This document shows positions 1 through 64,000 of a DNA stretch of 64,000 bases, one piece after another. The translations under genes were made by a program, and so were the position numbers. The DNA is from Longimicrobiales bacterium (GTDB taxonomy: Bacteria > Gemmatimonadota > Gemmatimonadetes > Longimicrobiales > Gaopeijiaceae): NCBI GenBank assembly GCA_029245345.1, contig JAQWPM010000012.1:310001-374000 (forward strand), given 5' to 3'. Numbering within the stretch: position 1 is the stretch's first letter; every line of letters begins with the position of its first letter. The notes under the pieces are model-generated. The model was not told the DNA's origin, did no database searches, and worked only from the letters and a program-made list of their open reading frames with translations.

Positions 1-487
1 CACTGAGACGTTTGTGAACGTCCTCCCGTCCGACCTCGCGGGCCTAGCGCTGGACCATGGAGCTACCTGGGTCGACTTCGACGGTGATGGGGACCTCGAT
101 CTTTCGGTGAACGGCGCTCCGGAGGACGGGGTCCATCTTCTTCTGCAAAACCTCCTGCGGCCCGAGTTCGCTGGACAGTCTCTCCAGGTGCGAGTGCTGG
201 ATGGGAGTGGTGCAGCTACCCGGACTGGCGCTGAGGTACGGCTCTTCGCGGCAGGAACGGACGAGCTTCTCGGCTTGCGACTCGTCGATTCGGGCTCTGG
301 GTACGACTCGCAGTCGGATCTCCCGGTTCATTTCGGACTCCCGGGGGCACAACCCGTAGACGTCGCGGTGACGATTCTGGCGGGAGGCGAGAGGCTCACA
401 GCTACGGTCACCGATGTCGACCCGGCTGAGTACCGAGGCCGTGTTCTCGAGCTTCGCGTGGGCCAAAACGGCGAGGTCGCGCGCTAG
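1..487 (+). CDS. FG-GAP / ASPIC-UnbV repeat protein, C-terminal part (partial)
   Basis: The reading frame is open from base 2 with no stop, so this is the tail of a gene that begins left of the window; the GTG at 14 is not a convincing start. The visible 161 or so residues contain an FG-GAP calcium-loop motif (DFDGDGDLDL) near the left edge. This is followed by an ASPIC/UnbV-type domain with a typical G-S-G-Y-x-SQ stretch and an HFGL motif. Such CRTAC1-like proteins are normally exported, propeller-forming and of unknown substrate. Translation ends at the TAG at 485-487. Confidence 0.75.
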   Translation, partial: TETFVNVLPSDLAGLALDHGATWVDFDGDGDLDLSVNGAPEDGVHLLLQNLLRPEFAGQSLQVRVLDGSGAATRTGAEVRLFAAGTDELLGLRLVDSGSGYDSQSDLPVHFGLPGAQPVDVAVTILAGGERLTATVTDVDPAEYRGRVLELRVGQNGEVAR

Positions 488-579
488 CGCTCAATACGCT
501 GGGCGCTTGTGCGACCCCCTATAAGGCCGCAGCATCGGAATCCGTTCGTATTTCGATGTTCGCAACGCTCGAGAATCGC

Positions 580-3285
580 ATGAACAGAGCTGTCTTTGCT
601 TCCGCCTGCCTCCTGTCCATATCCGCACCCGCCTTAGTGGCCCAGGAGGCCCAACGCCCCCTGACCCTTGATGACTACGGGGCCTGGAGCCGGATCACTC
701 AGGTATCGCTATCCCCAAACGGACAATGGATGGCCTACGCCCATCAACCGAACGACGGAGACGCGACATTCTTTGTGCGATCGCTGGACGGAGACGACAC
801 GCACGAGGCGATGAACGGGACCGTGGCGGCCTTCTCCAATGACGGGCGCTGGGTGGCGTTCTTGACCTCCCCCCCCGAAGAGGAAGCGGACCCACTCCGC
901 GAACAACGAGAGCCAATCCGGCGGGCACTCCATCTCATCGATCTCGCGACGGGCGAGGAATCCGAGGAGTCCTCTGTGCGCTCGTTCGCCTTCAGCGAAG
1001 ATGGGCGATTCCTCGCAATTCATCGCGAGAGGTCCGACGCGGACGCGGAACATGAGGGTTCCGATCTCATTCTGCGCGACTTGACCCAAGAGACGATGCT
1101 CAGCTTCGGGAACGTGTCAGGCTTCTCTTTCAACGAAGCCGGGGATCGCTTGGCATACCTCGTCGACGCAGATGCGATGTCGGGGAATGGGCTCTACCTG
1201 GTCACTCCGAGTGACGGACGGATTCGTCCGCTCGACACTGGCTCGCACAAATACGACGACCTGGCTTGGAACGATGCGGGCACGGGACTGGTCGCGCTCC
1301 GTGGATCCGAAGAGGAGGGTTTCGTCCAACGGGAAAACGTTCTAGTCATCGCTTCCGGCCTGGGCGGCTCGCCTCACACGTCGACGTACGACCCGTCCGA
1401 CGATACGTCCTTCCCCGCGGGATTCGTGCTTTCCGAACTCGCGAACACGCGGTGGACTCAGGACGGGGATCGTGTCGTCCTCGGGATCAAGGAGCAGGAA
1501 GCGGACGTCGACGAAGACGATGAAGAGGGGCCGAACGTCGACGTTTGGCACTGGGCAGACGACCGGCTCCAGTCCGTGCAGATGGTCCAGGCGAGCGCGG
1601 ACCGCCGCTCTACCTACACCTCCGTCTACAACGTGGATGACGGTCGCTTCGTACGCCTAGCCACAGACGCGATGCAGCGGGTCGACATCACAGACGACGG
1701 ACGTTGGGGGCTCGGCCGACACACTGGCAGCTACTTGGATGACCTGACCGTAGCCGGAGGACTCGTGGACTACGTGCGCATAGACCTCGAAAACGGCGAA
1801 CAGCGTGAAATGGTCAACGGCCTCCGCCGCGCGATGGGGACCTCTCCGGACGGCGAGTGGTTCATCTTTCTCCAAGACGAAGAAGTGCACGCCATGGAGA
1901 TCGCGTCGATGGAGCGCACGAATCTCTCTGAGCAATCCGGTGTCGACTTCGTAAACCGCGAGTTCGATCAAGTGAACGAGGCTCCGGCCCATGGTGTCGC
2001 GGGCTGGACCGAGGACGGGTCGATTCTCCTCTACGACAGATGGGACGTGTGGCAGGTCGCCCTCGATGGCGGGAGCGCCTTGAACCTTACAGGCGGCATG
2101 GGCGACGCCGAGAGCATCCGCTTCCGCATGGCTCGCCTCGATCCAGAAGCCGACTTCGTCGACCCAGATCAGACGATCCTGTCCGCATACGGCGAATGGA
2201 CAAAGAAGTCTGGCTACTTCCGCGCACGCCCTGGCCAGGCGCCGGAGCCGCTCCTGTTCAGCGACGAGATGGTCGGGCAGGTGCGTAAAGCAGCCGATGC
2301 AGACCGCGTCATCTTCACGCGGCAGACCTTCGAGCGATTCCCTGACTATTGGACTGCTGACACCGGCTTCAGGAATCCGACTCAGGTGACTGATGCGAAT
2401 CCGCAGATCGCAGAGTTCGCGTGGGGCCGCCGCGTCTTGGTCGACTACACGGACGATCGCGGCAATGACCTGCAGGCCACGCTCGCCTTGCCCGCCGGAT
2501 ACGTCGAAGGTCAACAATACCCGACCATCGTGTACTTCTACGAGAAGATGTCGCAGCGACACCATCAGTTCTCGATGCCGGTTTATGACGATCGACCGCA
2601 TATGTCGACGTACGCCAGCAACGGGTACGCCGTCCTCATGCCCGACATCGTGTACGACGACGGTTACCCAGGAAGTTCGGCTCTGGACGATGTCGTGAGC
2701 GCTGTCCAAGAGACGATCGAGTTAGGCTACGCCGATCCGGAAGCTGTCGGATTGCAGGGCCATTCTTGGGGAGGATACGAGACGTCGTTCATCCTCACGC
2801 AAACCGACATGTTCAAGACGATCATTACGGGCGCTCCGCTCACGAATCTCATGAGCATGAACAACATCCTCTACAAACGCTCCGGGAATCAAAACGGTCC
2901 CATTCTCCAATTCAGTCAGGGCCGCATGGGCGACCAGCCGTGGGACGACATGGAGCGTTGGATCAGTCAGTCACCGGTCCATCACGCGCCGAACATCGAG
3001 ACACCATTTCTGATTCTCCATGGTACGGAGGACGGAGCTGTGGACTGGAATCAGGGCCTCGAGATGTACACCGCGGCACGCCGACTCGGGAAAGAGGTCA
3101 TTCTGCTTTCGTACCCCGACGAACCACACCATCTGGCGAAGGAGGCGAACCAGAAGGACTTCCAGACTCGGATGAAGCAGTATTTCGATCACTACCTCAT
3201 GGGGCTTCCTGCTCCAGAATGGATCACAGACGGCGTGCCGTTCCTTCGCAAAGGGCGGGAAAGCTCGAGACGAGTGATTTCGTGA
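580..3285 (+). CDS. S9 family prolyl-oligopeptidase-type serine peptidase, exported
   Basis: 901 residues from the ATG at 580. That start was chosen over an in-frame ATG at 556 because it begins a clean signal peptide (MNRAVF followed by a hydrophobic run ending ALVAQ). A long N-terminal beta-propeller-like part is followed by an alpha/beta hydrolase domain. The nucleophile lies in GHSWGG (Ser about residue 729), the acid in HGTEDGAVDW (Asp about 818) and the base in DEPHHL (His about 850), the order expected for S9 peptidases. It probably degrades peptides in the periplasm. The exact subfamily (DPP-IV-like or acylaminoacyl-peptidase-like) cannot be fixed by eye. An acidic stretch rich in Asp and Glu occurs near residue 310. 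Confidence 0.88.
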   Translation: MNRAVFASACLLSISAPALVAQEAQRPLTLDDYGAWSRITQVSLSPNGQWMAYAHQPNDGDATFFVRSLDGDDTHEAMNGTVAAFSNDGRWVAFLTSPPEEEADPLREQREPIRRALHLIDLATGEESEESSVRSFAFSEDGRFLAIHRERSDADAEHEGSDLILRDLTQETMLSFGNVSGFSFNEAGDRLAYLVDADAMSGNGLYLVTPSDGRIRPLDTGSHKYDDLAWNDAGTGLVALRGSEEEGFVQRENVLVIASGLGGSPHTSTYDPSDDTSFPAGFVLSELANTRWTQDGDRVVLGIKEQEADVDEDDEEGPNVDVWHWADDRLQSVQMVQASADRRSTYTSVYNVDDGRFVRLATDAMQRVDITDDGRWGLGRHTGSYLDDLTVAGGLVDYVRIDLENGEQREMVNGLRRAMGTSPDGEWFIFLQDEEVHAMEIASMERTNLSEQSGVDFVNREFDQVNEAPAHGVAGWTEDGSILLYDRWDVWQVALDGGSALNLTGGMGDAESIRFRMARLDPEADFVDPDQTILSAYGEWTKKSGYFRARPGQAPEPLLFSDEMVGQVRKAADADRVIFTRQTFERFPDYWTADTGFRNPTQVTDANPQIAEFAWGRRVLVDYTDDRGNDLQATLALPAGYVEGQQYPTIVYFYEKMSQRHHQFSMPVYDDRPHMSTYASNGYAVLMPDIVYDDGYPGSSALDDVVSAVQETIELGYADPEAVGLQGHSWGGYETSFILTQTDMFKTIITGAPLTNLMSMNNILYKRSGNQNGPILQFSQGRMGDQPWDDMERWISQSPVHHAPNIETPFLILHGTEDGAVDWNQGLEMYTAARRLGKEVILLSYPDEPHHLAKEANQKDFQTRMKQYFDHYLMGLPAPEWITDGVPFLRKGRESSRRVIS

Positions 3286-3326
3286 GCTGACGACCGCGCG
3301 CCTGTGCACTGGCAGCGCTGTTCCTC

Positions 3327-3629
3327 TTGGGCGGGTGCGTGAGGGGCGGAAGTGCGCGCGGACAGAGTACGCGTATGATCACCGCCGAAGACCTCGTGCC
3401 AGGCCGATACTCGAACGCCATGGACACCATTACGAAGCTTCACCCCGGTTGGATGAACAGAGTCACCGACATCTTCGCGGACGGTCACCGGATAGACGAA
3501 GAGGACCTGCGGCTTGAAACTCCCGCTTCCATTCAGAGCATCAGCCTCCTCCAATGCGAGCAGGCGATGATCAAGTGTCCGGTGCGCTGCGTGTCGCAGA
3601 CCTATCTGGAGATCGTCCGGAGACGATAG
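3327..3629 (+). CDS. small TonB-plug-like lipoprotein, start uncertain
   Basis: About 85-100 residues. From MITAEDLV onward the order of motifs matches short plug-domain proteins: a LHPGW segment, a FADGHRI segment where a YVDG motif is usual, an LR-x-ETPASIQSI segment and a C-terminal LEIVRRR. The frame is open back to 3291 and encodes a hydrophobic stretch ending in a lipobox LLGGC (Cys codon at 3336-3338). No ATG or GTG precedes that stretch; the first usable start is the TTG at 3327, inside it. Either a CTG start is used (3309) or the 5' end is damaged. It follows the S9 peptidase by about 40 bases, so it may be cotranscribed. Confidence 0.5.
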   Translation: MGGCVRGGSARGQSTRMITAEDLVPGRYSNAMDTITKLHPGWMNRVTDIFADGHRIDEEDLRLETPASIQSISLLQCEQAMIKCPVRCVSQTYLEIVRRR

Positions 3630-3644
3630 TCGCTGACGCCCGAA

Positions 3645-6600
3645 CTACCAGCTCTCGATCTTGTCCTGAGCTGTGAAGAACAGCACTCGTTCCTTCACGG
3701 GATCACCGGTCAGACGGGTCCAAGCCTCCGCATAGAGATCGACTTGGCGGCGATACGCATCCACACGTGTGCCGAAGTCGGGGTCGGTGCCGACGTCAGT
3801 CTTATAGTCCGCGATGACCCAGCCACCCTTCTCGCGGAACGCGAGATCGATGACACCTTCCAGGATCTCTGGAACGTCCGACTCCTCTTTTTGCTCCCGC
3901 GCCGGAGATGGTGCTTCGATCGCCATCCCAAAGAGGTCCAGCTGTTTTTTCCCCTTGGTGAGCTCTGTCGCTTCCACGGGGGGCTGCTCGGCGGCGGTCT
4001 CGCGCACATGGACAACGGAGAACGGCACCTCGGCTAAGACCTTGTCCGCAGCTTGTGCACGCGCCCACAACTTCGAAGCGAACACCTTTTCCACCACGGC
4101 CAACAGTTCCATCAATTCAGTGGGGTCACCGTGGTCATCCTTCGGACGCTCGTAGTCGATCAGCAGATCACGACACACCACCCGAAGCGCTTCTGACGAC
4201 ACGCCCGCTGCCGCTGCGGCGAGCGCCCCGTGGACGGCACTCCCCCATGAAAATCCTCGAAATGCTCCGCGGGGCACAGCTTCCCCAGATGGAACGTCCG
4301 AAGTCGCGTGGGATGGATCTCCTTTGGCGATTTCGGTCACCGATCGGTGCCTGAACGACGGCGCTCTCAGTTCCTCCAAGCGAAGCTGCGCTGCTTCCGC
4401 CGCGGCATGCGCGTCCTCTGGAGACAGATCGACAACATCGGGTTCGGGCGGCTCGACCGCGAACAGCCGTAGCTCTTCGGCCCGTTCGTCCAGCCACCCG
4501 TCCAGCGCCCTCCACGGCGACCGGCCTGGTCCCCCGGGCCAACGGGCCACCAGCAACTCTTTCTTCGCACGCGTAGCGGCTACGTACAGCAGGCGCACCT
4601 CCTCCGCCGCTTCGAAACCACGCTCCTTCGCATCCTTCTCATCCCAACCCTCCGGGAGCGCGAGAACCTGGTCGCCTCCCCAGCCTCCGCGCGATTCGGT
4701 CACGCGCAGATAACCCAGGGCCGTGCCGTCCTCGCCTCGGCTCATGTGAATTTCAGGATTTCTGGCCCGAGCCCCGGTCGGGTCCGCGAGCACGACGACT
4801 TCTGCCTCAAGCCCCTTCGCCTGATGCAGATTCATGAGTCGCACCACATCAGGCCTTCCAGGCTCAAGCGGTGCCTCAGCCTCGGAAAGATCGAGGGCGG
4901 CGCGCAGGGCCTCGAGAGCACCGGGCAAGGAGGCGTCTCCGGCCAGCGCAGCCGCCCGCACCGCGTCCAGGGCGTAGAGCAACGCCCCAGCGCGTAACGA
5001 GCCAAGGTCACCTGCCGCGGCGAAGGGCAGAAGGCCGAGTTCGCTGGTCACACGAGAGACGAACACGTCGGCTGGTCCGGTACTGGCCGCTCTCCACCAG
5101 ACACCCAATACCTCGAGCGCGGCATCCACGTCGGGGTGCCCGCCACCCCGAGGTCGAATAATTTCGAAGGCGCCACCCGCCAAACGGTGTTGGACCAAAC
5201 GTTCGTAATCGATGCCGAAAAACAGCCCGACCAAGACAGCCAGTACCTTCACTGGATTCGTCGGGTCGATCATACATTCCAGCAACGCTTGGAGTTCGCG
5301 GAGCTCCTGCTCGACTCCGACACCGGCTCCGGTGACTTGCACGGGAACGGAGTGCCCTTCGAGCGCTCTGGCGTAGACTGCGATGTTCGAACGCAGACGT
5401 GTGAGAATCAGGAAGTCACCAGCAGTGCGCTCACCGGAGGCCAGCCGTTCGGCGATCCAAGTCGCGATGCGACCCGCATCGTCTTCAGCCGCACCCCGAT
5501 TCGTTCTTCCTTCCGGAGCGATGGCGTACCAAAAGACCCCGTCCGGCTCATCGTTCTGGGGAGGCCGTGTGTTGAGCGGCTCGAACGAAGCTTGCTCCGG
5601 CGTAGCCTCAGGAGGAAAGAACCCCTCCTCTTGGAACAACTCGTTCACGAGATCCCCAATGGGAGGGCGTGAACGAAAGTTCGTGGTAAGCTCCAGCACG
5701 TCCCCGAAGTCCCGAAAACGGTCCTTCACGAAGCCATAAAGCTGGATGTCCGCGCGGCGGAAGCGGTAGATGCTTTGTTTGGGATCCCCCACCACGAAAA
5801 GAGCTCCCTCCCGCGGCGCGACAGACCTCCAATCCGTGGTGAGCGGCGGCTCATCACCTTCCGGCTCCTCCTCATTCGGCTCGGAGGCGAGGAGCAGCAT
5901 GATCTCGGCCTGGAGTGGATCGGTGTCTTGGAACTCGTCGATCAGAATCCGGCGGTATCGGCGCCCTAACTGTTTTCTGACATCGTTGTTTCCGCGCAGA
6001 AGATCCGCCGTGAGCACCAGCAGGTCCTGGAAGTCGAGCCGCCCCGTGCGCTTCCGGTGCGCCGCGAAGTCTCGCGCCGCGTGAAGGCCGAGCCGGACAG
6101 CCAGCCGATACCGGTGACCGTACCATCGGTTCACCAAACGGTGAGCCGGTGTGTCCCCGACCCCGAACGCATTCACGTTGTCGCATAGGGCCTTCGCCAA
6201 GTCCCCATCCTTCCAACGGTTCTTCGTGATCTTGTGAGGAGTCGATCCACTCTTACACAACTTGGACAGAGCATCAAAGAGCTCCGGAGGCTTCTTCCAC
6301 CCCGTGACATCGCGGGTGAAGTGGAGCGTCCGTAGCTTCTTCTGGAGAGGATCCCAACTCCGCTGTGGTTCGTGGTCCGGCATCAGCTCCCATGCGCGAT
6401 CTACGAGTTCCTCAAGCTGTCCGCAGACCTCGGTCAGCTCGGACGGTTTTGGAGAAGCCACCTCATCCGTCGGGAAGTCGACGTCGGGATTTTCGACCAA
6501 GTGATTGAAGAGCCCCCAGAGACGCGATGGCTGTAGTCCGGCATCGGACAACTCTTCGAGGATCGGGTCGGCATCGCGGACGAGCCGTTCGAGGTACGCC

Positions 6601-7061
6601 TCCCAGAAATGGCGCCGGACCCGAATTCGTTCTTCGACGGGAAGTTCCTGAAACGCCGGATCCAGACCGACTTCCAACGGACGCTCTCTAAGGAGCCGAG
6701 CGCAGAACGCGTGGATTGTCCCGATGAAAACCCGATCGATGTCATCGAGAGCCCTCGCAAGCCGCTCTCGCAGCAGATCATCACCCCCACCACCCGCTTC
6801 CTCTCGGACCCGGTGTTCGAGACGGATCTGGAAACGCTCTCGCAGCTCCGCAGCAGCTTTTCGTGTGAACGTGACGGCCGCAATTTCCTCGACCGTGGCC
6901 TTTCCGGACCCGACCAGCGCAACCATGCGAGAAACCAACTCGGTAGTCTTGCCCGAGCCGGCCCCGGCCTCCACGAGGAGATTCATCTCGAGGTCGATCG
7001 AGATGCGTTCGCGCGCGGGCGCGTCGTGAAAAGGCAGTGAAACCACTGCGTTATCGGTCAT
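3645..7061 (-). CDS. addA: AddA/RecB-like UvrD helicase with C-terminal PD-(D/E)XK nuclease
   Basis: 1138 residues from the ATG at 7061 (an in-frame start at 7106 would add 15 residues). Walker A is EAGAGSGKTTEL near residue 35, followed by the superfamily 1 motif AVTFTRKAAAELRERF. Motif II is LIDEFQDTDPLQ and a VVGDPKQSIYRFRRAD motif follows. The C-terminus carries a RecB-type nuclease core with EGVIDLAF and WVIADYKTD. These are the features of the AddA subunit of AddAB/RexAB-type double-strand-break resection enzymes. The likely partner is the AddB-like gene at 15366-18497, which is not adjacent. It lies downstream of the FHA/protease gene, whose stop is at 7114. Confidence 0.85.
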   Translation of the reverse strand: MTDNAVVSLPFHDAPARERISIDLEMNLLVEAGAGSGKTTELVSRMVALVGSGKATVEEIAAVTFTRKAAAELRERFQIRLEHRVREEAGGGGDDLLRERLARALDDIDRVFIGTIHAFCARLLRERPLEVGLDPAFQELPVEERIRVRRHFWEAYLERLVRDADPILEELSDAGLQPSRLWGLFNHLVENPDVDFPTDEVASPKPSELTEVCGQLEELVDRAWELMPDHEPQRSWDPLQKKLRTLHFTRDVTGWKKPPELFDALSKLCKSGSTPHKITKNRWKDGDLAKALCDNVNAFGVGDTPAHRLVNRWYGHRYRLAVRLGLHAARDFAAHRKRTGRLDFQDLLVLTADLLRGNNDVRKQLGRRYRRILIDEFQDTDPLQAEIMLLLASEPNEEEPEGDEPPLTTDWRSVAPREGALFVVGDPKQSIYRFRRADIQLYGFVKDRFRDFGDVLELTTNFRSRPPIGDLVNELFQEEGFFPPEATPEQASFEPLNTRPPQNDEPDGVFWYAIAPEGRTNRGAAEDDAGRIATWIAERLASGERTAGDFLILTRLRSNIAVYARALEGHSVPVQVTGAGVGVEQELRELQALLECMIDPTNPVKVLAVLVGLFFGIDYERLVQHRLAGGAFEIIRPRGGGHPDVDAALEVLGVWWRAASTGPADVFVSRVTSELGLLPFAAAGDLGSLRAGALLYALDAVRAAALAGDASLPGALEALRAALDLSEAEAPLEPGRPDVVRLMNLHQAKGLEAEVVVLADPTGARARNPEIHMSRGEDGTALGYLRVTESRGGWGGDQVLALPEGWDEKDAKERGFEAAEEVRLLYVAATRAKKELLVARWPGGPGRSPWRALDGWLDERAEELRLFAVEPPEPDVVDLSPEDAHAAAEAAQLRLEELRAPSFRHRSVTEIAKGDPSHATSDVPSGEAVPRGAFRGFSWGSAVHGALAAAAAGVSSEALRVVCRDLLIDYERPKDDHGDPTELMELLAVVEKVFASKLWARAQAADKVLAEVPFSVVHVRETAAEQPPVEATELTKGKKQLDLFGMAIEAPSPAREQKEESDVPEILEGVIDLAFREKGGWVIADYKTDVGTDPDFGTRVDAYRRQVDLYAEAWTRLTGDPVKERVLFFTAQDKIESW

Positions 7062-7113
7062 CGCGGCAATGTGGTCTCGGCAGGGGTCTGGGGGAAGGTG
7101 TCCCAAGGGCGCG

Positions 7114-8673
7114 CTAATTTCCCTCTGCGCGGTCCAGCAACGCCCGCACCCGATCTGCCGGTACGCCCAGGTTGGAGCCGCCGAACTCGGGGAGAATCGC
7201 AGTGTTCACAGCCACGACCTCACCTGCAAGCGTCAGGACCGGACCGCCACTCCCCCCGCTCGTGGTTTCAGCGTCATAAACAACACGGGCAGAAGTGACC
7301 TGACCCACGATGCCTCGCGTGGCCAGCGGCTGCATGAAGCCCGCTAGGGATAAACGTTCCGCCTGTTCGTAGAAATCCACGACGCCATCACTCTGGAGCT
7401 GTGCCACGAAGTAAGCTTCGCTGCGAGCCATGAGAGCCCTCAATCCAAGCGGATACCCCACGACGATCACCGCATCACCCGGAACGGGGGCAGCGTTCGC
7501 GAGCGAGACGAAAGGAAGTCGGCCGGACATGTCCACTGCCTCCAGCACCGCAAGATCCGCATCGTCGGCCGCGACCATCAACTCGACATCAAAAGGACCC
7601 GCGATGTCGGGGAGGTAACCCACGAATCGATGCCACTCCGCCCTGAAGCCTGAGGCCAAAATCCCACGGGCCGCGTCGTCGAATTCCCACGGGATCGCGA
7701 CGTGGCGGTTCGTTACCACGAGGCCATCGGCGCTCGCTACGAAGCCCGTTCCAGTTACGAATATCTCGAGCGGCGGCCCCTCTCCCTCCAAACTGAGCGC
7801 CGGATGCCCTAAGGGATTCGCAACAGGTCTTCCATCTGGGCCCAGGATCATTCGAAGCGGCCGATCGGTACCCGGCTCCATGAACTGATAGGACCCCTGC
7901 AGGAACAGCGTGGCTTGAGCCGCCGCCGCAACGACACGGGCATTCGCGGTCGAGCGTGCTTCTAGTGAATCGACCCGGTCCCGCGTGGCCCTCAACTCCG
8001 TGGCCACCTCCGCGAGATCATCCGCGTTCAGCTTTTGGGCGCTCGCTGTCTCCACGAGGGCGGATAGTCCTTCCACCCGTTGAATCTCATCGGTCAACTG
8101 ATCTTGCAGTTCAGCATTCCGATTCCCCAGCACGACGATGGCGGCTGTCAGAGACAGGAGCGCGAGCACCATGAAGGCTCGGAACGATCGAGACGTGTTC
8201 GTCACCAACTCACGGGGCACGCCAGTCGCAAAAGAGGAGGCCTTCCGGACCACCGTCTGTTCCATGCGCGCACACTCCAAGCAGTCCTCAAATACCTGCG
8301 GAAGTGACTTGTACGGCTCGATGCCCGCCTCATAGATCCGGAAACGGAGTAGCGCTCCATCGCGTCCGATCTCGAGTACGTCACCGGACGCCAAAACGAG
8401 ATGTTCGACAGCCTCACCATTCACCCACACTTCGGCGTCGGGAGATGTCGTGATCTCGTAGGTATCGCCCCTGCGCGTCAGGGTGGCATGGTGCGGCAGG
8501 GGCAGGGGTTCAGTGTCCGAAGGAATACGGACCGCACAACTCGGATCCGTCCCCACACATGAACGTTCTCCGCCCAACCGCACGGTCGTGCCCCTACGAC
8601 TGCCAGACAAAAACACGACGACAAGGATCGCCTCACTGGGTGCCGGCAGTCCGTGAGTGTGACCGCTGGTCAC
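7114..8673 (-). CDS. membrane protein: FHA-like domain, TM helix, coiled coil, trypsin-like protease
   Basis: 519 residues, GTG start directly abutting the stop of the aldo-keto reductase gene. Residues 15-115 look like a divergent FHA (phosphothreonine-binding) domain with a conserved His (61) and a WVNG turn, but the usual GR pair is missing. One membrane helix spans about 167-183, a charged heptad-like segment about 185-245, and an S1C/DegP-like protease domain about 300-515. Its triad is His324 (VTNRHV), Asp373 (DADLAV) and Ser475 (GGSGGP). The topology predicts a cytoplasmic FHA sensor joined to a periplasmic protease. No PDZ domain is visible. Substrate unknown. Confidence 0.8.
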   Translation of the reverse strand: MTSGHTHGLPAPSEAILVVVFLSGSRRGTTVRLGGERSCVGTDPSCAVRIPSDTEPLPLPHHATLTRRGDTYEITTSPDAEVWVNGEAVEHLVLASGDVLEIGRDGALLRFRIYEAGIEPYKSLPQVFEDCLECARMEQTVVRKASSFATGVPRELVTNTSRSFRAFMVLALLSLTAAIVVLGNRNAELQDQLTDEIQRVEGLSALVETASAQKLNADDLAEVATELRATRDRVDSLEARSTANARVVAAAAQATLFLQGSYQFMEPGTDRPLRMILGPDGRPVANPLGHPALSLEGEGPPLEIFVTGTGFVASADGLVVTNRHVAIPWEFDDAARGILASGFRAEWHRFVGYLPDIAGPFDVELMVAADDADLAVLEAVDMSGRLPFVSLANAAPVPGDAVIVVGYPLGLRALMARSEAYFVAQLQSDGVVDFYEQAERLSLAGFMQPLATRGIVGQVTSARVVYDAETTSGGSGGPVLTLAGEVVAVNTAILPEFGGSNLGVPADRVRALLDRAEGN

Positions 8674-9717
8674 CTACACACCTTCTGCATTCAGGTCGTA
8701 GTGCATGATCCGGCCATGGCGACCGTCGCGATCACGTTCGAGCCCGAAGACAGGACCGGAGGGCCCCGGAGCAGCGTCGATGAGTCCGCGGATCCGATCG
8801 TTATCGCGCGCTGTCAGAGCGAATCGAAAGGCGCCGAGATTACGCTCCATCTGTCCTAATCGGGTCGCTCCAACGATCACTGCCGCCACCGCCCGCTGAT
8901 CGAGCACAAAACGAAGAGCTACGGACGCGATATCCGTCTCATGCCCATCCGCCACCTCGCGCAGAGTGCGAAGGAGCGCCTGTAGCGCATCCCATCCTCC
9001 GAATTCATCGATGATGAGTCGGTACTTAACGAGCGAACGATTCGTGCTCGCGGCGGGATCCGGAGCACCTAGCCAGCGGTCCGTCAGAAAGCCCCCGGCG
9101 AGGGTTCCAAAACAGAGGAGACCCATGTCTTTTTGCACCGCATAGGTTGTCAGCGCTCCCTCAGCTCGCCGATCCAGGAGCGAGTATTGGATTTGATTCG
9201 ACACCAGTCGCCCGCCCGCGTCCTGCGCCCTCTCGATCCTCTCCACGTCGAGGTTGGTCACTGCGAGATGCCGGATCTTCCCCGCATCACGCAGGTCGGA
9301 GAGGTACTCCACCGCGTCCTCGGAGCCTGGCACGTCGTCCCGCCACCAGTAGAACTGGACGAGATCGAGCCGCTCGATCCCGAGTCGGGTCAAAGACCGA
9401 TGGATGATGTCATTGACGTAAGAACGGTCCAACTGCTCGAGCGCATCATAGTCGGGTACAAATTTGGTGTGCACCTGGAGCGCACAAGCGGTCGAGGTGG
9501 ACGCCCACTTCTTCAGGAAGCGCCCATACAGCTCTTCCACACCGGTGTAGATGTCAGCACAGTCAAAGGTCGTCACGCCCAACTCGGCGGAAGCCATGAG
9601 CACGTCGACCGTGGAATCGATGGCCTCCCCAGAGAGCCTGTGGCCTTCAGAGAATTGCCACCCGCCGTGAATGATCCGGGAGACCGAGTAGTCCCCCGCG
9701 AGCGTCCCAAATTCCAT
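8674..9717 (-). CDS. aldo/keto reductase
   Basis: 347 residues from the ATG at 9717; the longer frame upstream reads through the TIGR04076 gene and lacks family similarity. The TIM-barrel reductase family is shown by FDCADIYTGVEELYG, giving Asp52 and Tyr57, and by TKF (Lys85). At the place of the catalytic His the sequence is DLVQFYWWRDD, so His is replaced by Tyr (about 123). The C-terminal part has VGATRLGQMERN, typical of NADPH binding. The gene follows the TIGR04076 gene by 17 bases and abuts the FHA/protease gene, suggesting one transcript. Substrate unknown. Confidence 0.85.
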   Translation of the reverse strand: MEFGTLAGDYSVSRIIHGGWQFSEGHRLSGEAIDSTVDVLMASAELGVTTFDCADIYTGVEELYGRFLKKWASTSTACALQVHTKFVPDYDALEQLDRSYVNDIIHRSLTRLGIERLDLVQFYWWRDDVPGSEDAVEYLSDLRDAGKIRHLAVTNLDVERIERAQDAGGRLVSNQIQYSLLDRRAEGALTTYAVQKDMGLLCFGTLAGGFLTDRWLGAPDPAASTNRSLVKYRLIIDEFGGWDALQALLRTLREVADGHETDIASVALRFVLDQRAVAAVIVGATRLGQMERNLGAFRFALTARDNDRIRGLIDAAPGPSGPVFGLERDRDGRHGRIMHYDLNAEGV

Positions 9718-9734
9718 ACGACTTGGGTCGGGGT

Positions 9735-10082
9735 TCAAGCGGTTGATTTTCCGAGAGGAACACGCGTAACGTCGCCGTGCCGGAACGTGGTCTGGCCTAT
9801 TCGTGTGATGCGAAAGCGTCCGCCACACAGCGGATCCGGGCAAGCGACGTCCCTATCGGTGGTCATCCAGTCGTTCGGGTGCGTCTGTCGCTGCTTCGCG
9901 GGCAGGAGCGGTAGTAGGGCAGCGAGCGAGTAGAACGGAAAACTCTGTCCCGCGGGCAGCGTCATGTTCTCACCGGAGACTTCGAAGTAGTCGCCGACCT
10001 TGTGGTTACACACCATGGGCTGGTCGCTCGCCACGACCTCAACCCTGAGATCGTAGAGCGTGAAGTCGTCAAGTGAAGGCAC
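9735..10082 (-). CDS. TIGR04076-like small protein
   Basis: 115 residues. The start is taken as the GTG at 10082 because an AAAGGA (10091-10096) lies 8 bases upstream; a TTG at 10085 is an alternative. The pattern CNHKVGDYFEV, then SFPFYSLAALLPLLPAKQR, then CPDPLCGGRFRITR fits the TIGR04076 family, whose function is not established. Three cysteines (one in CNHK, two in CPDPLC) could bind metal; this is inference. It is divergent from the NhaC gene, with 83 bases between the starts. Confidence 0.7.
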   Translation of the reverse strand: MPSLDDFTLYDLRVEVVASDQPMVCNHKVGDYFEVSGENMTLPAGQSFPFYSLAALLPLLPAKQRQTHPNDWMTTDRDVACPDPLCGGRFRITRIGQTTFRHGDVTRVPLGKSTA

Positions 10083-10165
10083 CAATTGTTTCCTTTCAGT
10101 GGGAGTGCCCGCAACGTAGGATTCCGCCGGCCGGAGCACGACCCTTTTACCGCGACCCAAACACG

Positions 10166-11569
10166 ATGGTCCCCTTGAGAGATCCCTCAGAGCCGACGGC
10201 GAAACTCACCTTCTTCGGAGGGGTGGGCGGTGCACTCGCGCCGTTCGTGGTTTTTCTCACCGGAATTTCTTGGCTCGGGCTGGCAGGTGCACCTGACGAA
10301 ACAGGCTTTTGGCCCATCGTCTTGCTGGCCCTCATCGCCGGACTGGGCCTGGCTCACGACCGATCCGCATACGCCGACGCTGTGGTAGACGGGATGAGTC
10401 GGCGCCTCGTGATGATCATGGTGCTGGCCTGGATCCTGGCCGGAGTCCTTGGGACTCTCCTTCGCGAGAGCGGACTCGTCGACGCATTGGTTTGGGCAAC
10501 GAGCGTGATGGGTGTGTCAGGCGGAGGCTACGCGGTAGCCGCATTCCTGGTGTGCGTGGTGTTCTCGGTCGCGACCGGAACGAGCCTCGGAACGCTTCTG
10601 GTCTGTGCGCCCTTGCTCTACCCGGCGGGTGCCGCCCTCCACGCGGACCCGGCCTTCCTGATGGGGGCGATCATCGCAGGGGCCACCTTCGGCGACAACG
10701 TCTCACCGATTTCAGACACGACGATCGCATCGGCGACGACGCAGGAGGCAGACCTGGGAGGCGTCGTTCGGTCTCGCTTGCGATACGCCCTGCCCGCAGC
10801 CGCGATCGCGATCACGGTCTTCGGCATCTTCGGGGGTGCCCAAGGAGGGGCGACGGTCACGCTCGACATCTCACCCGACGCCGCCGGCCTCACCATGTTG
10901 CTCGTACCAGCTCTGGTACTCACTCTGCTCGTTCGCCGAAGCCACCTGGTAACAGGACTCATCGCCGGAATCGTGACCGCAGCAGTTCTCGGTATGGTTC
11001 TGGGGCGTTTCGGGGTGGGCGACCTGATCGGCATCGACCGAGACAACTTCATCGCCACAGGACTCATCCTAGACGGAATGAGGCGAGCCATCGGAGTCTC
11101 GGTCTTCACTATTCTTCTCATGGGACTCGTGGGCGGCGTCGAAGCAGCGGGTCTTCTTGATCGCTTGATCACTTGGATTCGCCAGAAGGCGGCCCAAGCC
11201 CAGCAGGCCGAATGGTGGATCTTCGGATCCGTGACTGCCGCGACGGTCCTCACGACCCATTCGACCGTGGCCATTCTTACGGTGGGCGAACTCGCGAAAG
11301 ACGTGGGCGAAGCCGCCGGCATCGGAGCTTACAGGCGCGCAAACATCCTCGATGTTGTCGTGTGCACGTACCCGTTCTTGCTCCCATTCTTCATTCCGGT
11401 CGTCCTCGCGGCTTCGCTCACTTCGGGAGCTGGGGACATGCCACGGCTCTCGCCTTGGAACGTCGGGGTGCACAACGTGCACTCGTGGGCACTCCTCGTG
11501 GTCATCATAGTGGCGATCGCGACGGGATGGGGACGCCGAGACTCGAAAGAACCCGTTACGCCTGAGTGA
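10166..11569 (+). CDS. NhaC-family Na+/H+ antiporter
   Basis: 467 residues from the ATG at 10166, which precedes the first hydrophobic segment; an in-frame start at 10073 would overlap the divergent gene. There are about eleven hydrophobic segments. The family hallmark GDNVSPISDTT is present near residue 175, in the position of the GD-x-x-SPLSDTT ion-site motif of NhaC. It probably exchanges Na+ for protons at the inner membrane. The last 14 bases overlap the end of the convergent aconitase X small-subunit gene. Confidence 0.85.
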   Translation: MVPLRDPSEPTAKLTFFGGVGGALAPFVVFLTGISWLGLAGAPDETGFWPIVLLALIAGLGLAHDRSAYADAVVDGMSRRLVMIMVLAWILAGVLGTLLRESGLVDALVWATSVMGVSGGGYAVAAFLVCVVFSVATGTSLGTLLVCAPLLYPAGAALHADPAFLMGAIIAGATFGDNVSPISDTTIASATTQEADLGGVVRSRLRYALPAAAIAITVFGIFGGAQGGATVTLDISPDAAGLTMLLVPALVLTLLVRRSHLVTGLIAGIVTAAVLGMVLGRFGVGDLIGIDRDNFIATGLILDGMRRAIGVSVFTILLMGLVGGVEAAGLLDRLITWIRQKAAQAQQAEWWIFGSVTAATVLTTHSTVAILTVGELAKDVGEAAGIGAYRRANILDVVVCTYPFLLPFFIPVVLAASLTSGAGDMPRLSPWNVGVHNVHSWALLVVIIVAIATGWGRRDSKEPVTPE

Positions 11570-11963
11570 CCGTACCATCTTCGGTGACGCTCACCATCGC
11601 TCCGACCGTGAGGCCTCGCTGGTCCTCTACGGAGACCTCAAACATCGGCACCGACGCATATCCGAGCTCGCGGCCGACGACGACACCCAGAGATAGAATG
11701 GCGTCGGCCTTTCCCATGAGAATCGCGGCAGGCGCATTCCCCTCTCGTACCAACTCGAGCATGATCGCGCTCGAAGAGCTAGAGCCTACCGCAGCGGGGA
11801 TCGCTAGCACGGTGCCAGCAATCGACTGGCCGTAGTTCGGGTGCCGCGGATCGACAATCGTGCCCGCCACCGGATCGACTCCGCCCCAGAAGCTGATCGG
11901 GTGATCCAAACGTAGGAGCGGCCCTGACGCCTGCCCTGGAATGAGGGGCCGTCCGGTTACCAC
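11556..11963 (-). CDS. aconitase X swivel domain, small subunit (DUF126)
   Basis: 135 residues from the GTG at 11963, chosen because GGAGG lies 7 bases upstream and the frame before it is the large-subunit gene read out of frame. The sequence has the swivel-domain marks: GQASGPLLRL, then DPRHPNYGQSIAGTVL and a serine-rich GSSSSSA loop. It overlaps the stop of the large subunit by 7 bases, implying translational coupling. Together the two form an iron-sulfur hydratase. Known aconitase X enzymes are cis-3-hydroxy-L-proline dehydratase and phosphomevalonate dehydratase; the sequence alone does not tell which applies. Confidence 0.85.
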   Translation of the reverse strand: MVTGRPLIPGQASGPLLRLDHPISFWGGVDPVAGTIVDPRHPNYGQSIAGTVLAIPAAVGSSSSSAIMLELVREGNAPAAILMGKADAILSLGVVVGRELGYASVPMFEVSVEDQRGLTVGAMVSVTEDGTVTQA

Positions 11964-13216
11964 GACCACACCTCCGCGTCGCGCACGACCCGGCCCTGGA
12001 CCCCCGACTCCACACAATCTTCCAGGCTCCCGTACAACACCTCGTACCCCGTGTTCGACGGCCCGTAGTGCGCAAACTTCCCCGAGTTCGTCATGAGCAC
12101 GCCATTCACGGCGGGCAGGATCGGTGTCACCACCACGCATGTGTCAGCGATGATCTCGACACCCGCGCTTCGAAGAGCCTTGGTGTGCCCGCGTTCGTCC
12201 AACGTGCGGAGCGTCCCCCGCGCAGTGCACACATAAAACGGGATCGACAGGTGACGGCCGCTTAGAAAGCGTCTCAATGAATCGAATTCGTCGAGAGAGA
12301 AGTGAGGACTGCCCACCGCAATCGCATCGACCCCGTCCGCCTGATGCGCCGTCGACAAGCGCTCCAACGCGGGCATGATTTTGTCTGGTGTCGCTTCGAT
12401 TAGAGGCAAGACCTCACCACCACTAACCGCCTCCAGCGTAGGAGCCTCCGGAGTGACACCGACCACGTGGAAGAGCGCGACAGCCCCCGTCGACGCAGCG
12501 GCCGCGCCGAGAGCCTTCAACTGGTCGCGCGTGACGGACTCGGGGAGCCCTACGATGGCGGCGATCTCTTGCCCGACTTCGAGTCCGAGCCAAGTACCGA
12601 GGACGGGGAAGAAGACATCACGGGCCTTGAGCGAAGCAGGAACCCGCGAGACGTCAACGACAACGCGAGCCCGCCGATTCTCCTCTTTGTGGAGACCGTA
12701 GAAAGGAGCTCGTCCGGAGATCGCACAACACGCATCGAGGAAGTCACCATACCGCTCGGTGCGAGCACCCAGGACCGAGTTCACAAAAGCGATCGCATTG
12801 GACTCGCCCCAGGCGACCTGCTCTCCCACGCCAGGCTCGTGTCCCACCTGATATGGGGCGCAGGTGAACGTCGCCTCGGCACCCATTTTTACGTAGGCGT
12901 TCATCTGTCGGCGAGCCATGTCGGTCTTGTGTGCGTCGGCTCGCACAGCTCCAGGATGGAGGAGGTCCAAGGCCCCCACGTTCAGCGTGGTCGGCACTGC
13001 GACCCTACCTCCGCCACGCACCAACGCCTCTGCAAACTCGACTCCGCCATCACCGTGATGTAGGCACCCGTCGATGTGGGCGGAAGAGACTTCCACCAAG
13101 GAGTCGGCACCCAACAGATCTCCCGCGGCCACCACGATGCGCATAGCCATCGCCGTGGCGTCACCGTCGGAACCGTTGAGTGCGTCGCGTTCGCTCTGGG
13201 TCAGGTGGAGTAGCAT
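11957..13216 (-). CDS. aconitase X catalytic domain, large subunit (DUF521)
   Basis: 419 residues from the ATG at 13216 (MLLHLTQSERDAL). Family marks are SSAHIDGCLHHGDGGVEF near residue 40, VPTTLNVGALD, CCAISGRAPFYGLHKEENR near 160-180, ADTCVVVTPILP near 370 and GVLMTNSGKFAHY near 385. The cysteines in the last four segments are candidates for cluster and substrate ligands. It is cotranscribed with the small subunit. No proline racemase or mevalonate gene lies nearby, so the substrate is open. It is divergent from the thioesterase gene. Confidence 0.88.
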   Translation of the reverse strand: MLLHLTQSERDALNGSDGDATAMAMRIVVAAGDLLGADSLVEVSSAHIDGCLHHGDGGVEFAEALVRGGGRVAVPTTLNVGALDLLHPGAVRADAHKTDMARRQMNAYVKMGAEATFTCAPYQVGHEPGVGEQVAWGESNAIAFVNSVLGARTERYGDFLDACCAISGRAPFYGLHKEENRRARVVVDVSRVPASLKARDVFFPVLGTWLGLEVGQEIAAIVGLPESVTRDQLKALGAAAASTGAVALFHVVGVTPEAPTLEAVSGGEVLPLIEATPDKIMPALERLSTAHQADGVDAIAVGSPHFSLDEFDSLRRFLSGRHLSIPFYVCTARGTLRTLDERGHTKALRSAGVEIIADTCVVVTPILPAVNGVLMTNSGKFAHYGPSNTGYEVLYGSLEDCVESGVQGRVVRDAEVWSW

Positions 13217-13350
13217 GGCCCCAGATTGGCCCTCAACAGAGAGAAGGGCCAGGGGGCGAACGGTTAGATTCAGTAATGCCCGCTGTGACAATCTCCAGGT
13301 GTTGGAGGACTCAGCGGAATCACGATCCTGATCACATCAGAGGACCTCAA

Positions 13351-13815
13351 ATGAGGGCCAAGCTCTTCACCGTCGACGAACGCGTGCGGTGGTCCGCCGT
13401 CGACAAAGCAGGGATCATCTTCTACGGCGCTTATGTCGGTTTCTTCGAGATCGCGGAAATGGAGCTTTTCCGGGCGGCCGGGATCCCCTACAGCGAAGTC
13501 TTCGACCGGTTCGACATCTGGCTTCCCCGGGTGCATCTAGAGTCGAGCTTCCACTACCCATCCCGCCTAGACGACGAGCTACGCGTCGCCGCGTACTTCA
13601 CTCACTTCGGAACGAGCTCGGTGAAGATCAACTTCGATGTGCTCCACAAAGGCGCCCATCAGTTAGCGGTCACCGGGCATGAGGTTCTCGTGTGCACGAC
13701 CCGCGACTCCATCGAATCTCGCCCTCTGCCGGAAGCGCTTCTCGACGCGATGCGCCCCTACCTCATGACGGTGGAAGAAGCGCGAGCAGAGCTAGGCGTT
13801 CCGGCGACACCCTGA
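13351..13815 (+). CDS. YbgC/4-HBT-type acyl-CoA thioesterase
   Basis: 154 residues from the ATG at 13351. The hotdog-fold active-site motif appears as RWSAVDKAGIIFYGAYVGFF, in which Asp replaces the last D of the usual DTD and the following helix carries E-x-A-E-M-E. The length is normal for the family. It should hydrolyse short or aromatic acyl-CoAs in the cytoplasm; the substrate is not visible. The gene stands alone between a divergent aconitase X operon and a convergent lipoprotein gene. Confidence 0.85.
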   Translation: MRAKLFTVDERVRWSAVDKAGIIFYGAYVGFFEIAEMELFRAAGIPYSEVFDRFDIWLPRVHLESSFHYPSRLDDELRVAAYFTHFGTSSVKINFDVLHKGAHQLAVTGHEVLVCTTRDSIESRPLPEALLDAMRPYLMTVEEARAELGVPATP

Positions 13816-13845
13816 CTCCGCAGGGCATCGTTCGAAGTCCTAGAT

Positions 13846-14259
13846 CTATTCTATCCTGAGGGCGGCAGCCCGCGCCGAACACCCGACCGACGTGTCCGTG
13901 TAGACGAAGGCGAGATTGTCGTTGTCGAGAACAAGGCCCTGCATGCTCTTGGAGCCGGGGGTCAATTCCAGATAGATCTCGCCCGTGTCACGCCCAAGGG
14001 TGCCCTCGAGATCGAAAGCAGCGGGTTCCCCGCGTACCTGCCACGACCCAATCAACCTGATGCTGGCGGGGATCGCCCCCGCTGGGCGGAAGTGACTGAA
14101 ACTGGCCTCGATGTCAGGGACCGTACAGATCGCGCTGGTAAACACGAAGGACCATTTCCCCTGCAACAACGCGGGATTGAAGTCCTCTAGGGCGGAGGGA
14201 CTCGCGGCGTTGCAACCGACGACGGTCACGCAAAGCAGGGTCAACAAGCGTGTCTTCAT
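13846..14259 (-). CDS. hypothetical lipoprotein
   Basis: 137 residues starting MKTRLLTLLCVTVVGCNA, a lipoprotein signal with the lipid-attachment Cys at residue 16. The mature part has three further cysteines (AICTVPD, one in GCSARA and the lipid Cys aside) and is predicted mostly beta. I recognise no domain. It is divergent from the dehydratase gene and convergent with the thioesterase gene, so it is probably monocistronic. Confidence 0.65.
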   Translation of the reverse strand: MKTRLLTLLCVTVVGCNAASPSALEDFNPALLQGKWSFVFTSAICTVPDIEASFSHFRPAGAIPASIRLIGSWQVRGEPAAFDLEGTLGRDTGEIYLELTPGSKSMQGLVLDNDNLAFVYTDTSVGCSARAAALRIE

Positions 14260-14370
14260 TAAAACGGCTTTTTCGAGTCTTGGCCAGCAACAAATTGTAG
14301 CACATCCGGGCCGGTAATGTCCCGGCGCGCCAAGCTAGCAATGCCATCCCTCAGAGGCCATCGTGTGCAC

Positions 14371-15336
14371 ATGATTCCGATCGCACCTATCGAACTCGAC
14401 GCCATCCAGGCTGCCCGCGACCGCATTTCGGACGTGGCGTTCCGTACTCCCCTGGTACGGCTCGACGTGCGCGGGCCTTCGCGGGAGATCTGGCTCAAGC
14501 TCGAGTGCCTCCAACCCATCGGCTCTTTCAAGATCCGCGGGGCGGCGAATGCCATGGCCCTAGCCGATCCGGACGTCCTGGCCCGAGGAGTCTACACGGG
14601 GAGCGCCGGCAATATGGCTCAAGGCGTTGCCTTCAACGCACGGCGACTCGGCATCCCATGTAGAGTCATCGTGCCAGACAGTGCGCCACAAACGAAACTC
14701 GCGGCGATCGCTCGCCTGGGCGCAACGGCCGTCACCGTGCCGTTCGACGAATGGTGGGAAGTACTGCGAGACCACGGGCACCCGGACGAACATGGTTTCT
14801 TCGTGCACCCGGTCAGCGATCCGCATGTGATCGCGGGAAACGGAACAGTCGGCCTCGAGATCTTGGAGCAACTGCCTGAAGTAGCAGGAGTAGTCGTTCC
14901 ATTCGGAGGCGGGGGGCTCTCCTGTGGCATCGCATCCGCAATGGTTGCTGGCCACCCAGAGATTCCGACTTACGCCGCGGAGGTGAACACGGCTGCGCCG
15001 CTCAACGCGTCGTTCGAAGCCGGACAACCTGTGGACGTCGATCGTGTGCCCACCTTCGTAGACGGGATCGGTGGACGGGGTGTCCTTCCGGAAATGTGGC
15101 CCTTGGCATCCAGTCTCCTGGCGGGAAGTCGGGTCGTTTCAATCGAAGCCATCTGCGAAGCCATTCGGATCCTGGCCGAACGAACTCACGTGGTCGCTGA
15201 AGGCGCCGGAGGAGCCTCCCTCGCCGCAGCGATGCAGGGCGTCGATGAAGGGGACGGCCCGATCGTGGCTGTAGTGTCCGGCGGCAACATCGATGGAAAC
15301 GTACTGGCCACGATTCTCGAAGGCGGAACGCCTTAG
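14371..15336 (+). CDS. threonine/serine dehydratase-like PLP enzyme
   Basis: 321 residues from the ATG at 14371; an in-frame ATG at 14317 would add 18 basic residues without family similarity. This is a fold-type II PLP enzyme. The Schiff-base Lys lies in GSFKIRGAAN (Lys54), a substrate loop in SAGNMAQG and the phosphate-binding glycine loop in FGGGGLSCG. The C-terminal VSGGNIDGN is typical of catabolic threonine dehydratases. There is no ACT regulatory domain, so it is probably catabolic or a serine racemase-type enzyme rather than biosynthetic IlvA. Confidence 0.85.
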   Translation: MIPIAPIELDAIQAARDRISDVAFRTPLVRLDVRGPSREIWLKLECLQPIGSFKIRGAANAMALADPDVLARGVYTGSAGNMAQGVAFNARRLGIPCRVIVPDSAPQTKLAAIARLGATAVTVPFDEWWEVLRDHGHPDEHGFFVHPVSDPHVIAGNGTVGLEILEQLPEVAGVVVPFGGGGLSCGIASAMVAGHPEIPTYAAEVNTAAPLNASFEAGQPVDVDRVPTFVDGIGGRGVLPEMWPLASSLLAGSRVVSIEAICEAIRILAERTHVVAEGAGGASLAAAMQGVDEGDGPIVAVVSGGNIDGNVLATILEGGTP

Positions 15337-15365
15337 CGCCGTTTCGTCAGCCCAACGCGAGAGCG

Positions 15366-18300
15366 TCAGTCCTCGAAGGTCCTCACTCGCTTGAGTTGGG
15401 CGAAGGCGGGCCAGAGGCCTGTGTTCAGGTGCTCTTCCGACCAGTCGGAGAGCGGCGATTCCATCTTCCCGAACGACAGCGTCCGAGAACGGCACACCTC
15501 TGAGAAATCGCAAAAGCGGCAGTCGTCCGCTCGTTCTGTCGGGACAAAGCTCCCGCTGGCTACGGTGTCCAGCATGTGTCCAACCAACGTCCCGACACCG
15601 GCCAAGGCCACTCGAGGGAATACGAACGCTTGATTCTCTCCTCGGCGCGTCGGGAAATGGTACTCTCCAGCGACGACGTCCCCACCCAAACGCTTTTCTG
15701 CCGCGAACGAGTAGAGCGCGTGTTGCAGGCGCCGACCTCCGTTGAACGCCCCGGTTCCGGCCGCGAAGTCGTGGGGCATACCCGTCTTATAGTCCACGAC
15801 GTGCACACCCTCGAGATTCTCGTCCACGCGATCGATCGCGCCCCGTAAGCGAACCTCACCTTCTTCCAACGGCATAACTACGGGATCGTCATCTCCAATC
15901 CCGAACTTCATCTCCAGCGCGACCCAAGGGGCAGTCGTTTGCCGAACCATGCGTACGAACGAGCGCACATCGTCTTCGAGCCCGGAGACCTCACGACGCT
16001 TCGCACCCTCGCCTGGCACTGGGACCTCACGCTCGAGACGTTTGACACTGGCGCCGAGCGTTTCCAGAGCGAGCGACTCGAACGCCGTGTCATCGAGTCT
16101 GAGCTTCTGCTCTCGTGCCTCACGCAGCGCGGTTTCGTAGACCTCGTGGAGCAGACCGCCTCGTCTCAACGGATCGAGCCACTTTTCTGGATCGAGTTCC
16201 GGGTCGTCGGGGGGGTAGGCCTTCAGAACCGACTTATGCAGATAACGGAGCGGGCACGTACCGAGGTCTTCCAGGCGGCTCGCAGACAAAACGAGGGCCG
16301 GATTTTGGCGGGGATCTAGTTCCGTGGGTCGTGGTTCAATTACCCCGTGGGCTGGCCCGGGGACCCCTTCCCGTCTCGCTGCTTGGGTGGTCAAGCCGGC
16401 ATCGAGTCGGCCGAAAGCCGCCCTCACGTGGTCCACGCCGCGGCGCATGACCTTGCCGGATCCCAGCGCCTTCATCCAAATGTCGTCGACATCTAGAGGC
16501 GGCCGGTCTCCGGCCGGAATGCGACACACGACACGCCCCAACTCGGCGTGAAGATCCTCGAACGTGAGGTGGCCGTCCTGCCGGACGAGCCGAAGAACCT
16601 GAAGGAGAATGGGAGAGGGACTCACCGCGCGAGCCTCGGTCGCCTTCCATGCCCCGTAGCTCAGCGTAACCTCCGCTTGGTTGATCCGGGCAAAGAGCGC
16701 AGCAAAGCCGAATACCCGCTCGCGGAGCAACTCCGATGACGTTGGGAGACCCTCTCCCAAGACTCGTCGATCGCTATCCAACAACACCGGATCCTGCACG
16801 CCCATTCCGGGAACACGCTCTGCATCCGCACCGACGATGAATACGAACGGCCGACCTGTGTATCCACCATGCTCTAGATCCGAGAGATGCATGTGGCCAC
16901 CCTCGGAAGACCACGGTGCACCGGGATCATCCGACCCACCATCCGGACTTGGAGCACGCACCCGGATCTCGAGGTAACGACGCAGGATCGTCACCGCAGC
17001 GCGGAACTCCGTCCTCCTTCGTAGTGTCGCCTCCACCCGCTCGAGAACCCGAACGACCTCGTCCCGAGCACTCCGGTCCGCACCGTCACCCTTCGGCACC
17101 CGCCGCAGAAACGCGCGCAGGCCTCGAGCGATTTCGGCAGGAGAGACCGGCCGACCTCCCTCGCCCATTCGGTCCGGAACATCGGGCGTCGCCTTCAAGG
17201 CCGGGAAGAGGATCGACTGAAGAGCTTCGAGTTCACCTTTAATCCGATCTCGCCGCCGGGTGAACACCTCTTCCGTCTCGAACTTCCCAGGCCGCATGGC
17301 TTCCACGGCTTCGATCCCGGAACGGATCTGAGTGCGATACCGCTTCCGTCCCCACCCGATCCGCAGGCTCCGGAACCGCCGAGACAACGCCGCAGCAGCG
17401 TGGCGTCCAGTAGCTTTTCGAGGCCTCAGGTCACCCGCCTCGAGGAGGCGGCGAATGGTGTGTGCCTGGAAGCCCTCTTCGATCCAATCGAGATACGCCC
17501 GCACCACCCGCCCCGGCCGCGTCCGCTCTACGGGGAGGCCGACCGCATAGGTCACCGGCAACCGCAATTGTGCGGACAACGCATGCATCGCCGAGCCGTA
17601 GGCAGCTGGATCGGGAGTCACGATCTCCACCTGATCCCAAGCGATGCCTCGTGCGGCGACCCGACGCACGACCTCCCTTAGTTCGTCCGTCACGGACGAA
17701 GCGTGGAAGAGTGACGTCTCGTTCATCTCCACATCCCCAGGACACTCATCAGGGCTATACAGATAGGAGGCCGCACCGCCTTCCGCGTGGCGATTCCACA
17801 AGACGGCGTCCGGCACCTCGAGTCCGACCACCGGATCTGTCTCCAAGACCTTCGCCCCCCGGGCCTGGAGCGCGGTCAACAGCCGTCCGGTCAATCCACG
17901 CGTGCTCAATCCGGGGAGCAGGAGAAGCTCATCCGCACCTAAGGACTCCGGCATACGAGTCCCTTCGTTTTCCAGGGCGACGAGCGCACGCTTAAAGATG
18001 GACGCTGTATCAGCCCGCCGCTCTCCCCCCAGGAGCCGCTCGTACCTTTGGAGAACGCGCAGTAGGAAGAGGCGCTTGGACCAATCGGAAAGCCGGGCCG
18101 CGTCGAGTTCTTTAGGCCCGATCCCGGACAGCCTCATCGCGATGACCGCACCATGCACTTTCTCACGAAAGCCCACGCCTTCTCCTAGATCCCCGAGCCC
18201 TGGCCCCTCACCTTTGAGGGCGGAATCAAGCGCTTCGTCCAAGAGGGCCTGCTGCTCGAACGCATCGACAATCCGAAGACTGCTCCGTTCCAGTTCTTCA

Positions 18301-18497
18301 CGCGCGAGCCGAGTCGCCAATGGACGCGTAGTCACGACCTCAAAGCCCACCCACCCCGCACGATCCAAGGAAAGGCGTCGCAGTAGCTCTCTCCCTCCAC
18401 CAAACGTCGGGGAGACGATCAGCTTGCGGGCTACCGGACGCCGCTGAGCCACTCGGGCCAGAGCTTCAACAAGGTGAGGTGCAGCGGAGGTGGTCAT
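15366..18497 (-). CDS. addB: AddB-like nuclease with 4Fe-4S cysteines
   Basis: 1043 residues from the ATG at 18497. Domain order matches AddB: an inactive helicase-like front part where Walker A has decayed to SPTFGGGRELL, then a C-terminal PD-(D/E)XK nuclease with RGAIDRVDE and VHVVDYKTGMP. One cysteine lies before the nuclease (LGTCPLRYLH) and three more near the C-terminus (DCRFCDFSEVCRSR). This is the four-cysteine layout that binds an iron-sulfur cluster and staples the AddB nuclease. It presumably pairs with the AddA-like protein at 3645-7061. It stands alone here, convergent with the dehydratase gene. Confidence 0.82.
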   Translation of the reverse strand: MTTSAAPHLVEALARVAQRRPVARKLIVSPTFGGGRELLRRLSLDRAGWVGFEVVTTRPLATRLAREELERSSLRIVDAFEQQALLDEALDSALKGEGPGLGDLGEGVGFREKVHGAVIAMRLSGIGPKELDAARLSDWSKRLFLLRVLQRYERLLGGERRADTASIFKRALVALENEGTRMPESLGADELLLLPGLSTRGLTGRLLTALQARGAKVLETDPVVGLEVPDAVLWNRHAEGGAASYLYSPDECPGDVEMNETSLFHASSVTDELREVVRRVAARGIAWDQVEIVTPDPAAYGSAMHALSAQLRLPVTYAVGLPVERTRPGRVVRAYLDWIEEGFQAHTIRRLLEAGDLRPRKATGRHAAAALSRRFRSLRIGWGRKRYRTQIRSGIEAVEAMRPGKFETEEVFTRRRDRIKGELEALQSILFPALKATPDVPDRMGEGGRPVSPAEIARGLRAFLRRVPKGDGADRSARDEVVRVLERVEATLRRRTEFRAAVTILRRYLEIRVRAPSPDGGSDDPGAPWSSEGGHMHLSDLEHGGYTGRPFVFIVGADAERVPGMGVQDPVLLDSDRRVLGEGLPTSSELLRERVFGFAALFARINQAEVTLSYGAWKATEARAVSPSPILLQVLRLVRQDGHLTFEDLHAELGRVVCRIPAGDRPPLDVDDIWMKALGSGKVMRRGVDHVRAAFGRLDAGLTTQAARREGVPGPAHGVIEPRPTELDPRQNPALVLSASRLEDLGTCPLRYLHKSVLKAYPPDDPELDPEKWLDPLRRGGLLHEVYETALREAREQKLRLDDTAFESLALETLGASVKRLEREVPVPGEGAKRREVSGLEDDVRSFVRMVRQTTAPWVALEMKFGIGDDDPVVMPLEEGEVRLRGAIDRVDENLEGVHVVDYKTGMPHDFAAGTGAFNGGRRLQHALYSFAAEKRLGGDVVAGEYHFPTRRGENQAFVFPRVALAGVGTLVGHMLDTVASGSFVPTERADDCRFCDFSEVCRSRTLSFGKMESPLSDWSEEHLNTGLWPAFAQLKRVRTFED

Positions 18498-18646
18498 CCA
18501 CTCCCGGGCGTGCGAGGTCGCGTGACGCGCCAAGATAGGTCCGGTACGCCTCGGGCGGGAGGAGGCCCGGACACGTCACATGAGAGACGGACCGCTCGTT
18601 CTATCATTGAGCGCCGATTGCTCTACCTCCCGCCACGAAGAACGCC

Positions 18647-19018
18647 ATGCGACTCTACCGACGAATCCTACTTGCCACTCTCCTAACCGTCGGCGCCTGC
18701 GGCACCACTGAGCCGATCTTTTGCACAGAAGAGGCCCGGGCCGGGATCAACGTCACAATAACGGACGCCTTGAGCGGCAACGCGTTGACCGCTGGCTCCA
18801 CGCTGACCATCCGGGAAGGCGACTATGTGGAACGTTCGACTGAGGCCTTCGGGAACACCATGGCCGGTGCCTGGGAGCGAGCAGGCACCTACGAGGTCTC
18901 GATCGCCCGAGAGGGATACCATACATGGATGCAGTCAGGTCTCGTCGTCAACGAGGACGACTGTCACGTCATTCCCGTGAACCTAGATGTAGCGCTCGAG
19001 GCCATCTCCGTACCGTGA
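18647..19018 (+). CDS. small lipoprotein with carboxypeptidase-regulatory-like fold
   Basis: 123 residues. The signal peptide MRLYRRILLATLLTVGACGT has its lipobox Cys at residue 18. The mature part looks like a single Ig-like or carboxypeptidase-regulatory domain: NVTITDALSGNAL, then a GTYEVSIAREGYHTW strand near residues 85-100. Two further cysteines (near residues 25 and 107) could form a disulfide. Function unknown. A GC-rich hairpin follows at 19094-19110. Confidence 0.65.
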   Translation: MRLYRRILLATLLTVGACGTTEPIFCTEEARAGINVTITDALSGNALTAGSTLTIREGDYVERSTEAFGNTMAGAWERAGTYEVSIAREGYHTWMQSGLVVNEDDCHVIPVNLDVALEAISVP

Positions 19019-19093
19019 GGAGTGCCGGAATGGCACCAGGAGTCCCCCCCCGTCCGCGCAGAGGCCCAGCGGGAGCACACCACCCGGAATAGC

Positions 19094-19110
19094 GACGCGC
19101 CAAGCGCGTC
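19094..19110 (+). terminator. hairpin after lipoprotein gene, possible terminator
   Basis: A perfect 7-bp stem GACGCGC/GCGCGTC with a 3-base loop, followed by TCTTGTCGGTT, which is only moderately T-rich. It sits between two convergent genes, where a terminator is expected. The weak T tract keeps confidence low. Confidence 0.35.
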
Positions 19111-19119
19111 TCTTGTCGG

Positions 19120-21306
19120 TTATTTAACGAAGAGCATGTCGCGGTACGTCGGCACCGGCCACAGGTCGTCCGGCACGATCCGCTCCAGGCGATCGACAAC
19201 ATCCCGGACTTCTTTGAGGGCAGGAATAATATTTGCCCTCATGTGCTCCGCCTTGGAAACCACGTCGTCACCGCCCTGGTCCTGATTCCGCTCGGCAAGG
19301 ACAGCTAGCTTCTCGGTGAGTTGATCGACCAGTGCCATCACCGCATTGGCTGTGACCAAGACGCCGTCGGCTTTCAGCCCGACATCGTCCGCCCGCTCAG
19401 CGGTCGTCAGCAATTCGCCCAGGTAACGGGTCGCTGCCGGCAGAATCATGGTCTGCGCCATGTGCTGGCCGGTCTCACCCTCAATGTTGATCGTCATGAA
19501 GTACTGCTCCACGAAAATCTCGTATCGCGACTCGAGCTCACGGTGTGACAGCACCCCGTACTTCTCGAAGAGAGCCGTGTTCTTTTCGTCCACGAGCTTC
19601 GGCAGCGCGTCCATCGTGGTACGCAGGTTCAGCAAGCCGCGGCTTTCGGCCTCGACCACCCACTCGTCCGAATAGTTGTCACCGTTGAATACAACGTGCT
19701 TGAACTCGGGGATCTCGCTCGCGAGTAGCGCACGCAGCGCCTCATCGAATGCAGTGCCGTTCGAGAGATCAGCCTCGAGCTTCGTGCACAACTCGTCGAT
19801 GGCTTCGGCTACGATCGTGTTCAGGATCGTCGCGGGGAACGAGACGCTCTGCGACGAGCCGAGTGCTCTGAACTCCCACTTGTTACCCGTGAATGCAAAC
19901 GGGGACGTCCGGTTCCTATCGCCCGCATGCTTCGGCAGACGCGGCAGAACGTTCACCCCGAGGCCCATCAAGCCGTTCGGCGTGCTCGTCTTGGCCTCCC
20001 CGGCACTTTCGATCTGCTCGAAGATGTCCCGAAGCTGGTCACCCACGAACGCGGAAATGATGGCCGGCGGCGCTTCGTTCGCACCGAGGCGATGATCGTT
20101 GCCCGCATGGGCGACCGACGCCCGTAGTAGGTCCTGGTGTCTCGCGACGGCCTTCAGAGTCGCAGAGATAAAGAAGAGGAATTGCATGTTGTCATGCGGC
20201 GTCTCTCCGGGCTCGAGCAGATTCTGGTCTTCGGTGGCTAGAGACCAGTTCAAGTGCTTCCCTGAACCATTGATGCCCTGGAACGGCTTCTCGTGCAGGA
20301 GGCACACAAGTCCGTAGTTGCGAGCCACCCGACGCAGCGTGTTCATCATGAGCTGCTGATGGTCGGCTGCTGGGTTTGCATCTTCGTAGATAGGCGCCAT
20401 CTCGAACTGCCCCGGAGCGACCTCATTGTGACGTGTCGTCACCGGAACACCCAGCTTGTAGAGTTCGAACTCCACCTCATTCATGAACTCGAGGACCCGC
20501 GCGGGGATCGAGCCGAAGTAATGGTCGTCCATCTCCTGACCCTTCGGCGGCTTCGTGCCAAACAGCGTCCGGCCAGCCGTCATCAGATCCGGTCGACGAT
20601 AGAAGAACTCCTCGTCTATAAGGAAGTACTCCTGCTCAGGGCCGCACGTCGCACGCACGGCCTTCGGCGGTGACCCGAACAGCTTGAGCGCCCTACGCGA
20701 CTGCTGGTCGACCGCATGGATGGAGCGCAGCAGAGGGGTCTTCTTGTCCAGCGCGTCACCGGCCCACGAAGCGAACGCCGTAGGGATGCACAGGTACGCG
20801 CCTCCAGGACCTTCCATCAGGAATGCGGGAGACGTCGGATCCCACGCGGTATATCCGCGGGCCTCGAAAGTCGCGCGCAGGCCGCCCGACGGGAATGACG
20901 ACGCGTCTGGCTCGCCCTGGACGAGCATCTTGCCGCTGAATTCGGTGATGGCCCGACCATCGCCAGTCGGCTTCAAGAATGAATCGTGCTTCTCCGCAGT
21001 CGAACCCGTGAGCGGCTGAAACCAGTGCGTGTAGTGTGTGGCGCCTTTCTCGAGGGCCCACTCCTTCATCGCGATGGCCACTGCCTCGGCCACGGAAGGG
21101 TCGAGGTCCGTGCTGTTTTGGATCGTGGACTGCAGGGCCTGGAACTGCGGCTCCGGCAGCCGTGACTTCATCTGATGGAGGCCGAAGACGTTCTCTCCAA
21201 ACACGTCCTCGAGAACGATACGCTTCTGCTCGCCACCCTCTGCGACGGGAGCAGACGAATACTTGGCTGCAGCCAAGGTGTCGAAGCGGGGGATCACACG
21301 GCTCAT
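19120..21306 (-). CDS. glnN: glutamine synthetase, type III
   Basis: 728 residues from the ATG at 21306. AGGAG lies 8 bases upstream and the frame before it lacks similarity. The length and the N-terminal [28 protein letters not shown] and [10 protein letters not shown] motifs identify the large GlnN/GSIII type rather than GlnA. The ATP and glutamate site is represented by [15 protein letters not shown] and [19 protein letters not shown], and [16 protein letters not shown] follows. It makes glutamine from glutamate, ammonia and ATP as a homododecamer. No other nitrogen gene is adjacent. It is divergent from the ATPase gene across a short AT-rich promoter region. Confidence 0.93.
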
Positions 21307-21389
21307 GGGCGGCATCTCCTGGTCAGGCGCTGGCTCGATCTTCTGGGAGAGAACCTCGCAAGCACCACGGACCGACTCAATGGGCAACT

Positions 21390-21458
21390 CTCCTATTTTT
21401 GCCTAAATTTTTTTACGCTAATATTGCTAAAGTCGTAGCTATCCCTGTAGTATCGGGC
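21390..21458. promoter_or_regulatory. AT-rich divergent promoter region, glnN / ATPase
   Basis: The gap between two divergent genes holds an unusually AT-rich stretch (21392-21430) with runs of T and the hexamer TAATAT at 21419-21424, a plausible -10 element for the rightward ATPase gene. I could not find a well-spaced -35 box or a sigma-54 type -24/-12 element for glnN. Confidence 0.3.
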
Positions 21459-22847
21459 ATGCATCTTCAAGGTAGAACGCGGGAAATGGGCCGCCTGCGG
21501 TCCATATTGGACCGCCGGGAAGCATCATTCGTACACGTATCGGGGATCCGAGGAGTAGGCAAGACAGCACTCCTTGAACGAGTTCTCCAAGACTATCCAG
21601 CGCTCCACTTCCGTTGCGCGCCGCGAGCCGACGAGGCACAACAGGCATCCTTGTGGCAAGCATTGGGCGCCCGACTCGATTCCACGGAAGGTCCGCCAGG
21701 GGACTGGGCAGCCCTTTTGAATGCGGCACTGGCGCTCGCTGAGCCGGGGGGGAGGCCTTTTGTAATCGTCCTCGACGATGCATACAGGCTCGTGCACGGT
21801 CGTTCACGAATCTCGGATGCCGTCACCCTTACCTTGCAGCGGGCCCGAGCGGAGGACCGCACATTCCATATCGTGACGGCGTCTCATACATCCGCTCCCA
21901 TTGGCAGAGAGCGATTGGCCGGTACGTTCGGAAGCGAGGTCAACGTCGAGCCCCTGTCGTTTCGCGCAGCGCTCCCATTCCTCCCTGGCACGACACCTCG
22001 CGACTTCGTCAGATCGTATGGAACGTTCGGCGGCATTCCGAACGTCCTACGATCCGTAGACCGGTCGGTCACTCTGTCGACCAACATCCGGAATCTGCTC
22101 CTAGAGCCGCGGGCGGTGCTCGCCGACGCGGGTCGGGACTGGATCGAGCGTGATGTGCAGAACCCGACCCGCTACTACGCCGTCCTCTCCGCCCTAGCCG
22201 GAGGAGAGACGGACTGGGCTACCGTGCATCGAGGAGTACCCGACCTCACCACCAGCGGCCAGGTCGCACCTTACTTGCATCGCTTAGAGGGGCTGGGCCT
22301 TGTACGCACTCGTCGTTCGCTCGATGCCGGCCCTAGGAGCCGGTCGCGCCGCTATCGCGTGTCAGATCCGTTCCTGGCGTTTTGGCATCGTTTCGTACTT
22401 CCGCGGCTCAACGATACGCGCGGTGACTCGACGTCATACCTGAATGACGCCATCCGGCCCAGTCGCGATGATCACACACACAACGTGTTCGCTGAAATCT
22501 GTCGCCAGTTCATGGCCCACGATGCTCTCGGTGTCTTTGGATCGAACGCGCGCGAGTCGGGGAGCCTCTGGGGTTCTGGGTATGAAATCGATTCTGCTGG
22601 AATCCTGGGCTCGGGGGCTGCATTCTACGGGAACTGTTTTTGGAGGCAGGTCCCCCATGGCGGAGAAACATTGACGGCACTCGATGAGGCCATTCGGGAA
22701 AACCGATACGGCTTCGGGCGTGAGCATCGTCAACGCATTCTCTTCACCGCTCGCCCGCCCCCACGGGCGCTCAAGCGGGCGGTCGCGAAGCGCCACAACG
22801 CATCAATCATCGGTCCGGGTGTTCTTGCCGGCATGGCAGACGAATGA
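21459..22847 (+). CDS. archaeal-type P-loop ATPase (ATPase_2 / DUF234-like)
   Basis: 462 residues from the ATG at 21459; the frame is open another 141 codons upstream, but that part is antisense to glnN. Walker A is SGIRGVGKTALLERVL (Lys35), Walker B is FVIVLDDAYRL near residue 105, and a LSFRAALPFLPG motif follows near 170. A winged-helix region comes next (about 240-300) and then a C-terminal RYRVSDPFLAFWHRFV motif typical of DUF234. This family is common in archaea and scattered in bacteria, with unknown function and frequent transfer. No toxin or nuclease neighbour is visible. Confidence 0.75.
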   Translation: MHLQGRTREMGRLRSILDRREASFVHVSGIRGVGKTALLERVLQDYPALHFRCAPRADEAQQASLWQALGARLDSTEGPPGDWAALLNAALALAEPGGRPFVIVLDDAYRLVHGRSRISDAVTLTLQRARAEDRTFHIVTASHTSAPIGRERLAGTFGSEVNVEPLSFRAALPFLPGTTPRDFVRSYGTFGGIPNVLRSVDRSVTLSTNIRNLLLEPRAVLADAGRDWIERDVQNPTRYYAVLSALAGGETDWATVHRGVPDLTTSGQVAPYLHRLEGLGLVRTRRSLDAGPRSRSRRYRVSDPFLAFWHRFVLPRLNDTRGDSTSYLNDAIRPSRDDHTHNVFAEICRQFMAHDALGVFGSNARESGSLWGSGYEIDSAGILGSGAAFYGNCFWRQVPHGGETLTALDEAIRENRYGFGREHRQRILFTARPPPRALKRAVAKRHNASIIGPGVLAGMADE

Positions 22848-22974
22848 CCGTCGAACGCGTGGACCAACGGAAGTGACCCTTTCACCTGGGTCATCGAGTG
22901 GGGGGAACCGCCCCGCGTTGTATCGCTCTTAGCCGGCTATCCGCACCAGCACGGCCATCCGTATTCGCGAAAGA

Positions 22975-24930
<1,956 letters not shown>

Positions 24931-25266
24931 TTACTCCGTCTCTGCAAGCACGAAGACGATCTTCTCCAACGGCACGTCCGGCATCGCTTCGTTCACGCGC
25001 TGCAGAAAGTCCCGCTTCATCAGGTTCAACTCCATCATCCATGCGCTGGTGCGCACTTCCACGAACAACGTGGCGTCCGAAACGCCCTTGGCCTTCGTCA
25101 CCGCCGCCACGTGTTCTCCGACCAAGCCATCCCAAAGATCGAGCACACCCATCCGCTCGACCTGTTTCTTCACACCGTGTTTGTCGAGGAGGCCCGAAAG
25201 GACCGCGTCGACCTTTACCGGCCCCCTGCCTTTCACGTCACGATCTTCCCTGCGTCGATCCTCCAT
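24931..25266 (-). CDS. dciA: DciA-like DUF721 protein
   Basis: 111 residues with the DUF721 pattern: VDAVLSGLLDKHGVKKQ at the front, LWDGLVGEHVAAVTKAKGV in the middle and LFVEVRTSAWMMELNLMKR behind. DciA proteins help load the replicative helicase DnaB in bacteria lacking DnaC. The start overlaps the end of recF by 34 bases. The position between recF and gyrB is the usual one for this family and supports the call. Confidence 0.85.
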   Translation of the reverse strand: MEDRRREDRDVKGRGPVKVDAVLSGLLDKHGVKKQVERMGVLDLWDGLVGEHVAAVTKAKGVSDATLFVEVRTSAWMMELNLMKRDFLQRVNEAMPDVPLEKIVFVLAETE

Positions 25267-26396
25267 CGCGGGAGCGAATCCCGCCGGATCTTCACGTCTG
25301 CTTCCTTGGGAGCCGTCATGACGACCTGGCCCGTATCCTCTGTCTCCATCAAGTCCAAAATTCTCTCGCTACGTCCCTCGTCGAGCTCGGCGAACACATC
25401 GTCGAGGAGCACCAAGGGACGCTGGTCACGTGTATCCCTGATGGTCCGTGCTTCTACGAGCCGGAGTGCAAGCGCAGCCGTGCGACGTTGTCCGCCGGAG
25501 CCATAAGCGCGCAAATCTATCTCTTCGTCCGCGTCCTCAAGCCGAATGCGGAGATCGTCCCGGTGAGGTCCGACAACGGTCGTCCCCTGGCGACCCTCTC
25601 GCTCCGCGGACTCCTGAAGCGAAGAGCGGAACGCATCGGCGATTTCCTCCTGAGTGCCAGCACTCTCAATCGTCACGTTCGGCCGGTACGTCATCCGCGC
25701 GGCCTTCTTCCCCGAGACCCGCTGGTAGTAGTCGTGGAAGGCCTTTTCGCGCTCCGCAACCCATCCCCGACGCGAGAACATGACCTCGGCCCCCGCTTTG
25801 ATGAGTCCGGGGTTCCAGGCGCCCACGACCGATCCCGCTCGTCCGTCCTTCAACGCAGCATTTCGCCGAGACAGGATCTTCTTGTAATCCTGGAGTGCCG
25901 ACAGATACTCGGACTCACTGAGCGAAAGCACGATGTCGAGAAAACGTCTCCGTTCCGACGGTCCGCCGTTGATCAGTTCAATGTCGGCGGGCGAGAAGAT
26001 TACCGCCGCGAGGCGTCCCAATACGTCGCCAATCCTGTCCGGCTCGTCGCCATCCAACGAGACCTTCTTTCTCTTGCCTCGTTTTTCAAAAGCAGCCGCC
26101 ACGACTTGGGAGGAACTTCCGTCTTCCAATGACTCCATAGTCCCGGCGACTCGAAACACGCCTTCGTCGAAGGCCACGAGCTGCTCATCGCGGGCCCCGC
26201 GGAAGGAACGGAAGGTCTCCAGATAATAGATCGCCTCGAGGAAATTGGACTTCCCTTGAGCATTGTCGCCAATCAAAGCGACACCCTCGGAGGGAAGTTC
26301 AAGTTCCTGACTTCCGAGGTTGCGGAAGTGGCGAATAGCTAGCCCGCTCAGACGCACGGACCGAAGGCTGGGAGAGTCCCTGAATGCATGGGACAA
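25233..26396 (-). CDS. recF: DNA replication and repair protein RecF
   Basis: 387 residues. The RecF/SMC-type ATPase shows LAIRHFRNL at the N-terminus and Walker A GDNAQGKSNFLEAIYYL (Lys49). The signature region YGSGGQRRTAALALRL lies near 310 and Walker B PLVLLDDVFAELDEGR near 340. It loads RecA at gaps together with RecO and RecR. It is the first gene of recF-dciA-gyrB; dnaA and dnaN, often next to recF, are not here. The upstream gap of about 100 bases should hold the promoter. Confidence 0.95.
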   Translation of the reverse strand: MSHAFRDSPSLRSVRLSGLAIRHFRNLGSQELELPSEGVALIGDNAQGKSNFLEAIYYLETFRSFRGARDEQLVAFDEGVFRVAGTMESLEDGSSSQVVAAAFEKRGKRKKVSLDGDEPDRIGDVLGRLAAVIFSPADIELINGGPSERRRFLDIVLSLSESEYLSALQDYKKILSRRNAALKDGRAGSVVGAWNPGLIKAGAEVMFSRRGWVAEREKAFHDYYQRVSGKKAARMTYRPNVTIESAGTQEEIADAFRSSLQESAEREGRQGTTVVGPHRDDLRIRLEDADEEIDLRAYGSGGQRRTAALALRLVEARTIRDTRDQRPLVLLDDVFAELDEGRSERILDLMETEDTGQVVMTAPKEADVKIRRDSLPRWRIDAGKIVT

Positions 26397-26500
26397 TTTA
26401 ACTGTTCACGGGCCCAATGAGAAGCCCGCCGCATACCCCACAAACGCTTGCAGCAGAACGCTTTTCAGCGCGTCACGCTTACCATTTCAGGCCCGCCAAC

Positions 26501-27286
26501 TCAACGGCCCTGGAAGTCGGCCTTTCGCTTCTCGAGGAAGGCTGCCATGCCCTCCTTCATGTCATCTGTGGAGGCGAGCAATCCGAAGAGCGAAGACTCG
26601 AAATCCAAAGCATCCGCGGTAGCTGTATCGAGGGCGTGGTAGATGGACTCGAGCGCCATTCGCATAGCTACCGGACCGTTCTTGGTGATCTTGCGCATGA
26701 ACGTCTTGGCGTCACCCAACAGCGTATCCCTTGGGTAGATCGCCGAGACGAGCCCGATCCGCTCTGCGCGTTCCGCTCCAACCATGTCCCCGGTCAGCGT
26801 GAGTTCGATCGCTCGGCCCAAGCCCACGAGCCTCGCGAGACGAATCGTCCCGCCGTATCCCGGGATGATACCAAGGCCCACTTCGGGGAGACCGAAACGC
26901 GCGTTTTCGCTGGCCACCCGGAGGTGGCAGGCCAAGGCCAGCTCACAGCCACCGCCAAGGGCGTATCCACCGACGGCAGCCAACACGGGCTTCGGGAAGC
27001 GTTCGATGTAGCGGAACACGTCCTGGCCGTCCCTGCTGACTTTGACACCTGAGAGGGAGTCCATCTGGGCGAGCTCGCCGATATCGGCTCCCGCCACGAA
27101 TGCCTTCTCCCCCGCGCCGGTGAGAATGACACCGCGCACGTCGTCATCCTCGGACAAGCCCTTGAAGACTTGGCCGAGCTCGCCGACCACCTCGGAGTTG
27201 AGCGCATTGAGCTTGTCTTGGCGGTCAATAAAAACGATGGCGATGTCGCCGTCCCACTCGACTCGGACGTACGTCAGATCAGACAT
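26501..27286 (-). CDS. enoyl-CoA hydratase/isomerase family protein
   Basis: 261 residues, normal crotonase length. The oxyanion-hole and substrate loops are AFVAGADIGELAQMD near residue 65 and the glycine turn GGYALGGGCELALACHLR near 105. The catalytic Glu lies in GLPEVGLGIIPGYGG near 135. An AGGTAGGA lies about 6 bases before the ATG. It most likely hydrates short enoyl-CoAs in fatty-acid oxidation and could work with the thiolase and dehydrogenase at 38.5-41.5 kb; that link is inference. Confidence 0.92.
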   Translation of the reverse strand: MSDLTYVRVEWDGDIAIVFIDRQDKLNALNSEVVGELGQVFKGLSEDDDVRGVILTGAGEKAFVAGADIGELAQMDSLSGVKVSRDGQDVFRYIERFPKPVLAAVGGYALGGGCELALACHLRVASENARFGLPEVGLGIIPGYGGTIRLARLVGLGRAIELTLTGDMVGAERAERIGLVSAIYPRDTLLGDAKTFMRKITKNGPVAMRMALESIYHALDTATADALDFESSLFGLLASTDDMKEGMAAFLEKRKADFQGR

Positions 27287-27482
27287 GCTAGGTCCTACCT
27301 CTCATTGCGCGTTGGACTGTCTCAACGGTGCAAGATAGCGACCCGTCGCACGATGGAAAAACGGAGGGCCAGCCCTTACCTTAGCGCGCCATCCGAGTGT
27401 TGACTGCGGTATCCATGCGGTGTCTTTCACGCCGTGTTTTCTCGTCTCGAATCGGACCACGAGGTCCGAAGTAGGAGCGTAC

Positions 27483-27911
27483 ATGAGCCGGTCCCTGAAC
27501 AAAGTGATGCTGATAGGAAACGTCGGAAACGATCCGGAGATTCGGGCGACGTCGTCCGGCGCCCGTGTCGCCAAGATCTCTCTGGCAACGAACCGGTCTT
27601 GGTCCGATCGCTCCGGCCAAAAACAGGAAAAGACCGAGTGGCACCGGCTCACGTTCTTCGGGCGCCTAGTCGACATCGTCGAGCAATGGGTCAAGAAGGG
27701 TGACCGACTCTACGTGGAGGGTCGTGTAGAGTACTCCCAGACGCAGGACGACCAAGGTGTCGTGAAGTACTGGACCGACATCGTGATCCAAGAGATGGTC
27801 ATGCTCGGTTCAACCTCCGGTGGTGGTGGCGACGGCGGGAGCTTCCCGGGCGGCGGCGGTGCCCCACCTCAGCCTCCCGCGAGCGACACCGACGGCGATC
27901 TGCCCTTCTAG
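27483..27911 (+). CDS. ssb: single-stranded DNA-binding protein
   Basis: 142 residues from the ATG at 27483; the frame upstream is not SSB-like. The OB fold begins SLNKVMLIGNVGNDPEIR and contains TEWHRLTFFGRLVDIVEQW near residue 55 and GDRLYVEGRVEY near 75. A Gly/Pro-rich linker follows and the C-terminus is the acidic DTDGDLPF tip that recruits repair and replication proteins. It is a single-copy-looking housekeeping gene, apparently monocistronic. Confidence 0.95.
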   Translation: MSRSLNKVMLIGNVGNDPEIRATSSGARVAKISLATNRSWSDRSGQKQEKTEWHRLTFFGRLVDIVEQWVKKGDRLYVEGRVEYSQTQDDQGVVKYWTDIVIQEMVMLGSTSGGGGDGGSFPGGGGAPPQPPASDTDGDLPF

Positions 27912-28019
27912 GCCGATCGTTCCAACGACCGACTGAAAGGGCGGCAGAGCCCCTGGCTAGGACACGCCGTGACACCGACCTCGGGTTGTGAAAAGTCCGC
28001 GGCGCTGAGTGCGTCGTGA

Positions 28020-28235
28020 TCAATCATCATGCCGCATCGCACGAACCCAATCACGATCGGTTCGATACGAAGATGCTACCCCAGCCTCTCCGGGCGTGAG
28101 ATTCGCTCGGGTGACCGTGGCGATCGGCCCCTCATAGCTGGCACCCATCCGGCGCCCTGCGAGGAAGTAGGCGAGCCCGAGAGCCAGTACTAGGACAGCA
28201 CTGAGCCCGGCCAAGAGCTTGGCCACTGTCTTCAC
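28020..28235 (-). pseudogene. truncated cytochrome c remnant lacking the heme site
   Basis: A 71-codon frame starts with a good membrane anchor (MKTVAKLLAGLSAVLVLALG). After it, the segment ATVTRANLTPGEAGVASSY and then DWVRAMRH matches the region downstream of the heme in diheme-type cytochrome c proteins, where NLTP and a W-x-x-A-x-RHG motif are typical. The expected CxxCH part between the anchor and this segment is missing, and a stop follows at once. I read this as a decayed gene with an internal deletion; a short functional membrane peptide cannot be excluded. Confidence 0.55.
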
Positions 28236-28265
28236 GATCTAGATGCGGGGAGGGCCTCGGTGAGG

Positions 28266-28595
28266 TTAGTTCGCTTCAATCTTGGCTTCGGTCTCCCAAA
28301 GCCCCATGAAGTACTCCTCATAGCTATCGGGATTCGCCCGGTAGTCGACAAGCCAGATATCGAACGGGGGTAGCGCGACGCGACACGACAACCAGTTCGT
28401 AGCGATGCGCACCATCTCCACGTACGTGAGGTCGCCCTCGCCGCCTTCTTCTCGATAGGCCCGTTGGGCGAGCAGATAGATCTCGTCCGGACTCAGATAG
28501 AGAAGGAGATCCGCGACCTGCGCAGAGCAGTAATCGAGGTACTTGGCGCGCAGGACTTCTAGTGGTTCATCAGAACCTGTGTCGCCTGCGTCCAT
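28266..28595 (-). CDS. domain-A protein, single-domain member of an unnamed family (P1)
   Basis: 109 residues from the ATG at 28595, chosen because GGGAGGA ends 5 bases before it. An in-frame ATG at 28616 lies almost on the T tract of a terminator-like hairpin. Residues 12-100 form what I call domain A: LEVLRAKYLDYCSAQ, a helical middle, then VALPPFDIWLVDYRANPDSY. The same layout appears in the proteins at 29291 and 31070. The domain is predicted all-helical and has no obvious catalytic motif. It is the second gene after the ribbon-helix-helix gene. Function unknown. Confidence 0.7.
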   Translation of the reverse strand: MDAGDTGSDEPLEVLRAKYLDYCSAQVADLLLYLSPDEIYLLAQRAYREEGGEGDLTYVEMVRIATNWLSCRVALPPFDIWLVDYRANPDSYEEYFMGLWETEAKIEAN

Positions 28596-28617
28596 GGCGG
28601 TCCTCCCGCTGGACATG

Positions 28618-28660
28618 AAAAACCCCCCGGCCTCGCCGAGCGCGATGTCTTCCGGAGGGG
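28618..28660 (-). terminator. rho-independent terminator or attenuator between RHH gene and P1
   Basis: Read on the minus strand, a stem CCCCTCCGG pairs with CCGGGGGG across a 21-base loop and is followed by five T. It lies about 60 bases after the stop of the ribbon-helix-helix gene and its T tract ends only 22 bases before the chosen start of P1. It could end the upstream transcript or regulate read-through into P1. Confidence 0.6.
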
Positions 28661-28719
28661 TCGATCGCGCCCAAAGGTATGAACCGGAGGGCCTAATTAC
28701 GCAAGTATTTCGCGCCGTT

Positions 28720-28926
28720 TTATGAGACCGCTTGCGGGGCCTCCTGCGCGGGCGGCTGATCCTGCTCCCCTTGCTCACGTAGATGTCTGTAGATCGAACG
28801 ACGGGTTAGACCGTACAGGACGACACGGCTCAAGAACTCCGGATCGGTCTTTTGGACCTCTTCGGCCTGAGCAGCGATATCGCGCGGCAACCGCACGTTG
28901 AGCTGTACAGTACTCGTCTCCCACAT
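28720..28926 (-). CDS. ribbon-helix-helix (CopG/Arc-like) DNA-binding protein
   Basis: 68 residues from the ATG at 28926, with GAGG 7 bases upstream; the longer frame before it is not conserved-looking. A beta strand STVQLNVRLP is followed by helix RDIAAQAEEV, a short loop and helix EFLSRVVLYGLTRRSIYRHL, the RHH layout. The C-terminal tail is rich in Gln, Pro and Ala. Such proteins act as dimeric transcription repressors or antitoxins. No toxin of a known family is adjacent; the following gene is the domain-A protein P1. Its targets may include the inverted repeat at 29266-29293. Confidence 0.65.
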   Translation of the reverse strand: MWETSTVQLNVRLPRDIAAQAEEVQKTDPEFLSRVVLYGLTRRSIYRHLREQGEQDQPPAQEAPQAVS

Positions 28927-29265
28927 AGACACACCTCGCCCTAAGGTCGGAGTTGAAAAATTTGTGTTTCTTGGATACCGCCCAGATCGTGAATTAACAT
29001 GCGACGGTAACGGAGGGGAGGTGCCGGCCACCTCGTGGTGAGCAACACTCTAAAGCTACTTCTGGGGACGCGCAACCCCTTACGCCAAGAAATGCCATGA
29101 ATCCTAACTCGTTACCCCACAACAGGTTACGATTTCATTGATTTCCGTAAATCAAGTGTTCCCAAAACACATCGCAGCTTAAAATGTTCACGATTCCGTT
29201 CACGGAAGTGCAAGCGTAGCACGGAGTTTGGGAATCGACCCCTTCGCAAAATGCTCTTCAGTCCG

Positions 29266-29293
29266 TAACGCATTTTTTGCAATAAATGCGTTA
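29266..29293. promoter_or_regulatory. 10-bp inverted repeat at the P2 stop codon
   Basis: TAACGCATTT (29266-29275) and AAATGCGTTA (29284-29293) form a perfect inverted repeat with an 8-base centre; the right arm contains the P2 stop codon. On the minus strand no T tract follows, so it is not a standard terminator. It may be an RNA hairpin protecting the 3' end or an operator for the ribbon-helix-helix protein encoded just downstream. The surrounding gap 29032-29290 is AT-rich and holds no gene I can see. Confidence 0.45.
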
Positions 29294-29863
29294 TGGGAGA
29301 GTCGACCTCAAAAAGGCTTCGAGGGATGCGTTTTCGAACGCGTTGAAGCGGTCGCGGAGGTCAGAAGGGTCCGCTTCTTGGAAAATCATCGCCGTCCGGT
29401 GCACGCGCCCTGAGTCCACTTCTCGGAACGCGATGAAGCCTCGCCAGCCCGACCCATCTCGAAACGACATCAGGTGCGCCAACCACGGCTCGCCGCGATA
29501 CGAGACCGGACGCACCTCCACGGTCGCCGGCGCCTGAGCGGTCGGCGCTTCGGGAGCGTCGTCGAGATCAATGAGATGGGCGTCTGGATTCTCTAAGCGG
29601 TCTGCCTCCCACACCAGGAAGGGTGGCAGGGGCAAAAGCGACTCACAGAAGCGCGTGAGTAGGTCCAATGACTCTTCCCCAGCTACGTCGAAGCCGGCTG
29701 CCCGTGCAGCCCGCACCATGGGGCGTACCGCATCCCTGGGCATGAGATGCATCAGCTTCCCAGCCTGCCTCCGTCGATAGGCTTGATAGCGGTGACGGAG
29801 TTCCTCACGATCAGGGCCCGGAAGCCCGACGCCTTCACCTGAAGAAGGCTGATCACCGATCAC
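29291..29863 (-). CDS. two-domain unknown protein, order A-B (P2)
   Basis: 190 residues. Residues 19-100 are domain A (EELRHRYQAYRRRQ, then LLPLPPFLVWEADRLENPDA). Residues 114-190 are domain B: WLAHLMSFRDGSGWRGFIAF, then RVHRTAMIFQEAD and a final LEAFLRSTLP. Domain B also occurs at the front of the protein at 31070. A Pro/Ala-rich linker joins the domains. Its start lies 2 bases after the stop of the 295-residue gene, so the two are cotranscribed. No known enzyme motif is visible and there is no signal peptide, so it is probably cytoplasmic. Confidence 0.7.
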   Translation of the reverse strand: MIGDQPSSGEGVGLPGPDREELRHRYQAYRRRQAGKLMHLMPRDAVRPMVRAARAAGFDVAGEESLDLLTRFCESLLPLPPFLVWEADRLENPDAHLIDLDDAPEAPTAQAPATVEVRPVSYRGEPWLAHLMSFRDGSGWRGFIAFREVDSGRVHRTAMIFQEADPSDLRDRFNAFENASLEAFLRSTLP

Positions 29864-29865
29864 CG

Positions 29866-30753
29866 TTAGTGGATCGCCTGCGCGCCAGCGTCCGACGAAG
29901 CGATCCGGACGGCCTGAGCCGAGGGCTCCTGAACCTGAACCCTGCCCAACGTCTCTCGCTCTCCAAGGGTCTCGATGAGCGGCGCGAGCGAGTCGAAGCG
30001 AGCTGGCTCGAATCGGGCCATGAGGGCCGACAACCCCTTCCTCATGGCGCCAAGTCGGACCCGCGCTTCAGCAAATGAGGTCGGAAGCGCGAAACGAGCC
30101 TCATACTCGATTGAATCTGCTTCCCCGTCCGGATCGTACCGGCACAGATCGGCGGTCGGGAAGGCCTCGGTCAAGGCGTGCTCGAGTTGCGGATCCGGGT
30201 GCCGCATCGCGGTCTTGAAGACCACCGCGCATAGGTCATAGTCCAGGTAGGCTCGAGTAAGGCGCCCCGGCCCCAGAACGAAGCGGATGGACGTGCCCTC
30301 GTGGAGATCGAAGTCTCGGCAGATGTCCCTGAAGCCGATCCGCAGGAAGGTCGGGCGCGTGAGCGGACCGAAGCCGATCCTTTCCAGGATTCGTAGTCCC
30401 AGCTTTAACGCGTATCGCCGCAGCGGCTCTTCTTCCTGCGTGGACGCGGTTGCCGTGATCAGACTCGCTATGTGGTCCAGAGTGGGCTCGTAGACCCAAT
30501 CGAGAACAACGAGCTCGGTGCTGAGATCGAGCACCTTCACGCTTCCGCTCCCCAGGTCGATCACCTCCGAAGACGCGGCATACCGTCCTTCGACGACTAG
30601 AGCGAGGCCGATGTCCTCGATGCGGCCACCCGGATTGTCCATCTCATGGACATCCCGGTATTGCACCACGGCGCGCGTAAGCGGGAGCTCACAGATCCCC
30701 GGAACATCTCCCATCGCCTCGGGCCGGGCGTAGGTCTGTGCATTCGGATCCAT
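29866..30753 (-). CDS. unknown protein, first gene of a two-gene operon with P2
   Basis: 295 residues from the ATG at 30753 (MDPNAQTYARPEAMG); an upstream in-frame start at 30795 would add 14 residues. The sequence has two halves. The first (about 20-110) is strand-rich with GRYAASSEVIDLGSG and LVVLDWVYEPTLDHI. The second (about 125-270) is helical with LRILERIGFGPLTRPTFLR and SIRFVLGPGRLTRAYLDYD. I recognise no family. It has no signal peptide, membrane helix or nucleotide-binding loop. A hairpin-rich leader lies upstream (30800-30915). Its tight linkage to P2 suggests a shared role. Confidence 0.6.
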   Translation of the reverse strand: MDPNAQTYARPEAMGDVPGICELPLTRAVVQYRDVHEMDNPGGRIEDIGLALVVEGRYAASSEVIDLGSGSVKVLDLSTELVVLDWVYEPTLDHIASLITATASTQEEEPLRRYALKLGLRILERIGFGPLTRPTFLRIGFRDICRDFDLHEGTSIRFVLGPGRLTRAYLDYDLCAVVFKTAMRHPDPQLEHALTEAFPTADLCRYDPDGEADSIEYEARFALPTSFAEARVRLGAMRKGLSALMARFEPARFDSLAPLIETLGERETLGRVQVQEPSAQAVRIASSDAGAQAIH

Positions 30754-30799
30754 ATGCCTGTCTCGTCCATCGTCGGCGACCGAAAGGCTCACCAACGAT

Positions 30800-30915
30800 T
30801 TTTTGGGAAAAGAAACCCGGCTAGAAGCCGGGTCAGATAGGGTTTTCGCTGGGACGATACCCAGTAGTTACAACACTTTTTTGCATCGCGCCGTATCCGG
30901 CGGCCCTCAACGATA
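30800..30915 (-). promoter_or_regulatory. structured leader with terminator-like hairpin
   Basis: On the minus strand, upstream of the 295-residue gene, a CTGGG/CCCAG hairpin is followed by a perfect 8-bp stem ACCCGGCT/AGCCGGGT with a 3-base loop (30815-30833). The T-rich TTTCTTTT follows directly, about 50 bases before the start codon. This resembles an attenuator or riboswitch expression platform. I do not recognise a known riboswitch core in it. The gap 30754-31069 holds no gene that I can see. Confidence 0.4.
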
Positions 30916-31069
30916 ATGATATGTTTACGAAAAAGGCAAGGAAAACATATATCGGAGGGCGACCGAAGGGACTGACGCCTTGCTCCGACTTGGTCGGCCG
31001 GTCATCTTGCGGGGGCAATTCCACTGGAAGCCCGGCCCGATCTTCTGAATCCGCATTCAACACGCCTCC

Positions 31070-31816
31070 ATGACTCAAGGCAACCACATCGCTCGCGAGG
31101 CTCCTAACCGAGATCAACCGGACGTGCGGAGTGGTTCCCCAGTCAGCGAACGAAGGCGGTCCGTGGCCTTCATTGAGCGGGAAAGCGAGTCCTGGGCGTG
31201 CTTCCTAGTCACGTTCGCGGCAGGTGATGGACTCATACACGGCTACTTCTCCTTCCGCCCTGGGAGCGGAGAAGCGAACGAGGACGAGGTCCGCACGGCC
31301 GACATCTTGATCGAAGACTCCGAAGCCGAAGTTCACGAAAAGGCGCGGGGCTTGGGACGACCCCTTCTCGCTGGCCTCCTCGACTCAGCTCTGCATACGC
31401 GGAAACGAAGCGGCCGAGACGAGAGCAAACTTCGGGGTCGTTTCCGGACGCTTCTCAAAGAGAACGCTCAGGAGATCGCTGGAGATTGGTCCACTGACGC
31501 GACGATCGTGCCGAGCGGCGATGAACTGGACCAGCTGAGGTCGATGTACGCATCGTATCGCCTGGACCAGGTCTCCCACTTTATCTGCTTGGTGGACCCG
31601 ACTGACTTCGAACAGGCGGTCGACCAGATCCTAGCCGGCGAAAGCGTAGATTTTCGCGCCAGCGACAAGGTCCAGTTCGCGATGATGGTGGTGGATCACA
31701 TCGAGCGAATGTTGCCTCTCCCGGACTTCGACACCTGGGTCAGGGACTACCTGGCGAATTCCGAGGCGTACCGCCTCTATACGCATACGCTGCATCGGGA
31801 AGGGCGCCTGCCCTAG
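31070..31816 (+). CDS. two-domain unknown protein, order B-A (P3)
   Basis: 248 residues. Residues 29-110 are domain B: SWACFLVTFAAGDGLIHGYF, SFRPGSG, VRTADILIED and LLAGLLDSAL. Residues 151-243 are domain A: LDQLRSMYASYRLDQV, then LPLPDFDTWVRDYLANSEAY. The order is the reverse of that in P2. A charged linker (about 111-145) lies between. It is transcribed away from the P2 operon, and the two share a 316-base gap. There is no signal peptide, membrane segment or known catalytic motif. Function unknown. Confidence 0.7.
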   Translation: MTQGNHIAREAPNRDQPDVRSGSPVSERRRSVAFIERESESWACFLVTFAAGDGLIHGYFSFRPGSGEANEDEVRTADILIEDSEAEVHEKARGLGRPLLAGLLDSALHTRKRSGRDESKLRGRFRTLLKENAQEIAGDWSTDATIVPSGDELDQLRSMYASYRLDQVSHFICLVDPTDFEQAVDQILAGESVDFRASDKVQFAMMVVDHIERMLPLPDFDTWVRDYLANSEAYRLYTHTLHREGRLP

Positions 31817-31887
31817 TCACAAGCAGGCAGCCGATTTAGCTTTGTGAGCTAATTATTTTCCGACCAACGTTAAAGGTGGTGATTGTC

Positions 31888-32082
31888 TTGGAAGTGGTCA
31901 TCCAGGATAACGAGAGTCTGGACCGAGCACTGCGACGCTTCAAGCGCAAAGTGCAGCGGTCAGGCCTCTACTCCGAACTCCGTAAGCGCCGGTTTTATGA
32001 AAAGCCGAGTGCTCAGCGGAAGAGGAAGCGCGAAGCGGCGATTCGTCGCGAGCGCAGACGGCAACGTCGCGGCAAGGCCTAA
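31888..32082 (+). CDS. rpsU: 30S ribosomal protein S21
   Basis: 64 residues. The start is taken as the TTG at 31888 because AAAGGTGG (31872-31879) lies 8 bases upstream; a GTG at 31876 would overlap that site. The sequence [20 protein letters not shown] and [13 protein letters not shown] is typical of S21, and the tail is very basic ([11 protein letters not shown]). It binds the 3' end of 16S rRNA in the small subunit and helps start translation. A strong terminator follows. Confidence 0.95.
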
Positions 32083-32108
32083 CGCGCTTTGTTCGGCCAG
32101 CCAAAAGG

Positions 32109-32139
32109 CGGTCCTCCCTCACGGGAGGGCCGTTTTTTT
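32109..32139 (+). terminator. rho-independent terminator of rpsU
   Basis: A 10-bp stem (CGGTCCTCCC with GGGAGGGCCG, one G-T pair) and a TCAC loop are followed by seven T (32133-32139). It lies 26 bases after the rpsU stop. A shorter T run on the opposite strand could let it also serve the convergent lepB gene. Confidence 0.88.
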
Positions 32140-32160
32140 GTTTCTACCTGCCGTCGCAAC

Positions 32161-32952
32161 TCAATGGACACCGCGGCCCACTCGGTTCCAGCGAATCTCT
32201 CGCAACGCAGGAAAGGGTCGGTAAGAATCCGCGTTGTACGAGAAGTAGGTGAACACCACGCGCCCCTCGAGGCGCCATGACTCCAGCAGACCCCAGTAGC
32301 GCGAGTCCAGGCTCTCGTCCCGGTTGTCGCCCAGCATAAAGTAGTGCCCGTCGGGAATCACGATGGGCCCCCAATGGTGTCGCGAGGGCACATACGAATC
32401 CCGGTCGACACCCGCCACCAAGTGCTCCCGCTGCCACTCAAAGTCCGGGTGCCGATCGTCTTGGCCGGTGTTCGAGTTCACATACGGTTCATCCAGGGCC
32501 TGGTCGTTCAAAAACAGAGTCGCGCCGCGCATCTCGAGGGTGTCACCGGGAAGACCCATGAGGCGTTTCACCAGCTTCATGTCGATCTCATGGTGTGGAT
32601 CGAATACCCAGACTTCACCACGCTTAGGTCGCGAGTATCCAAGAGCGTGCGCCTGAGTGCCGGGAATCCGAGCACCGATAGCGGCACGATTCGCGACAAG
32701 CATGTCGCCCACGAGCAGCGTACCCTCCATGGACCCCGACGTGATGACGAAGGTTTGGAGAAGGAAGGTGCGGATCACGATGAACAGAACGAACGCGACC
32801 ACGAGCGACTTGATCCACTCGGTCAGCGCATTGACCTCGGTCTCCTGTTTGCCGCGGCGGCGGCGCTTCTTATCAGGCGCTGCAGACTCTTTCGGGCTGT
32901 CAGCGGCCTCGTCATCGTCTACGCTCCCTTTCTTCGTCTTCCTACCCAACAT
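32161..32952 (-). CDS. lepB: signal peptidase I
   Basis: 263 residues from the ATG at 32952. A charged cytoplasmic front (rich in Lys and Arg, residues 1-40) is followed by one membrane helix (about 49-66). The S26 box B has the nucleophile Ser in TSGSMEGTLL (Ser74), and box D has the general base Lys in VKRLMGLPGD (Lys129). The C-terminal GDNRDESLDSRYWG is box E. It cleaves Sec and Tat signal peptides at the outer face of the inner membrane, consistent with the many exported proteins here. Confidence 0.95.
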   Translation of the reverse strand: MLGRKTKKGSVDDDEAADSPKESAAPDKKRRRRGKQETEVNALTEWIKSLVVAFVLFIVIRTFLLQTFVITSGSMEGTLLVGDMLVANRAAIGARIPGTQAHALGYSRPKRGEVWVFDPHHEIDMKLVKRLMGLPGDTLEMRGATLFLNDQALDEPYVNSNTGQDDRHPDFEWQREHLVAGVDRDSYVPSRHHWGPIVIPDGHYFMLGDNRDESLDSRYWGLLESWRLEGRVVFTYFSYNADSYRPFPALREIRWNRVGRGVH

Positions 32953-33042
32953 CCGCTCCGTCCGAGGACTCCGACACAACACAACACAAAAGGATAGACT
33001 CGTTCGCGTGTGATAACAGGCCCTGGCCGACGACCCATCGGA

Positions 33043-33290
33043 TCAGAAGACAGCCGCTCGCTGTCCAATAGACCCTAGGAGGCGCATAGCCTCCCCGCGC
33101 ATGAGTACGATTACGGGTGACATTTTCTCTGGTGCGAGGGTCGCCACCTGAGCCTGCGACGTCTCTCGGCCATCTACGATGAACGGCATACAGCCAGTCG
33201 CCGAATGCGGCGATACTCGAGCGCGGCCCCCACGTCCTGAAACGCCGTCCCACCCGCGAGCACGTCGCGGCCGACGAAGCGGAATCCAAA
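33043..33290 (-). pseudogene. TonB-plug-like protein remnant
   Basis: Two frames together carry a plug-like pattern: DVLAGGTAFQDVGAALEYRR in one, then MPFIVDGRETSQAQVATLAP followed by VIVLMRGEAMRLLGSIGQ in the other. VDGRE, LAPE and a V-x-RGEA-x-x-x-G-x-x-GQ ending are typical of plug domains. The change of frame and the absence of a start mark it as a remnant. It runs straight on from the permease remnant upstream, so a deletion probably joined the two. Confidence 0.45.
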
Positions 33291-33640
33291 CCTCTGCGGG
33301 CGGCAGCCGTCCTTGCCGAGCCGCAGCGATCCAGGCCGCCAAAACGGCGGCCGCTGCAAGCGCGATAGCCGGAACCATAAAGGCCCATGGAGCCCGCGAT
33401 GACACCGCGAACAGAAGTGACTCCAAGTACCGCGTCGACACAGCCGCAGCCACGCTGCCGAACAGGATCCCAATGCCCGCTAGAGTCAGGCCTGGACCGC
33501 ACCACTCCTCCCACTACGACCTCAGGCTGAGCACCCAACGCCATCCGGACCCCGATCTCGCGTTTATGCACCGAGACATGGTGCGCCAACACTCCGTAGA
33601 TCCCTATCGCGCCCATTCCTTGGGGAAGCCAGATTATTCG
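33291..33640 (-). pseudogene. ADOP/FtsX-type permease C-terminal remnant
   Basis: A first frame gives IGIYGVLAHHVSVHKREIGV and RMALGAQPEVVVGGVVRS. A second frame continues with AAAVSTRYLESLLFAVSS, WAFMVPAIALAAAAVLAAW and RQGRLPPAEV. Together they match the last two membrane helices of MacB/ADOP permeases. A frameshift near 33470 separates them and the rest of the gene is missing. There is no adjacent ABC ATPase. Confidence 0.7.
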
Positions 33641-33672
33641 ACGCAACTTCCCCCACCGCAGGAGTGAGCGTC

Positions 33673-34998
33673 ATGAACGGGCCATCGACCACTCCTAGCG
33701 GCACCCTCGCACGGGTCGTGGGAGTTCCGGGCGCCGTCCTCATGGGATTGGGCTCGATCCTGGGAACGGGAATCTTCGTGAGCATCGGAATCGCGGCGGG
33801 TGTAGCGGGTCCAGGAGTCGTGCTCGCAGTCATCCTGGCTGCGATTGTCGCCACGTTGAACGGTCTGTCCAGTGCTCAGCTCGCTGCGGCCCATCCGGTC
33901 AGTGGCGGGACCTATGCTTACGGCTACCGCTACCTCAACCCCCGTCTCGGCTTCACTGCCGGATGGATGTTCTTATGGGCGAAGTCGGCATCGGCTGCGA
34001 CCGCGGCCCTCGGCTTCTCGGGTTACGTCCTGTCGGCATCAGGCGTGCACGGGACCCTCCCTCGGGTGGCGTTGGCTCTCGGCTTACTCGCCGTGCTGAC
34101 CACGGTCGTCGCGGGCGGAATCCGTCGGTCAAATGCTGCGAACGCTGTCATCGTATCCGTGACCCTGGCCGGGCTCTCCGCATTCGTACTGATCGGATTC
34201 CCGGGGATGTTCGAGCGGGGCCTGGCTCCGTTTCAACCGTTGCTGGACCCTATGACGGGCGGCATGAGAGGACTACTCCACGGCACTGCCCTCATGTTCG
34301 TCGCGTACACCGGATACGGGCGTATCGCCACTCTGGGTGAGGAGATACGGGAACCTTCCCAGAATATCCCGCGCGCCATCATTACCACGCTCGTGGTGAC
34401 CATGGTGGTCTACGCCGTAGTCACCGCTGTGGCGGTCTCTACGGCGGGCGCAGAGGGCCTCACGTCGGCGACCGACGCCGAGACGGCGCCGCTGGTCGTT
34501 GTGGCCCGACTTCTCCCCGTGCCTGGAGTGAGTTGGGTCGTCGGGATCGCTGCGGTCACCGCGATGGCCGGAGTTTTGCTGAACCTCCTCTTGGGTCTGT
34601 CGCGGGTGGCCTTCGCCATGGGACGCCAAGGAGACCTACCACGTAGTGTGGGACACGTCGCCGGACCCGAGAAATCACCGGTCCGCGCAGTGCTCCTCGT
34701 GGCAACGATCATCGCCGTCCTAGCCAGTTCGGGGAGCGTGGTGACCACGTGGTCGTTCTCGGCATTCACCGTTCTCGTTTACTACGCGCTCACGAATTTG
34801 GCCGCGCTCCGCCTGCCCGAGCCGGACCGACGATACCCCAGGTGGACAGCTCTATCAGGACTGGTGTGCTGTCTCGGTCTGGCCTTCTTCGTGGACGCCA
34901 CGATCTGGGCAGCCGGGCTGACACTCATAGCGCTCGGCCTGGTCTGGCACGAAGTCGCACAGCGGCGCATGCCGCGAAGCGGAAATCAGTCGAACTGA
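33673..34998 (+). CDS. APC-superfamily amino-acid permease
   Basis: 441 residues from the ATG at 33673 (GGAG about 9 bases upstream; a GTG at 33664 is less well spaced). About twelve hydrophobic segments are visible. The first carries the APC signature GLGSILGTGIFVSIGIAAG, and HPVSGGTYAYGYRYLNPRLG follows in helix 3. YTGYGRIATLGEEIREPSQN near residue 215 is another family mark. It probably imports or exchanges an amino acid at the inner membrane; the substrate is not evident. Confidence 0.88.
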   Translation: MNGPSTTPSGTLARVVGVPGAVLMGLGSILGTGIFVSIGIAAGVAGPGVVLAVILAAIVATLNGLSSAQLAAAHPVSGGTYAYGYRYLNPRLGFTAGWMFLWAKSASAATAALGFSGYVLSASGVHGTLPRVALALGLLAVLTTVVAGGIRRSNAANAVIVSVTLAGLSAFVLIGFPGMFERGLAPFQPLLDPMTGGMRGLLHGTALMFVAYTGYGRIATLGEEIREPSQNIPRAIITTLVVTMVVYAVVTAVAVSTAGAEGLTSATDAETAPLVVVARLLPVPGVSWVVGIAAVTAMAGVLLNLLLGLSRVAFAMGRQGDLPRSVGHVAGPEKSPVRAVLLVATIIAVLASSGSVVTTWSFSAFTVLVYYALTNLAALRLPEPDRRYPRWTALSGLVCCLGLAFFVDATIWAAGLTLIALGLVWHEVAQRRMPRSGNQSN

Positions 34999-35310
34999 GT
35001 GGCCTCAAAAGACCGCATCGACGGATGTGCGACACGATTCAGGAGCGCGTCGAATCGCGGGCCTGACCTGAGCGACTCGACCCAGAGGTTCTTAGCAAGG
35101 AATACGACCGAGCCGATTCCCTTGTCGACGGCCTCATCTAGGTAGCGGAACGTCTCATCTGTGTGGCCGAGGCCGTGCTGCACCCTCGAGTAGTCCACCT
35201 GAGCCGCCGTCACGGGGGTGACATTGTCATAGCCCACGGTTGTGAACGTAGTGATGCACCAGCAGAGGGCCTGTAAACAAACTCCCCCCGCCCCCGCGGG
35301 TGCCTTGTGG
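34986..35310 (-). pseudogene. chimeric remnant: K+-channel-filter-like segment joined to TPR-protein tail
   Basis: One frame reads LCWCITTFTTVGYDNVTPVT, close to the pore and selectivity filter of potassium channels (TTVGYGD) but with the filter altered to GYDN. It runs directly into a typical end of TPR proteins: GHTDETFRYLDEAVDKG, then SLRSGPRFDALLNRV. Neither part has the rest of its domain, so I read it as two gene remnants fused by deletion. It overlaps the 3' end of the permease gene by 13 bases. Confidence 0.5.
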
Positions 35311-35618
35311 GCCGTCCCAGAACGATCCAGCCGCCAACCAACCAATGAGCCAGGTTCTGTTGCCACGTCCCCACGCCGCTCGCCTGCCTTCGCGCACCTC
35401 TTCTCGCATCACCCTAAGTCGCCTTCACGTTTGATCCTGGCTCTCCCTTCCTCAATCCTGTGGCCCGAGCCTCCAACGGCACCACTCATCGGGCCCGACA
35501 CACCGTGTGGGTCTCCGAGTCGAGATGCAATCCAAAACCGAACCGCGTGTGCCGGCCCAGCGTCGACACTATCTTCATCGCAAGTTTGAGACTTTCCTAC
35601 CTCCGTTCGGAAAGACCC
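35311..35618. other. non-coding stretch before ppk
   Basis: About 300 bases between the chimeric remnant and the polyphosphate kinase start. The kinase frame is open back to 35460, but that part has no family similarity. I see no gene, tRNA or repeat here; the ppk promoter should lie in it. Confidence 0.4.
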
Positions 35619-37679
35619 GTGTCAGAGAAGACGGACAAATATCAGCTCGTCGATCGCGAAACGGCCTGGTTGGCGTTCAGCGAACGTGTCCTCCAAGAAG
35701 CCGCCGACCCAGCAGTCCCGCTCTTCGAGCGACTCTTCTTTTGCGGCATCTTCTCGTCGAACCTAGACGAGTACTTCCGAGTGCGGGTCGCTTCGCTCCG
35801 AAGCCTGCTGCGCCTGGGTAAGGGCGGGTATGCGAAGTTCGGGATCGAGCCACACCGACTATTGCATGACATACACCGCATTGTAATGACTCAGCAGGAG
35901 CGGTACGGGGGCATCCTCGGTCCTTTGATGGACGAAATGAGGGCTACGGGCATTAACCTTGTGAACGAAGAAACCGTCGATCCCGTACATGACGACTTTC
36001 TTCGTTCCACATTCCGCGACACGATCGCCCATCATCTCGATCCCGCACCACTTCGAGGAAGTGATGGTCCGCCCTTCCTCAAGAACAACAAGGTCTACCT
36101 CGCGGTCGAGGTGTGGGACGGAACCGACGGTGTCCAGACTTCATGGACACCCTCCTATCAATTGGTTGAAGTGCCGTCGGGGCAAGTCTCCCGATTTATC
36201 ACGCTTCCGTCGCGGGGTGACAATCACGAAGTCATGTTCCTCGACGATGTGATCCGGTACTGCTTGGATGAGGTCTTTCCTGGGAAAGAAGTAGGCCGCA
36301 GCTACGCTCTAAAGCTCACCCGAGATGCGGAGCTCTACGTGGACGATGAGTTCGAGGTCGACCTCGTTGAAGCGATCCGCCAGAGCTTGGGGAAGAGAGA
36401 CACCGGCCTACCCAGTCGATTCCTGTACGACATGAGCATGCCCTACGTCCTCGTGCACACACTGCAGCATGAACTCGGCCTCGCGGAAGAAGACCTCATA
36501 CTGGGTGCCCGATATCACAATTTGAGCGACTACATGGGCTTCCCCCGCTTTGGGAGTGACGACCTTAGCTATCCGGACTGGCCCCCAATTCCCCACCCGA
36601 CCCTGGAGACTGCCCCCTCGATCCTCGAACTGGTCAGAGGAGCCGATCAGGTCATCCACACACCCTACCAGTCGTTCAACCATTTTGTCCGCTTCCTCGA
36701 TGAGGCGGCCGAAGACCCGGACGTAACGGCCATCTCGCTGACCGTGTATCGAGTCGCCAGAGACTCGGCCGTACTCTCGACGCTGATCAAGGCGGCGGAA
36801 AACGGGAAGAAGATCACCGTCTTCATGGAGGTTCAGGCTCGATTCGACGAAGAGTCGAATCTTTACTGGGCTGAGCGCTTGGAGGCGGCAGGTGTTCGAA
36901 CCCTCTATTCGATGCGCGGCCTCAAAGTCCACGCAAAGATCTGCCTGGTGGCACGGAACGAAGGGGCCAGCGTCCGACACTACGGGTACGTCGGGACAGG
37001 CAACTTCAATGAGAAGACCGCGGAGATCTACACGGACCACGGCATCCTCACGGCGGATGAGCGTATCACCGCAGACCTAGAACAGGTCTTCATGTTCTTG
37101 GCCGGCGAGATCGAAGAGCCTGAGACGCAACACCTCCTCGTGGCGCCCTTTACACTGAGAAAGGGTCTGAAGCGACTCATCAAGGACGAAGCCAAGGCGG
37201 CCAAGCAAGGACTGCCTTCAGGGATCACGCTGAAGCTGAACGCGCTTGAGGACACCAAGATGATTCGAGCGCTTTATGACGCCTCCGGTGACGGAGTGCC
37301 CATGGAGATCATCCTTCGTGGAATCTGCAGACTCCTCCAGGGCGTTCCCGGGCAGAGTGAGACCATCAGTGTGCGCAGCATCATCGATCGATACCTCGAG
37401 CACCCGAGGATCTACCGCTTCCACAGCGGTGGAGAAGACCGCATGTACCTCGCGTCCGCCGACTGGATGAAGCGGAATCTGTCACGGCGCGTCGAGGTTG
37501 CGATCCCCGTCTACGACCCCGAAGTCAAACGGCAGCTGGCGAAGCTCCTAGACATTCAGCTGGCCGACAATCAGAAGGCCCGCTCGATCGAGGCGGACGG
37601 TACGAACCCTTATCTGCGCAACGACGAAGCGCCGCTGCGCGCTCAAGCCGTGTTCCGTGACTTTGTAGCAAGCCTGTAA
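35619..37679 (+). CDS. ppk1: polyphosphate kinase 1
   Basis: 686 residues from the GTG at 35619 (VSEKTDKYQL), with GGAAAG just upstream. The N-terminal domain begins RETAWLAFSERVLQEAAD and FCGIFSSNLDEYFRVRVASL. The two catalytic histidines lie in GLKVHAKICLV (His438, the phosphorylated one) and YRFHSGGEDRMYL (His602). YVGTGNFNEKTAEIYTD follows the first site. It reversibly makes polyphosphate from ATP. It is flanked by remnants on both sides, and no exopolyphosphatase is adjacent. Confidence 0.95.
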   Translation: MSEKTDKYQLVDRETAWLAFSERVLQEAADPAVPLFERLFFCGIFSSNLDEYFRVRVASLRSLLRLGKGGYAKFGIEPHRLLHDIHRIVMTQQERYGGILGPLMDEMRATGINLVNEETVDPVHDDFLRSTFRDTIAHHLDPAPLRGSDGPPFLKNNKVYLAVEVWDGTDGVQTSWTPSYQLVEVPSGQVSRFITLPSRGDNHEVMFLDDVIRYCLDEVFPGKEVGRSYALKLTRDAELYVDDEFEVDLVEAIRQSLGKRDTGLPSRFLYDMSMPYVLVHTLQHELGLAEEDLILGARYHNLSDYMGFPRFGSDDLSYPDWPPIPHPTLETAPSILELVRGADQVIHTPYQSFNHFVRFLDEAAEDPDVTAISLTVYRVARDSAVLSTLIKAAENGKKITVFMEVQARFDEESNLYWAERLEAAGVRTLYSMRGLKVHAKICLVARNEGASVRHYGYVGTGNFNEKTAEIYTDHGILTADERITADLEQVFMFLAGEIEEPETQHLLVAPFTLRKGLKRLIKDEAKAAKQGLPSGITLKLNALEDTKMIRALYDASGDGVPMEIILRGICRLLQGVPGQSETISVRSIIDRYLEHPRIYRFHSGGEDRMYLASADWMKRNLSRRVEVAIPVYDPEVKRQLAKLLDIQLADNQKARSIEADGTNPYLRNDEAPLRAQAVFRDFVASL

Positions 37680-37689
37680 GAGCCACGTG

Positions 37690-37830
37690 AGCCCACAGTG
37701 GGTGTGCCGCACTGATCACGTCCTGAACGAGATCGTCGATGAACGTCTCCCTGAGGAGCGAGCCGAAGACCGGGCTCGGGTCTTTGTCTACGGACCGGAA
37801 GCTGTACTCTCGGCCATCTGCACCCAAGAA
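37690..37830 (-). pseudogene. fragment of a conserved hypothetical protein
   Basis: One frame carries EYSFRSVDKDPSPVFGSLLR and then ETFIDDLVQDVISAAHP. I recall similar motifs in bacterial hypothetical proteins but cannot name the family. There is no start, and the frame connects without a gap to the HTH remnant upstream, so it is most simply a leftover of a deleted gene. Confidence 0.4.
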
Positions 37831-37859
37831 TCGTAGTGACCGCGTTTGACGCCCCCCGC

Positions 37860-38280
37860 CGGTACGTGCACGGCGATTCCAACCCGCGACGCCGGAACCG
37901 CGCCTTTAGTCCATCTCGCGTCATCTCACACACATCCGCGATGGCGTGGAGGCCCTCGTAGTGCGTAGGGAACTCGAGAATCCGGCGACTAAACGCGCAC
38001 AGGGGCATGGGCAGCGGCGTACCTGCCCCCTTGAGATCCGCCAGGCACTTGTCGACCCAAGACGCTCCCTGAGCCTGTTCGTCGATCACCGTTTGAAGGC
38101 GGCTGGTCAGAAAAACAATGCGCCGCAGTGGCAACTGGGAGGAGCGACATTCGTTTTCCCAACGGACCAGAAGCCCTCTGGCCCAACTCCAACACGGGGA
38201 CATCCGAGCGTACACCCACGAGCGGCCCTCGAGTCCCATCGGCCAGCACGGTCAGTCGAGGCAAACCCCATTCCACCGCA
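37860..38280 (-). pseudogene. frameshifted HTH regulator remnant
   Basis: The first frame has VLADGTRGPLVGVRSDVPVL and SGPLGKRMSLLP. After a shift near 38128 a second frame continues with LPLRRIVFLTSRLQTVIDEQ, CLADLKGAGTPLPMPLCAFS and an HTH-like HAIADVCEMTRDGLKARFRR ending at GLESPCTY. The expected C-terminal AraC-like continuation is lost. Region 38281-38546 beyond it holds nothing I can identify. Confidence 0.55.
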
Positions 38281-38546
38281 GCTGGAGCAAGGCGAACTCA
38301 TAGCACAACGTCTTCTTCCGGGTCTGCAGCGTTCTGCACAACCGTTCGGACCTAAGGGTCTGAGACGTACGCTACGATCATGGGGCCCTGTCCCTACACA
38401 ACAGGATGGGCTCACTCTACCAGGGGCCAGTGTCTAAAATCGGATCCTGCAGCGCCGTCGCGACAGCAAATTCCTCCGGCTCACCGTACCAGGTGTGACC
38501 CCCAGGGTCACGAATCGACCCTAGAAGCCCAACCATGGCAGAGGCT

Positions 38547-39425
38547 CTAGAGCTCTAGGGCCACCGGCTTATCACCAGACCAGTCATAGAAGCCCATACC
38601 GGTCTTTCGGCCGTAACGACCCATCGCGACGATTCGCTTGAGCAATGGCGGAGGGGCGTACCGCTCTTCCCGATACTCGTCGAACATGATCTCACTGATC
38701 TTGTAGAGCGTGTCGATACCGACGAAGTCGCACAGCATGAACGGCCCCATTGGGTAACCACAACCCAGCGCCATTCCCGTGTCGATGTCCTCAATGCTCG
38801 CGACACCTCGTTCCAGCTGCCTGATCGCGTCAAGCATGTAGGGAACCAGCAAGAGGTTCACGACAAAACCCGAGTTGTCTTTCGCGGCGATCGGGACCTT
38901 GCCCAGCGCCTTCGCAAAGGCGTGGGCCCTATCAAAGGTCTCGGCGCTCGTCACGATGGTCTTCACGACCTCGACGAGCTTCATGACCGGGACCGGGTTG
39001 AAGAAGTGCAGCCCCACGAAACGATCCGCTCGCTCCGTGGCCGCGGCCATATCGGTGATGGTCAGGGAGCTGGTGTTCGACGCGAAGATCGTGTTGTCAC
39101 CGCAGATACCATCGAGTTCACCAAACAGGGCATTCTTGGCGTCGAGTTCTTCCACGATGGCCTCGATGATGATGTCACACTCAGCCAGATCGGACACATG
39201 AGTCGTGTAACTCAGGCGAGCCCCCGCTGCATCGCGATCCGCAGCAGTGAGCTTCTCTTTTTTGACCGCCCGGTCCATCGACTTCTGAATACGGGCCTGC
39301 CCTTTCTGAAGCAGCTCGTCGTTCATCTCACGTACCACAACATCGAAGCCGCTCTTGGCTGCGATCTCCGCGATGCCACTGCCCATGAGGCCACATCCGA
39401 CCACCCCCACCTTGCTGATATCCAC
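38547..39425 (-). CDS. hbd: 3-hydroxybutyryl-CoA dehydrogenase
   Basis: 292 residues, full length. The Rossmann loop is VGVVGCGLMGSGIAEIAAKS at the N-terminus. The catalytic His lies in GLHFFNPVPVMKLVEVV near residue 140, and the substrate-domain motif is DNSGFVVNLLLVPYMLDAI near 185. The C-terminal GRYGRKTGMGFYDWS is typical. It interconverts 3-hydroxyacyl-CoA and 3-oxoacyl-CoA with NAD(P). It lies downstream of the 280-residue gene and the thiolase, forming an acyl-CoA operon. Confidence 0.93.
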   Translation of the reverse strand: MDISKVGVVGCGLMGSGIAEIAAKSGFDVVVREMNDELLQKGQARIQKSMDRAVKKEKLTAADRDAAGARLSYTTHVSDLAECDIIIEAIVEELDAKNALFGELDGICGDNTIFASNTSSLTITDMAAATERADRFVGLHFFNPVPVMKLVEVVKTIVTSAETFDRAHAFAKALGKVPIAAKDNSGFVVNLLLVPYMLDAIRQLERGVASIEDIDTGMALGCGYPMGPFMLCDFVGIDTLYKISEIMFDEYREERYAPPPLLKRIVAMGRYGRKTGMGFYDWSGDKPVALEL

Positions 39426-39474
39426 TCTGCTTCTCCGTTATGTGTATTCGGCGCCGGGCGCCGGTTCATAAATT

Positions 39475-40317
39475 CTACGCTTCGTCCTGCATCACGTCCC
39501 GAGCGACACCATGAAAGTGTCGCTTCACCCAACGTCTCCAAGATGCAGGAGGAGGCTCGAGGGACTCGCCGCGTTCAAGCGTATCGAGCACTCCTTCAAT
39601 CTCCATCTGCACCTCGCCCAGCTTCTTCTTGTGTGAAGCGCCTGCGAGGTAGGTGATACCCGTCGCGATCCCCGTCCCCAGCACGATACCCACCCCGACC
39701 GCGAGGCCGACCGGTGTAAGCGCGGCCAGTCCCCACCCAGCCAAAGACCCGGCGGCTAGGCCTGCAGAGCCACCCCCGATCCCGGTCCCGATGATGCTCT
39801 CGTCACGAGTCCCAGGATCAACCACGAACTCGATCCGCGACCGGTCGTTTTCTAACGATGTGACGTGGACTTCGACCGACTTCGCCGAAGCGAGATAGTA
39901 CTTCCTTGAAGTGAAGCTCGCGGCACGAGCGATCTGAGACGCCCAGTCCACTGAAGGTCGGTACAGGAGCAATTCTGAAGTCCTCCGTACCGACTGCAGC
40001 AACTGCGAGCCTGCGAGAAACTCGTCGATTTTCGCGGTCAGATCCCAGCTGGTACCAGGCACTACTCGGGCCGCCCGAACGTAGAGTGGCCCAAAGATCC
40101 GATCGACGACGCCGACGTCCAGGCCTTCTGTCCGCACGTCCGTTAGCGCCTGTCTTACATGCTCGGAACTCAGTCCCACTTCGCCCGCAATCCGAAATAC
40201 CTCCACTTCGGACAACGAACCATCACCCGCTCCATCAGCGGACGACAGCTCGGCGGCCCGTCGAATGACCGCGTCGAACTCCCGCCGGGTAAGGCTGGTT
40301 CCAGGTTCGTCAGTCAT
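39475..40317 (-). CDS. unknown protein with glycine-zipper membrane segments
   Basis: 280 residues. The N-terminal part (about 5-60) is helical and predicted cytoplasmic: TRREFDAVIRRAAEL, then a VGLSSEHVRQALTDVR motif. A strand-rich middle follows (VEVHVTSLENDRSRIEFVVD). Around 185-235 there are two hydrophobic glycine-rich segments (GIGGGSAGLAAGSLAG and VGLAVGVGIVLGTGIATG), then a basic C-terminal tail. I recognise no family by function. It lies 7 bases downstream of the thiolase gene and 49 bases upstream of hbd, so it is cotranscribed with both. Confidence 0.65.
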   Translation of the reverse strand: MTDEPGTSLTRREFDAVIRRAAELSSADGAGDGSLSEVEVFRIAGEVGLSSEHVRQALTDVRTEGLDVGVVDRIFGPLYVRAARVVPGTSWDLTAKIDEFLAGSQLLQSVRRTSELLLYRPSVDWASQIARAASFTSRKYYLASAKSVEVHVTSLENDRSRIEFVVDPGTRDESIIGTGIGGGSAGLAAGSLAGWGLAALTPVGLAVGVGIVLGTGIATGITYLAGASHKKKLGEVQMEIEGVLDTLERGESLEPPPASWRRWVKRHFHGVARDVMQDEA

Positions 40318-40324
40318 CGGCCGC

Positions 40325-41530
40325 CTAGAGCGCCTCTACGATCACGGCACCGCCCTGACCACCACCGATGCACGCGGAGCCCAGCGCATACTTCCCGCCG
40401 CGGCGCTTTAGTTCGTGCAAGAGATGGATCGTGATTCTGGACCCGGATGCAGCCAACGGGTGGGTCAGCGCAATGGCGCCCCCATTCACGTTGGTCTTCT
40501 CAGGATCGAGGCCGAGCTCTTTCTCCACGGACATGTACTGAGGCGCGAACGCCTCGTTAACCTCGACGAGGTCCATGTCGTCTAGCGTGAGGCCTGCCTT
40601 CTGGAGAGCCAGTCGTGCTGCAGGAGCCGGACCGATGCCCATAATCTGCGGCTCAACGCCAACGAAGCCCCACGAGACGAGACGTCCCAGCGGGGTCAGG
40701 CCATTCGCTTCCGCATAGTCCCCACCAGCAAGCACCGCGCTGGCGGATCCGTCACCGAGTCCGGAAGCGTTACCGGCAGTCACGAGTCCGTCCTTCTTGA
40801 AGTACGGACGGAGACGCCCAAGCGCCTCCATGGTCGTGTCCGCACGAATATGCTCGTCGACCGCGTAGATCGTGTCGCCCTTTCGCGAAGGGATCGTGAC
40901 CGGGGCAATCTCCGCATCGAAGTACCCAGCGTCCCAAGCGGCTTGCGCCCGCTGATGCGAGTTCATCGCAACTTGGTCTGCCTCTTCGCGCGTGATGCCA
41001 TACCGATCTGCGAGCTCCTCAGCCGTCTGGGCCATCGTCAGGTCACAATTCGTGTCCATGAGCGACTCCCAAAGCAGATCCTCGAACTGCTTCCCTGCTG
41101 GCCCCAAGCGGAGACTCCCGAAGCGGGCGCCACGTACAACATGCGGAGCCTGGCTCATGGATTCGGTGCCACCGGTGAGACAAACGTTGGCCTCGCCCAG
41201 AACGATTTCTTTCGCGCCCTGAACGATGGCTTCGAAGCCCGAACCACAGAGTCGGTTAACCGTGAGGGAGGGAGCCTTCTGCGGGACACCGGCACGGAGT
41301 GCAACGTGGCGGGCCAGGTAAATAGCGTCGGCCGAAGTCTGGAGGGCGTTACCGAAGAAAGTATGGTCGACCTGGTCGGCCGAGATGCCCGCAGCTTCAA
41401 TAGCGGCCTGACTGCTGATCACACCGAGATCCGTAGCCGTGAACTTCTTCAACGAACCACCGAACGTTCCGAATCCAGTGCGTTTGCCGGACAGAACGAC
41501 GACATCACGCGGGTGACCCTGGGTAGCCAT
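40325..41530 (-). CDS. acetyl-CoA acetyltransferase (thiolase)
   Basis: 401 residues, full length. The nucleophile lies in NRLCGSGFEAI (Cys95). The other catalytic residues are in GGAIALTHPLAASGSR near 350 and GSACIGGGQGGA near 385. VLSGKRTGFGTFGGSL at the N-terminus is also typical. It condenses or cleaves acetyl-CoA units. With the hydroxyacyl-CoA dehydrogenase downstream it could serve fatty-acid or branched-chain degradation, or polyhydroxybutyrate synthesis; no polymerase is nearby. Confidence 0.93.
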   Translation of the reverse strand: MATQGHPRDVVVLSGKRTGFGTFGGSLKKFTATDLGVISSQAAIEAAGISADQVDHTFFGNALQTSADAIYLARHVALRAGVPQKAPSLTVNRLCGSGFEAIVQGAKEIVLGEANVCLTGGTESMSQAPHVVRGARFGSLRLGPAGKQFEDLLWESLMDTNCDLTMAQTAEELADRYGITREEADQVAMNSHQRAQAAWDAGYFDAEIAPVTIPSRKGDTIYAVDEHIRADTTMEALGRLRPYFKKDGLVTAGNASGLGDGSASAVLAGGDYAEANGLTPLGRLVSWGFVGVEPQIMGIGPAPAARLALQKAGLTLDDMDLVEVNEAFAPQYMSVEKELGLDPEKTNVNGGAIALTHPLAASGSRITIHLLHELKRRGGKYALGSACIGGGQGGAVIVEAL

Positions 41531-41632
41531 GGAGCCTCTATCTGATGAAGGGAGAGCTTTGGGTTTGTCGGACCGAGAGCTACCCCCTCAGAGCCGCCCT
41601 GTTCACCCCCATCGGGTCATCCAACCCAACGA

Positions 41633-42199
41633 TCAGCTTCCCGGGAAGCCATCCCAGTCGATCACCTCACGGGCGAGCCAGATATGGCGGCGGTTATGCG
41701 CGTCCAGAGTGCCCAAGCCGGTACCCATCGAGAAGCGGAGGAGCTTCATGAACGGGGACGAAAATCGAGCCTTTCCGAGATCCAAGCCCTTAGCGTCCGC
41801 AGCGACCTGAGAGATATCTCCCTGAACCCGAAGGAAGCGCTCCAGTACGTCAGGGCTCTCGAGCGTGGGGTCCGGCTTCATCTCCTTCGCGGTCTTCATG
41901 CGCATCTTCGGAGGCGGCTCCATCTGGCCAGCGAACCAGCGCCCAAACCAGGGATGCTTGTACGGGCCGTCCGACTTGCGGCGTTTGTTCTTCATGACAC
42001 AGGTCTGCATCGCCTCGATATAGGGCTCGTTCACGATGCACATGTGCGCCACGTGCCCAGCCACCGACCACTTTTGCTCGTTCGGCCTCCAAAGCAACTG
42101 GTCCGGTGAATACGCAGAGAAGATTTCCTCCACTTCGACCGTCTGCTCCTGAAGCGACTTGATGAGCTTCGGGACATCGGAAGTAGATGTAGGGATCAT
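41633..42199 (-). CDS. DinB-family protein
   Basis: 188 residues. The four-helix DinB_2 pattern is visible: the first helix ends QLLWRPNEQKWSVAGHVAHM, where the metal-binding His is expected near residue 49, and the last carries DAHNRRHIWLAREV near 170. The middle segment FGRWFAGQMEPPPKMRMKT is long. Members use bacillithiol or other thiols, or are uncharacterised; no function can be given. It is transcribed alone, downstream of pilT. Confidence 0.8.
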   Translation of the reverse strand: MIPTSTSDVPKLIKSLQEQTVEVEEIFSAYSPDQLLWRPNEQKWSVAGHVAHMCIVNEPYIEAMQTCVMKNKRRKSDGPYKHPWFGRWFAGQMEPPPKMRMKTAKEMKPDPTLESPDVLERFLRVQGDISQVAADAKGLDLGKARFSSPFMKLLRFSMGTGLGTLDAHNRRHIWLAREVIDWDGFPGS

Positions 42200-42259
42200 G
42201 GGATGGTCCTCACCGTGAACACCCTACCCGTGCCCCTGTCGGGACTTCACGAGGACCCC

Positions 42260-43339
42260 CTATGTGAGTTCTTCTGAGGGCGATCCATCTAGATACTGCC
42301 TGAATGCCTGCTTGTTGTTGCACTTCATATAAGCCTCTTCGGCCGTAATCACACCGGACATGAGGAACTCCAGAATGTGCTGGTCAAGCTGCTGCATCCC
42401 ATCCTTCTTACCCGTCTGAATGATCGACGGGATCTGATGGATCTTGTTCTCACGGACCAAATTGTTGATGGCCGGGGTGCCTACCATGATCTCGAGCGCG
42501 GCCCGCCGGCCCTTTCCGTCCTTGGTCTTCAAGAGGACCTGCGCAATTACGCCTTTGAGTGACTCGGCGAGCTTGGCCCGAATCTGCGCCTGCTGATCCG
42601 ATGGGAATACGCCGATGATGCGGTCGACGGTCTTGGGCGCAGATGAGGTGTGGAGCGTACCGAACACCAAGTGACCGGTTTCCGCAGCGGTGATCCCGAG
42701 TTCGATGGTCTCCCGGTCGCGCATCTCACCGACCAGAATGACATCTGGATCCTCACGAAGCGCTGCTCTCAACGCATTGGCAAAACTCTTCGTATGCGTC
42801 GAAATCTCACGCTGATTGACCAAGCACTTCTTATTCGGGTGCGTGAACTCGATCGGGTCCTCGATGGTGAGGATGTGCTCCTGGCGTTCCTCATTGATGA
42901 GGTCGACCATCGCCGCGAGCGTCGTCGACTTACCCGAGCCCGTGGGCCCCGTCACAAGCACGAGCCCCTTGGTCAGCATGCAGAACTTCCGGACGGCGTC
43001 CGGAAGTCCGAGTTGATCGAAGGTCAGGATGTCGGACGGAATCGTCCGCATGACCGCCGCCAAGCCCTTTCGCTGCCAAAAGACATTGACTCGGAATCGG
43101 GCCATGCCCGGAATCTCATACGCGAAGTCATAGTCCAATGTGTCGAGGAAGCGGATACGCCATTCCTCATCCATGATCTCATAGACCAACGACTCCATGT
43201 CCTTGCCGCTGAGGTCACGGAATTTGAGCCGCTGCATGTGTCCATGAACGCGCATGATCGGGGGAGCACCCACCGTCAGGTGGAGGTCGGAGCCTCCCTG
43301 CTCGAACAGGACCTTCAGGAATTGATCAATCTGCGCCAT
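42260..43339 (-). CDS. pilT: PilT-type twitching-motility ATPase
   Basis: 359 residues. It begins IDQFLKVLFEQGGSDLHLTVG like other PilT proteins. Walker A is VTGPTGSGKSTTLAAMVD (Lys137). VNQREISTHTKSFANALRAA, the Walker B region ILVGEMRDRETIELGITAAE and the His box THLVFGTLHTSSA-like segment (GHLVFGTLHTSSAPKT) follow. It should power type IV pilus retraction at the inner membrane. The rest of the pilus genes are not here. It follows the MshEN gene by 35 bases. Confidence 0.93.
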   Translation of the reverse strand: MAQIDQFLKVLFEQGGSDLHLTVGAPPIMRVHGHMQRLKFRDLSGKDMESLVYEIMDEEWRIRFLDTLDYDFAYEIPGMARFRVNVFWQRKGLAAVMRTIPSDILTFDQLGLPDAVRKFCMLTKGLVLVTGPTGSGKSTTLAAMVDLINEERQEHILTIEDPIEFTHPNKKCLVNQREISTHTKSFANALRAALREDPDVILVGEMRDRETIELGITAAETGHLVFGTLHTSSAPKTVDRIIGVFPSDQQAQIRAKLAESLKGVIAQVLLKTKDGKGRRAALEIMVGTPAINNLVRENKIHQIPSIIQTGKKDGMQQLDQHILEFLMSGVITAEEAYMKCNNKQAFRQYLDGSPSEELT

Positions 43340-43374
43340 GTGACGGCATCTCCGTTGGCCTCAAGTCAGTCTGT

Positions 43375-44637
43375 TTAACCGTGCAGCGGTTCAAGCGTCC
43401 ACTCAAGGTGGTCGCCTTCTTCTCGCTTGATGTGCATTTCCCAACGAATCCCGGCGTCATAAGCCGGCTTACGATCCTCATCGACCTGCCACAAAAGGAA
43501 CGCCACAGAAGCCACGTCGAGCGCGCTTCCTGCCCACGACGACTGATTCCCTGTCAAATCCACCGTGACCACGTCGAAGTGGAACGCCCGCAGAGCTTCG
43601 AGTTCCTCCGACCATTGGTCGGGCTCATTCGGCATCTTGACGCTGAACGCCTCATCTGCGGCGGCTTGGTCTTTCGCATTGATGTAGATACTCCGCCACG
43701 ACGGATCGAGCAGTAGTGGAGGAAGGTGTGGAAGGATCTCGTGCCCCAACTCGGGCGGGTCCGCAGTAACTACGAAGCGGGCCGAGCCCGATCGAGCCAG
43801 AAGTCGGATCTCGGACATAATGCCTGGATTCGGCAACGCGAAGCGATCCGAAAGCAGCGAGAGTTCCTGAGTCGGCTGGAACAAGAACTCGTGGCCCGAC
43901 TCGTCCGAAAGGTATTTAGCCTCAACCGGCGTCACGATGCCCGCCCGCGACAGTTCACCCATCCACCTGGCCCTGTTTTGCCCCTCAACCTGAGCCATAG
44001 GTGAAGGATCAAAAAGCTGAGCCATCTCCTGTTCCCACAGGGCCTCCAGCGGACGTCGACGGATCGTGCCGCTGTCATCGTACCAGAACCACGATCGGTG
44101 CCCCCTCGTCGAGATCCCGAACCGGCCAGAGGCTGCCTCGAGCGCCAAGCTCATCGAATCGAAGAGGTTGATGGCCGAAGGTCGCTGGGATTCTTCCGCT
44201 GCGGATCCGCGCGCGTAGACATCCCGGATCAATCCGCGAATCGTGCTCGCAGATGCCAATGCCAACTGAATCTCCAGATCCGTACGGGCGTTCAGTTCGT
44301 CCACGGCCCGGGTCTTGATGGGCGAATCGACGATTACAGTGAGCAGATCCCCCACTTTCATGATCGGGAGCGTCAGGTTCGCGAGCGCCCACTCGGGCGT
44401 GACCAAAGCCGCAGCTTCTGGGTCAATCGAGTCGGCCTCTGGGAACACATACGGAAGGTCAAACTGAGATGCGAGACCCCATTCGAGCTCCTCCGCCGTA
44501 AGGAAGCCGCACTCGACAAGCGCCTCGCCGAAGTAGCCCCCGTTGTCTCGTTGATACTCGAGAGCCCTGGCGCAGTCATCTTCAGTGATCCGTCCCAGAC
44601 CCATCAGGATCTGGCCGATCGTGCGTCGTTCAGCCAT
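43375..44637 (-). CDS. MshEN-domain protein without an ATPase core
   Basis: 420 residues. Two adjacent MshEN-type motifs open the protein: residues 5-29 (RTIGQILMGLGRITEDDCA and on to YQ) and 35-58 (YFGEALVECGFLTAEELE and on to SQ), the spacing known for c-di-GMP binding in MshE/PilB front domains. A second half of the GspE_N domain follows to about 140. The remaining 280 residues show no Walker A, Walker B or His box, so it is not an assembly ATPase. It may be a c-di-GMP-responsive partner for PilT, 35 bases downstream; that is inference. Confidence 0.75.
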   Translation of the reverse strand: MAERRTIGQILMGLGRITEDDCARALEYQRDNGGYFGEALVECGFLTAEELEWGLASQFDLPYVFPEADSIDPEAAALVTPEWALANLTLPIMKVGDLLTVIVDSPIKTRAVDELNARTDLEIQLALASASTIRGLIRDVYARGSAAEESQRPSAINLFDSMSLALEAASGRFGISTRGHRSWFWYDDSGTIRRRPLEALWEQEMAQLFDPSPMAQVEGQNRARWMGELSRAGIVTPVEAKYLSDESGHEFLFQPTQELSLLSDRFALPNPGIMSEIRLLARSGSARFVVTADPPELGHEILPHLPPLLLDPSWRSIYINAKDQAAADEAFSVKMPNEPDQWSEELEALRAFHFDVVTVDLTGNQSSWAGSALDVASVAFLLWQVDEDRKPAYDAGIRWEMHIKREEGDHLEWTLEPLHG

Positions 44638-44655
44638 CTCGGATTCCGTCTGTCG

Positions 44656-45720
44656 TTAGTTGGTTGCGGCCGTGTTCCCCACCACTTGGGCGGTGATCCA
44701 CTGGCCGACGCCATCCGTACCGAGGTCGCCACCGAGATCCGGTGTCGTCCTTCCTTCTCGGGCCGAAGCAGCGACAGCCGCCTCAACCCGCTCAGCCGCT
44801 TCGGCGTGTCCGAAATGATCAAGCATCAATGCCACGCAACGAATAGCCCCGATAGGGTTCGCGAGGTTCTGGCCCGCAATGTCTGGAGCGGACCCGTGAA
44901 CCGGCTCAAAGAGCGCATTCTGGCCAGGATGGATGTTGGCGGAAGGAGCTAACCCGAGACCCCCGGTCACTTCAGCGGCGAGATCGCTGATGATGTCGCC
45001 AAAGAGATTCGACGTGACGATGACCTCATATCGCTCCGGTCGCCGCACCAAGTCCATGGCCATCGCATCCACGTACATCGCATCCTGTTCGATGGCCGGG
45101 TATTCCTCACCCACCTCAGCGAAGACCCGCCGATACAGTCCTCCGGCGTGACGTTGGACGTTGGACTTGTCCACCAGCGTGACGTGGTGCCGCCCACGCG
45201 TGTGTGCAAAATCGAAGGCCGCTCGAATGATGCGCTCGACGCCTTTCCGTGTATTCACGTCCTCTTCGATCGCGACCTCGTCGGCCGTGCCCGTCTTGAA
45301 CGTCCCACCCATGCCTGTGTACGCGCCTTCGGTGTTCTCGCGAAAGGTCTCGAGGCGGAGAGATTCGACGTCGCGAAGAGGGCAATGGTCCGGAGCGAGA
45401 AGCACACAAGGCCGGAAGTTCACGTACAAGTCGAGTTTGAATCTCATGCCAAGGAGAATGTCCTTAGCGTGCACATTGCTGGGCACTCGAGGGTCCCCCA
45501 AGGCGCCGAGAAGGACCGCGTCATGATCTTCGGACAACGACTTGAACTCATCGTCGGTAATCGTGACGCCGTCACGCAAGTAACGATCTGCGCCGAGATC
45601 CCAGTCGACAAACTCGAAGCCCAGGCCCTCCGCATCATTGATCGCATCTAGGACGCGACGCGCTTCGCGCACAACTTCGACGCCTATGCCGTCTCCGGGA
45701 ATGAGGGCGATTCTCGGCAT
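44656..45720 (-). CDS. isocitrate/isopropylmalate dehydrogenase family, probably 3-isopropylmalate dehydrogenase
   Basis: 354 residues from the ATG at 45720 (MPRIALIPGDGIGVEV); an in-frame start at 45762 adds 14 residues. ENTEGAYTGMGG, the metal and substrate motif VTSNLFGDIISDLAAEVTGG and the NAD-specificity segment VHGSAPDIAGQNLANPIGA are present. The Asp in SAPDIAG favours NAD. It could be LeuB or a homoisocitrate/tartrate dehydrogenase relative. No leuC, leuD or leuA lies beside it; instead it sits between a lipoprotein gene and the MshEN gene. Confidence 0.88.
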   Translation of the reverse strand: MPRIALIPGDGIGVEVVREARRVLDAINDAEGLGFEFVDWDLGADRYLRDGVTITDDEFKSLSEDHDAVLLGALGDPRVPSNVHAKDILLGMRFKLDLYVNFRPCVLLAPDHCPLRDVESLRLETFRENTEGAYTGMGGTFKTGTADEVAIEEDVNTRKGVERIIRAAFDFAHTRGRHHVTLVDKSNVQRHAGGLYRRVFAEVGEEYPAIEQDAMYVDAMAMDLVRRPERYEVIVTSNLFGDIISDLAAEVTGGLGLAPSANIHPGQNALFEPVHGSAPDIAGQNLANPIGAIRCVALMLDHFGHAEAAERVEAAVAASAREGRTTPDLGGDLGTDGVGQWITAQVVGNTAATN

Positions 45721-45784
45721 GCTCAGGGGGTCACAACTGTGAAGAGGATCGACAGAGGACAAACCTCGTCGGCGTACCGGCAGA

Positions 45785-46267
45785 TTACGGTTTTTTTACC
45801 ACGATCACCACCCCACGCCCGCTCGCACCGCTCCCCTCCACAGCGTACGGATACCGGCCCGCCGGGGCTTCCCTGAAGTCGAGTACGAATCGGCTGTCGA
45901 GCCGCAACAACGGAGGGGAAGCGACCTGATCTGTGCGCTCGAGGAAGTCCTGAGCCTCAGGAGTCAGGCCGTCGATCTCAAAGATGATCTCGTGGACCAG
46001 CCAATCCGTGGTGACAAATTCGACATACGCACCTCCCTCAACCGTGGTCTCGGCAGGCTCAGCCACTTCGACGGCGCCGCCAGTGATCGAGATCTGGTAG
46101 ACCTCGTCGTAGTCGGTAAGGCCAAGTTCTTCCCGAAGGAGCGCATCTGGCCGAAGTTCAGGATCAGCCTTACACGCAGCCAAGAGAGTCACGCAGGTGA
46201 GTGCGAGCGCGGCATTGACCCACCGGCTCGCGCGGAGTCCACCGCTAACCGGCGACTTCCGTTCCAC
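45785..46267 (-). CDS. lipoprotein with cupredoxin-like domain
   Basis: 160 residues from the GTG at 46267. The front is basic, then a signal ending VTLLAACKA with the lipobox Cys near residue 29. The mature part looks like a cupredoxin-like beta sandwich: GGAYVEFVTTDWLVHEIIFE, then FREAPAGRYPYAVEGSG and GRGVVIVVKKP. Only one likely copper ligand (His in LVHEI) is visible and there is no Cys, so copper binding is doubtful. It overlaps the zinc-ribbon gene by 23 bases. Confidence 0.65.
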   Translation of the reverse strand: MERKSPVSGGLRASRWVNAALALTCVTLLAACKADPELRPDALLREELGLTDYDEVYQISITGGAVEVAEPAETTVEGGAYVEFVTTDWLVHEIIFEIDGLTPEAQDFLERTDQVASPPLLRLDSRFVLDFREAPAGRYPYAVEGSGASGRGVVIVVKKP

Positions 46268-46985
46268 ACGCCAGGCAGAAGCTCCACGTTGGCTCGAGCT
46301 CCTCGCTGCAGTTCGGACACGGGACCACATGTATGTCCTGTCCACAAAACGGACAGAAATTGACATTGGTCCGCTGAGGGAGGTCGGCTCTGCACCACCG
46401 GCACGCCGAAGGGGTGTCCGCCACATCGTTGGCAGTCGTCTCATCCGCCGGGGTGTCATCCACGCCGTTCTCTGCGAAGAAGTCATCGGCCGCCGGCTCT
46501 TCCGGCGGCGCCAGCTCGTCCAACATACGGATCTCGACCTCATCCTGGGCCTCGATTCCAGGCTCGGGCTCGGGCTCGGGCTCGTCGTCGAGAAACACCA
46601 ATTCGTCGGAGGCCAGCTCTGGCTGGACGGCTCCATGCGACCCATCCACCGCATCCGAATTGAGGCGGACATCCACGGCCGCAAATTCTCTGTAGAGCCC
46701 TGTGTTCGGGTTCGACGATTCGAGCTCTTCACGCAGGTTACGAAGGGCTGCGTCCGAGTCGAGAACCAAGAAGCCTCCTTCACCGGCGAGGAGTCGGAGG
46801 AGGGCGTCTTCGTAATCACCGTTCATCTCGACCCCGATGCGATCGCGATGCGATCCATAAGGGACGAGATTTTGATAGATCTCCGCGACGGTAAACGGAC
46901 TTGAGATGTATTCGGGCCGCTGACTGCGAATTTCTTCGACCAAAACAGCATGGAACCGCTCGAGCAATGTCCCCGTGTCCTCCAT
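46245..46985 (-). CDS. double zinc-ribbon protein
   Basis: 246 residues. A helical front (about 1-90) precedes an acidic, low-complexity middle with an EPEPEPEP run. Two C-terminal zinc ribbons follow: CRWCRADL with CPFCGQ, and CPNCSEEL with CLACGTE. This layout suggests a cytoplasmic adaptor that binds protein or nucleic acid through the ribbons. It starts 5 bases after the TPR gene. Function unknown. Confidence 0.7.
   Translation of the reverse strand: MEDTGTLLERFHAVLVEEIRSQRPEYISSPFTVAEIYQNLVPYGSHRDRIGVEMNGDYEDALLRLLAGEGGFLVLDSDAALRNLREELESSNPNTGLYREFAAVDVRLNSDAVDGSHGAVQPELASDELVFLDDEPEPEPEPGIEAQDEVEIRMLDELAPPEEPAADDFFAENGVDDTPADETTANDVADTPSACRWCRADLPQRTNVNFCPFCGQDIHVVPCPNCSEELEPTWSFCLACGTEVAG
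46561..46584. repeat. GGCTCG tandem repeat, four copies
   Basis: Four perfect copies of a 6-base unit within the zinc-ribbon gene. On the coding strand they encode alternating Glu and Pro (EPEPEPEP). The unit number could vary by slippage without breaking the frame. Confidence 0.8.
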
Positions 46986-46990
46986 TTTCC

Positions 46991-48103
46991 CTACTCCTCG
47001 GATTCGACTTCGAGTCGTAACAGTCCCGCATCAACAGCAGCCCGAACGAAAACCTCCGGCTCCGTGAAGGGGAGCTCCACCCCATCTTGTTCATGCCACC
47101 GCTCCGCGAGCCTGCGCATGTAGTGCGCCACCGTCTCGTGAGAGAAACCGGCCTGGTCCCGCATTTGCCGAACGATCTCGTACCAGTTGCCTCTGATCTG
47201 GTGACCGTCGTTGAGGCGTATGACGTGTCTTTCTTCTGATTCGTTGGCTTGGCTGCGCTCGAAGAGCTCCGTCTGACTCGGGTCCGTATAGTCACCGGGA
47301 TCCACACCACGCATTTTCGACTCGACCTCTGCCAGCAATCTGTCGATCGGGTCGTCGAGTTCCTCCAGCTCGTTCAGGCGCTCCTCCCACGGCGACATCC
47401 TGGAGTCTCCGGCTTCCAAATGCCACAGTGAACGCTTCAACTCCATGAGCCGCCAAACCGCTAAAGCGTCCCAGTGTTCGACCGGAGGCACACGCTCGAA
47501 TTCTCTGAGTGCACCCTCCCAATCTCCACGGTCGTACAGTAGGTGGCCCAAGTAGATGCGGGCCTCATGAAGGTCCGGATCGATTCTCAGCGCACGACGG
47601 ATCTGACGACCTGAGCCGACTTCGTCTCCAAGCCGATGGAGCGCATAACCGAGCGAAGCGGCTGCGTCGGCGCTGTCCGGCCTCGAGGCTGCGGCCTTTG
47701 CGAAGACGTCACGGCATTGGGAGTACAGAGCCTCCCGATAGAGCGCGCGACCCATGGTGAGCATGAGCTCGGTATCGTCGTCGAAGCCCATCGATGCTAC
47801 TTCTTCGAACAGCTTCAAGGCGGCCTCTTGTTCCCCGAAGCGCAGGAGAGTCTCGCCCAAACCAACCAAGGCATCCTCGTGGCTGGAATCCAAGCCAACC
47901 GCCTGTTGGAACGCTCTGCGAGCCCACGCATACTCTTCGCGTGCGAGCCGCGCATATCCAAGACCGACATAGAGTTCCACGGCATTTGGATACAGCGAGA
48001 GGCCCTCCTTCAACATCTCAAGGGCCCCCTCATAATCACCGTCGTTGTAGAGCTTGTGTGCCTGTTCGTCGTATTCCTCTGAGCTGAGGAAACGTTCGGG
48101 CAT
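46991..48103 (-). CDS. TPR-repeat protein
   Basis: 370 residues. About six tetratricopeptide repeats run through residues 10-220, for example AHKLYNDGDYEGALEMLKEG, LGYARLAREEYAWARRAFQQ and LGHLLYDRGDWEGALREFER. The C-terminal part (about 290-365) is a separate helical domain with an RGNWYEIVRQMRDQAGFSHE segment. There is no signal peptide, so it is probably cytoplasmic. It leads an operon with the zinc-ribbon, lipoprotein, dehydrogenase, MshEN and pilT genes, with gaps under 70 bases. Confidence 0.8.
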   Translation of the reverse strand: MPERFLSSEEYDEQAHKLYNDGDYEGALEMLKEGLSLYPNAVELYVGLGYARLAREEYAWARRAFQQAVGLDSSHEDALVGLGETLLRFGEQEAALKLFEEVASMGFDDDTELMLTMGRALYREALYSQCRDVFAKAAASRPDSADAAASLGYALHRLGDEVGSGRQIRRALRIDPDLHEARIYLGHLLYDRGDWEGALREFERVPPVEHWDALAVWRLMELKRSLWHLEAGDSRMSPWEERLNELEELDDPIDRLLAEVESKMRGVDPGDYTDPSQTELFERSQANESEERHVIRLNDGHQIRGNWYEIVRQMRDQAGFSHETVAHYMRRLAERWHEQDGVELPFTEPEVFVRAAVDAGLLRLEVESEE

Positions 48104-48222
48104 TTATTGAGCTCCTTGGCGATCGCAGTCGATCGCTCAGTGTGGACAGTTCGCGTCCAATGTAATGCCCGCTTGGGGGCGGTACCACCCGACATTTGGG
48201 ACGCATCGGGCGTCGAAACGGC

Positions 48223-48561
48223 CTACACTCGCGCGTAGGTCACCCCGCATTGGCTACATACCAAGTTCTTCCCCGCCCGGACTAACCGGACACCCTGCCC
48301 ATGCCTGGGACAGATCGGATCCTTCCCGGAATCAAACACCGCTTTGACTGCCTTACGTTCGGAACGTCCCCCTTTGGGGATCTTGATCTCGTAACGCAAC
48401 GAGGATGCGCTGCACTCAAAAAATGCCGTCGCACTTCCGTCCTCCAGCGGCTTGATGACGAGCAGAATTAAGAACCCCCCGTTTGGAGACTCCATCTGCA
48501 GGCCTGCATAGTAATTCTTGAGCAGCTGCTTTTGGTTTTCGAGCTGCAGCGCATCAGTCAA
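48223..48561 (-). CDS. hypothetical protein with C-terminal cysteine pairs
   Basis: 112 residues beginning MTDALQLENQKQLLKNYYAG. The middle is strand-rich (GGFLILLVIKPLEDGSATAF). The C-terminus has CPRHG and CSQCG, which could make a small zinc site. I recognise no family. It stands alone between the TPR operon and the asparaginase gene. Confidence 0.6.
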   Translation of the reverse strand: MTDALQLENQKQLLKNYYAGLQMESPNGGFLILLVIKPLEDGSATAFFECSASSLRYEIKIPKGGRSERKAVKAVFDSGKDPICPRHGQGVRLVRAGKNLVCSQCGVTYARV

Positions 48562-48614
48562 TCCACTCCCCCTTATCTAGGCACCGTGGTAGGCAGTCGG
48601 TAACAGCGCCGGCG

Positions 48615-49712
48615 TTACGCGCGACGTTCGAATAAATAGGCCGAGTCCTCACGCCTCGAGTCACCGTCTACGCTGACGGCAAAACGCGCGCCGGACCAAA
48701 TGGCCGCCCCGCCGTACTCGCCGTTCTTATTCACGGCATAGTAGTTGACGCCGAAGTTCGGACGTCCGTCTTCATCTTGTAGACGCGGCTCGATCGTCAG
48801 GTGGACGATCCTGCGCAGCGCCTCCAAGCAGGCATCCTTCGGATGCATGCCGTTTCGCATGAGTTCCACGATGGTGTGGCTTCCACATGACTTGATCACA
48901 GCTTCACCACGACCCGTCGAGCCCGCAGCACCGACGTCGTTGTCGCAGTATTGACCCGCACCGATGATGGGCGAATCGCCCACCCGGCCGGGGATCTTGT
49001 AGGCAAGACCCGACGTTGTAGTCACCGACGAGATATCACCGTTTCTGTCCACGATGTCGCAGTTGATTGTACCCTGCGGACGATATCCGTCGTGGGAGTC
49101 GAGCAGGCCGTCACCGAATTCATCCGGCTCACGCATCCTGCCAATAGGCTCGAGCGACTCTGCAGGAGTCAGATAATCGTCCCGGTCGGTCAATCGAGCG
49201 CGCCACTCAATCCAACGCTGCCTCGACTCGTCCGTAACGAGGTCTTCGATCTTGTGGCCCATCGATACCGCAAAGCGCTGAGCACCCTCCCCCACTAAGA
49301 GATGGTGGTCGGTGTAACGCATGACATCCAAGGCAACGAGCGAAGGCCGTTTGATCCCCTCGATCGCAGCAACCGCACCGGCGCCACGCGTCGGCCCATG
49401 CATGAGCGAGGAATCCAGCTGAACCACACCGTCCTCGTTCGGGAGGCCGCCGTATCCAACCGAGGTATCGCGAGGGTCCTCTTCTACCAAGTTCACGCCC
49501 CGAACCACAGCTTCGATCGTGGAGGCACCGTTCGCGAGTTCTTCGATGGCCCGAGCGACCGAATCAAGCCCGTTCGATGAAGCTACACAGGTTGGGGTCA
49601 CCCTTCGGATCAGGACATTCGGAGCCCCCTGCAACGTTTTTGGGAACATACCGAGCGCCGCCCCCGCCCCTACTCCGGCGGACGCCCTGATGAAGTCACG
49701 TCTTGTGCTCAA
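48615..49712 (-). CDS. Tat-exported glycosylasparaginase / N4-(beta-N-acetylglucosaminyl)-L-asparaginase family
   Basis: 365 residues from a TTG at 49712 preceded by GGGAGGAGG. The front STRRDFIRASAGVGAGAALG is a twin-arginine signal. The Ntn-hydrolase pattern is present: GYGGLPNEDGVVQLDSSLMH near residue 85, GTINCD with the presumed nucleophile Thr near 215, then SVTTTSGLAYKIPGRVGDSP near 230. Family members self-cleave before the nucleophilic Thr and remove sugar chains from Asn or hydrolyse isoaspartyl bonds. It would act in the periplasm. Confidence 0.88.
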   Translation of the reverse strand: MSTRRDFIRASAGVGAGAALGMFPKTLQGAPNVLIRRVTPTCVASSNGLDSVARAIEELANGASTIEAVVRGVNLVEEDPRDTSVGYGGLPNEDGVVQLDSSLMHGPTRGAGAVAAIEGIKRPSLVALDVMRYTDHHLLVGEGAQRFAVSMGHKIEDLVTDESRQRWIEWRARLTDRDDYLTPAESLEPIGRMREPDEFGDGLLDSHDGYRPQGTINCDIVDRNGDISSVTTTSGLAYKIPGRVGDSPIIGAGQYCDNDVGAAGSTGRGEAVIKSCGSHTIVELMRNGMHPKDACLEALRRIVHLTIEPRLQDEDGRPNFGVNYYAVNKNGEYGGAAIWSGARFAVSVDGDSRREDSAYLFERRA

Positions 49713-49925
49713 GTGCCTCCTCCCAAAATCTGCGTGGTGGCGGGCGCATTATATGCGGGAACAAGTGCTCTCGCCACCCAAAACTCAAAGGAACGCCAGG
49801 AGATTCCACGGGAAAGAACCCCTTTCAGAGCTCCCGATGTCCCCAGCCGGGCCGCGTCCTACATACCCAGCGGGTTCCATTCCCCAGGAAATCAAGGGAT
49901 CGCCCCAAAACAGGGGTCTTGAGCA

Positions 49926-49963
49926 CAAAAAAAGAAGCGGGGAGCCCTGAAGGCTTCCCCGCT
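49926..49963 (-). terminator. rho-independent terminator after the 110-residue gene
   Basis: On the minus strand AGCGGGGA pairs with TCCCCGCT, extended by GCC/GGC with one bulged base, and the hairpin is followed by TTC and then seven T. It lies about 28 bases after the stop at 49991. The rest of the gap 49713-49925 holds no gene I can see. Confidence 0.8.
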
Positions 49964-49990
49964 CCGTTTAAAGTTACTGCGAGCTAGCGG

Positions 49991-50323
49991 TTATCCAGCC
50001 ACCGCGGCAGCGTCGAGCTCTGGAGCCTCTTCCAGTGCAGCTTCCTCGAGCACCGGAGCCTCTTCAGCCACCGGGGCGTCGCCTTGCGTCCTGGCGCCAC
50101 TGCGCGGACCATGTGCGATGGCCGGGCGGCAGAAGCGTATACCGATCTCGTGAAGACTCTTGAGATCGCCATCGGTCAGATCGGGGTAACGCTCGCCGAT
50201 GTAATCGGTGGTTTCATCCATCCAATGCTTTTGATCGTCCTCTTCAGCCCGTAGGACGCCACAGCGATTGATATGGCTAAACAGCTCGTCGCGTGCTCGC
50301 TCCAGGAGTTTCTCTTTGCCCAA
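49991..50323 (-). CDS. hypothetical protein with Ala/Glu-rich tail
   Basis: 110 residues from a TTG at 50323 with GGAGG 5 bases upstream. The front 70 residues are predicted helical (KLLERARDELFSHINRCGVL, then a GDLKSLHEIGIRFCRPAI segment). The last 35 are low-complexity Ala, Glu and Pro. Two cysteines are present. It has its own strong terminator. I recognise no family. It is divergent from the hydantoinase operon. Confidence 0.6.
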   Translation of the reverse strand: MGKEKLLERARDELFSHINRCGVLRAEEDDQKHWMDETTDYIGERYPDLTDGDLKSLHEIGIRFCRPAIAHGPRSGARTQGDAPVAEEAPVLEEAALEEAPELDAAAVAG

Positions 50324-50460
50324 ATCGGCCTCCGTTTATCGGTCTTGTGCGCACACGTTCGGTGCGCCTTTTGACACAATGGTTTTGCATTAGCCTTATA
50401 ACGTAAATGAAGTCCTGTTTCCGACCAAACCCCTGGGGTCGCCTTGAATAATTCGGGTTC

Positions 50461-52080
50461 TTGACGTTGAAAAACTCCTCAGCTCCCGACGCCGTAACGC
50501 TCGAGATTTTTCGGCATTTGTTCACCGCCTTGGCCGAAGAAATGGGCGCCGCATTGAAACGCGCCTCTTTCTCTCCGAATATCAAAGAGAGGAGGGACTA
50601 TTCATGCGCCCTCTTCAACCCTGAGGCGGCAGCAGTTTCACTCGGCGACCACATGCCGGTCCATCTAGGCGCCATGCCAATGAGCGTGGAGGCGGCCCTG
50701 TCCGAGTTGGGGGCGCTCGCACCCGGCGACGTGGTGTGCTTGAACGATCCCTTCAAGGGCGGCACCCATCTCCCCGACATCACGCTGATCTCGCCGATTC
50801 ATAGCTCGAACGGCCGCCTCCTGGGCTACGTCGCCTCACGGGCGCATCACAGCGACGTCGGGGGATCAACCCCCGGCTCTATGCCGCTGGCTCGCGAGAT
50901 CTACGAAGAAGGCGTTCGAATTCCGCCGGTCCGCCTCTACAAGGAAGGCACGAGAAACGAAGATCTGTGGATCACGATTCTGGCCAACGTGAGGACCCCC
51001 GATGAGCGTGGAGGCGACTTGGACGCCCAACTCGCCGCACTCCATACGGGGACCACGAGACTCCTGGAGATCGCCGAGCGAAGAGGTGTCGACGAGACCC
51101 TCGCTGCGATGGACGCCCTCATTGCCTACGCAGACCGGCTGGTGAAAGCAGGTCTGGAGTTGATCCCCGACGGGACGTACCATGCCGAGGACGCCATCGA
51201 GGACGACGGCTTCGGATCCGGACCAGTCCCCATCAAGGCGACCATGACAGTCGCTGGGAACAGCCTAACGATCGACTTCGCCGGGTCGTCACCTCAGGTG
51301 CCGGGCGGGGTGAACGCAGTCGCTGCGATCACGTCCTCAGCAACTCGTTATGTCGTGCGCTGTGTGGTGGAAGCCCTCCTAGGAGAACCGCTTCCGGCGG
51401 GCGGCGGATCGATGTCCGCAGTAGAACTCAAGTTACCCGAGGGATCGATCGTAAACGCGAGGCCTCCCGCGTCCGTCGCGGCAGGGAACGTCGAAACAAG
51501 CCAACGCATCACCGACGTGCTCATTCGGGGCTTCGCCAAGGCGCTTCCGGACCTAATGCCTGCCCTCTCGCAAGGCACTATGAACAACACGACGGTCGGG
51601 GGCATCGACCCGCGGACCGGTCAGCCCTTCGCGTACTACGAGACGGTCGGGGGCGGAATGGGCGCGGGTCCGACCGGGCCTGGGTTATCCGCGGTGCACT
51701 GCCACATGTCGAACTCGCTCAATACACCCATCGAAGCACTCGAGCACGCATATCCGTATCGGGTCACACAGTATGGAATCCGACGCGGTTCCGGGGGTGA
51801 CGGGCTCCATCCCGGAGGCGACGGCCTCCGTCGGGACTTAATGCTCTTGGGACCGGCACGGGTCGCCCTCCTAGCAGAACGCCGCGCGGTCGGTCCGTCG
51901 GGGGCGCGGGGCGGCTCCGATGGGGCGCCAGGGCAGAACGTGATCATTCGGGACGGGGTCGAGGAACACCTCCCCAGCAAAGCGACGTTCTCCATCGAGG
52001 CCGGCGAAATCATCAGCATCCGGTCGCCGGGCGGCGGCGGCTGGGGCACCCCTGATTCTAAACGAGACAAAGATTCATGA
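50461..52080 (+). CDS. hydantoinase B / oxoprolinase beta-type subunit, orphan
   Basis: 539 residues, taken from the TTG at 50461 (another TTG at 50467). Family marks are EIFRHLFTALAEEMGAALKR, then IKERRDYSCALF, GDHMPVHLGAMPMSV, LNDPFKGGTHLPDITLISPI and ASRAHHSDVGG. The C-terminal YETVGGGMGAGPTGPGLSAV is also typical. HyuB proteins hydrolyse ATP-dependently with a HyuA partner, or form the lower half of acetone carboxylase or oxoprolinase; no HyuA is adjacent. It is the first gene of a rightward operon with 4-base overlaps. Confidence 0.88.
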   Translation: MTLKNSSAPDAVTLEIFRHLFTALAEEMGAALKRASFSPNIKERRDYSCALFNPEAAAVSLGDHMPVHLGAMPMSVEAALSELGALAPGDVVCLNDPFKGGTHLPDITLISPIHSSNGRLLGYVASRAHHSDVGGSTPGSMPLAREIYEEGVRIPPVRLYKEGTRNEDLWITILANVRTPDERGGDLDAQLAALHTGTTRLLEIAERRGVDETLAAMDALIAYADRLVKAGLELIPDGTYHAEDAIEDDGFGSGPVPIKATMTVAGNSLTIDFAGSSPQVPGGVNAVAAITSSATRYVVRCVVEALLGEPLPAGGGSMSAVELKLPEGSIVNARPPASVAAGNVETSQRITDVLIRGFAKALPDLMPALSQGTMNNTTVGGIDPRTGQPFAYYETVGGGMGAGPTGPGLSAVHCHMSNSLNTPIEALEHAYPYRVTQYGIRRGSGGDGLHPGGDGLRRDLMLLGPARVALLAERRAVGPSGARGGSDGAPGQNVIIRDGVEEHLPSKATFSIEAGEIISIRSPGGGGWGTPDSKRDKDS

Positions 52081-52496
52081 GTTGTATTCTCCGCTATGCG
52101 GCGATCTGCGATCACGCCAACCCGACACCCGAGGGCAAAATCGACCTCCACGGCGTCTACCATGATCTGTCAGCGCCTGGATTTCCGGCAAAACAAGAGA
52201 TGTTGGTGTTGGTCTTGGTGCTCGAATGGGACCGATCAGACCATGGCCGTTACATCTTCAAGGCAGACCTGGAGGACGACGAGGGCAACATCTCGCTGAC
52301 CGTCGAGGGTGAGACCGAAGTGAGCATCCCCGCCGAAGGGCACCCGCCATCGCGATCGCAATTGGTCATGCCCATGGATGGGGTCGTCTTTCCTCACGCG
52401 GGCCAATACACGTTCCGCGTGAAAGTGAAGGGTCAGGTCCTCGAGGGTCCTGGCGTCTTCCTCATGGAGGTCCCGGAAGGACCCGCCGAAGCGTGA
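52077..52496 (+). CDS. DUF6941-like protein
   Basis: 139 residues. The front LRYAAICDHANPTPEGKIDL and LHGVYHDL, followed by a hydrophobic LVLVLVLEW strand and a late HAGQYTFRVKVKGQVL, fits the DUF6941 pattern: a small beta protein of unknown function. Its ATG overlaps the hydantoinase stop (ATGA) and its stop overlaps the LamG lipoprotein start. It is predicted cytoplasmic. Confidence 0.65.
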   Translation: MSCILRYAAICDHANPTPEGKIDLHGVYHDLSAPGFPAKQEMLVLVLVLEWDRSDHGRYIFKADLEDDEGNISLTVEGETEVSIPAEGHPPSRSQLVMPMDGVVFPHAGQYTFRVKVKGQVLEGPGVFLMEVPEGPAEA

Positions 52497-53320
52497 CTCT
52501 TCGTGCCGTATCGCTTGGCGTGGCAGTTGTCCTCGCTGCGTGCGGCGGGCAAGAAATGGCCGCGTTCTCATATTCAGGGGTCACCGCCGAGCGCCCCACC
52601 GGTTCCGAATGGATCAGTGAGGACGGACTTGTGGCCGCGTACGACATGACGACCCTCACGGAAAGCGGCCTCCTGCGGGACTTTGGGCCGAATGGTCTTC
52701 ATGGTTCGTTTCCGGGCGACGAGGACGGCAATACTTCGGGTGGCCAGGGACCCGGCCCCGTCTCTGGCGCACGGATCTTCCGCACCACGGCGGATCGAAT
52801 CGACCTGCCTGAAGACCCGGCGTTCGACCTGGATGGCCCGCTCACTGTCGCCGCCTGGATGCTCGTCGACTCGCTGGGCCTTCACCAGCACGTGGTCGCG
52901 TGTGACGACAAGTGGGCGTTGTGGGTCCTCCCAACCAACCGCTACCGCCTTGGTGATACTCAGGGCGGTGGCTGGTCATCTGAGGAAAGGGCCGTATCCA
53001 AGGGCGCCTGGGCATCCGTGGTCACAGTACTGAGAGGCACGAAGGGTGAGCTGCTCGACCCATCGACGGCGGCTCTCTATGTAAACGGGGAACTCACGGA
53101 CGCGGCGGCTCATCTCCGCTCAGACGAAGCTCGTGAGCTCGGGTCATGGAACTCCGGCGACCTATTCCCGAGCGATGCGTGTTTCATCGGATTCGAGTCC
53201 CACCAAGGAAACACCGTCCATCAGACGATGCCGTTTGTCGGTGAGATCGACGAGATCCTCGTCTTCTCGCGGGCGTGGACCGAAGCCGAAGTCCAGACCT
53301 TCAGCCGGCCGACAAGGTAA
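52493..53320 (+). CDS. LamG-domain lipoprotein
   Basis: 275 residues from a GTG at 52493. The signal TLRAVSLGVAVVLAACGG has the lipobox Cys near residue 17. The mature part is a LamG/concanavalin-like domain: LVAAYDMTTLTESGLLRDFG, PLTVAAWMLVDSLGLHQHV, TAALYVNGELTD and FVGEIDEILVFSRAWTEAEV. These are typical of the laminin-G-3 type that binds polysaccharide or protein on the cell surface. Start and stop overlaps place it within the operon. Confidence 0.78.
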   Translation: MTLRAVSLGVAVVLAACGGQEMAAFSYSGVTAERPTGSEWISEDGLVAAYDMTTLTESGLLRDFGPNGLHGSFPGDEDGNTSGGQGPGPVSGARIFRTTADRIDLPEDPAFDLDGPLTVAAWMLVDSLGLHQHVVACDDKWALWVLPTNRYRLGDTQGGGWSSEERAVSKGAWASVVTVLRGTKGELLDPSTAALYVNGELTDAAAHLRSDEARELGSWNSGDLFPSDACFIGFESHQGNTVHQTMPFVGEIDEILVFSRAWTEAEVQTFSRPTR

Positions 53321-53325
53321 GGGGC

Positions 53326-54090
53326 ATGAAGCTGCCCCGGGGATACACGGTGCTCGCCGCTGAAGGCACCGAGGGCTTCTCTTGGGTGGAAGCAGCCGGT
53401 TGGGCTGATTCCGTATTGGGATCGGGCGCCACCCTCCACGAATGGGCTTCACGAGAGGACGGGGTTGAGACCTTCAAGGGCCGCGGAACCGTCTACTCGG
53501 TTCCCGCGCCCGCCCCAGGACCGGACCGAATGGAGAGATGGGCGGTCCGCCACTATCAACGTGGTGGCCTTATGGCGACGGTCCTCGACGATCGGTACGT
53601 GGCAGTTGGCGCGGCACGCCCGGACCAAGAACTCTCAGCGAACGCAGAAGCGCGCGCGCGCGGGATACCGACTCCTGCGATCATCGCCGGAGCGATGTAC
53701 ACGGCGGGGGTGTTCTACCGGGCGGACCTGGTGACCGAACTGGTCCCCGATGCAGTCAGCCTCGCAGACGTTCTCTTTTCCGAGAGTGACGGTCGACCCA
53801 AGGCCGATGCTCTCTGGAGCGCCGGCAAGCTCCTTCGCATGCTCGAGAACGCACGCATCGTACATGCGGACCTCAATGCGATGAACATCCTGATCGAGCG
53901 TGAATCAGGAGCAACCCACGTAATAGACCTGGACCGAGCAGCTGTCCTGCCGCTCAACGGCCCACCTATGGACGGTGGCATGAGAGCTCGGCTGGAGCGA
54001 TCGCTACGCAAGCTCGAAGACACGTCGGGACGAACGTTGGACGATGTTGAATGGGCGATGCTTCAGGCCGGACAGACCGACGCATCGTGA
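53326..54090 (+). CDS. Kdo-kinase-like (KdkA/WaaP-type) protein
   Basis: 254 residues from the ATG at 53326. The eukaryotic-type kinase fold is shown by the catalytic loop IVHADLNAMNILI near residue 185 and the metal-binding VIDLDRA near 205. The front segment AVRHYQRGGLMA is a degenerate phosphate and Lys region typical of Kdo kinases. It may phosphorylate a Kdo residue of lipopolysaccharide. It precedes a heptosyltransferase with a GTGA overlap, which supports a role in LPS core synthesis. Confidence 0.75.
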   Translation: MKLPRGYTVLAAEGTEGFSWVEAAGWADSVLGSGATLHEWASREDGVETFKGRGTVYSVPAPAPGPDRMERWAVRHYQRGGLMATVLDDRYVAVGAARPDQELSANAEARARGIPTPAIIAGAMYTAGVFYRADLVTELVPDAVSLADVLFSESDGRPKADALWSAGKLLRMLENARIVHADLNAMNILIERESGATHVIDLDRAAVLPLNGPPMDGGMRARLERSLRKLEDTSGRTLDDVEWAMLQAGQTDAS

Positions 54091-55163
54091 CAAAATCGAC
54101 CACCACTAACGTGACTGAGGGATGGTCAGGACCACCTCCACGTGAAATCTGCATCGTCATGCTTTCGGCGATCGGCGATGCTGTCCATGTGCTCCCGGTG
54201 GCCAATGCCCTCAAACGAGCGTGGCCTGATACGCGCATCACTTGGATCATCCAGCCGGTGCCGCACCTATTGGTGAAAGACCACCAGGCCATCGATGACT
54301 TCGTAGTATTCAATCGTCGACGCGGCCTGAGAGGGTGGACCGGCTTCCGCGACATCAAGCGGGAACTGGCCGGCCGACGTTTTGACCTGCTCATCGGCCT
54401 TCAGGTCTACTTCAAAGCAGGCCTGATCTCAGGGCTCACCAACGCCGACGTAAAACTGGGATTCGATCGATTGCGGGCGCGGGATGCTCAGTGGCTCTTC
54501 ACCAACCGCAGGATTCCGCAGTCGGGCCAGCACCATGTGCAGGATCAGTACCTGGAGTTCGTTCGTTACCTCGGTATCGACCCCGAGCCGGTCCGGTGGG
54601 ACATCCGCCTGAGCGAAGCAGAAGTGGACGCTCAAAGCGTTTTCTTCTCCCGACTCGAAAAGCCGGCCTGCGCGGTCGTCGTAGGAACGAGCAAGGCCGA
54701 TAAGAACTGGAGTTCGGAGGGGTACGCCCGAGTCCTGGAAGAGATCGAGACTCAACATGGCATGCAGCCGGTGTTGATCGGCGGGCCATCAGCTCTGGAA
54801 CGGGCCATGGCCGACCAAGTCCTTGCTTCGACCAAGGCCAACGTGGTCGACGCCCTGGGTGATGACCTAAGGAAGCTGGTGTGGCTCTTGGAAGGCGCAC
54901 ATCTCCTCGTGAGTCCGGATACGGGCCCGCTCCACATCGCCCGGGCGCTCGAAACCCCCGTCGTGGGTCTTTATGGGTACACCAATCCCAAACGGACCGG
55001 CCCATACGCCAAATACCAAGATCTGGTCGTGGACGGATACGCCGAATTCCCTGGTGAGGAGTATCCATTGGATCACACCTATCGCGACGGCATGAAACGA
55101 ATCACCGTGGATGGCGTGTTGGAGAAGGTTTCCTTGGCGGTCGAGCAATATCCGGTCCGCTGA
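54087..55163 (+). CDS. glycosyltransferase family 9 (lipopolysaccharide heptosyltransferase-like)
   Basis: 358 residues from the GTG at 54087, overlapping the kinase stop. The GT-B/GT9 pattern is clear: MLSAIGDAVHVLPVANALKR at the front, a middle segment ending LGFDRLRARDAQWLFTN, and the C-terminal VSPDTGPLHIARALETPVVG and GYTNPKRTGPY. It transfers ADP-heptose to LPS core in known members. Together with the kinase it gives a small core-oligosaccharide unit. Acceptor and sugar remain inferred. Confidence 0.88.
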   Translation: MTKSTTTNVTEGWSGPPPREICIVMLSAIGDAVHVLPVANALKRAWPDTRITWIIQPVPHLLVKDHQAIDDFVVFNRRRGLRGWTGFRDIKRELAGRRFDLLIGLQVYFKAGLISGLTNADVKLGFDRLRARDAQWLFTNRRIPQSGQHHVQDQYLEFVRYLGIDPEPVRWDIRLSEAEVDAQSVFFSRLEKPACAVVVGTSKADKNWSSEGYARVLEEIETQHGMQPVLIGGPSALERAMADQVLASTKANVVDALGDDLRKLVWLLEGAHLLVSPDTGPLHIARALETPVVGLYGYTNPKRTGPYAKYQDLVVDGYAEFPGEEYPLDHTYRDGMKRITVDGVLEKVSLAVEQYPVR

Positions 55164-55187
55164 TCCAAAGTCATCCTGGGGGCCAAA

Positions 55188-56018
55188 TGGCGGAAAAGGA
55201 AGTTGCCGGAAGGACGGGTAGCTGCGGTCACCTGCCGCCTCGCCACCGTCTGCATGACCCATCGCGACGGCACCTACGTCGCGTCAGACAACACGTGCCC
55301 CCACCAAGGCCGGCCGCTAGGCGCAGGCTCGATCGAGGACGGCTGGCTGCGCTGCCCGTGGCACGAGTGGGACCTTCACCCAACGACTGGCCTTCCGGCC
55401 GGGGCCTAAGACGATGGCGTTACGACGTATCCGGTCGAGGCCCGGGAGGACGGCGTCTATGTGGGATTCCCACAGGAACCGGCACAGGAGCGTACCGCCA
55501 CGGTCTTCCAGGCGCTCTCCGGCCTCGTGCCCGAGGACGCGATCATCCCGGTGGATGTCGGCAACAACACCTACTCCTTCGAGTGCCACAGTCAGGCGGT
55601 CCTGATGTCCGGGTATCTCGGATCGATCGGATTCACGCTACCCGCCGCTTTCGGTGCTTGGACCGCGACCCAGAACAAGGACGGACGCTTCGCTGACCGA
55701 CAGGTCGTGTCGGTTTCCGGAGACGGAGGCCTCGGCCAATACCTCGCCGAGCTGACGACCGCCGTGAAGTACGAAATGAACATCACCCATGTGCTCCTGA
55801 ACAACTCGGAGTTGGGCAAACTCTCGAAAGAACAGCGCTCGGGGAATGGGGAGGTGTGGCAAACGTCCCTGGCAAATCCCGATTTCGCCGCGTATGCGGA
55901 ACTCTGCGGCACGATCGGGATTCGAGTGGAGAGCGAAGCCGAGCCCGCGCTCAAACGGGCCATCGCCCACGACGAACTCGCACTCGTCGAAATCCTCGCT
56001 GACGCACAACTGATCTGA
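55188..56018 (+). pseudogene. decayed Rieske-ThDP enzyme fusion
   Basis: The first frame has a Rieske domain with both ligand pairs, CPHQGRPLGAG and CPWHEWDLHP. A TAA at 55407-55409 interrupts it, and the same frame continues DDGVTTYPVEAREDGVYVGF. It then jumps near 55497 straight to the end of a thiamine-diphosphate enzyme: ALSGLVPEDAIIPVDVGNN, the cofactor motif SVSGDGGLGQYLAEL and LLNNSELGKL. The pyrimidine-binding and central domains are missing, and the only good ATG (55187) is out of frame. One nonsense codon, one internal deletion and a damaged start make it a pseudogene. Confidence 0.75.
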
Positions 56019-56024
56019 GTCGAC

Positions 56025-56894
56025 ATGACACGTTCTGATTCTTGGACCCGCGTGGGCTCCGTAGCGCCCGCTGCCCTCCGCGACGCCACCATCCAGCTCC
56101 ACTGGGCGGCGCAGGTGCTCGCCGCCGCGGGACAGACGTTTGCGGAAGCGCAGGACGACGACAGTCACCTCGCGATGATGTGGGATGCAGACCGGGGCGA
56201 GTTGGTTGGCGCACCCTTCGGCGGCGCCTATCCGTTCCGCGTGGCACTCCACGTTCAGGACATCACTCTCCGGTTTTTGGACCGCACAGCTGAGCCACTC
56301 GGATCGCTCCCCCTCGCCGGCAAGACGATGGCGGACGCCTACGAGTGGCTGCAGACGGGGCTCGCCAACTACATGGGCCGACTCACCCAGATCGACAAAC
56401 CCGGATGGGAGATGCCGGAACACGCGGTAGGACGTGGCGAACCGTTTTCCGCAGACATGGATGCCGAACTCTCAACGCTGGCATGCTTGTACGAGTCGGC
56501 CGCAGGAATCCTCACGCCTCTCGCTGACGGACATGCTCACGGGTCCCCGGTGCGCTGTTGGCCCCACCACTTCGACATCGCCACGCTGCTCACGGTAGCG
56601 TCGGACGAATCCGGGAATGCCACGAAGACGGTAGGCGTAGGCATGGCCCCAATGGGTGGCGGCTATGAGGGGTGGTACTGGTATGTCTCGCCGTGGCCCT
56701 TCCCTGACGCAGGCGGGCTCCCCGAACTCGAGGGCCCCGGCGCGTGGCACACCGAAGGCTGGGTCGGAGCTGTGCTCACCGGTGAAGACATCGTAGAAGC
56801 CGATGACGCCTTCCGGGGGGCCGTGGTAACGAAGTTCGTGGACTACTCGGTTTCGACCTCGGTCGAGGTGCTCAACCGAACCACATCGCCTTAG
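56025..56894 (+). CDS. conserved hypothetical protein with WPHHFD motif
   Basis: 289 residues. The sequence is soluble-looking with QLHWAAQVLAAAGQTF at the front, a RFLDRTAEPLGSLPLAGKTM segment and a central PVRCWPHHFDIATLL near residue 180. GGGYEGWYWYVSPWPFP follows. The two His and the Asp of WPHHFD could bind metal. I know similar proteins only as hypothetical. It starts 6 bases after the Rieske-ThDP remnant, and its end overlaps the convergent methyltransferase gene by 23 bases. Confidence 0.65.
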   Translation: MTRSDSWTRVGSVAPAALRDATIQLHWAAQVLAAAGQTFAEAQDDDSHLAMMWDADRGELVGAPFGGAYPFRVALHVQDITLRFLDRTAEPLGSLPLAGKTMADAYEWLQTGLANYMGRLTQIDKPGWEMPEHAVGRGEPFSADMDAELSTLACLYESAAGILTPLADGHAHGSPVRCWPHHFDIATLLTVASDESGNATKTVGVGMAPMGGGYEGWYWYVSPWPFPDAGGLPELEGPGAWHTEGWVGAVLTGEDIVEADDAFRGAVVTKFVDYSVSTSVEVLNRTTSP

Positions 56895-57474
56895 TAGCCA
56901 GATACATAAAGGCGATCATTGCTCCAAGCAGTGCTTCCCACTCGTTGTTACGGCGGTACTGCGCAAAGCTGAATCCACCGGCCACATCAGATTGGATGGG
57001 CCGGTACGGCGTCAGCCGCGGGAATACCGCTGGGACGTTCGACTTGTATTCGTCGAACCTCTCACCAAACAGCTCACTCAACACCTCGGCCTCGTAGGCG
57101 AGCGTCCGCCCGTACACGAGCGTGTAGAACACGAAAAAGACCGCGGGCCAAATCCAATGCCCCCCGGCCAACGTGACTCCGAGCCCGATGAAGAAACTGC
57201 CCACGTAGAGTGGATTGCGCGTGAACGCGTACGGGCCAGACGTCGTGAGGTCCGAATCCTTGTGGATGGTCCCTGCGGCCCAGGCTCGGATGATCAGCCC
57301 GAGTCCGGCGAGCACGTGCCCAGTGGCAAGCAACGACGGCGTCGGAGATGCGAACCACAGGAAAGGGAGAACGAGGAGCCAAACGGCCCTCGTGCGAATC
57401 TTCCGAGGGTCTTTGATCGAGACCTCCGGATCAGCGCCATCTAGACGTGCCGGCGGCTTTTGGCCTTCGGTCAT
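56872..57474 (-). CDS. isoprenylcysteine carboxyl methyltransferase-like membrane protein
   Basis: 200 residues with about four hydrophobic segments. The ICMT-family signature is LTTSGPYAFTRNPLYVGSFF near residue 80, followed by YEAEVLSELFGERFDEYKSN and VPAVFPRL near 135. These proteins methylate membrane-bound substrates with S-adenosylmethionine; in bacteria the substrate is usually unknown. Its ATG overlaps the end of the broken gene upstream (ATGA). Confidence 0.8.
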   Translation of the reverse strand: MTEGQKPPARLDGADPEVSIKDPRKIRTRAVWLLVLPFLWFASPTPSLLATGHVLAGLGLIIRAWAAGTIHKDSDLTTSGPYAFTRNPLYVGSFFIGLGVTLAGGHWIWPAVFFVFYTLVYGRTLAYEAEVLSELFGERFDEYKSNVPAVFPRLTPYRPIQSDVAGGFSFAQYRRNNEWEALLGAMIAFMYLATKAMWFG

Positions 57475-58155
57475 GCCTCGTCTGATGTCAGATACTCTTC
57501 AACGGCCCAGGCCAACATCGGGATCATGATCTCGTGATGCCCGGTGACCTGACACCTCTTTCCACCGGCGCTCCGCGTTGGACGCTGCACCACGTTCATA
57601 CGTGGCCGATAATACCGGATCATGTCGAAGTCGGCGGCGCCAAACTTCCGCGGCGCGACTGCGTTGAGGTTCCACGCCATGGAGAGGGCCTTGAGAAGCA
57701 TCTCTGCATGATCACGGCCGACCCGACGTTGAGCACGAATCCAACGTCATCGACCTCGGGCAAGTATCCGGCCATGCGTCGGAAGTCGCTCATAGATGTC
57801 TGCCCGATCGCTGCGCCATCCGCGGCGGGGTGCTGATGGATGATCTCGCGGCCGGTCTCTTCTGCCAGCCCGAAGGTCCCGTCGACGAGTCCGATCTCGA
57901 CGTCTTCACGAGGTCGCACCCCAGCGAGCCACTTCGTAGTCATGGATGGCCACCGAGCAGCGAGACGACCCCCCTCTGGCTCCGGATGGCCGAAGCGATA
58001 CCACGAGCGACAGATCGGATGAATCTGCCTCGAGAATCGACGGTAGGCCACGTAGGAAGTCGTCGAAGGACCCGGCCACCCACTTCTTCGATGGTCTTCA
58101 ACCGCGAGACGTCGTCTTCAGCGGGGAAATACGGGCGGGCGGCTTCGTCGCTCAC
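57471..58155 (-). pseudogene. conserved hypothetical enzyme-like gene broken by several lesions
   Basis: Pieces in three frames join into one protein: AARPYFPAEDDVSRLKTIEE, SFDDFLRGLPSILEADSS, VVSLLGGH, AIHDYEVARWGATS, EDVEIGLVDGTFGLAEETG, FVLNVGSAVIM and LLKALSMAWNLNAVAPRKFG, then FDMIRYYRPRMNVVQRPT and GHHEIMIPMLAWAVEEYL. Between them I see a 4-base insertion near 58080, missing segments near 57949 and 57832, an extra base near 57908 and a missing base near 57702. Start and stop still overlap both neighbours by 4 bases, so it was once an operon member. I know the family only as hypothetical. Confidence 0.7.
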
Positions 58156-59081
58156 CGGTTCGTAGCTGGGTCCACCTGCGCCCTAGATGCCCGACCCTCC
58201 GCCGCCACTTCCCTCGCGTCCGGATGCAAAGGCACACCGGGCTGATAGTCCTTCAGGTACAGTTCCAACGCTCCCGGAAACCGGGGGATGTTCGACTTCA
58301 TGTAGACCATGATCTTGCGGTCGTCATCCGTCAGGTAGATCTCCGCCTCGCCGCCTTCCCCGAAGAGTCCGTCGGTCTGGACGATGGGCTGAACAACGAT
58401 CGTATTGAACTCCCCACCGTCGACCTTCTTCAGCTCGCGCCGTAGGACGTTGATCACGACCGGGTTGCCATCGTCCTTGAAGTAGCGCGGGATCGAATAC
58501 GAACGTCCTACCTCAAGGTCCATCTGTCGCAGGAAGTAGATGAACGAGAGGTCGTCGAGCGGGAAAGAAGATCCTAGGTCACCTGTGTGATCCGGCGACT
58601 CGATCTCTTTGTCCGGCCGTACCCATCTGCCTTCACCCGGATACATCTCGTAGTGGCGCGTCCCATGGTAGCTGACCTGGTCCGACACCTTGAGGAAACG
58701 CCAACTCTGCAGCGTCTCGATGTCAAAGAAACTGGTCGACACGTCGTGAACCTTGAGGCCCAGCAATGACCCGCCGAACTCCATGACAGCGCGGTAGGTG
58801 TTATTGCCGCGTACGGTATCCAGCGCCTCCACCGAAACGTGTCCCTCCCCGACGTCGAACCAGCCGACCTCGACCCGGTAGATCATGTGCTCGCCCGGCC
58901 CAAACGGCACCGACGCCGCCGCCGAGTCCGTCGGGTACTCGGACGCGAGGCTGTCGAGAGCCGCCCGCTGATCGTACGCCATCACTTCCTCTTGGGCAGC
59001 CACCAGCCCAGGGGAACCGAGGGCGCCAGCAACCAGTGCGGCACTCAGGACACGACGATTCCGCCCCGAAAGGGTGTTCAC
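58152..59081 (-). CDS. DUF3108 exported protein
   Basis: 309 residues from the GTG at 59081, which overlaps the GT2 stop. A signal peptide (RRVLSAALVAGALG to VAAQ) is followed by the DUF3108 pattern: FGPGEHMIYRVEVGWFDVGE near residue 60, then YHGTRHYEMYPGEGRWVRPD and LDDLSFIYFLRQMDLEVG. The end has VQPIVQTDGLFGEGGEAEIY and TDDDRKIMVYMKSNIP. Members are periplasmic or outer-membrane proteins of unknown function, often near envelope genes, as here. Confidence 0.8.
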   Translation of the reverse strand: MNTLSGRNRRVLSAALVAGALGSPGLVAAQEEVMAYDQRAALDSLASEYPTDSAAASVPFGPGEHMIYRVEVGWFDVGEGHVSVEALDTVRGNNTYRAVMEFGGSLLGLKVHDVSTSFFDIETLQSWRFLKVSDQVSYHGTRHYEMYPGEGRWVRPDKEIESPDHTGDLGSSFPLDDLSFIYFLRQMDLEVGRSYSIPRYFKDDGNPVVINVLRRELKKVDGGEFNTIVVQPIVQTDGLFGEGGEAEIYLTDDDRKIMVYMKSNIPRFPGALELYLKDYQPGVPLHPDAREVAAEGRASRAQVDPATNR

Positions 59082-59836
59082 GCAGCCTCCGAGTCCGGTC
59101 GATCTTTCCAAAGCCTCGCGCCACGCAGTCGAGCCAAGGCCATAAAGGTCCCGAATGCCTGAAAACGTGACTCACGAGTCTGGAGATCGTAGCGCAGCGC
59201 AAGCGGGGCCTCCGCAATGCGCCGGGCATGGGGGGCGAGCTTGCCGAGCAACTCCACGTTGGACGCCCACCCGTCCGTCTCCACGAAACGCGTCGTCGTC
59301 GGAAGGTCACGAAGTGCCTTACGAAGAACGATGACGCGGTATGCTCGCAGCCCAACGAGCGGATCGGAAACGGGAGACTTACCAAACACCCCGCGAAGAA
59401 AAGTGCGTGCGAAGCGACGTACGAGCCTCGGCCCACGGGGCAGATCATTCGCCCCGGGGTCAACCGCGCCGGCCACGATATCTGCTCCGCCCTCCAAAAC
59501 CTTCACCAGACCAATGATGTCTTCGGGGTTCTCCGTGAAGTCACCCTGAAGCACGACCGCGCAGTCACGTTTCGGGTAAGGAGCCTCCTTCACGACCCAC
59601 CGGAGAAGCTGCTCCACAGATCCGCTGTAGCCAAGCTGTTCATCTGACTTCAATACCGTGAGCGGCAACGCCCTGCGATATCGACTCAAGACCTCATTCG
59701 TGTCGTCCGTCGATGCGTCGTCATGCACCACGATCCGATAATCACGGTCGAACTCACCCAGAACCTTCCCAACCTTCCAGAGAAGAACTCCGATGGTGTC
59801 GGACTCGTTATGTGCCGGGACGCAGACGTAGATCAC
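59078..59836 (-). CDS. glycosyltransferase family 2
   Basis: 252 residues from a GTG at 59836; an in-frame start at 59908 would add 24 residues. The GT-A fold shows VCVPAHNESDTIGVLLWKVG at the front, VHDDASTDDTNEVLSRY near residue 40 and a DXD-like QGDFTENPED near 100. No polymer-synthase membrane helices follow, so it is a soluble or peripheral transferase, like dolichol-phosphate-mannose-type enzymes. It begins the GT2-DUF3108-(broken gene)-ICMT operon. Confidence 0.88.
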   Translation of the reverse strand: MIYVCVPAHNESDTIGVLLWKVGKVLGEFDRDYRIVVHDDASTDDTNEVLSRYRRALPLTVLKSDEQLGYSGSVEQLLRWVVKEAPYPKRDCAVVLQGDFTENPEDIIGLVKVLEGGADIVAGAVDPGANDLPRGPRLVRRFARTFLRGVFGKSPVSDPLVGLRAYRVIVLRKALRDLPTTTRFVETDGWASNVELLGKLAPHARRIAEAPLALRYDLQTRESRFQAFGTFMALARLRGARLWKDRPDSEAA

Positions 59837-60004
59837 GATGAGCCGGGATTGAAGAATCTCATTACGCGTTGTCCAACACACCTTCGTATGTGCATCGGAC
59901 TCAACCACTTATACAGGCCGCCCCTCGGGCGGTTCCTGATCAGCCAAAAAAGGTAATGGGAATCAGCCCCGGGTTCGCCTCGTCGGTCACTCCCTCACCT
60001 TGCT

Positions 60005-60958
60005 TCACCGGAAGGCGGCAACATCGGGATCACTAGAATAAGGTGGGGCTCCGTCATCGACTTCGGTGTCCGGCCGCTTCTTCCAGCGCTTGTGGTGCCA
60101 GAAGTACTGATGGGGAGCCCTGCGGATGGCGCGTTCCAATGCGCGGGTGTGGGCGATGGTCAGCCCTTCGATGTCCGCCTTACGGTTCCCGGATGCCTCG
60201 AACTGGATGGGTTCGATGTTCACCGTGTACTTCGGGCTCGGCCCAGGATCTCGTAACGGTATTGCAAGCATCATCGGGGCCCCGCTGCGCAGAGCGAAGA
60301 GCGCCGGCCCACGAGCAGTGGACGCGAGCTTACCGAAGAAGGGCACGTAGATCCCACCACGGTGAGCGTTTTGATCCGCGAGGATCGCGACCGCGCGGCC
60401 GGCCCTCAGGGCGTCCATCACTCCCGTAGGCGCCTCGTCCACATTGATCACACCCATGCCAACGCCCTTTCGGGCCTTCATCAGTTCGTCACCGAATCGG
60501 GAGTTTTCCATACTCTTCGCGACAGCGTCGAAAGGCACCCCGCGTGTCGTAAAGCCGGCCGCCCCGATCTCCCAATTTCCAAGGTGGCCGGTCATGAGAA
60601 TGACCCCCTTACCCAACTGCATCGCCTTCTCAAACGCTTCGAAGCCGACCATGGTCGTTCGTTGGTTGAGCTGCTCTGGAGTGAGCCGACTCAGCAGGAA
60701 GATCGCGACCGTCTCCCGTCCCACATGCAGATACGCGTCTCGGGCCACACGGGCCCGCCACGCCGGGGTCTCGTCAGGAAACGCCATCAACAAGTGTTCG
60801 TCGACCACAGACCGCCGGATTCTGAGCACGTAGCCGAGAAACCATCCGAGAGCCGCCCCCGATGCCATCGCCCAACGCTCCGGCAGAAGTGCCAAAATGC
60901 CAGTAACAACTCGAAATATGCCGATCTCCAGGCCATCCTTCAGGCGACTTCGACTCAC
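60005..60958 (-). CDS. LpxL/HtrB-family lipid A lauroyltransferase-like acyltransferase
   Basis: 317 residues. One membrane segment lies near the front (about 15-45). The H-x4-E acyltransferase motif is GHLGNWEIG near residue 122, and ADQNAHRGGIYVPFFGK near 193 matches the second family motif. The end YFWHHKRWKKRP is also typical. It probably adds a secondary acyl chain to lipid A or a related glycolipid. Its start overlaps the ABC transporter stop by 4 bases. Confidence 0.88.
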   Translation of the reverse strand: MSRSRLKDGLEIGIFRVVTGILALLPERWAMASGAALGWFLGYVLRIRRSVVDEHLLMAFPDETPAWRARVARDAYLHVGRETVAIFLLSRLTPEQLNQRTTMVGFEAFEKAMQLGKGVILMTGHLGNWEIGAAGFTTRGVPFDAVAKSMENSRFGDELMKARKGVGMGVINVDEAPTGVMDALRAGRAVAILADQNAHRGGIYVPFFGKLASTARGPALFALRSGAPMMLAIPLRDPGPSPKYTVNIEPIQFEASGNRKADIEGLTIAHTRALERAIRRAPHQYFWHHKRWKKRPDTEVDDGAPPYSSDPDVAAFR

Positions 60959-62802
60959 ACCGACGGCCCTGATGACCCGTCGAACTGAAGTTCGTAGAGC
61001 CGACGATACAGGCCATTTAACGCCAACAACGAGATGTGGTCGCCTCGTTCGACGATCCGGCCACCATCCATCACCAGGATCTGGTCAGCAGACTGTACCG
61101 TCGAAATTCGGTGTGCGATAACGAATACCGTGCGGCCCTCGACAAGTCGCTCGATCGCGTCCTGGATCAACCTCTCGGACTCGGTATCGAGCGAACTCGT
61201 GGCCTCGTCAAAGATGAGGATGGGCGGGTCCCTAAGGAGCGCCCGAGCGATAGCGATACGCTGGCGCTGCCCCCCAGAAAGCTCGACGCCACGTTCGCCC
61301 ACTACCGTGTCGTAACCATCGGTCATGTCCGAGACAAAGCCGTGGGCGTGTGCCGCCTTCGCAGCATCGACGATGGACTCTTCCGTAGCCTCGGGGCGGC
61401 CATACGCAATGTTGGCCCTGACCGTATCGTGGAAGAGCACCGTCTCTTGAGACACGATGCCCATGAGACCCCTGAGCTCCGCCATCCGCACGTCTTTGAT
61501 GTCGGTCCCGTCGATCATGATGCGCCCGGAGGACACCTCGAAAAAGCGCGCTAAAAGATCGACGAGCGTCGACTTTCCGGCTCCGCTCGGACCGACCAAC
61601 GCAACGACTTCTCCCCGACTCACGGAAAAGGAGACGTCGGACAGAACGGACTCACCCGCCCCGTAGGCGAATCCGACATCCTCGAAGACAACGGCTTCGG
61701 AGAAACCCGCGATCGGCTTCGCGTCTGGAGAGTCCGTAATCTCTGCAGGGGCATCCAAGAACTCGAAGACCCGCTCGGCGGCGATGAGTCCGGGCTGAGC
61801 CGTGGCCGGGAACTTGGCCACGTTCTTCACGGGCGAGTAGAGTTTCATGGACAGCCCGAGGAAACCGACGAATTCCGGGCCGGTGATGTCTCCAGCAATC
61901 ACGAGACGAGCTCCGAACCAGAGAAGAATCACGGTCCCGGCGGCGGCCAACATCTCGGTCATAGGCGCCGCGGCGGCTCGGGCAAATTCGGCCCGAAGGA
62001 AGTGGCGATAATACTCTGACGTCAGGCCGCGGAATCGCTCCTTCTCCCGCCTTTCTGCCGACGAGGATTTCACGAGTCGGATCCCCGCGAGGGTCTCTTG
62101 AACGTGCCCATTCACCTCACCACCTAGGTGCAGCACGCGACGATCTCGCTTTCTCAGCACGTTCACGAGCGGGCCCCAGATAATCATGGCTCCTGGGATC
62201 ACGATGAATGCCGCCGCCGTGAGCTTCCATGAAATGAGAAGCATGGCCAATAGTGCGACACCGAATTCAAAAACTGCGGAGAGCAGCTTCGAGGACTCGG
62301 CAGTCACGAGCGTGCGCACCTGCTCGACCTCTGTGGTCAGACGGCTGACGATCTGGCCCATGCGGACCCGACCGAAGAACGAAAGATCGAGCTCGACCAA
62401 GTGATCGTAGACTTGGTCGCGAACGTCTCGGTTCACGCCCTGCTCCGCTCTCGCAACCAGATAGGTACGCGTGAAGTGAAAGACGTTCTTCACCGCGAAG
62501 ACGATGATGATCAGCACGATGATCCGTCCGATCGCGACAAGGGGGTCCCCGGACAAATCGACGTACCGGTAGACGGTCGCATCCAGGAGCCGCTCCATGC
62601 CGGTCCCGGTAGACGTCACCACCCCACCTCCACTCAAGAAGAGCGCCGAGATGAACGGAATCAGCAGGATGTAGACGGACGCGTCGAGCACCGCAAAAGC
62701 CGCCGTCGCCACAATGGCTACGGCGAGAACACCCGCGTGAGGCTTGAGAAATGCGAGGATGCGGAGGTAGGTGGATCCGCCCGCGGTCGGGGCCAGGTTC
62801 AT
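60955..62802 (-). CDS. MsbA-like lipid ABC transporter
   Basis: 615 residues with a membrane domain of about six helices (1-330) fused to an ATPase domain. Walker A is VGPSGAGKSTLVDLL (Lys410), the signature LSGGQRQRIAIARAL near 515 and Walker B ILIFDEATSSLD near 535. The layout and length match MsbA, which flips lipid A across the inner membrane as a homodimer. The gene lies between the PglZ protein and the LpxL-like acyltransferase with 4-base overlaps on both sides, consistent with lipid A export. Confidence 0.9.
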   Translation of the reverse strand: MNLAPTAGGSTYLRILAFLKPHAGVLAVAIVATAAFAVLDASVYILLIPFISALFLSGGGVVTSTGTGMERLLDATVYRYVDLSGDPLVAIGRIIVLIIIVFAVKNVFHFTRTYLVARAEQGVNRDVRDQVYDHLVELDLSFFGRVRMGQIVSRLTTEVEQVRTLVTAESSKLLSAVFEFGVALLAMLLISWKLTAAAFIVIPGAMIIWGPLVNVLRKRDRRVLHLGGEVNGHVQETLAGIRLVKSSSAERREKERFRGLTSEYYRHFLRAEFARAAAAPMTEMLAAAGTVILLWFGARLVIAGDITGPEFVGFLGLSMKLYSPVKNVAKFPATAQPGLIAAERVFEFLDAPAEITDSPDAKPIAGFSEAVVFEDVGFAYGAGESVLSDVSFSVSRGEVVALVGPSGAGKSTLVDLLARFFEVSSGRIMIDGTDIKDVRMAELRGLMGIVSQETVLFHDTVRANIAYGRPEATEESIVDAAKAAHAHGFVSDMTDGYDTVVGERGVELSGGQRQRIAIARALLRDPPILIFDEATSSLDTESERLIQDAIERLVEGRTVFVIAHRISTVQSADQILVMDGGRIVERGDHISLLALNGLYRRLYELQFDGSSGPSV

Positions 62803-64000
62803 CGCCTTGGGGTCAGGCTCGCCACGGGGACAATCATTTCTTCCGGACTGATGCCACCGTGAAGAAACGAATTCCGGTAACGCGCCTGATATTCCCTGAG
62901 CTTCGTCGGGTAGACGAAGAAAAAGTCCTCGACAGCCAGCAGGTACATCATGCCCAACTTCCCAGCGGGAATCCGTAGGTGTTTCTCGTCAGAGGTCGAG
63001 AAAACCGTTGACGACACCTCTGCCCGCAGGTCCTGTCCGAACTTGTAGCGTAGGTTGCTCGTCGCGTCGCGCCGGGCGAACACCGTGGTCGGGTGCTGGC
63101 ACAGAATGGATCCGTGATCCGTGGTGAGGATCACATGGTGGCCTTGCCGCGAAGCCGCCTTCAATACCTCGAAGGCGGTCGATCGCTCGAACCAGGAGCG
63201 GGTCAGATCCCGGAGAGCAGCTTCATCCCGGGCCACTTCCATTAGGATGGGCGACTCCGAGCGGCCGTGTGTCATGAGGTCCACGAAGTTGAAGACCATC
63301 GCGATCACAGCACCCGGCTTCTTGAGCGCGGACTTCACACGCGCCCTGACCTGCTCGCCCTGCCGGTCCGAAAAAATCTTCTCGTAATGCACATGCACGT
63401 CGCGGCCCGTGATACGCCTCAATTGCTCGAAGAGGAGCTTGTCTTCGAACGCATTCAGTGAGCCTTCGTCGTCCGACTGATCCCACCATTCAGGTCGCTT
63501 CTTGGCGATCTCATCCGCGTATTGGCCAGAGAAAATGGCGTTGCGGGCATAGGGCGTCGCGGTAGGCAAGATCGAGTAGTGGTACGTCTCCTCAATCTCG
63601 AAGTACTCCGTCAAGAGTGGCGCGATCACTCTCCACTGATCCAAGCGCATGCAGTCCAACACGACGAAGTACACCGGATCCGAGCCAAGTCGCGGTACGA
63701 GGAACTCGCGGACCAGGTCGACAGACAAGCGAGGTCGATCTTCAGAGCCCGCCATCCAACGCGCGTAATGATCAATGACCCACACGCCGAAGTCACGTCT
63801 CAGATCGTCCATCATGGACCGAACGGTATCGAGCAGACCGTCTTCCCCAGCCTCTCCGAGCGAAATGTGCCAATCCGTCAGTTCGGTGAAGACGCGCGCG
63901 AAGTCGTCCGCCGTGCGGGCGTCCTCACGCAGTGTCGAGAGCCGCCCGAAGCGGGCGGCGAAGTCCTGCGCCACACGCTGTTGGCGGATTGAAGACCCCT
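62799..64000 (-). CDS. PglZ-domain protein, C-terminal part (partial)
   Basis: The frame is open to the right edge without a stop, so the gene starts beyond the window; the GTG at 63974 is probably internal. At least 399 residues are visible. The alkaline-phosphatase-fold PglZ domain shows FVVLDCMRLDQWRV, with a metal-binding Asp. Further in, YSILPTATPYARNAIFSGQY (with the catalytic Thr region), FNFVDLMTH and ILTTDHGSILCQHP follow. Related full-length proteins carry a response-regulator receiver domain at the front; whether this one does cannot be seen. It overlaps the ABC transporter start by 4 bases. Confidence 0.8.
   Translation of the reverse strand, partial: GSSIRQQRVAQDFAARFGRLSTLREDARTADDFARVFTELTDWHISLGEAGEDGLLDTVRSMMDDLRRDFGVWVIDHYARWMAGSEDRPRLSVDLVREFLVPRLGSDPVYFVVLDCMRLDQWRVIAPLLTEYFEIEETYHYSILPTATPYARNAIFSGQYADEIAKKRPEWWDQSDDEGSLNAFEDKLLFEQLRRITGRDVHVHYEKIFSDRQGEQVRARVKSALKKPGAVIAMVFNFVDLMTHGRSESPILMEVARDEAALRDLTRSWFERSTAFEVLKAASRQGHHVILTTDHGSILCQHPTTVFARRDATSNLRYKFGQDLRAEVSSTVFSTSDEKHLRIPAGKLGMMYLLAVEDFFFVYPTKLREYQARYRNSFLHGGISPEEMIVPVASLTPRR

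Follow-up and report, generated by a model that had tools for sequence, protein, structure and literature searches.

Two recurrent domains are shuffled among the proteins of a conserved gene cluster near ssb in Gemmatimonadota

Three proteins encoded within 3.5 kbp of a Longimicrobiales genome were proposed, on a sequence-only reading, to share two unnamed domains, A and B, in the arrangements A, A-B and B-A, which raises the question of whether the genes form a dedicated small system and, if so, of what kind. The window, the whole stretch of DNA analysed, is 64,000 nucleotides long (contig JAQWPM010000012.1), and all positions are counted from its first letter. Four of the five genes considered lie on the minus strand: P1 (28266–28595; 109 aa), consisting of domain A alone at about residues 13–103 (28287–28559); a small gene for an RHH-like regulator (28720–28926; 68 aa), so called by sequence pattern only; P2 (29291–29863; 190 aa), with A at about residues 19–98 (29570–29809) and B at 114–190 (29294–29524); and P4 (29866–30753; 295 aa), with a predicted YbjN/type-III-chaperone-like domain at residues 133–263 (29965–30357). 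P3 (31070–31816; 248 aa) is on the plus strand and has the order B-A, with B at about residues 29–112 (31154–31405) and A at about 150–245 (31517–31804). The positions originally given for all five open reading frames are correct.

Both A and B recur as genuine domains. When ortholog profiles are compared using hhalign, the A segments align with one another with probabilities of 98.5% (P1 and P2; E 3.8e-15), 98.1% (P1 and P3; E 7e-14) and 99.3% (P2 and P3; E 4e-20), and the B segments of P2 and P3 at 98.7% (E 4e-16), whereas every A versus B cross pair is at 4.5% or below and column-shuffled controls reach a maximum of 6.8%. The proposed sharing of A by three proteins and of B by two is borne out by these values, and the domain assignments that they support also establish the reversed order in P2 and P3. 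The single P2 sequence, searched against the window's own genome, recovers both P1 and P3 (E 0.001–0.002). The motifs of B require some revision: the spacing given as W-x5-F is W-x6-F, and the F-x-FR motif is present in P2 as [YF]-[FI]-x-F-R but not in its strict form. P1 has a motif, K-Y-x-D-[YFW]-C-S, that is invariant in most orthologs. In trees of A and B the P1, P2 and P3 sequences form clean clades, and P2 A is sister to P3 A (support 0.91), so that the A domains of the A-B and B-A proteins have a more recent common ancestor than the one they share with P1.

The AlphaFold model of P3, which is of moderate confidence (mean pLDDT 79.7, pTM 0.60), contains two distinct folds, with domain B forming β-β-β-(β)-α-α at about residues 28–113 and domain A an all-alpha fold at about residues 151–244. 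Neither domain has a match in Pfam, NCBIfam, PHROGs, PADLOC or the PDB; searches of the five window proteins against Pfam and NCBIfam at E-values up to 1 return only noise, and against PHROGs and PADLOC they match no phage or defence family. The P3 model likewise has no significant match among PDB and BFVD structures, and the matches of domain B to dsRBD- and Rad52-like folds are at noise level only. The earlier view that neither domain could be named thus holds for the libraries searched, and we found neither unrelated folds for segments assigned to the same domain nor their placement in different known families.

The genes occupy a block, gyrB-recF-ECH-ssb-P1-'RHH'-P2-P4<>P3-rpsU, that is syntenic across dozens of Gemmatimonadota genomes. 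Among 94 regulator-bearing loci (with some species counted twice), the RHH-like gene and P1 are same-strand neighbours in 92, and ssb lies no more than 2 kb from P1 at all 79 loci where it is visible; P3 is within 1.2 kb of rpsU at 72 of 80 loci, and P3 and P4 are on opposite strands at 81 of 81. Sequence divergence tracks that of gyrB (Spearman 0.85 for P1 and 0.92 for P4), and the cluster is therefore vertically inherited. These counts and this agreement with gyrB support the suggestion that the genes between ssb and rpsU form a small, dedicated system that has been conserved. When named genomes are scanned using the P3 alignment, 69 loci are recovered, with labels essentially all Gemmatimonadetes/Gemmatimonadota, Gemmatimonadales or Longimicrobiales; 42 of them have the complete order P1-RHH-P2-P4<>P3, and most of the others come close to it. 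Several of the incomplete loci are broken at contig ends, and the single contig labelled Gammaproteobacteria is probably from a mislabelled bin. The same scan with P2 as the sole query returned no related loci. P2 or related A/B matches are present in 104 of 146 genomes in the order, and P2 is decayed, disrupted or absent in several lineages of relatives. Coverage beyond Gemmatimonadota consists of the P3 scan of genome contigs together with searches of phages, plasmids and viral contigs, where neither P3 nor P1 as query found a copy. A phage or defence origin was considered and rejected on these searches and on those of PHROGs and PADLOC.

The phylum search, in which families are numbered f1 to f9, separates a core from its additions. 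P1 is present in almost all genomes of family f1 searched, as well as in sister families, and the adjacent RHH-P1 pair is found in f2, f3, f7 and f9 loci and, without the rest of the cluster, in some f1 genera; the adjacent RHH-like and P1 genes are thus the conserved core. In f7 the operon has the order RHH-A-B as three separate genes, with a B gene of 83–101 aa, and this is the unfused state of P2. Free B proteins of about 82–113 aa are encoded elsewhere in the genome in f9 and f1, including the window's own genome (at G000:C24:56369). With single, fused and separate arrangements all occurring across families, A and B are shuffled modules, and since one lineage has them fused and another has them side by side, the two probably act together, by the Rosetta-stone argument.

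Domain A also forms the N-terminus of proteins of 260–300 aa in f4–f6, the C-termini of which resemble Methyltransf_25. These fusions have no RHH-like gene nearby. They would be expected if A served to target a methyltransferase-like enzyme, with P1, P2 and P3 as non-enzymatic members of a modification or sensory pathway. We consider this to be quite unlikely, as the cluster in the window is without a methyltransferase and the methyltransferase matches of the fusion proteins are all under the Pfam cut-off (best E 2.7e-5) and may represent degenerate domains.

The claim that an RHH regulator lies beside P1–P3 stands in part. The small gene is there, and in the alignment its product appears to begin with a strand, T-V-Q-L-N-V-R-L-P, followed by two helices, a pattern recognised by eye that fits the RHH type; profile tests do not support the assignment. 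A Pfam scan of 20 members finds no RHH family, a profile search of the PDB finds no RHH chain, and hhalign comparison with a small NikR/CopG/RelB set gives noise-level scores, although the power of this comparison is low.

Upstream of this gene is the RHH-P1 promoter. A -35-like TTGCGC (29070–29075, minus strand) is separated by 17 bp from a -10-like TAGAGT (29047–29052, minus strand), and the core TTGCG and the pattern TAnnnT are conserved among relatives; TTGCG is present at -160 to -125 in 65 of 75 non-redundant relatives, as compared with 4.9% of shuffles. Further upstream is a dyad of 23 bp (29106–29128, minus strand), AACCTGTT-N7-AACGAGTT in the window and AAGTCGTT-N7-AACGACTT as a consensus, about 200–210 bp upstream of the RHH-like gene and, in relatives, about 60 bp upstream of the -35-like TTGCG. 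The best-scoring dyad site is inside one 36-nt zone in 67 of the 75 non-redundant relatives, and a score of at least 11 in this zone occurs in 1.4% of shuffles. This operator-like dyad marks the RHH-P1 pair's own promoter, and we refer to it as a putative operator. The strict dyad is found once each in 5 of 58 family genomes (control pattern, 0), and is at the RHH promoter by coordinates in four of these (G089, G068, G043 and G057; the fifth is G387); the window's own genome has no strict match because its copy is degenerate. As the dyads of most genomes are degenerate and missed by the strict pattern, these counts reflect the rarity of perfect sites rather than the absence of a regulon. The RHH leader is of near-constant length (median 380 bp where P2 is present), and an RNA reading of it was considered, with no Rfam match at the gathering score and only noise otherwise. 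P4 and P3 diverge from a second promoter region (30754–31069), in which alignment of relatives reveals a conserved ACGATAACnATnTGTTTAC...GCAAG...CTTGC...CATCTT. AT-rich elements near gyrB-recF led us to consider an oriC reading, which was rejected since the window has no skew switch and no excess of DnaA-box-like sequences.

A regulator gene of about 60–75 aa followed by a partner of about 110 aa, the promoter dyad, and RHH-P1 adjacency in 92 of 94 loci would also be in keeping with a chromosomal type II toxin-antitoxin pair, composed of an RHH-like antitoxin and P1 as the toxin, with P2 and P3 as derived immunity proteins or toxin copies. The distribution argues otherwise, and this, too, seems quite unlikely to us: toxin-antitoxin loci are typically sporadic and mobile, whereas here there is a single locus, nearly universal in the family, P1 divergence tracks gyrB at Spearman 0.85, and queries with P3 and P1 found no copies on phages, plasmids or viral contigs. 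Moreover, no toxin family is matched in Pfam, NCBIfam or PADLOC, and the fusion of A to methyltransferase-like domains is without a nearby RHH gene.

The P4 protein has a confident AlphaFold model (pLDDT 86.2, pTM 0.82), in which DSSP assigns the topology α-β-β-β-α-β-β-α to residues 133–248. The same topology has been described for DR1245, YbjN and class I T3S chaperones (PMC3575483), and YbjN/T3S-chaperone-like proteins are thought to act through protein-protein contact (PMC5398634). In Foldseek searches with P4, ExsC, YbjN, AmyR, SigE and Spa15 recur within the top 50 matches, none of those to the chaperone class being significant (E about 0.05–0.3, the best being 0.056), and a Pfam scan of 61 P4 members does not match YbjN; given the insignificant Foldseek matches, the chaperone-like assignment is a suggestion as to fold and not one of membership. 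P4 ends with Ile-His (29869–29874, minus strand), a [VI]H-COOH tail that follows a variable linker. All 64 of 64 relatives, those lacking P2 among them, end in His, and the penultimate residue is Val or Ile in 63 of 64 and Ala in the other; both His codons are in use (CAC 35, CAT 29), which places the constraint on the tail at the protein level. P4 occurs in family f1 and in one f2 genome. In f1, P2 or P3 is present in 49 of 53 P4-positive genomes as against 0 of 9 P4-negative ones (Fisher p 4e-8), counts that were tabulated by hand over phylogenetically non-independent lineages, about four of which lack P4; in the sister family f2, P3 is present without P4.

These features of P4 bear on two further explanations. 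The first is an accessory system for ssDNA or recombination, in which B is a β-β-β-α nucleic-acid-binding module of the dsRBD/Rad52-like type and P4 a DR1245-like chaperone, acting with SSB, RecF and gyrase. There is a precedent in Deinococcus, where the YbjN-like DR1245 binds DdrB, an SSB-like annealing protein (PMC3575483), and the strict ssb, recF and gyrB neighbourhood in f1 and the low-ranking structural matches of P3 to dsRBD, Rad52, RecT and DUF932 proteins point the same way. All of these P3 matches are insignificant, however (E >0.02, TM 0.1–0.2), the conserved residues of B (W, G, F, R, T and E) are not clearly nucleic-acid-binding, and ssb was not found beside the RHH-P1 pair in those loci of f3, f7 and f9 that were read, so that its proximity may be incidental; we regard this explanation as unlikely. 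The second, a structural or secretion assembly with A and B as subunits and P4 as a type-III-type chaperone, we judge to be very improbable. No secretion genes are recognised near the cluster, and the YbjN branch of the fold acts without secretion (PMC5398634), even though the P4 topology is like that of class I chaperones and P2 and P3 of f1 occur only with P4.

The explanation we prefer, with a probability of roughly two in five, is a phylum-specific, vertically inherited and autoregulated module for protein interaction and regulation that is non-catalytic. The RHH-like protein, alone or bound to P1, would occupy the dyad and control its own transcription, and P2 and P3 would offer alternative A domains, in competition with P1 for the regulator or for the regulator's partner, with domain B serving as a second interaction surface. 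Alternatively, the A/B fusion paralogs may bridge partners of the RHH-like and P1 pair. P4 would be a chaperone or scaffold of P2 and P3, its [VI]H tail docking onto a partner. In favour of this module are the domain homology with its controls, the trees, the adjacency of the core pair and its presence in f1, in the sister families and in further families of the class, and the position-locked dyad, along with the invariant His, predicted topology and P2/P3 co-occurrence of P4. Against it, the dyad lies about 90 bp upstream of the probable start of transcription, an odd position for simple repression, profile tests do not support the RHH label, P3 is without P4 in f2, the co-occurrence counts are non-independent, and the P4 Foldseek matches are insignificant. 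Since most genomes have no match to the strict dyad, there may be a wider regulon made up of weaker sites. More tentatively, and with the odds against it, A and B may be new domain families that found a core Gemmatimonadota regulatory system unlike known kinds, with an autoregulated DNA-binding pair, shuffled partners (A, B, A-B, B-A and A-methyltransferase) and a YbjN-like chaperone with a [VI]H docking tail.

The Gemmatimonadota have few cultured members, and no description of the cluster was found in the literature searched, which was covered in part. A and B are found again and again throughout a bacterial class and are combined in either order, and the A/B cluster of one large family holds a fixed position by the gyrB-recF-ssb block; this recurrence, shuffling and fixed place give a profile of core physiology rather than of accessory genes. 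Function can be tested directly through the dyad, the defined core pair and the P4 tail.

Several known systems come close to the cluster. Like the autoregulated RHH operons of the CopG, ParD, RelB and NikR type, it encodes first a small protein with, by pattern, an N-terminal strand and two helices, then a partner, and it has a promoter dyad, but its regulator is without an RHH-family profile match, its dyad lies well upstream (at about -200 relative to the start codon) and its partners are A and A/B proteins. P4 resembles YbjN and T3S chaperones in its predicted α-β-β-β-α-β-β-α topology and its weak Foldseek matches to YbjN, AmyR, ExsC, SigE and Spa15, and differs in lacking a YbjN sequence match, in its extra N-terminal half and invariant C-terminal His, and in its suggested partners, the A/B proteins. 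Type II toxin-antitoxin systems similarly have two small neighbouring genes, the first for a putative DNA-binding protein, whereas the pair in the window is core, vertically inherited, not found on mobile elements and without homology to toxin families. Class I SAM methyltransferases (Methyltransf_25) are related through the domain fused to A in f4–f6, although none of the window proteins contains such a domain. The pairing of a small putative regulator and a partner gene is of a known kind; what is new is the partners and their shuffling.

The 295-residue protein P4 (window 29866-30753, transcribed leftwards) and P3 (31070-31816, transcribed rightwards), which has the domain order B-A, are separated by a conserved divergent promoter (30754-31069), in which CTTGC elements occur on both strands, together with a TGTTTAC motif. 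At its C-terminus, P4 has a tail following a variable linker, in which an invariant terminal histidine is preceded by [VI] (window 29869-29874, and in the orthologues); this is possibly a new C-terminal short linear motif. P2, with the order A-B, is present as fragments or is interrupted by in-frame stops at loci L098 and L118 and in genomes G064 and G075; in some lineages, the gene is decaying. We note that one cluster-bearing contig (L103) is labelled Gammaproteobacteria (isolate Ww582), which probably reflects an error in labelling or binning of the MAG contig.

Each domain is also found in other protein contexts. In the f4-f6 genomes of the phylum-wide search, domain A is fused to a methyltransferase-like C-terminal domain (L169-L178, at about 1.4-2.3 kb in each locus), the top Pfam match of which is Methyltransf_25, with a below-cut-off E value of 2.7e-5. 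Domain B occurs as a free protein at L074:6355-6652 (minus strand), and at L149-L152 and L165-L168. Its neighbours, named by eye, often include an ABC transporter pair and a transglutaminase/DUF58-like operon, and in the window's own genome SCO1-like and copper-chaperone-like genes also adjoin it.

Elsewhere in the window, again by eye only, the open reading frame at 62799-63974 resembles a PglZ/alkaline-phosphatase-type domain protein, and two large ones (3645-7106 and 15366-18533) resemble an AddA/AddB-type helicase-nuclease pair.
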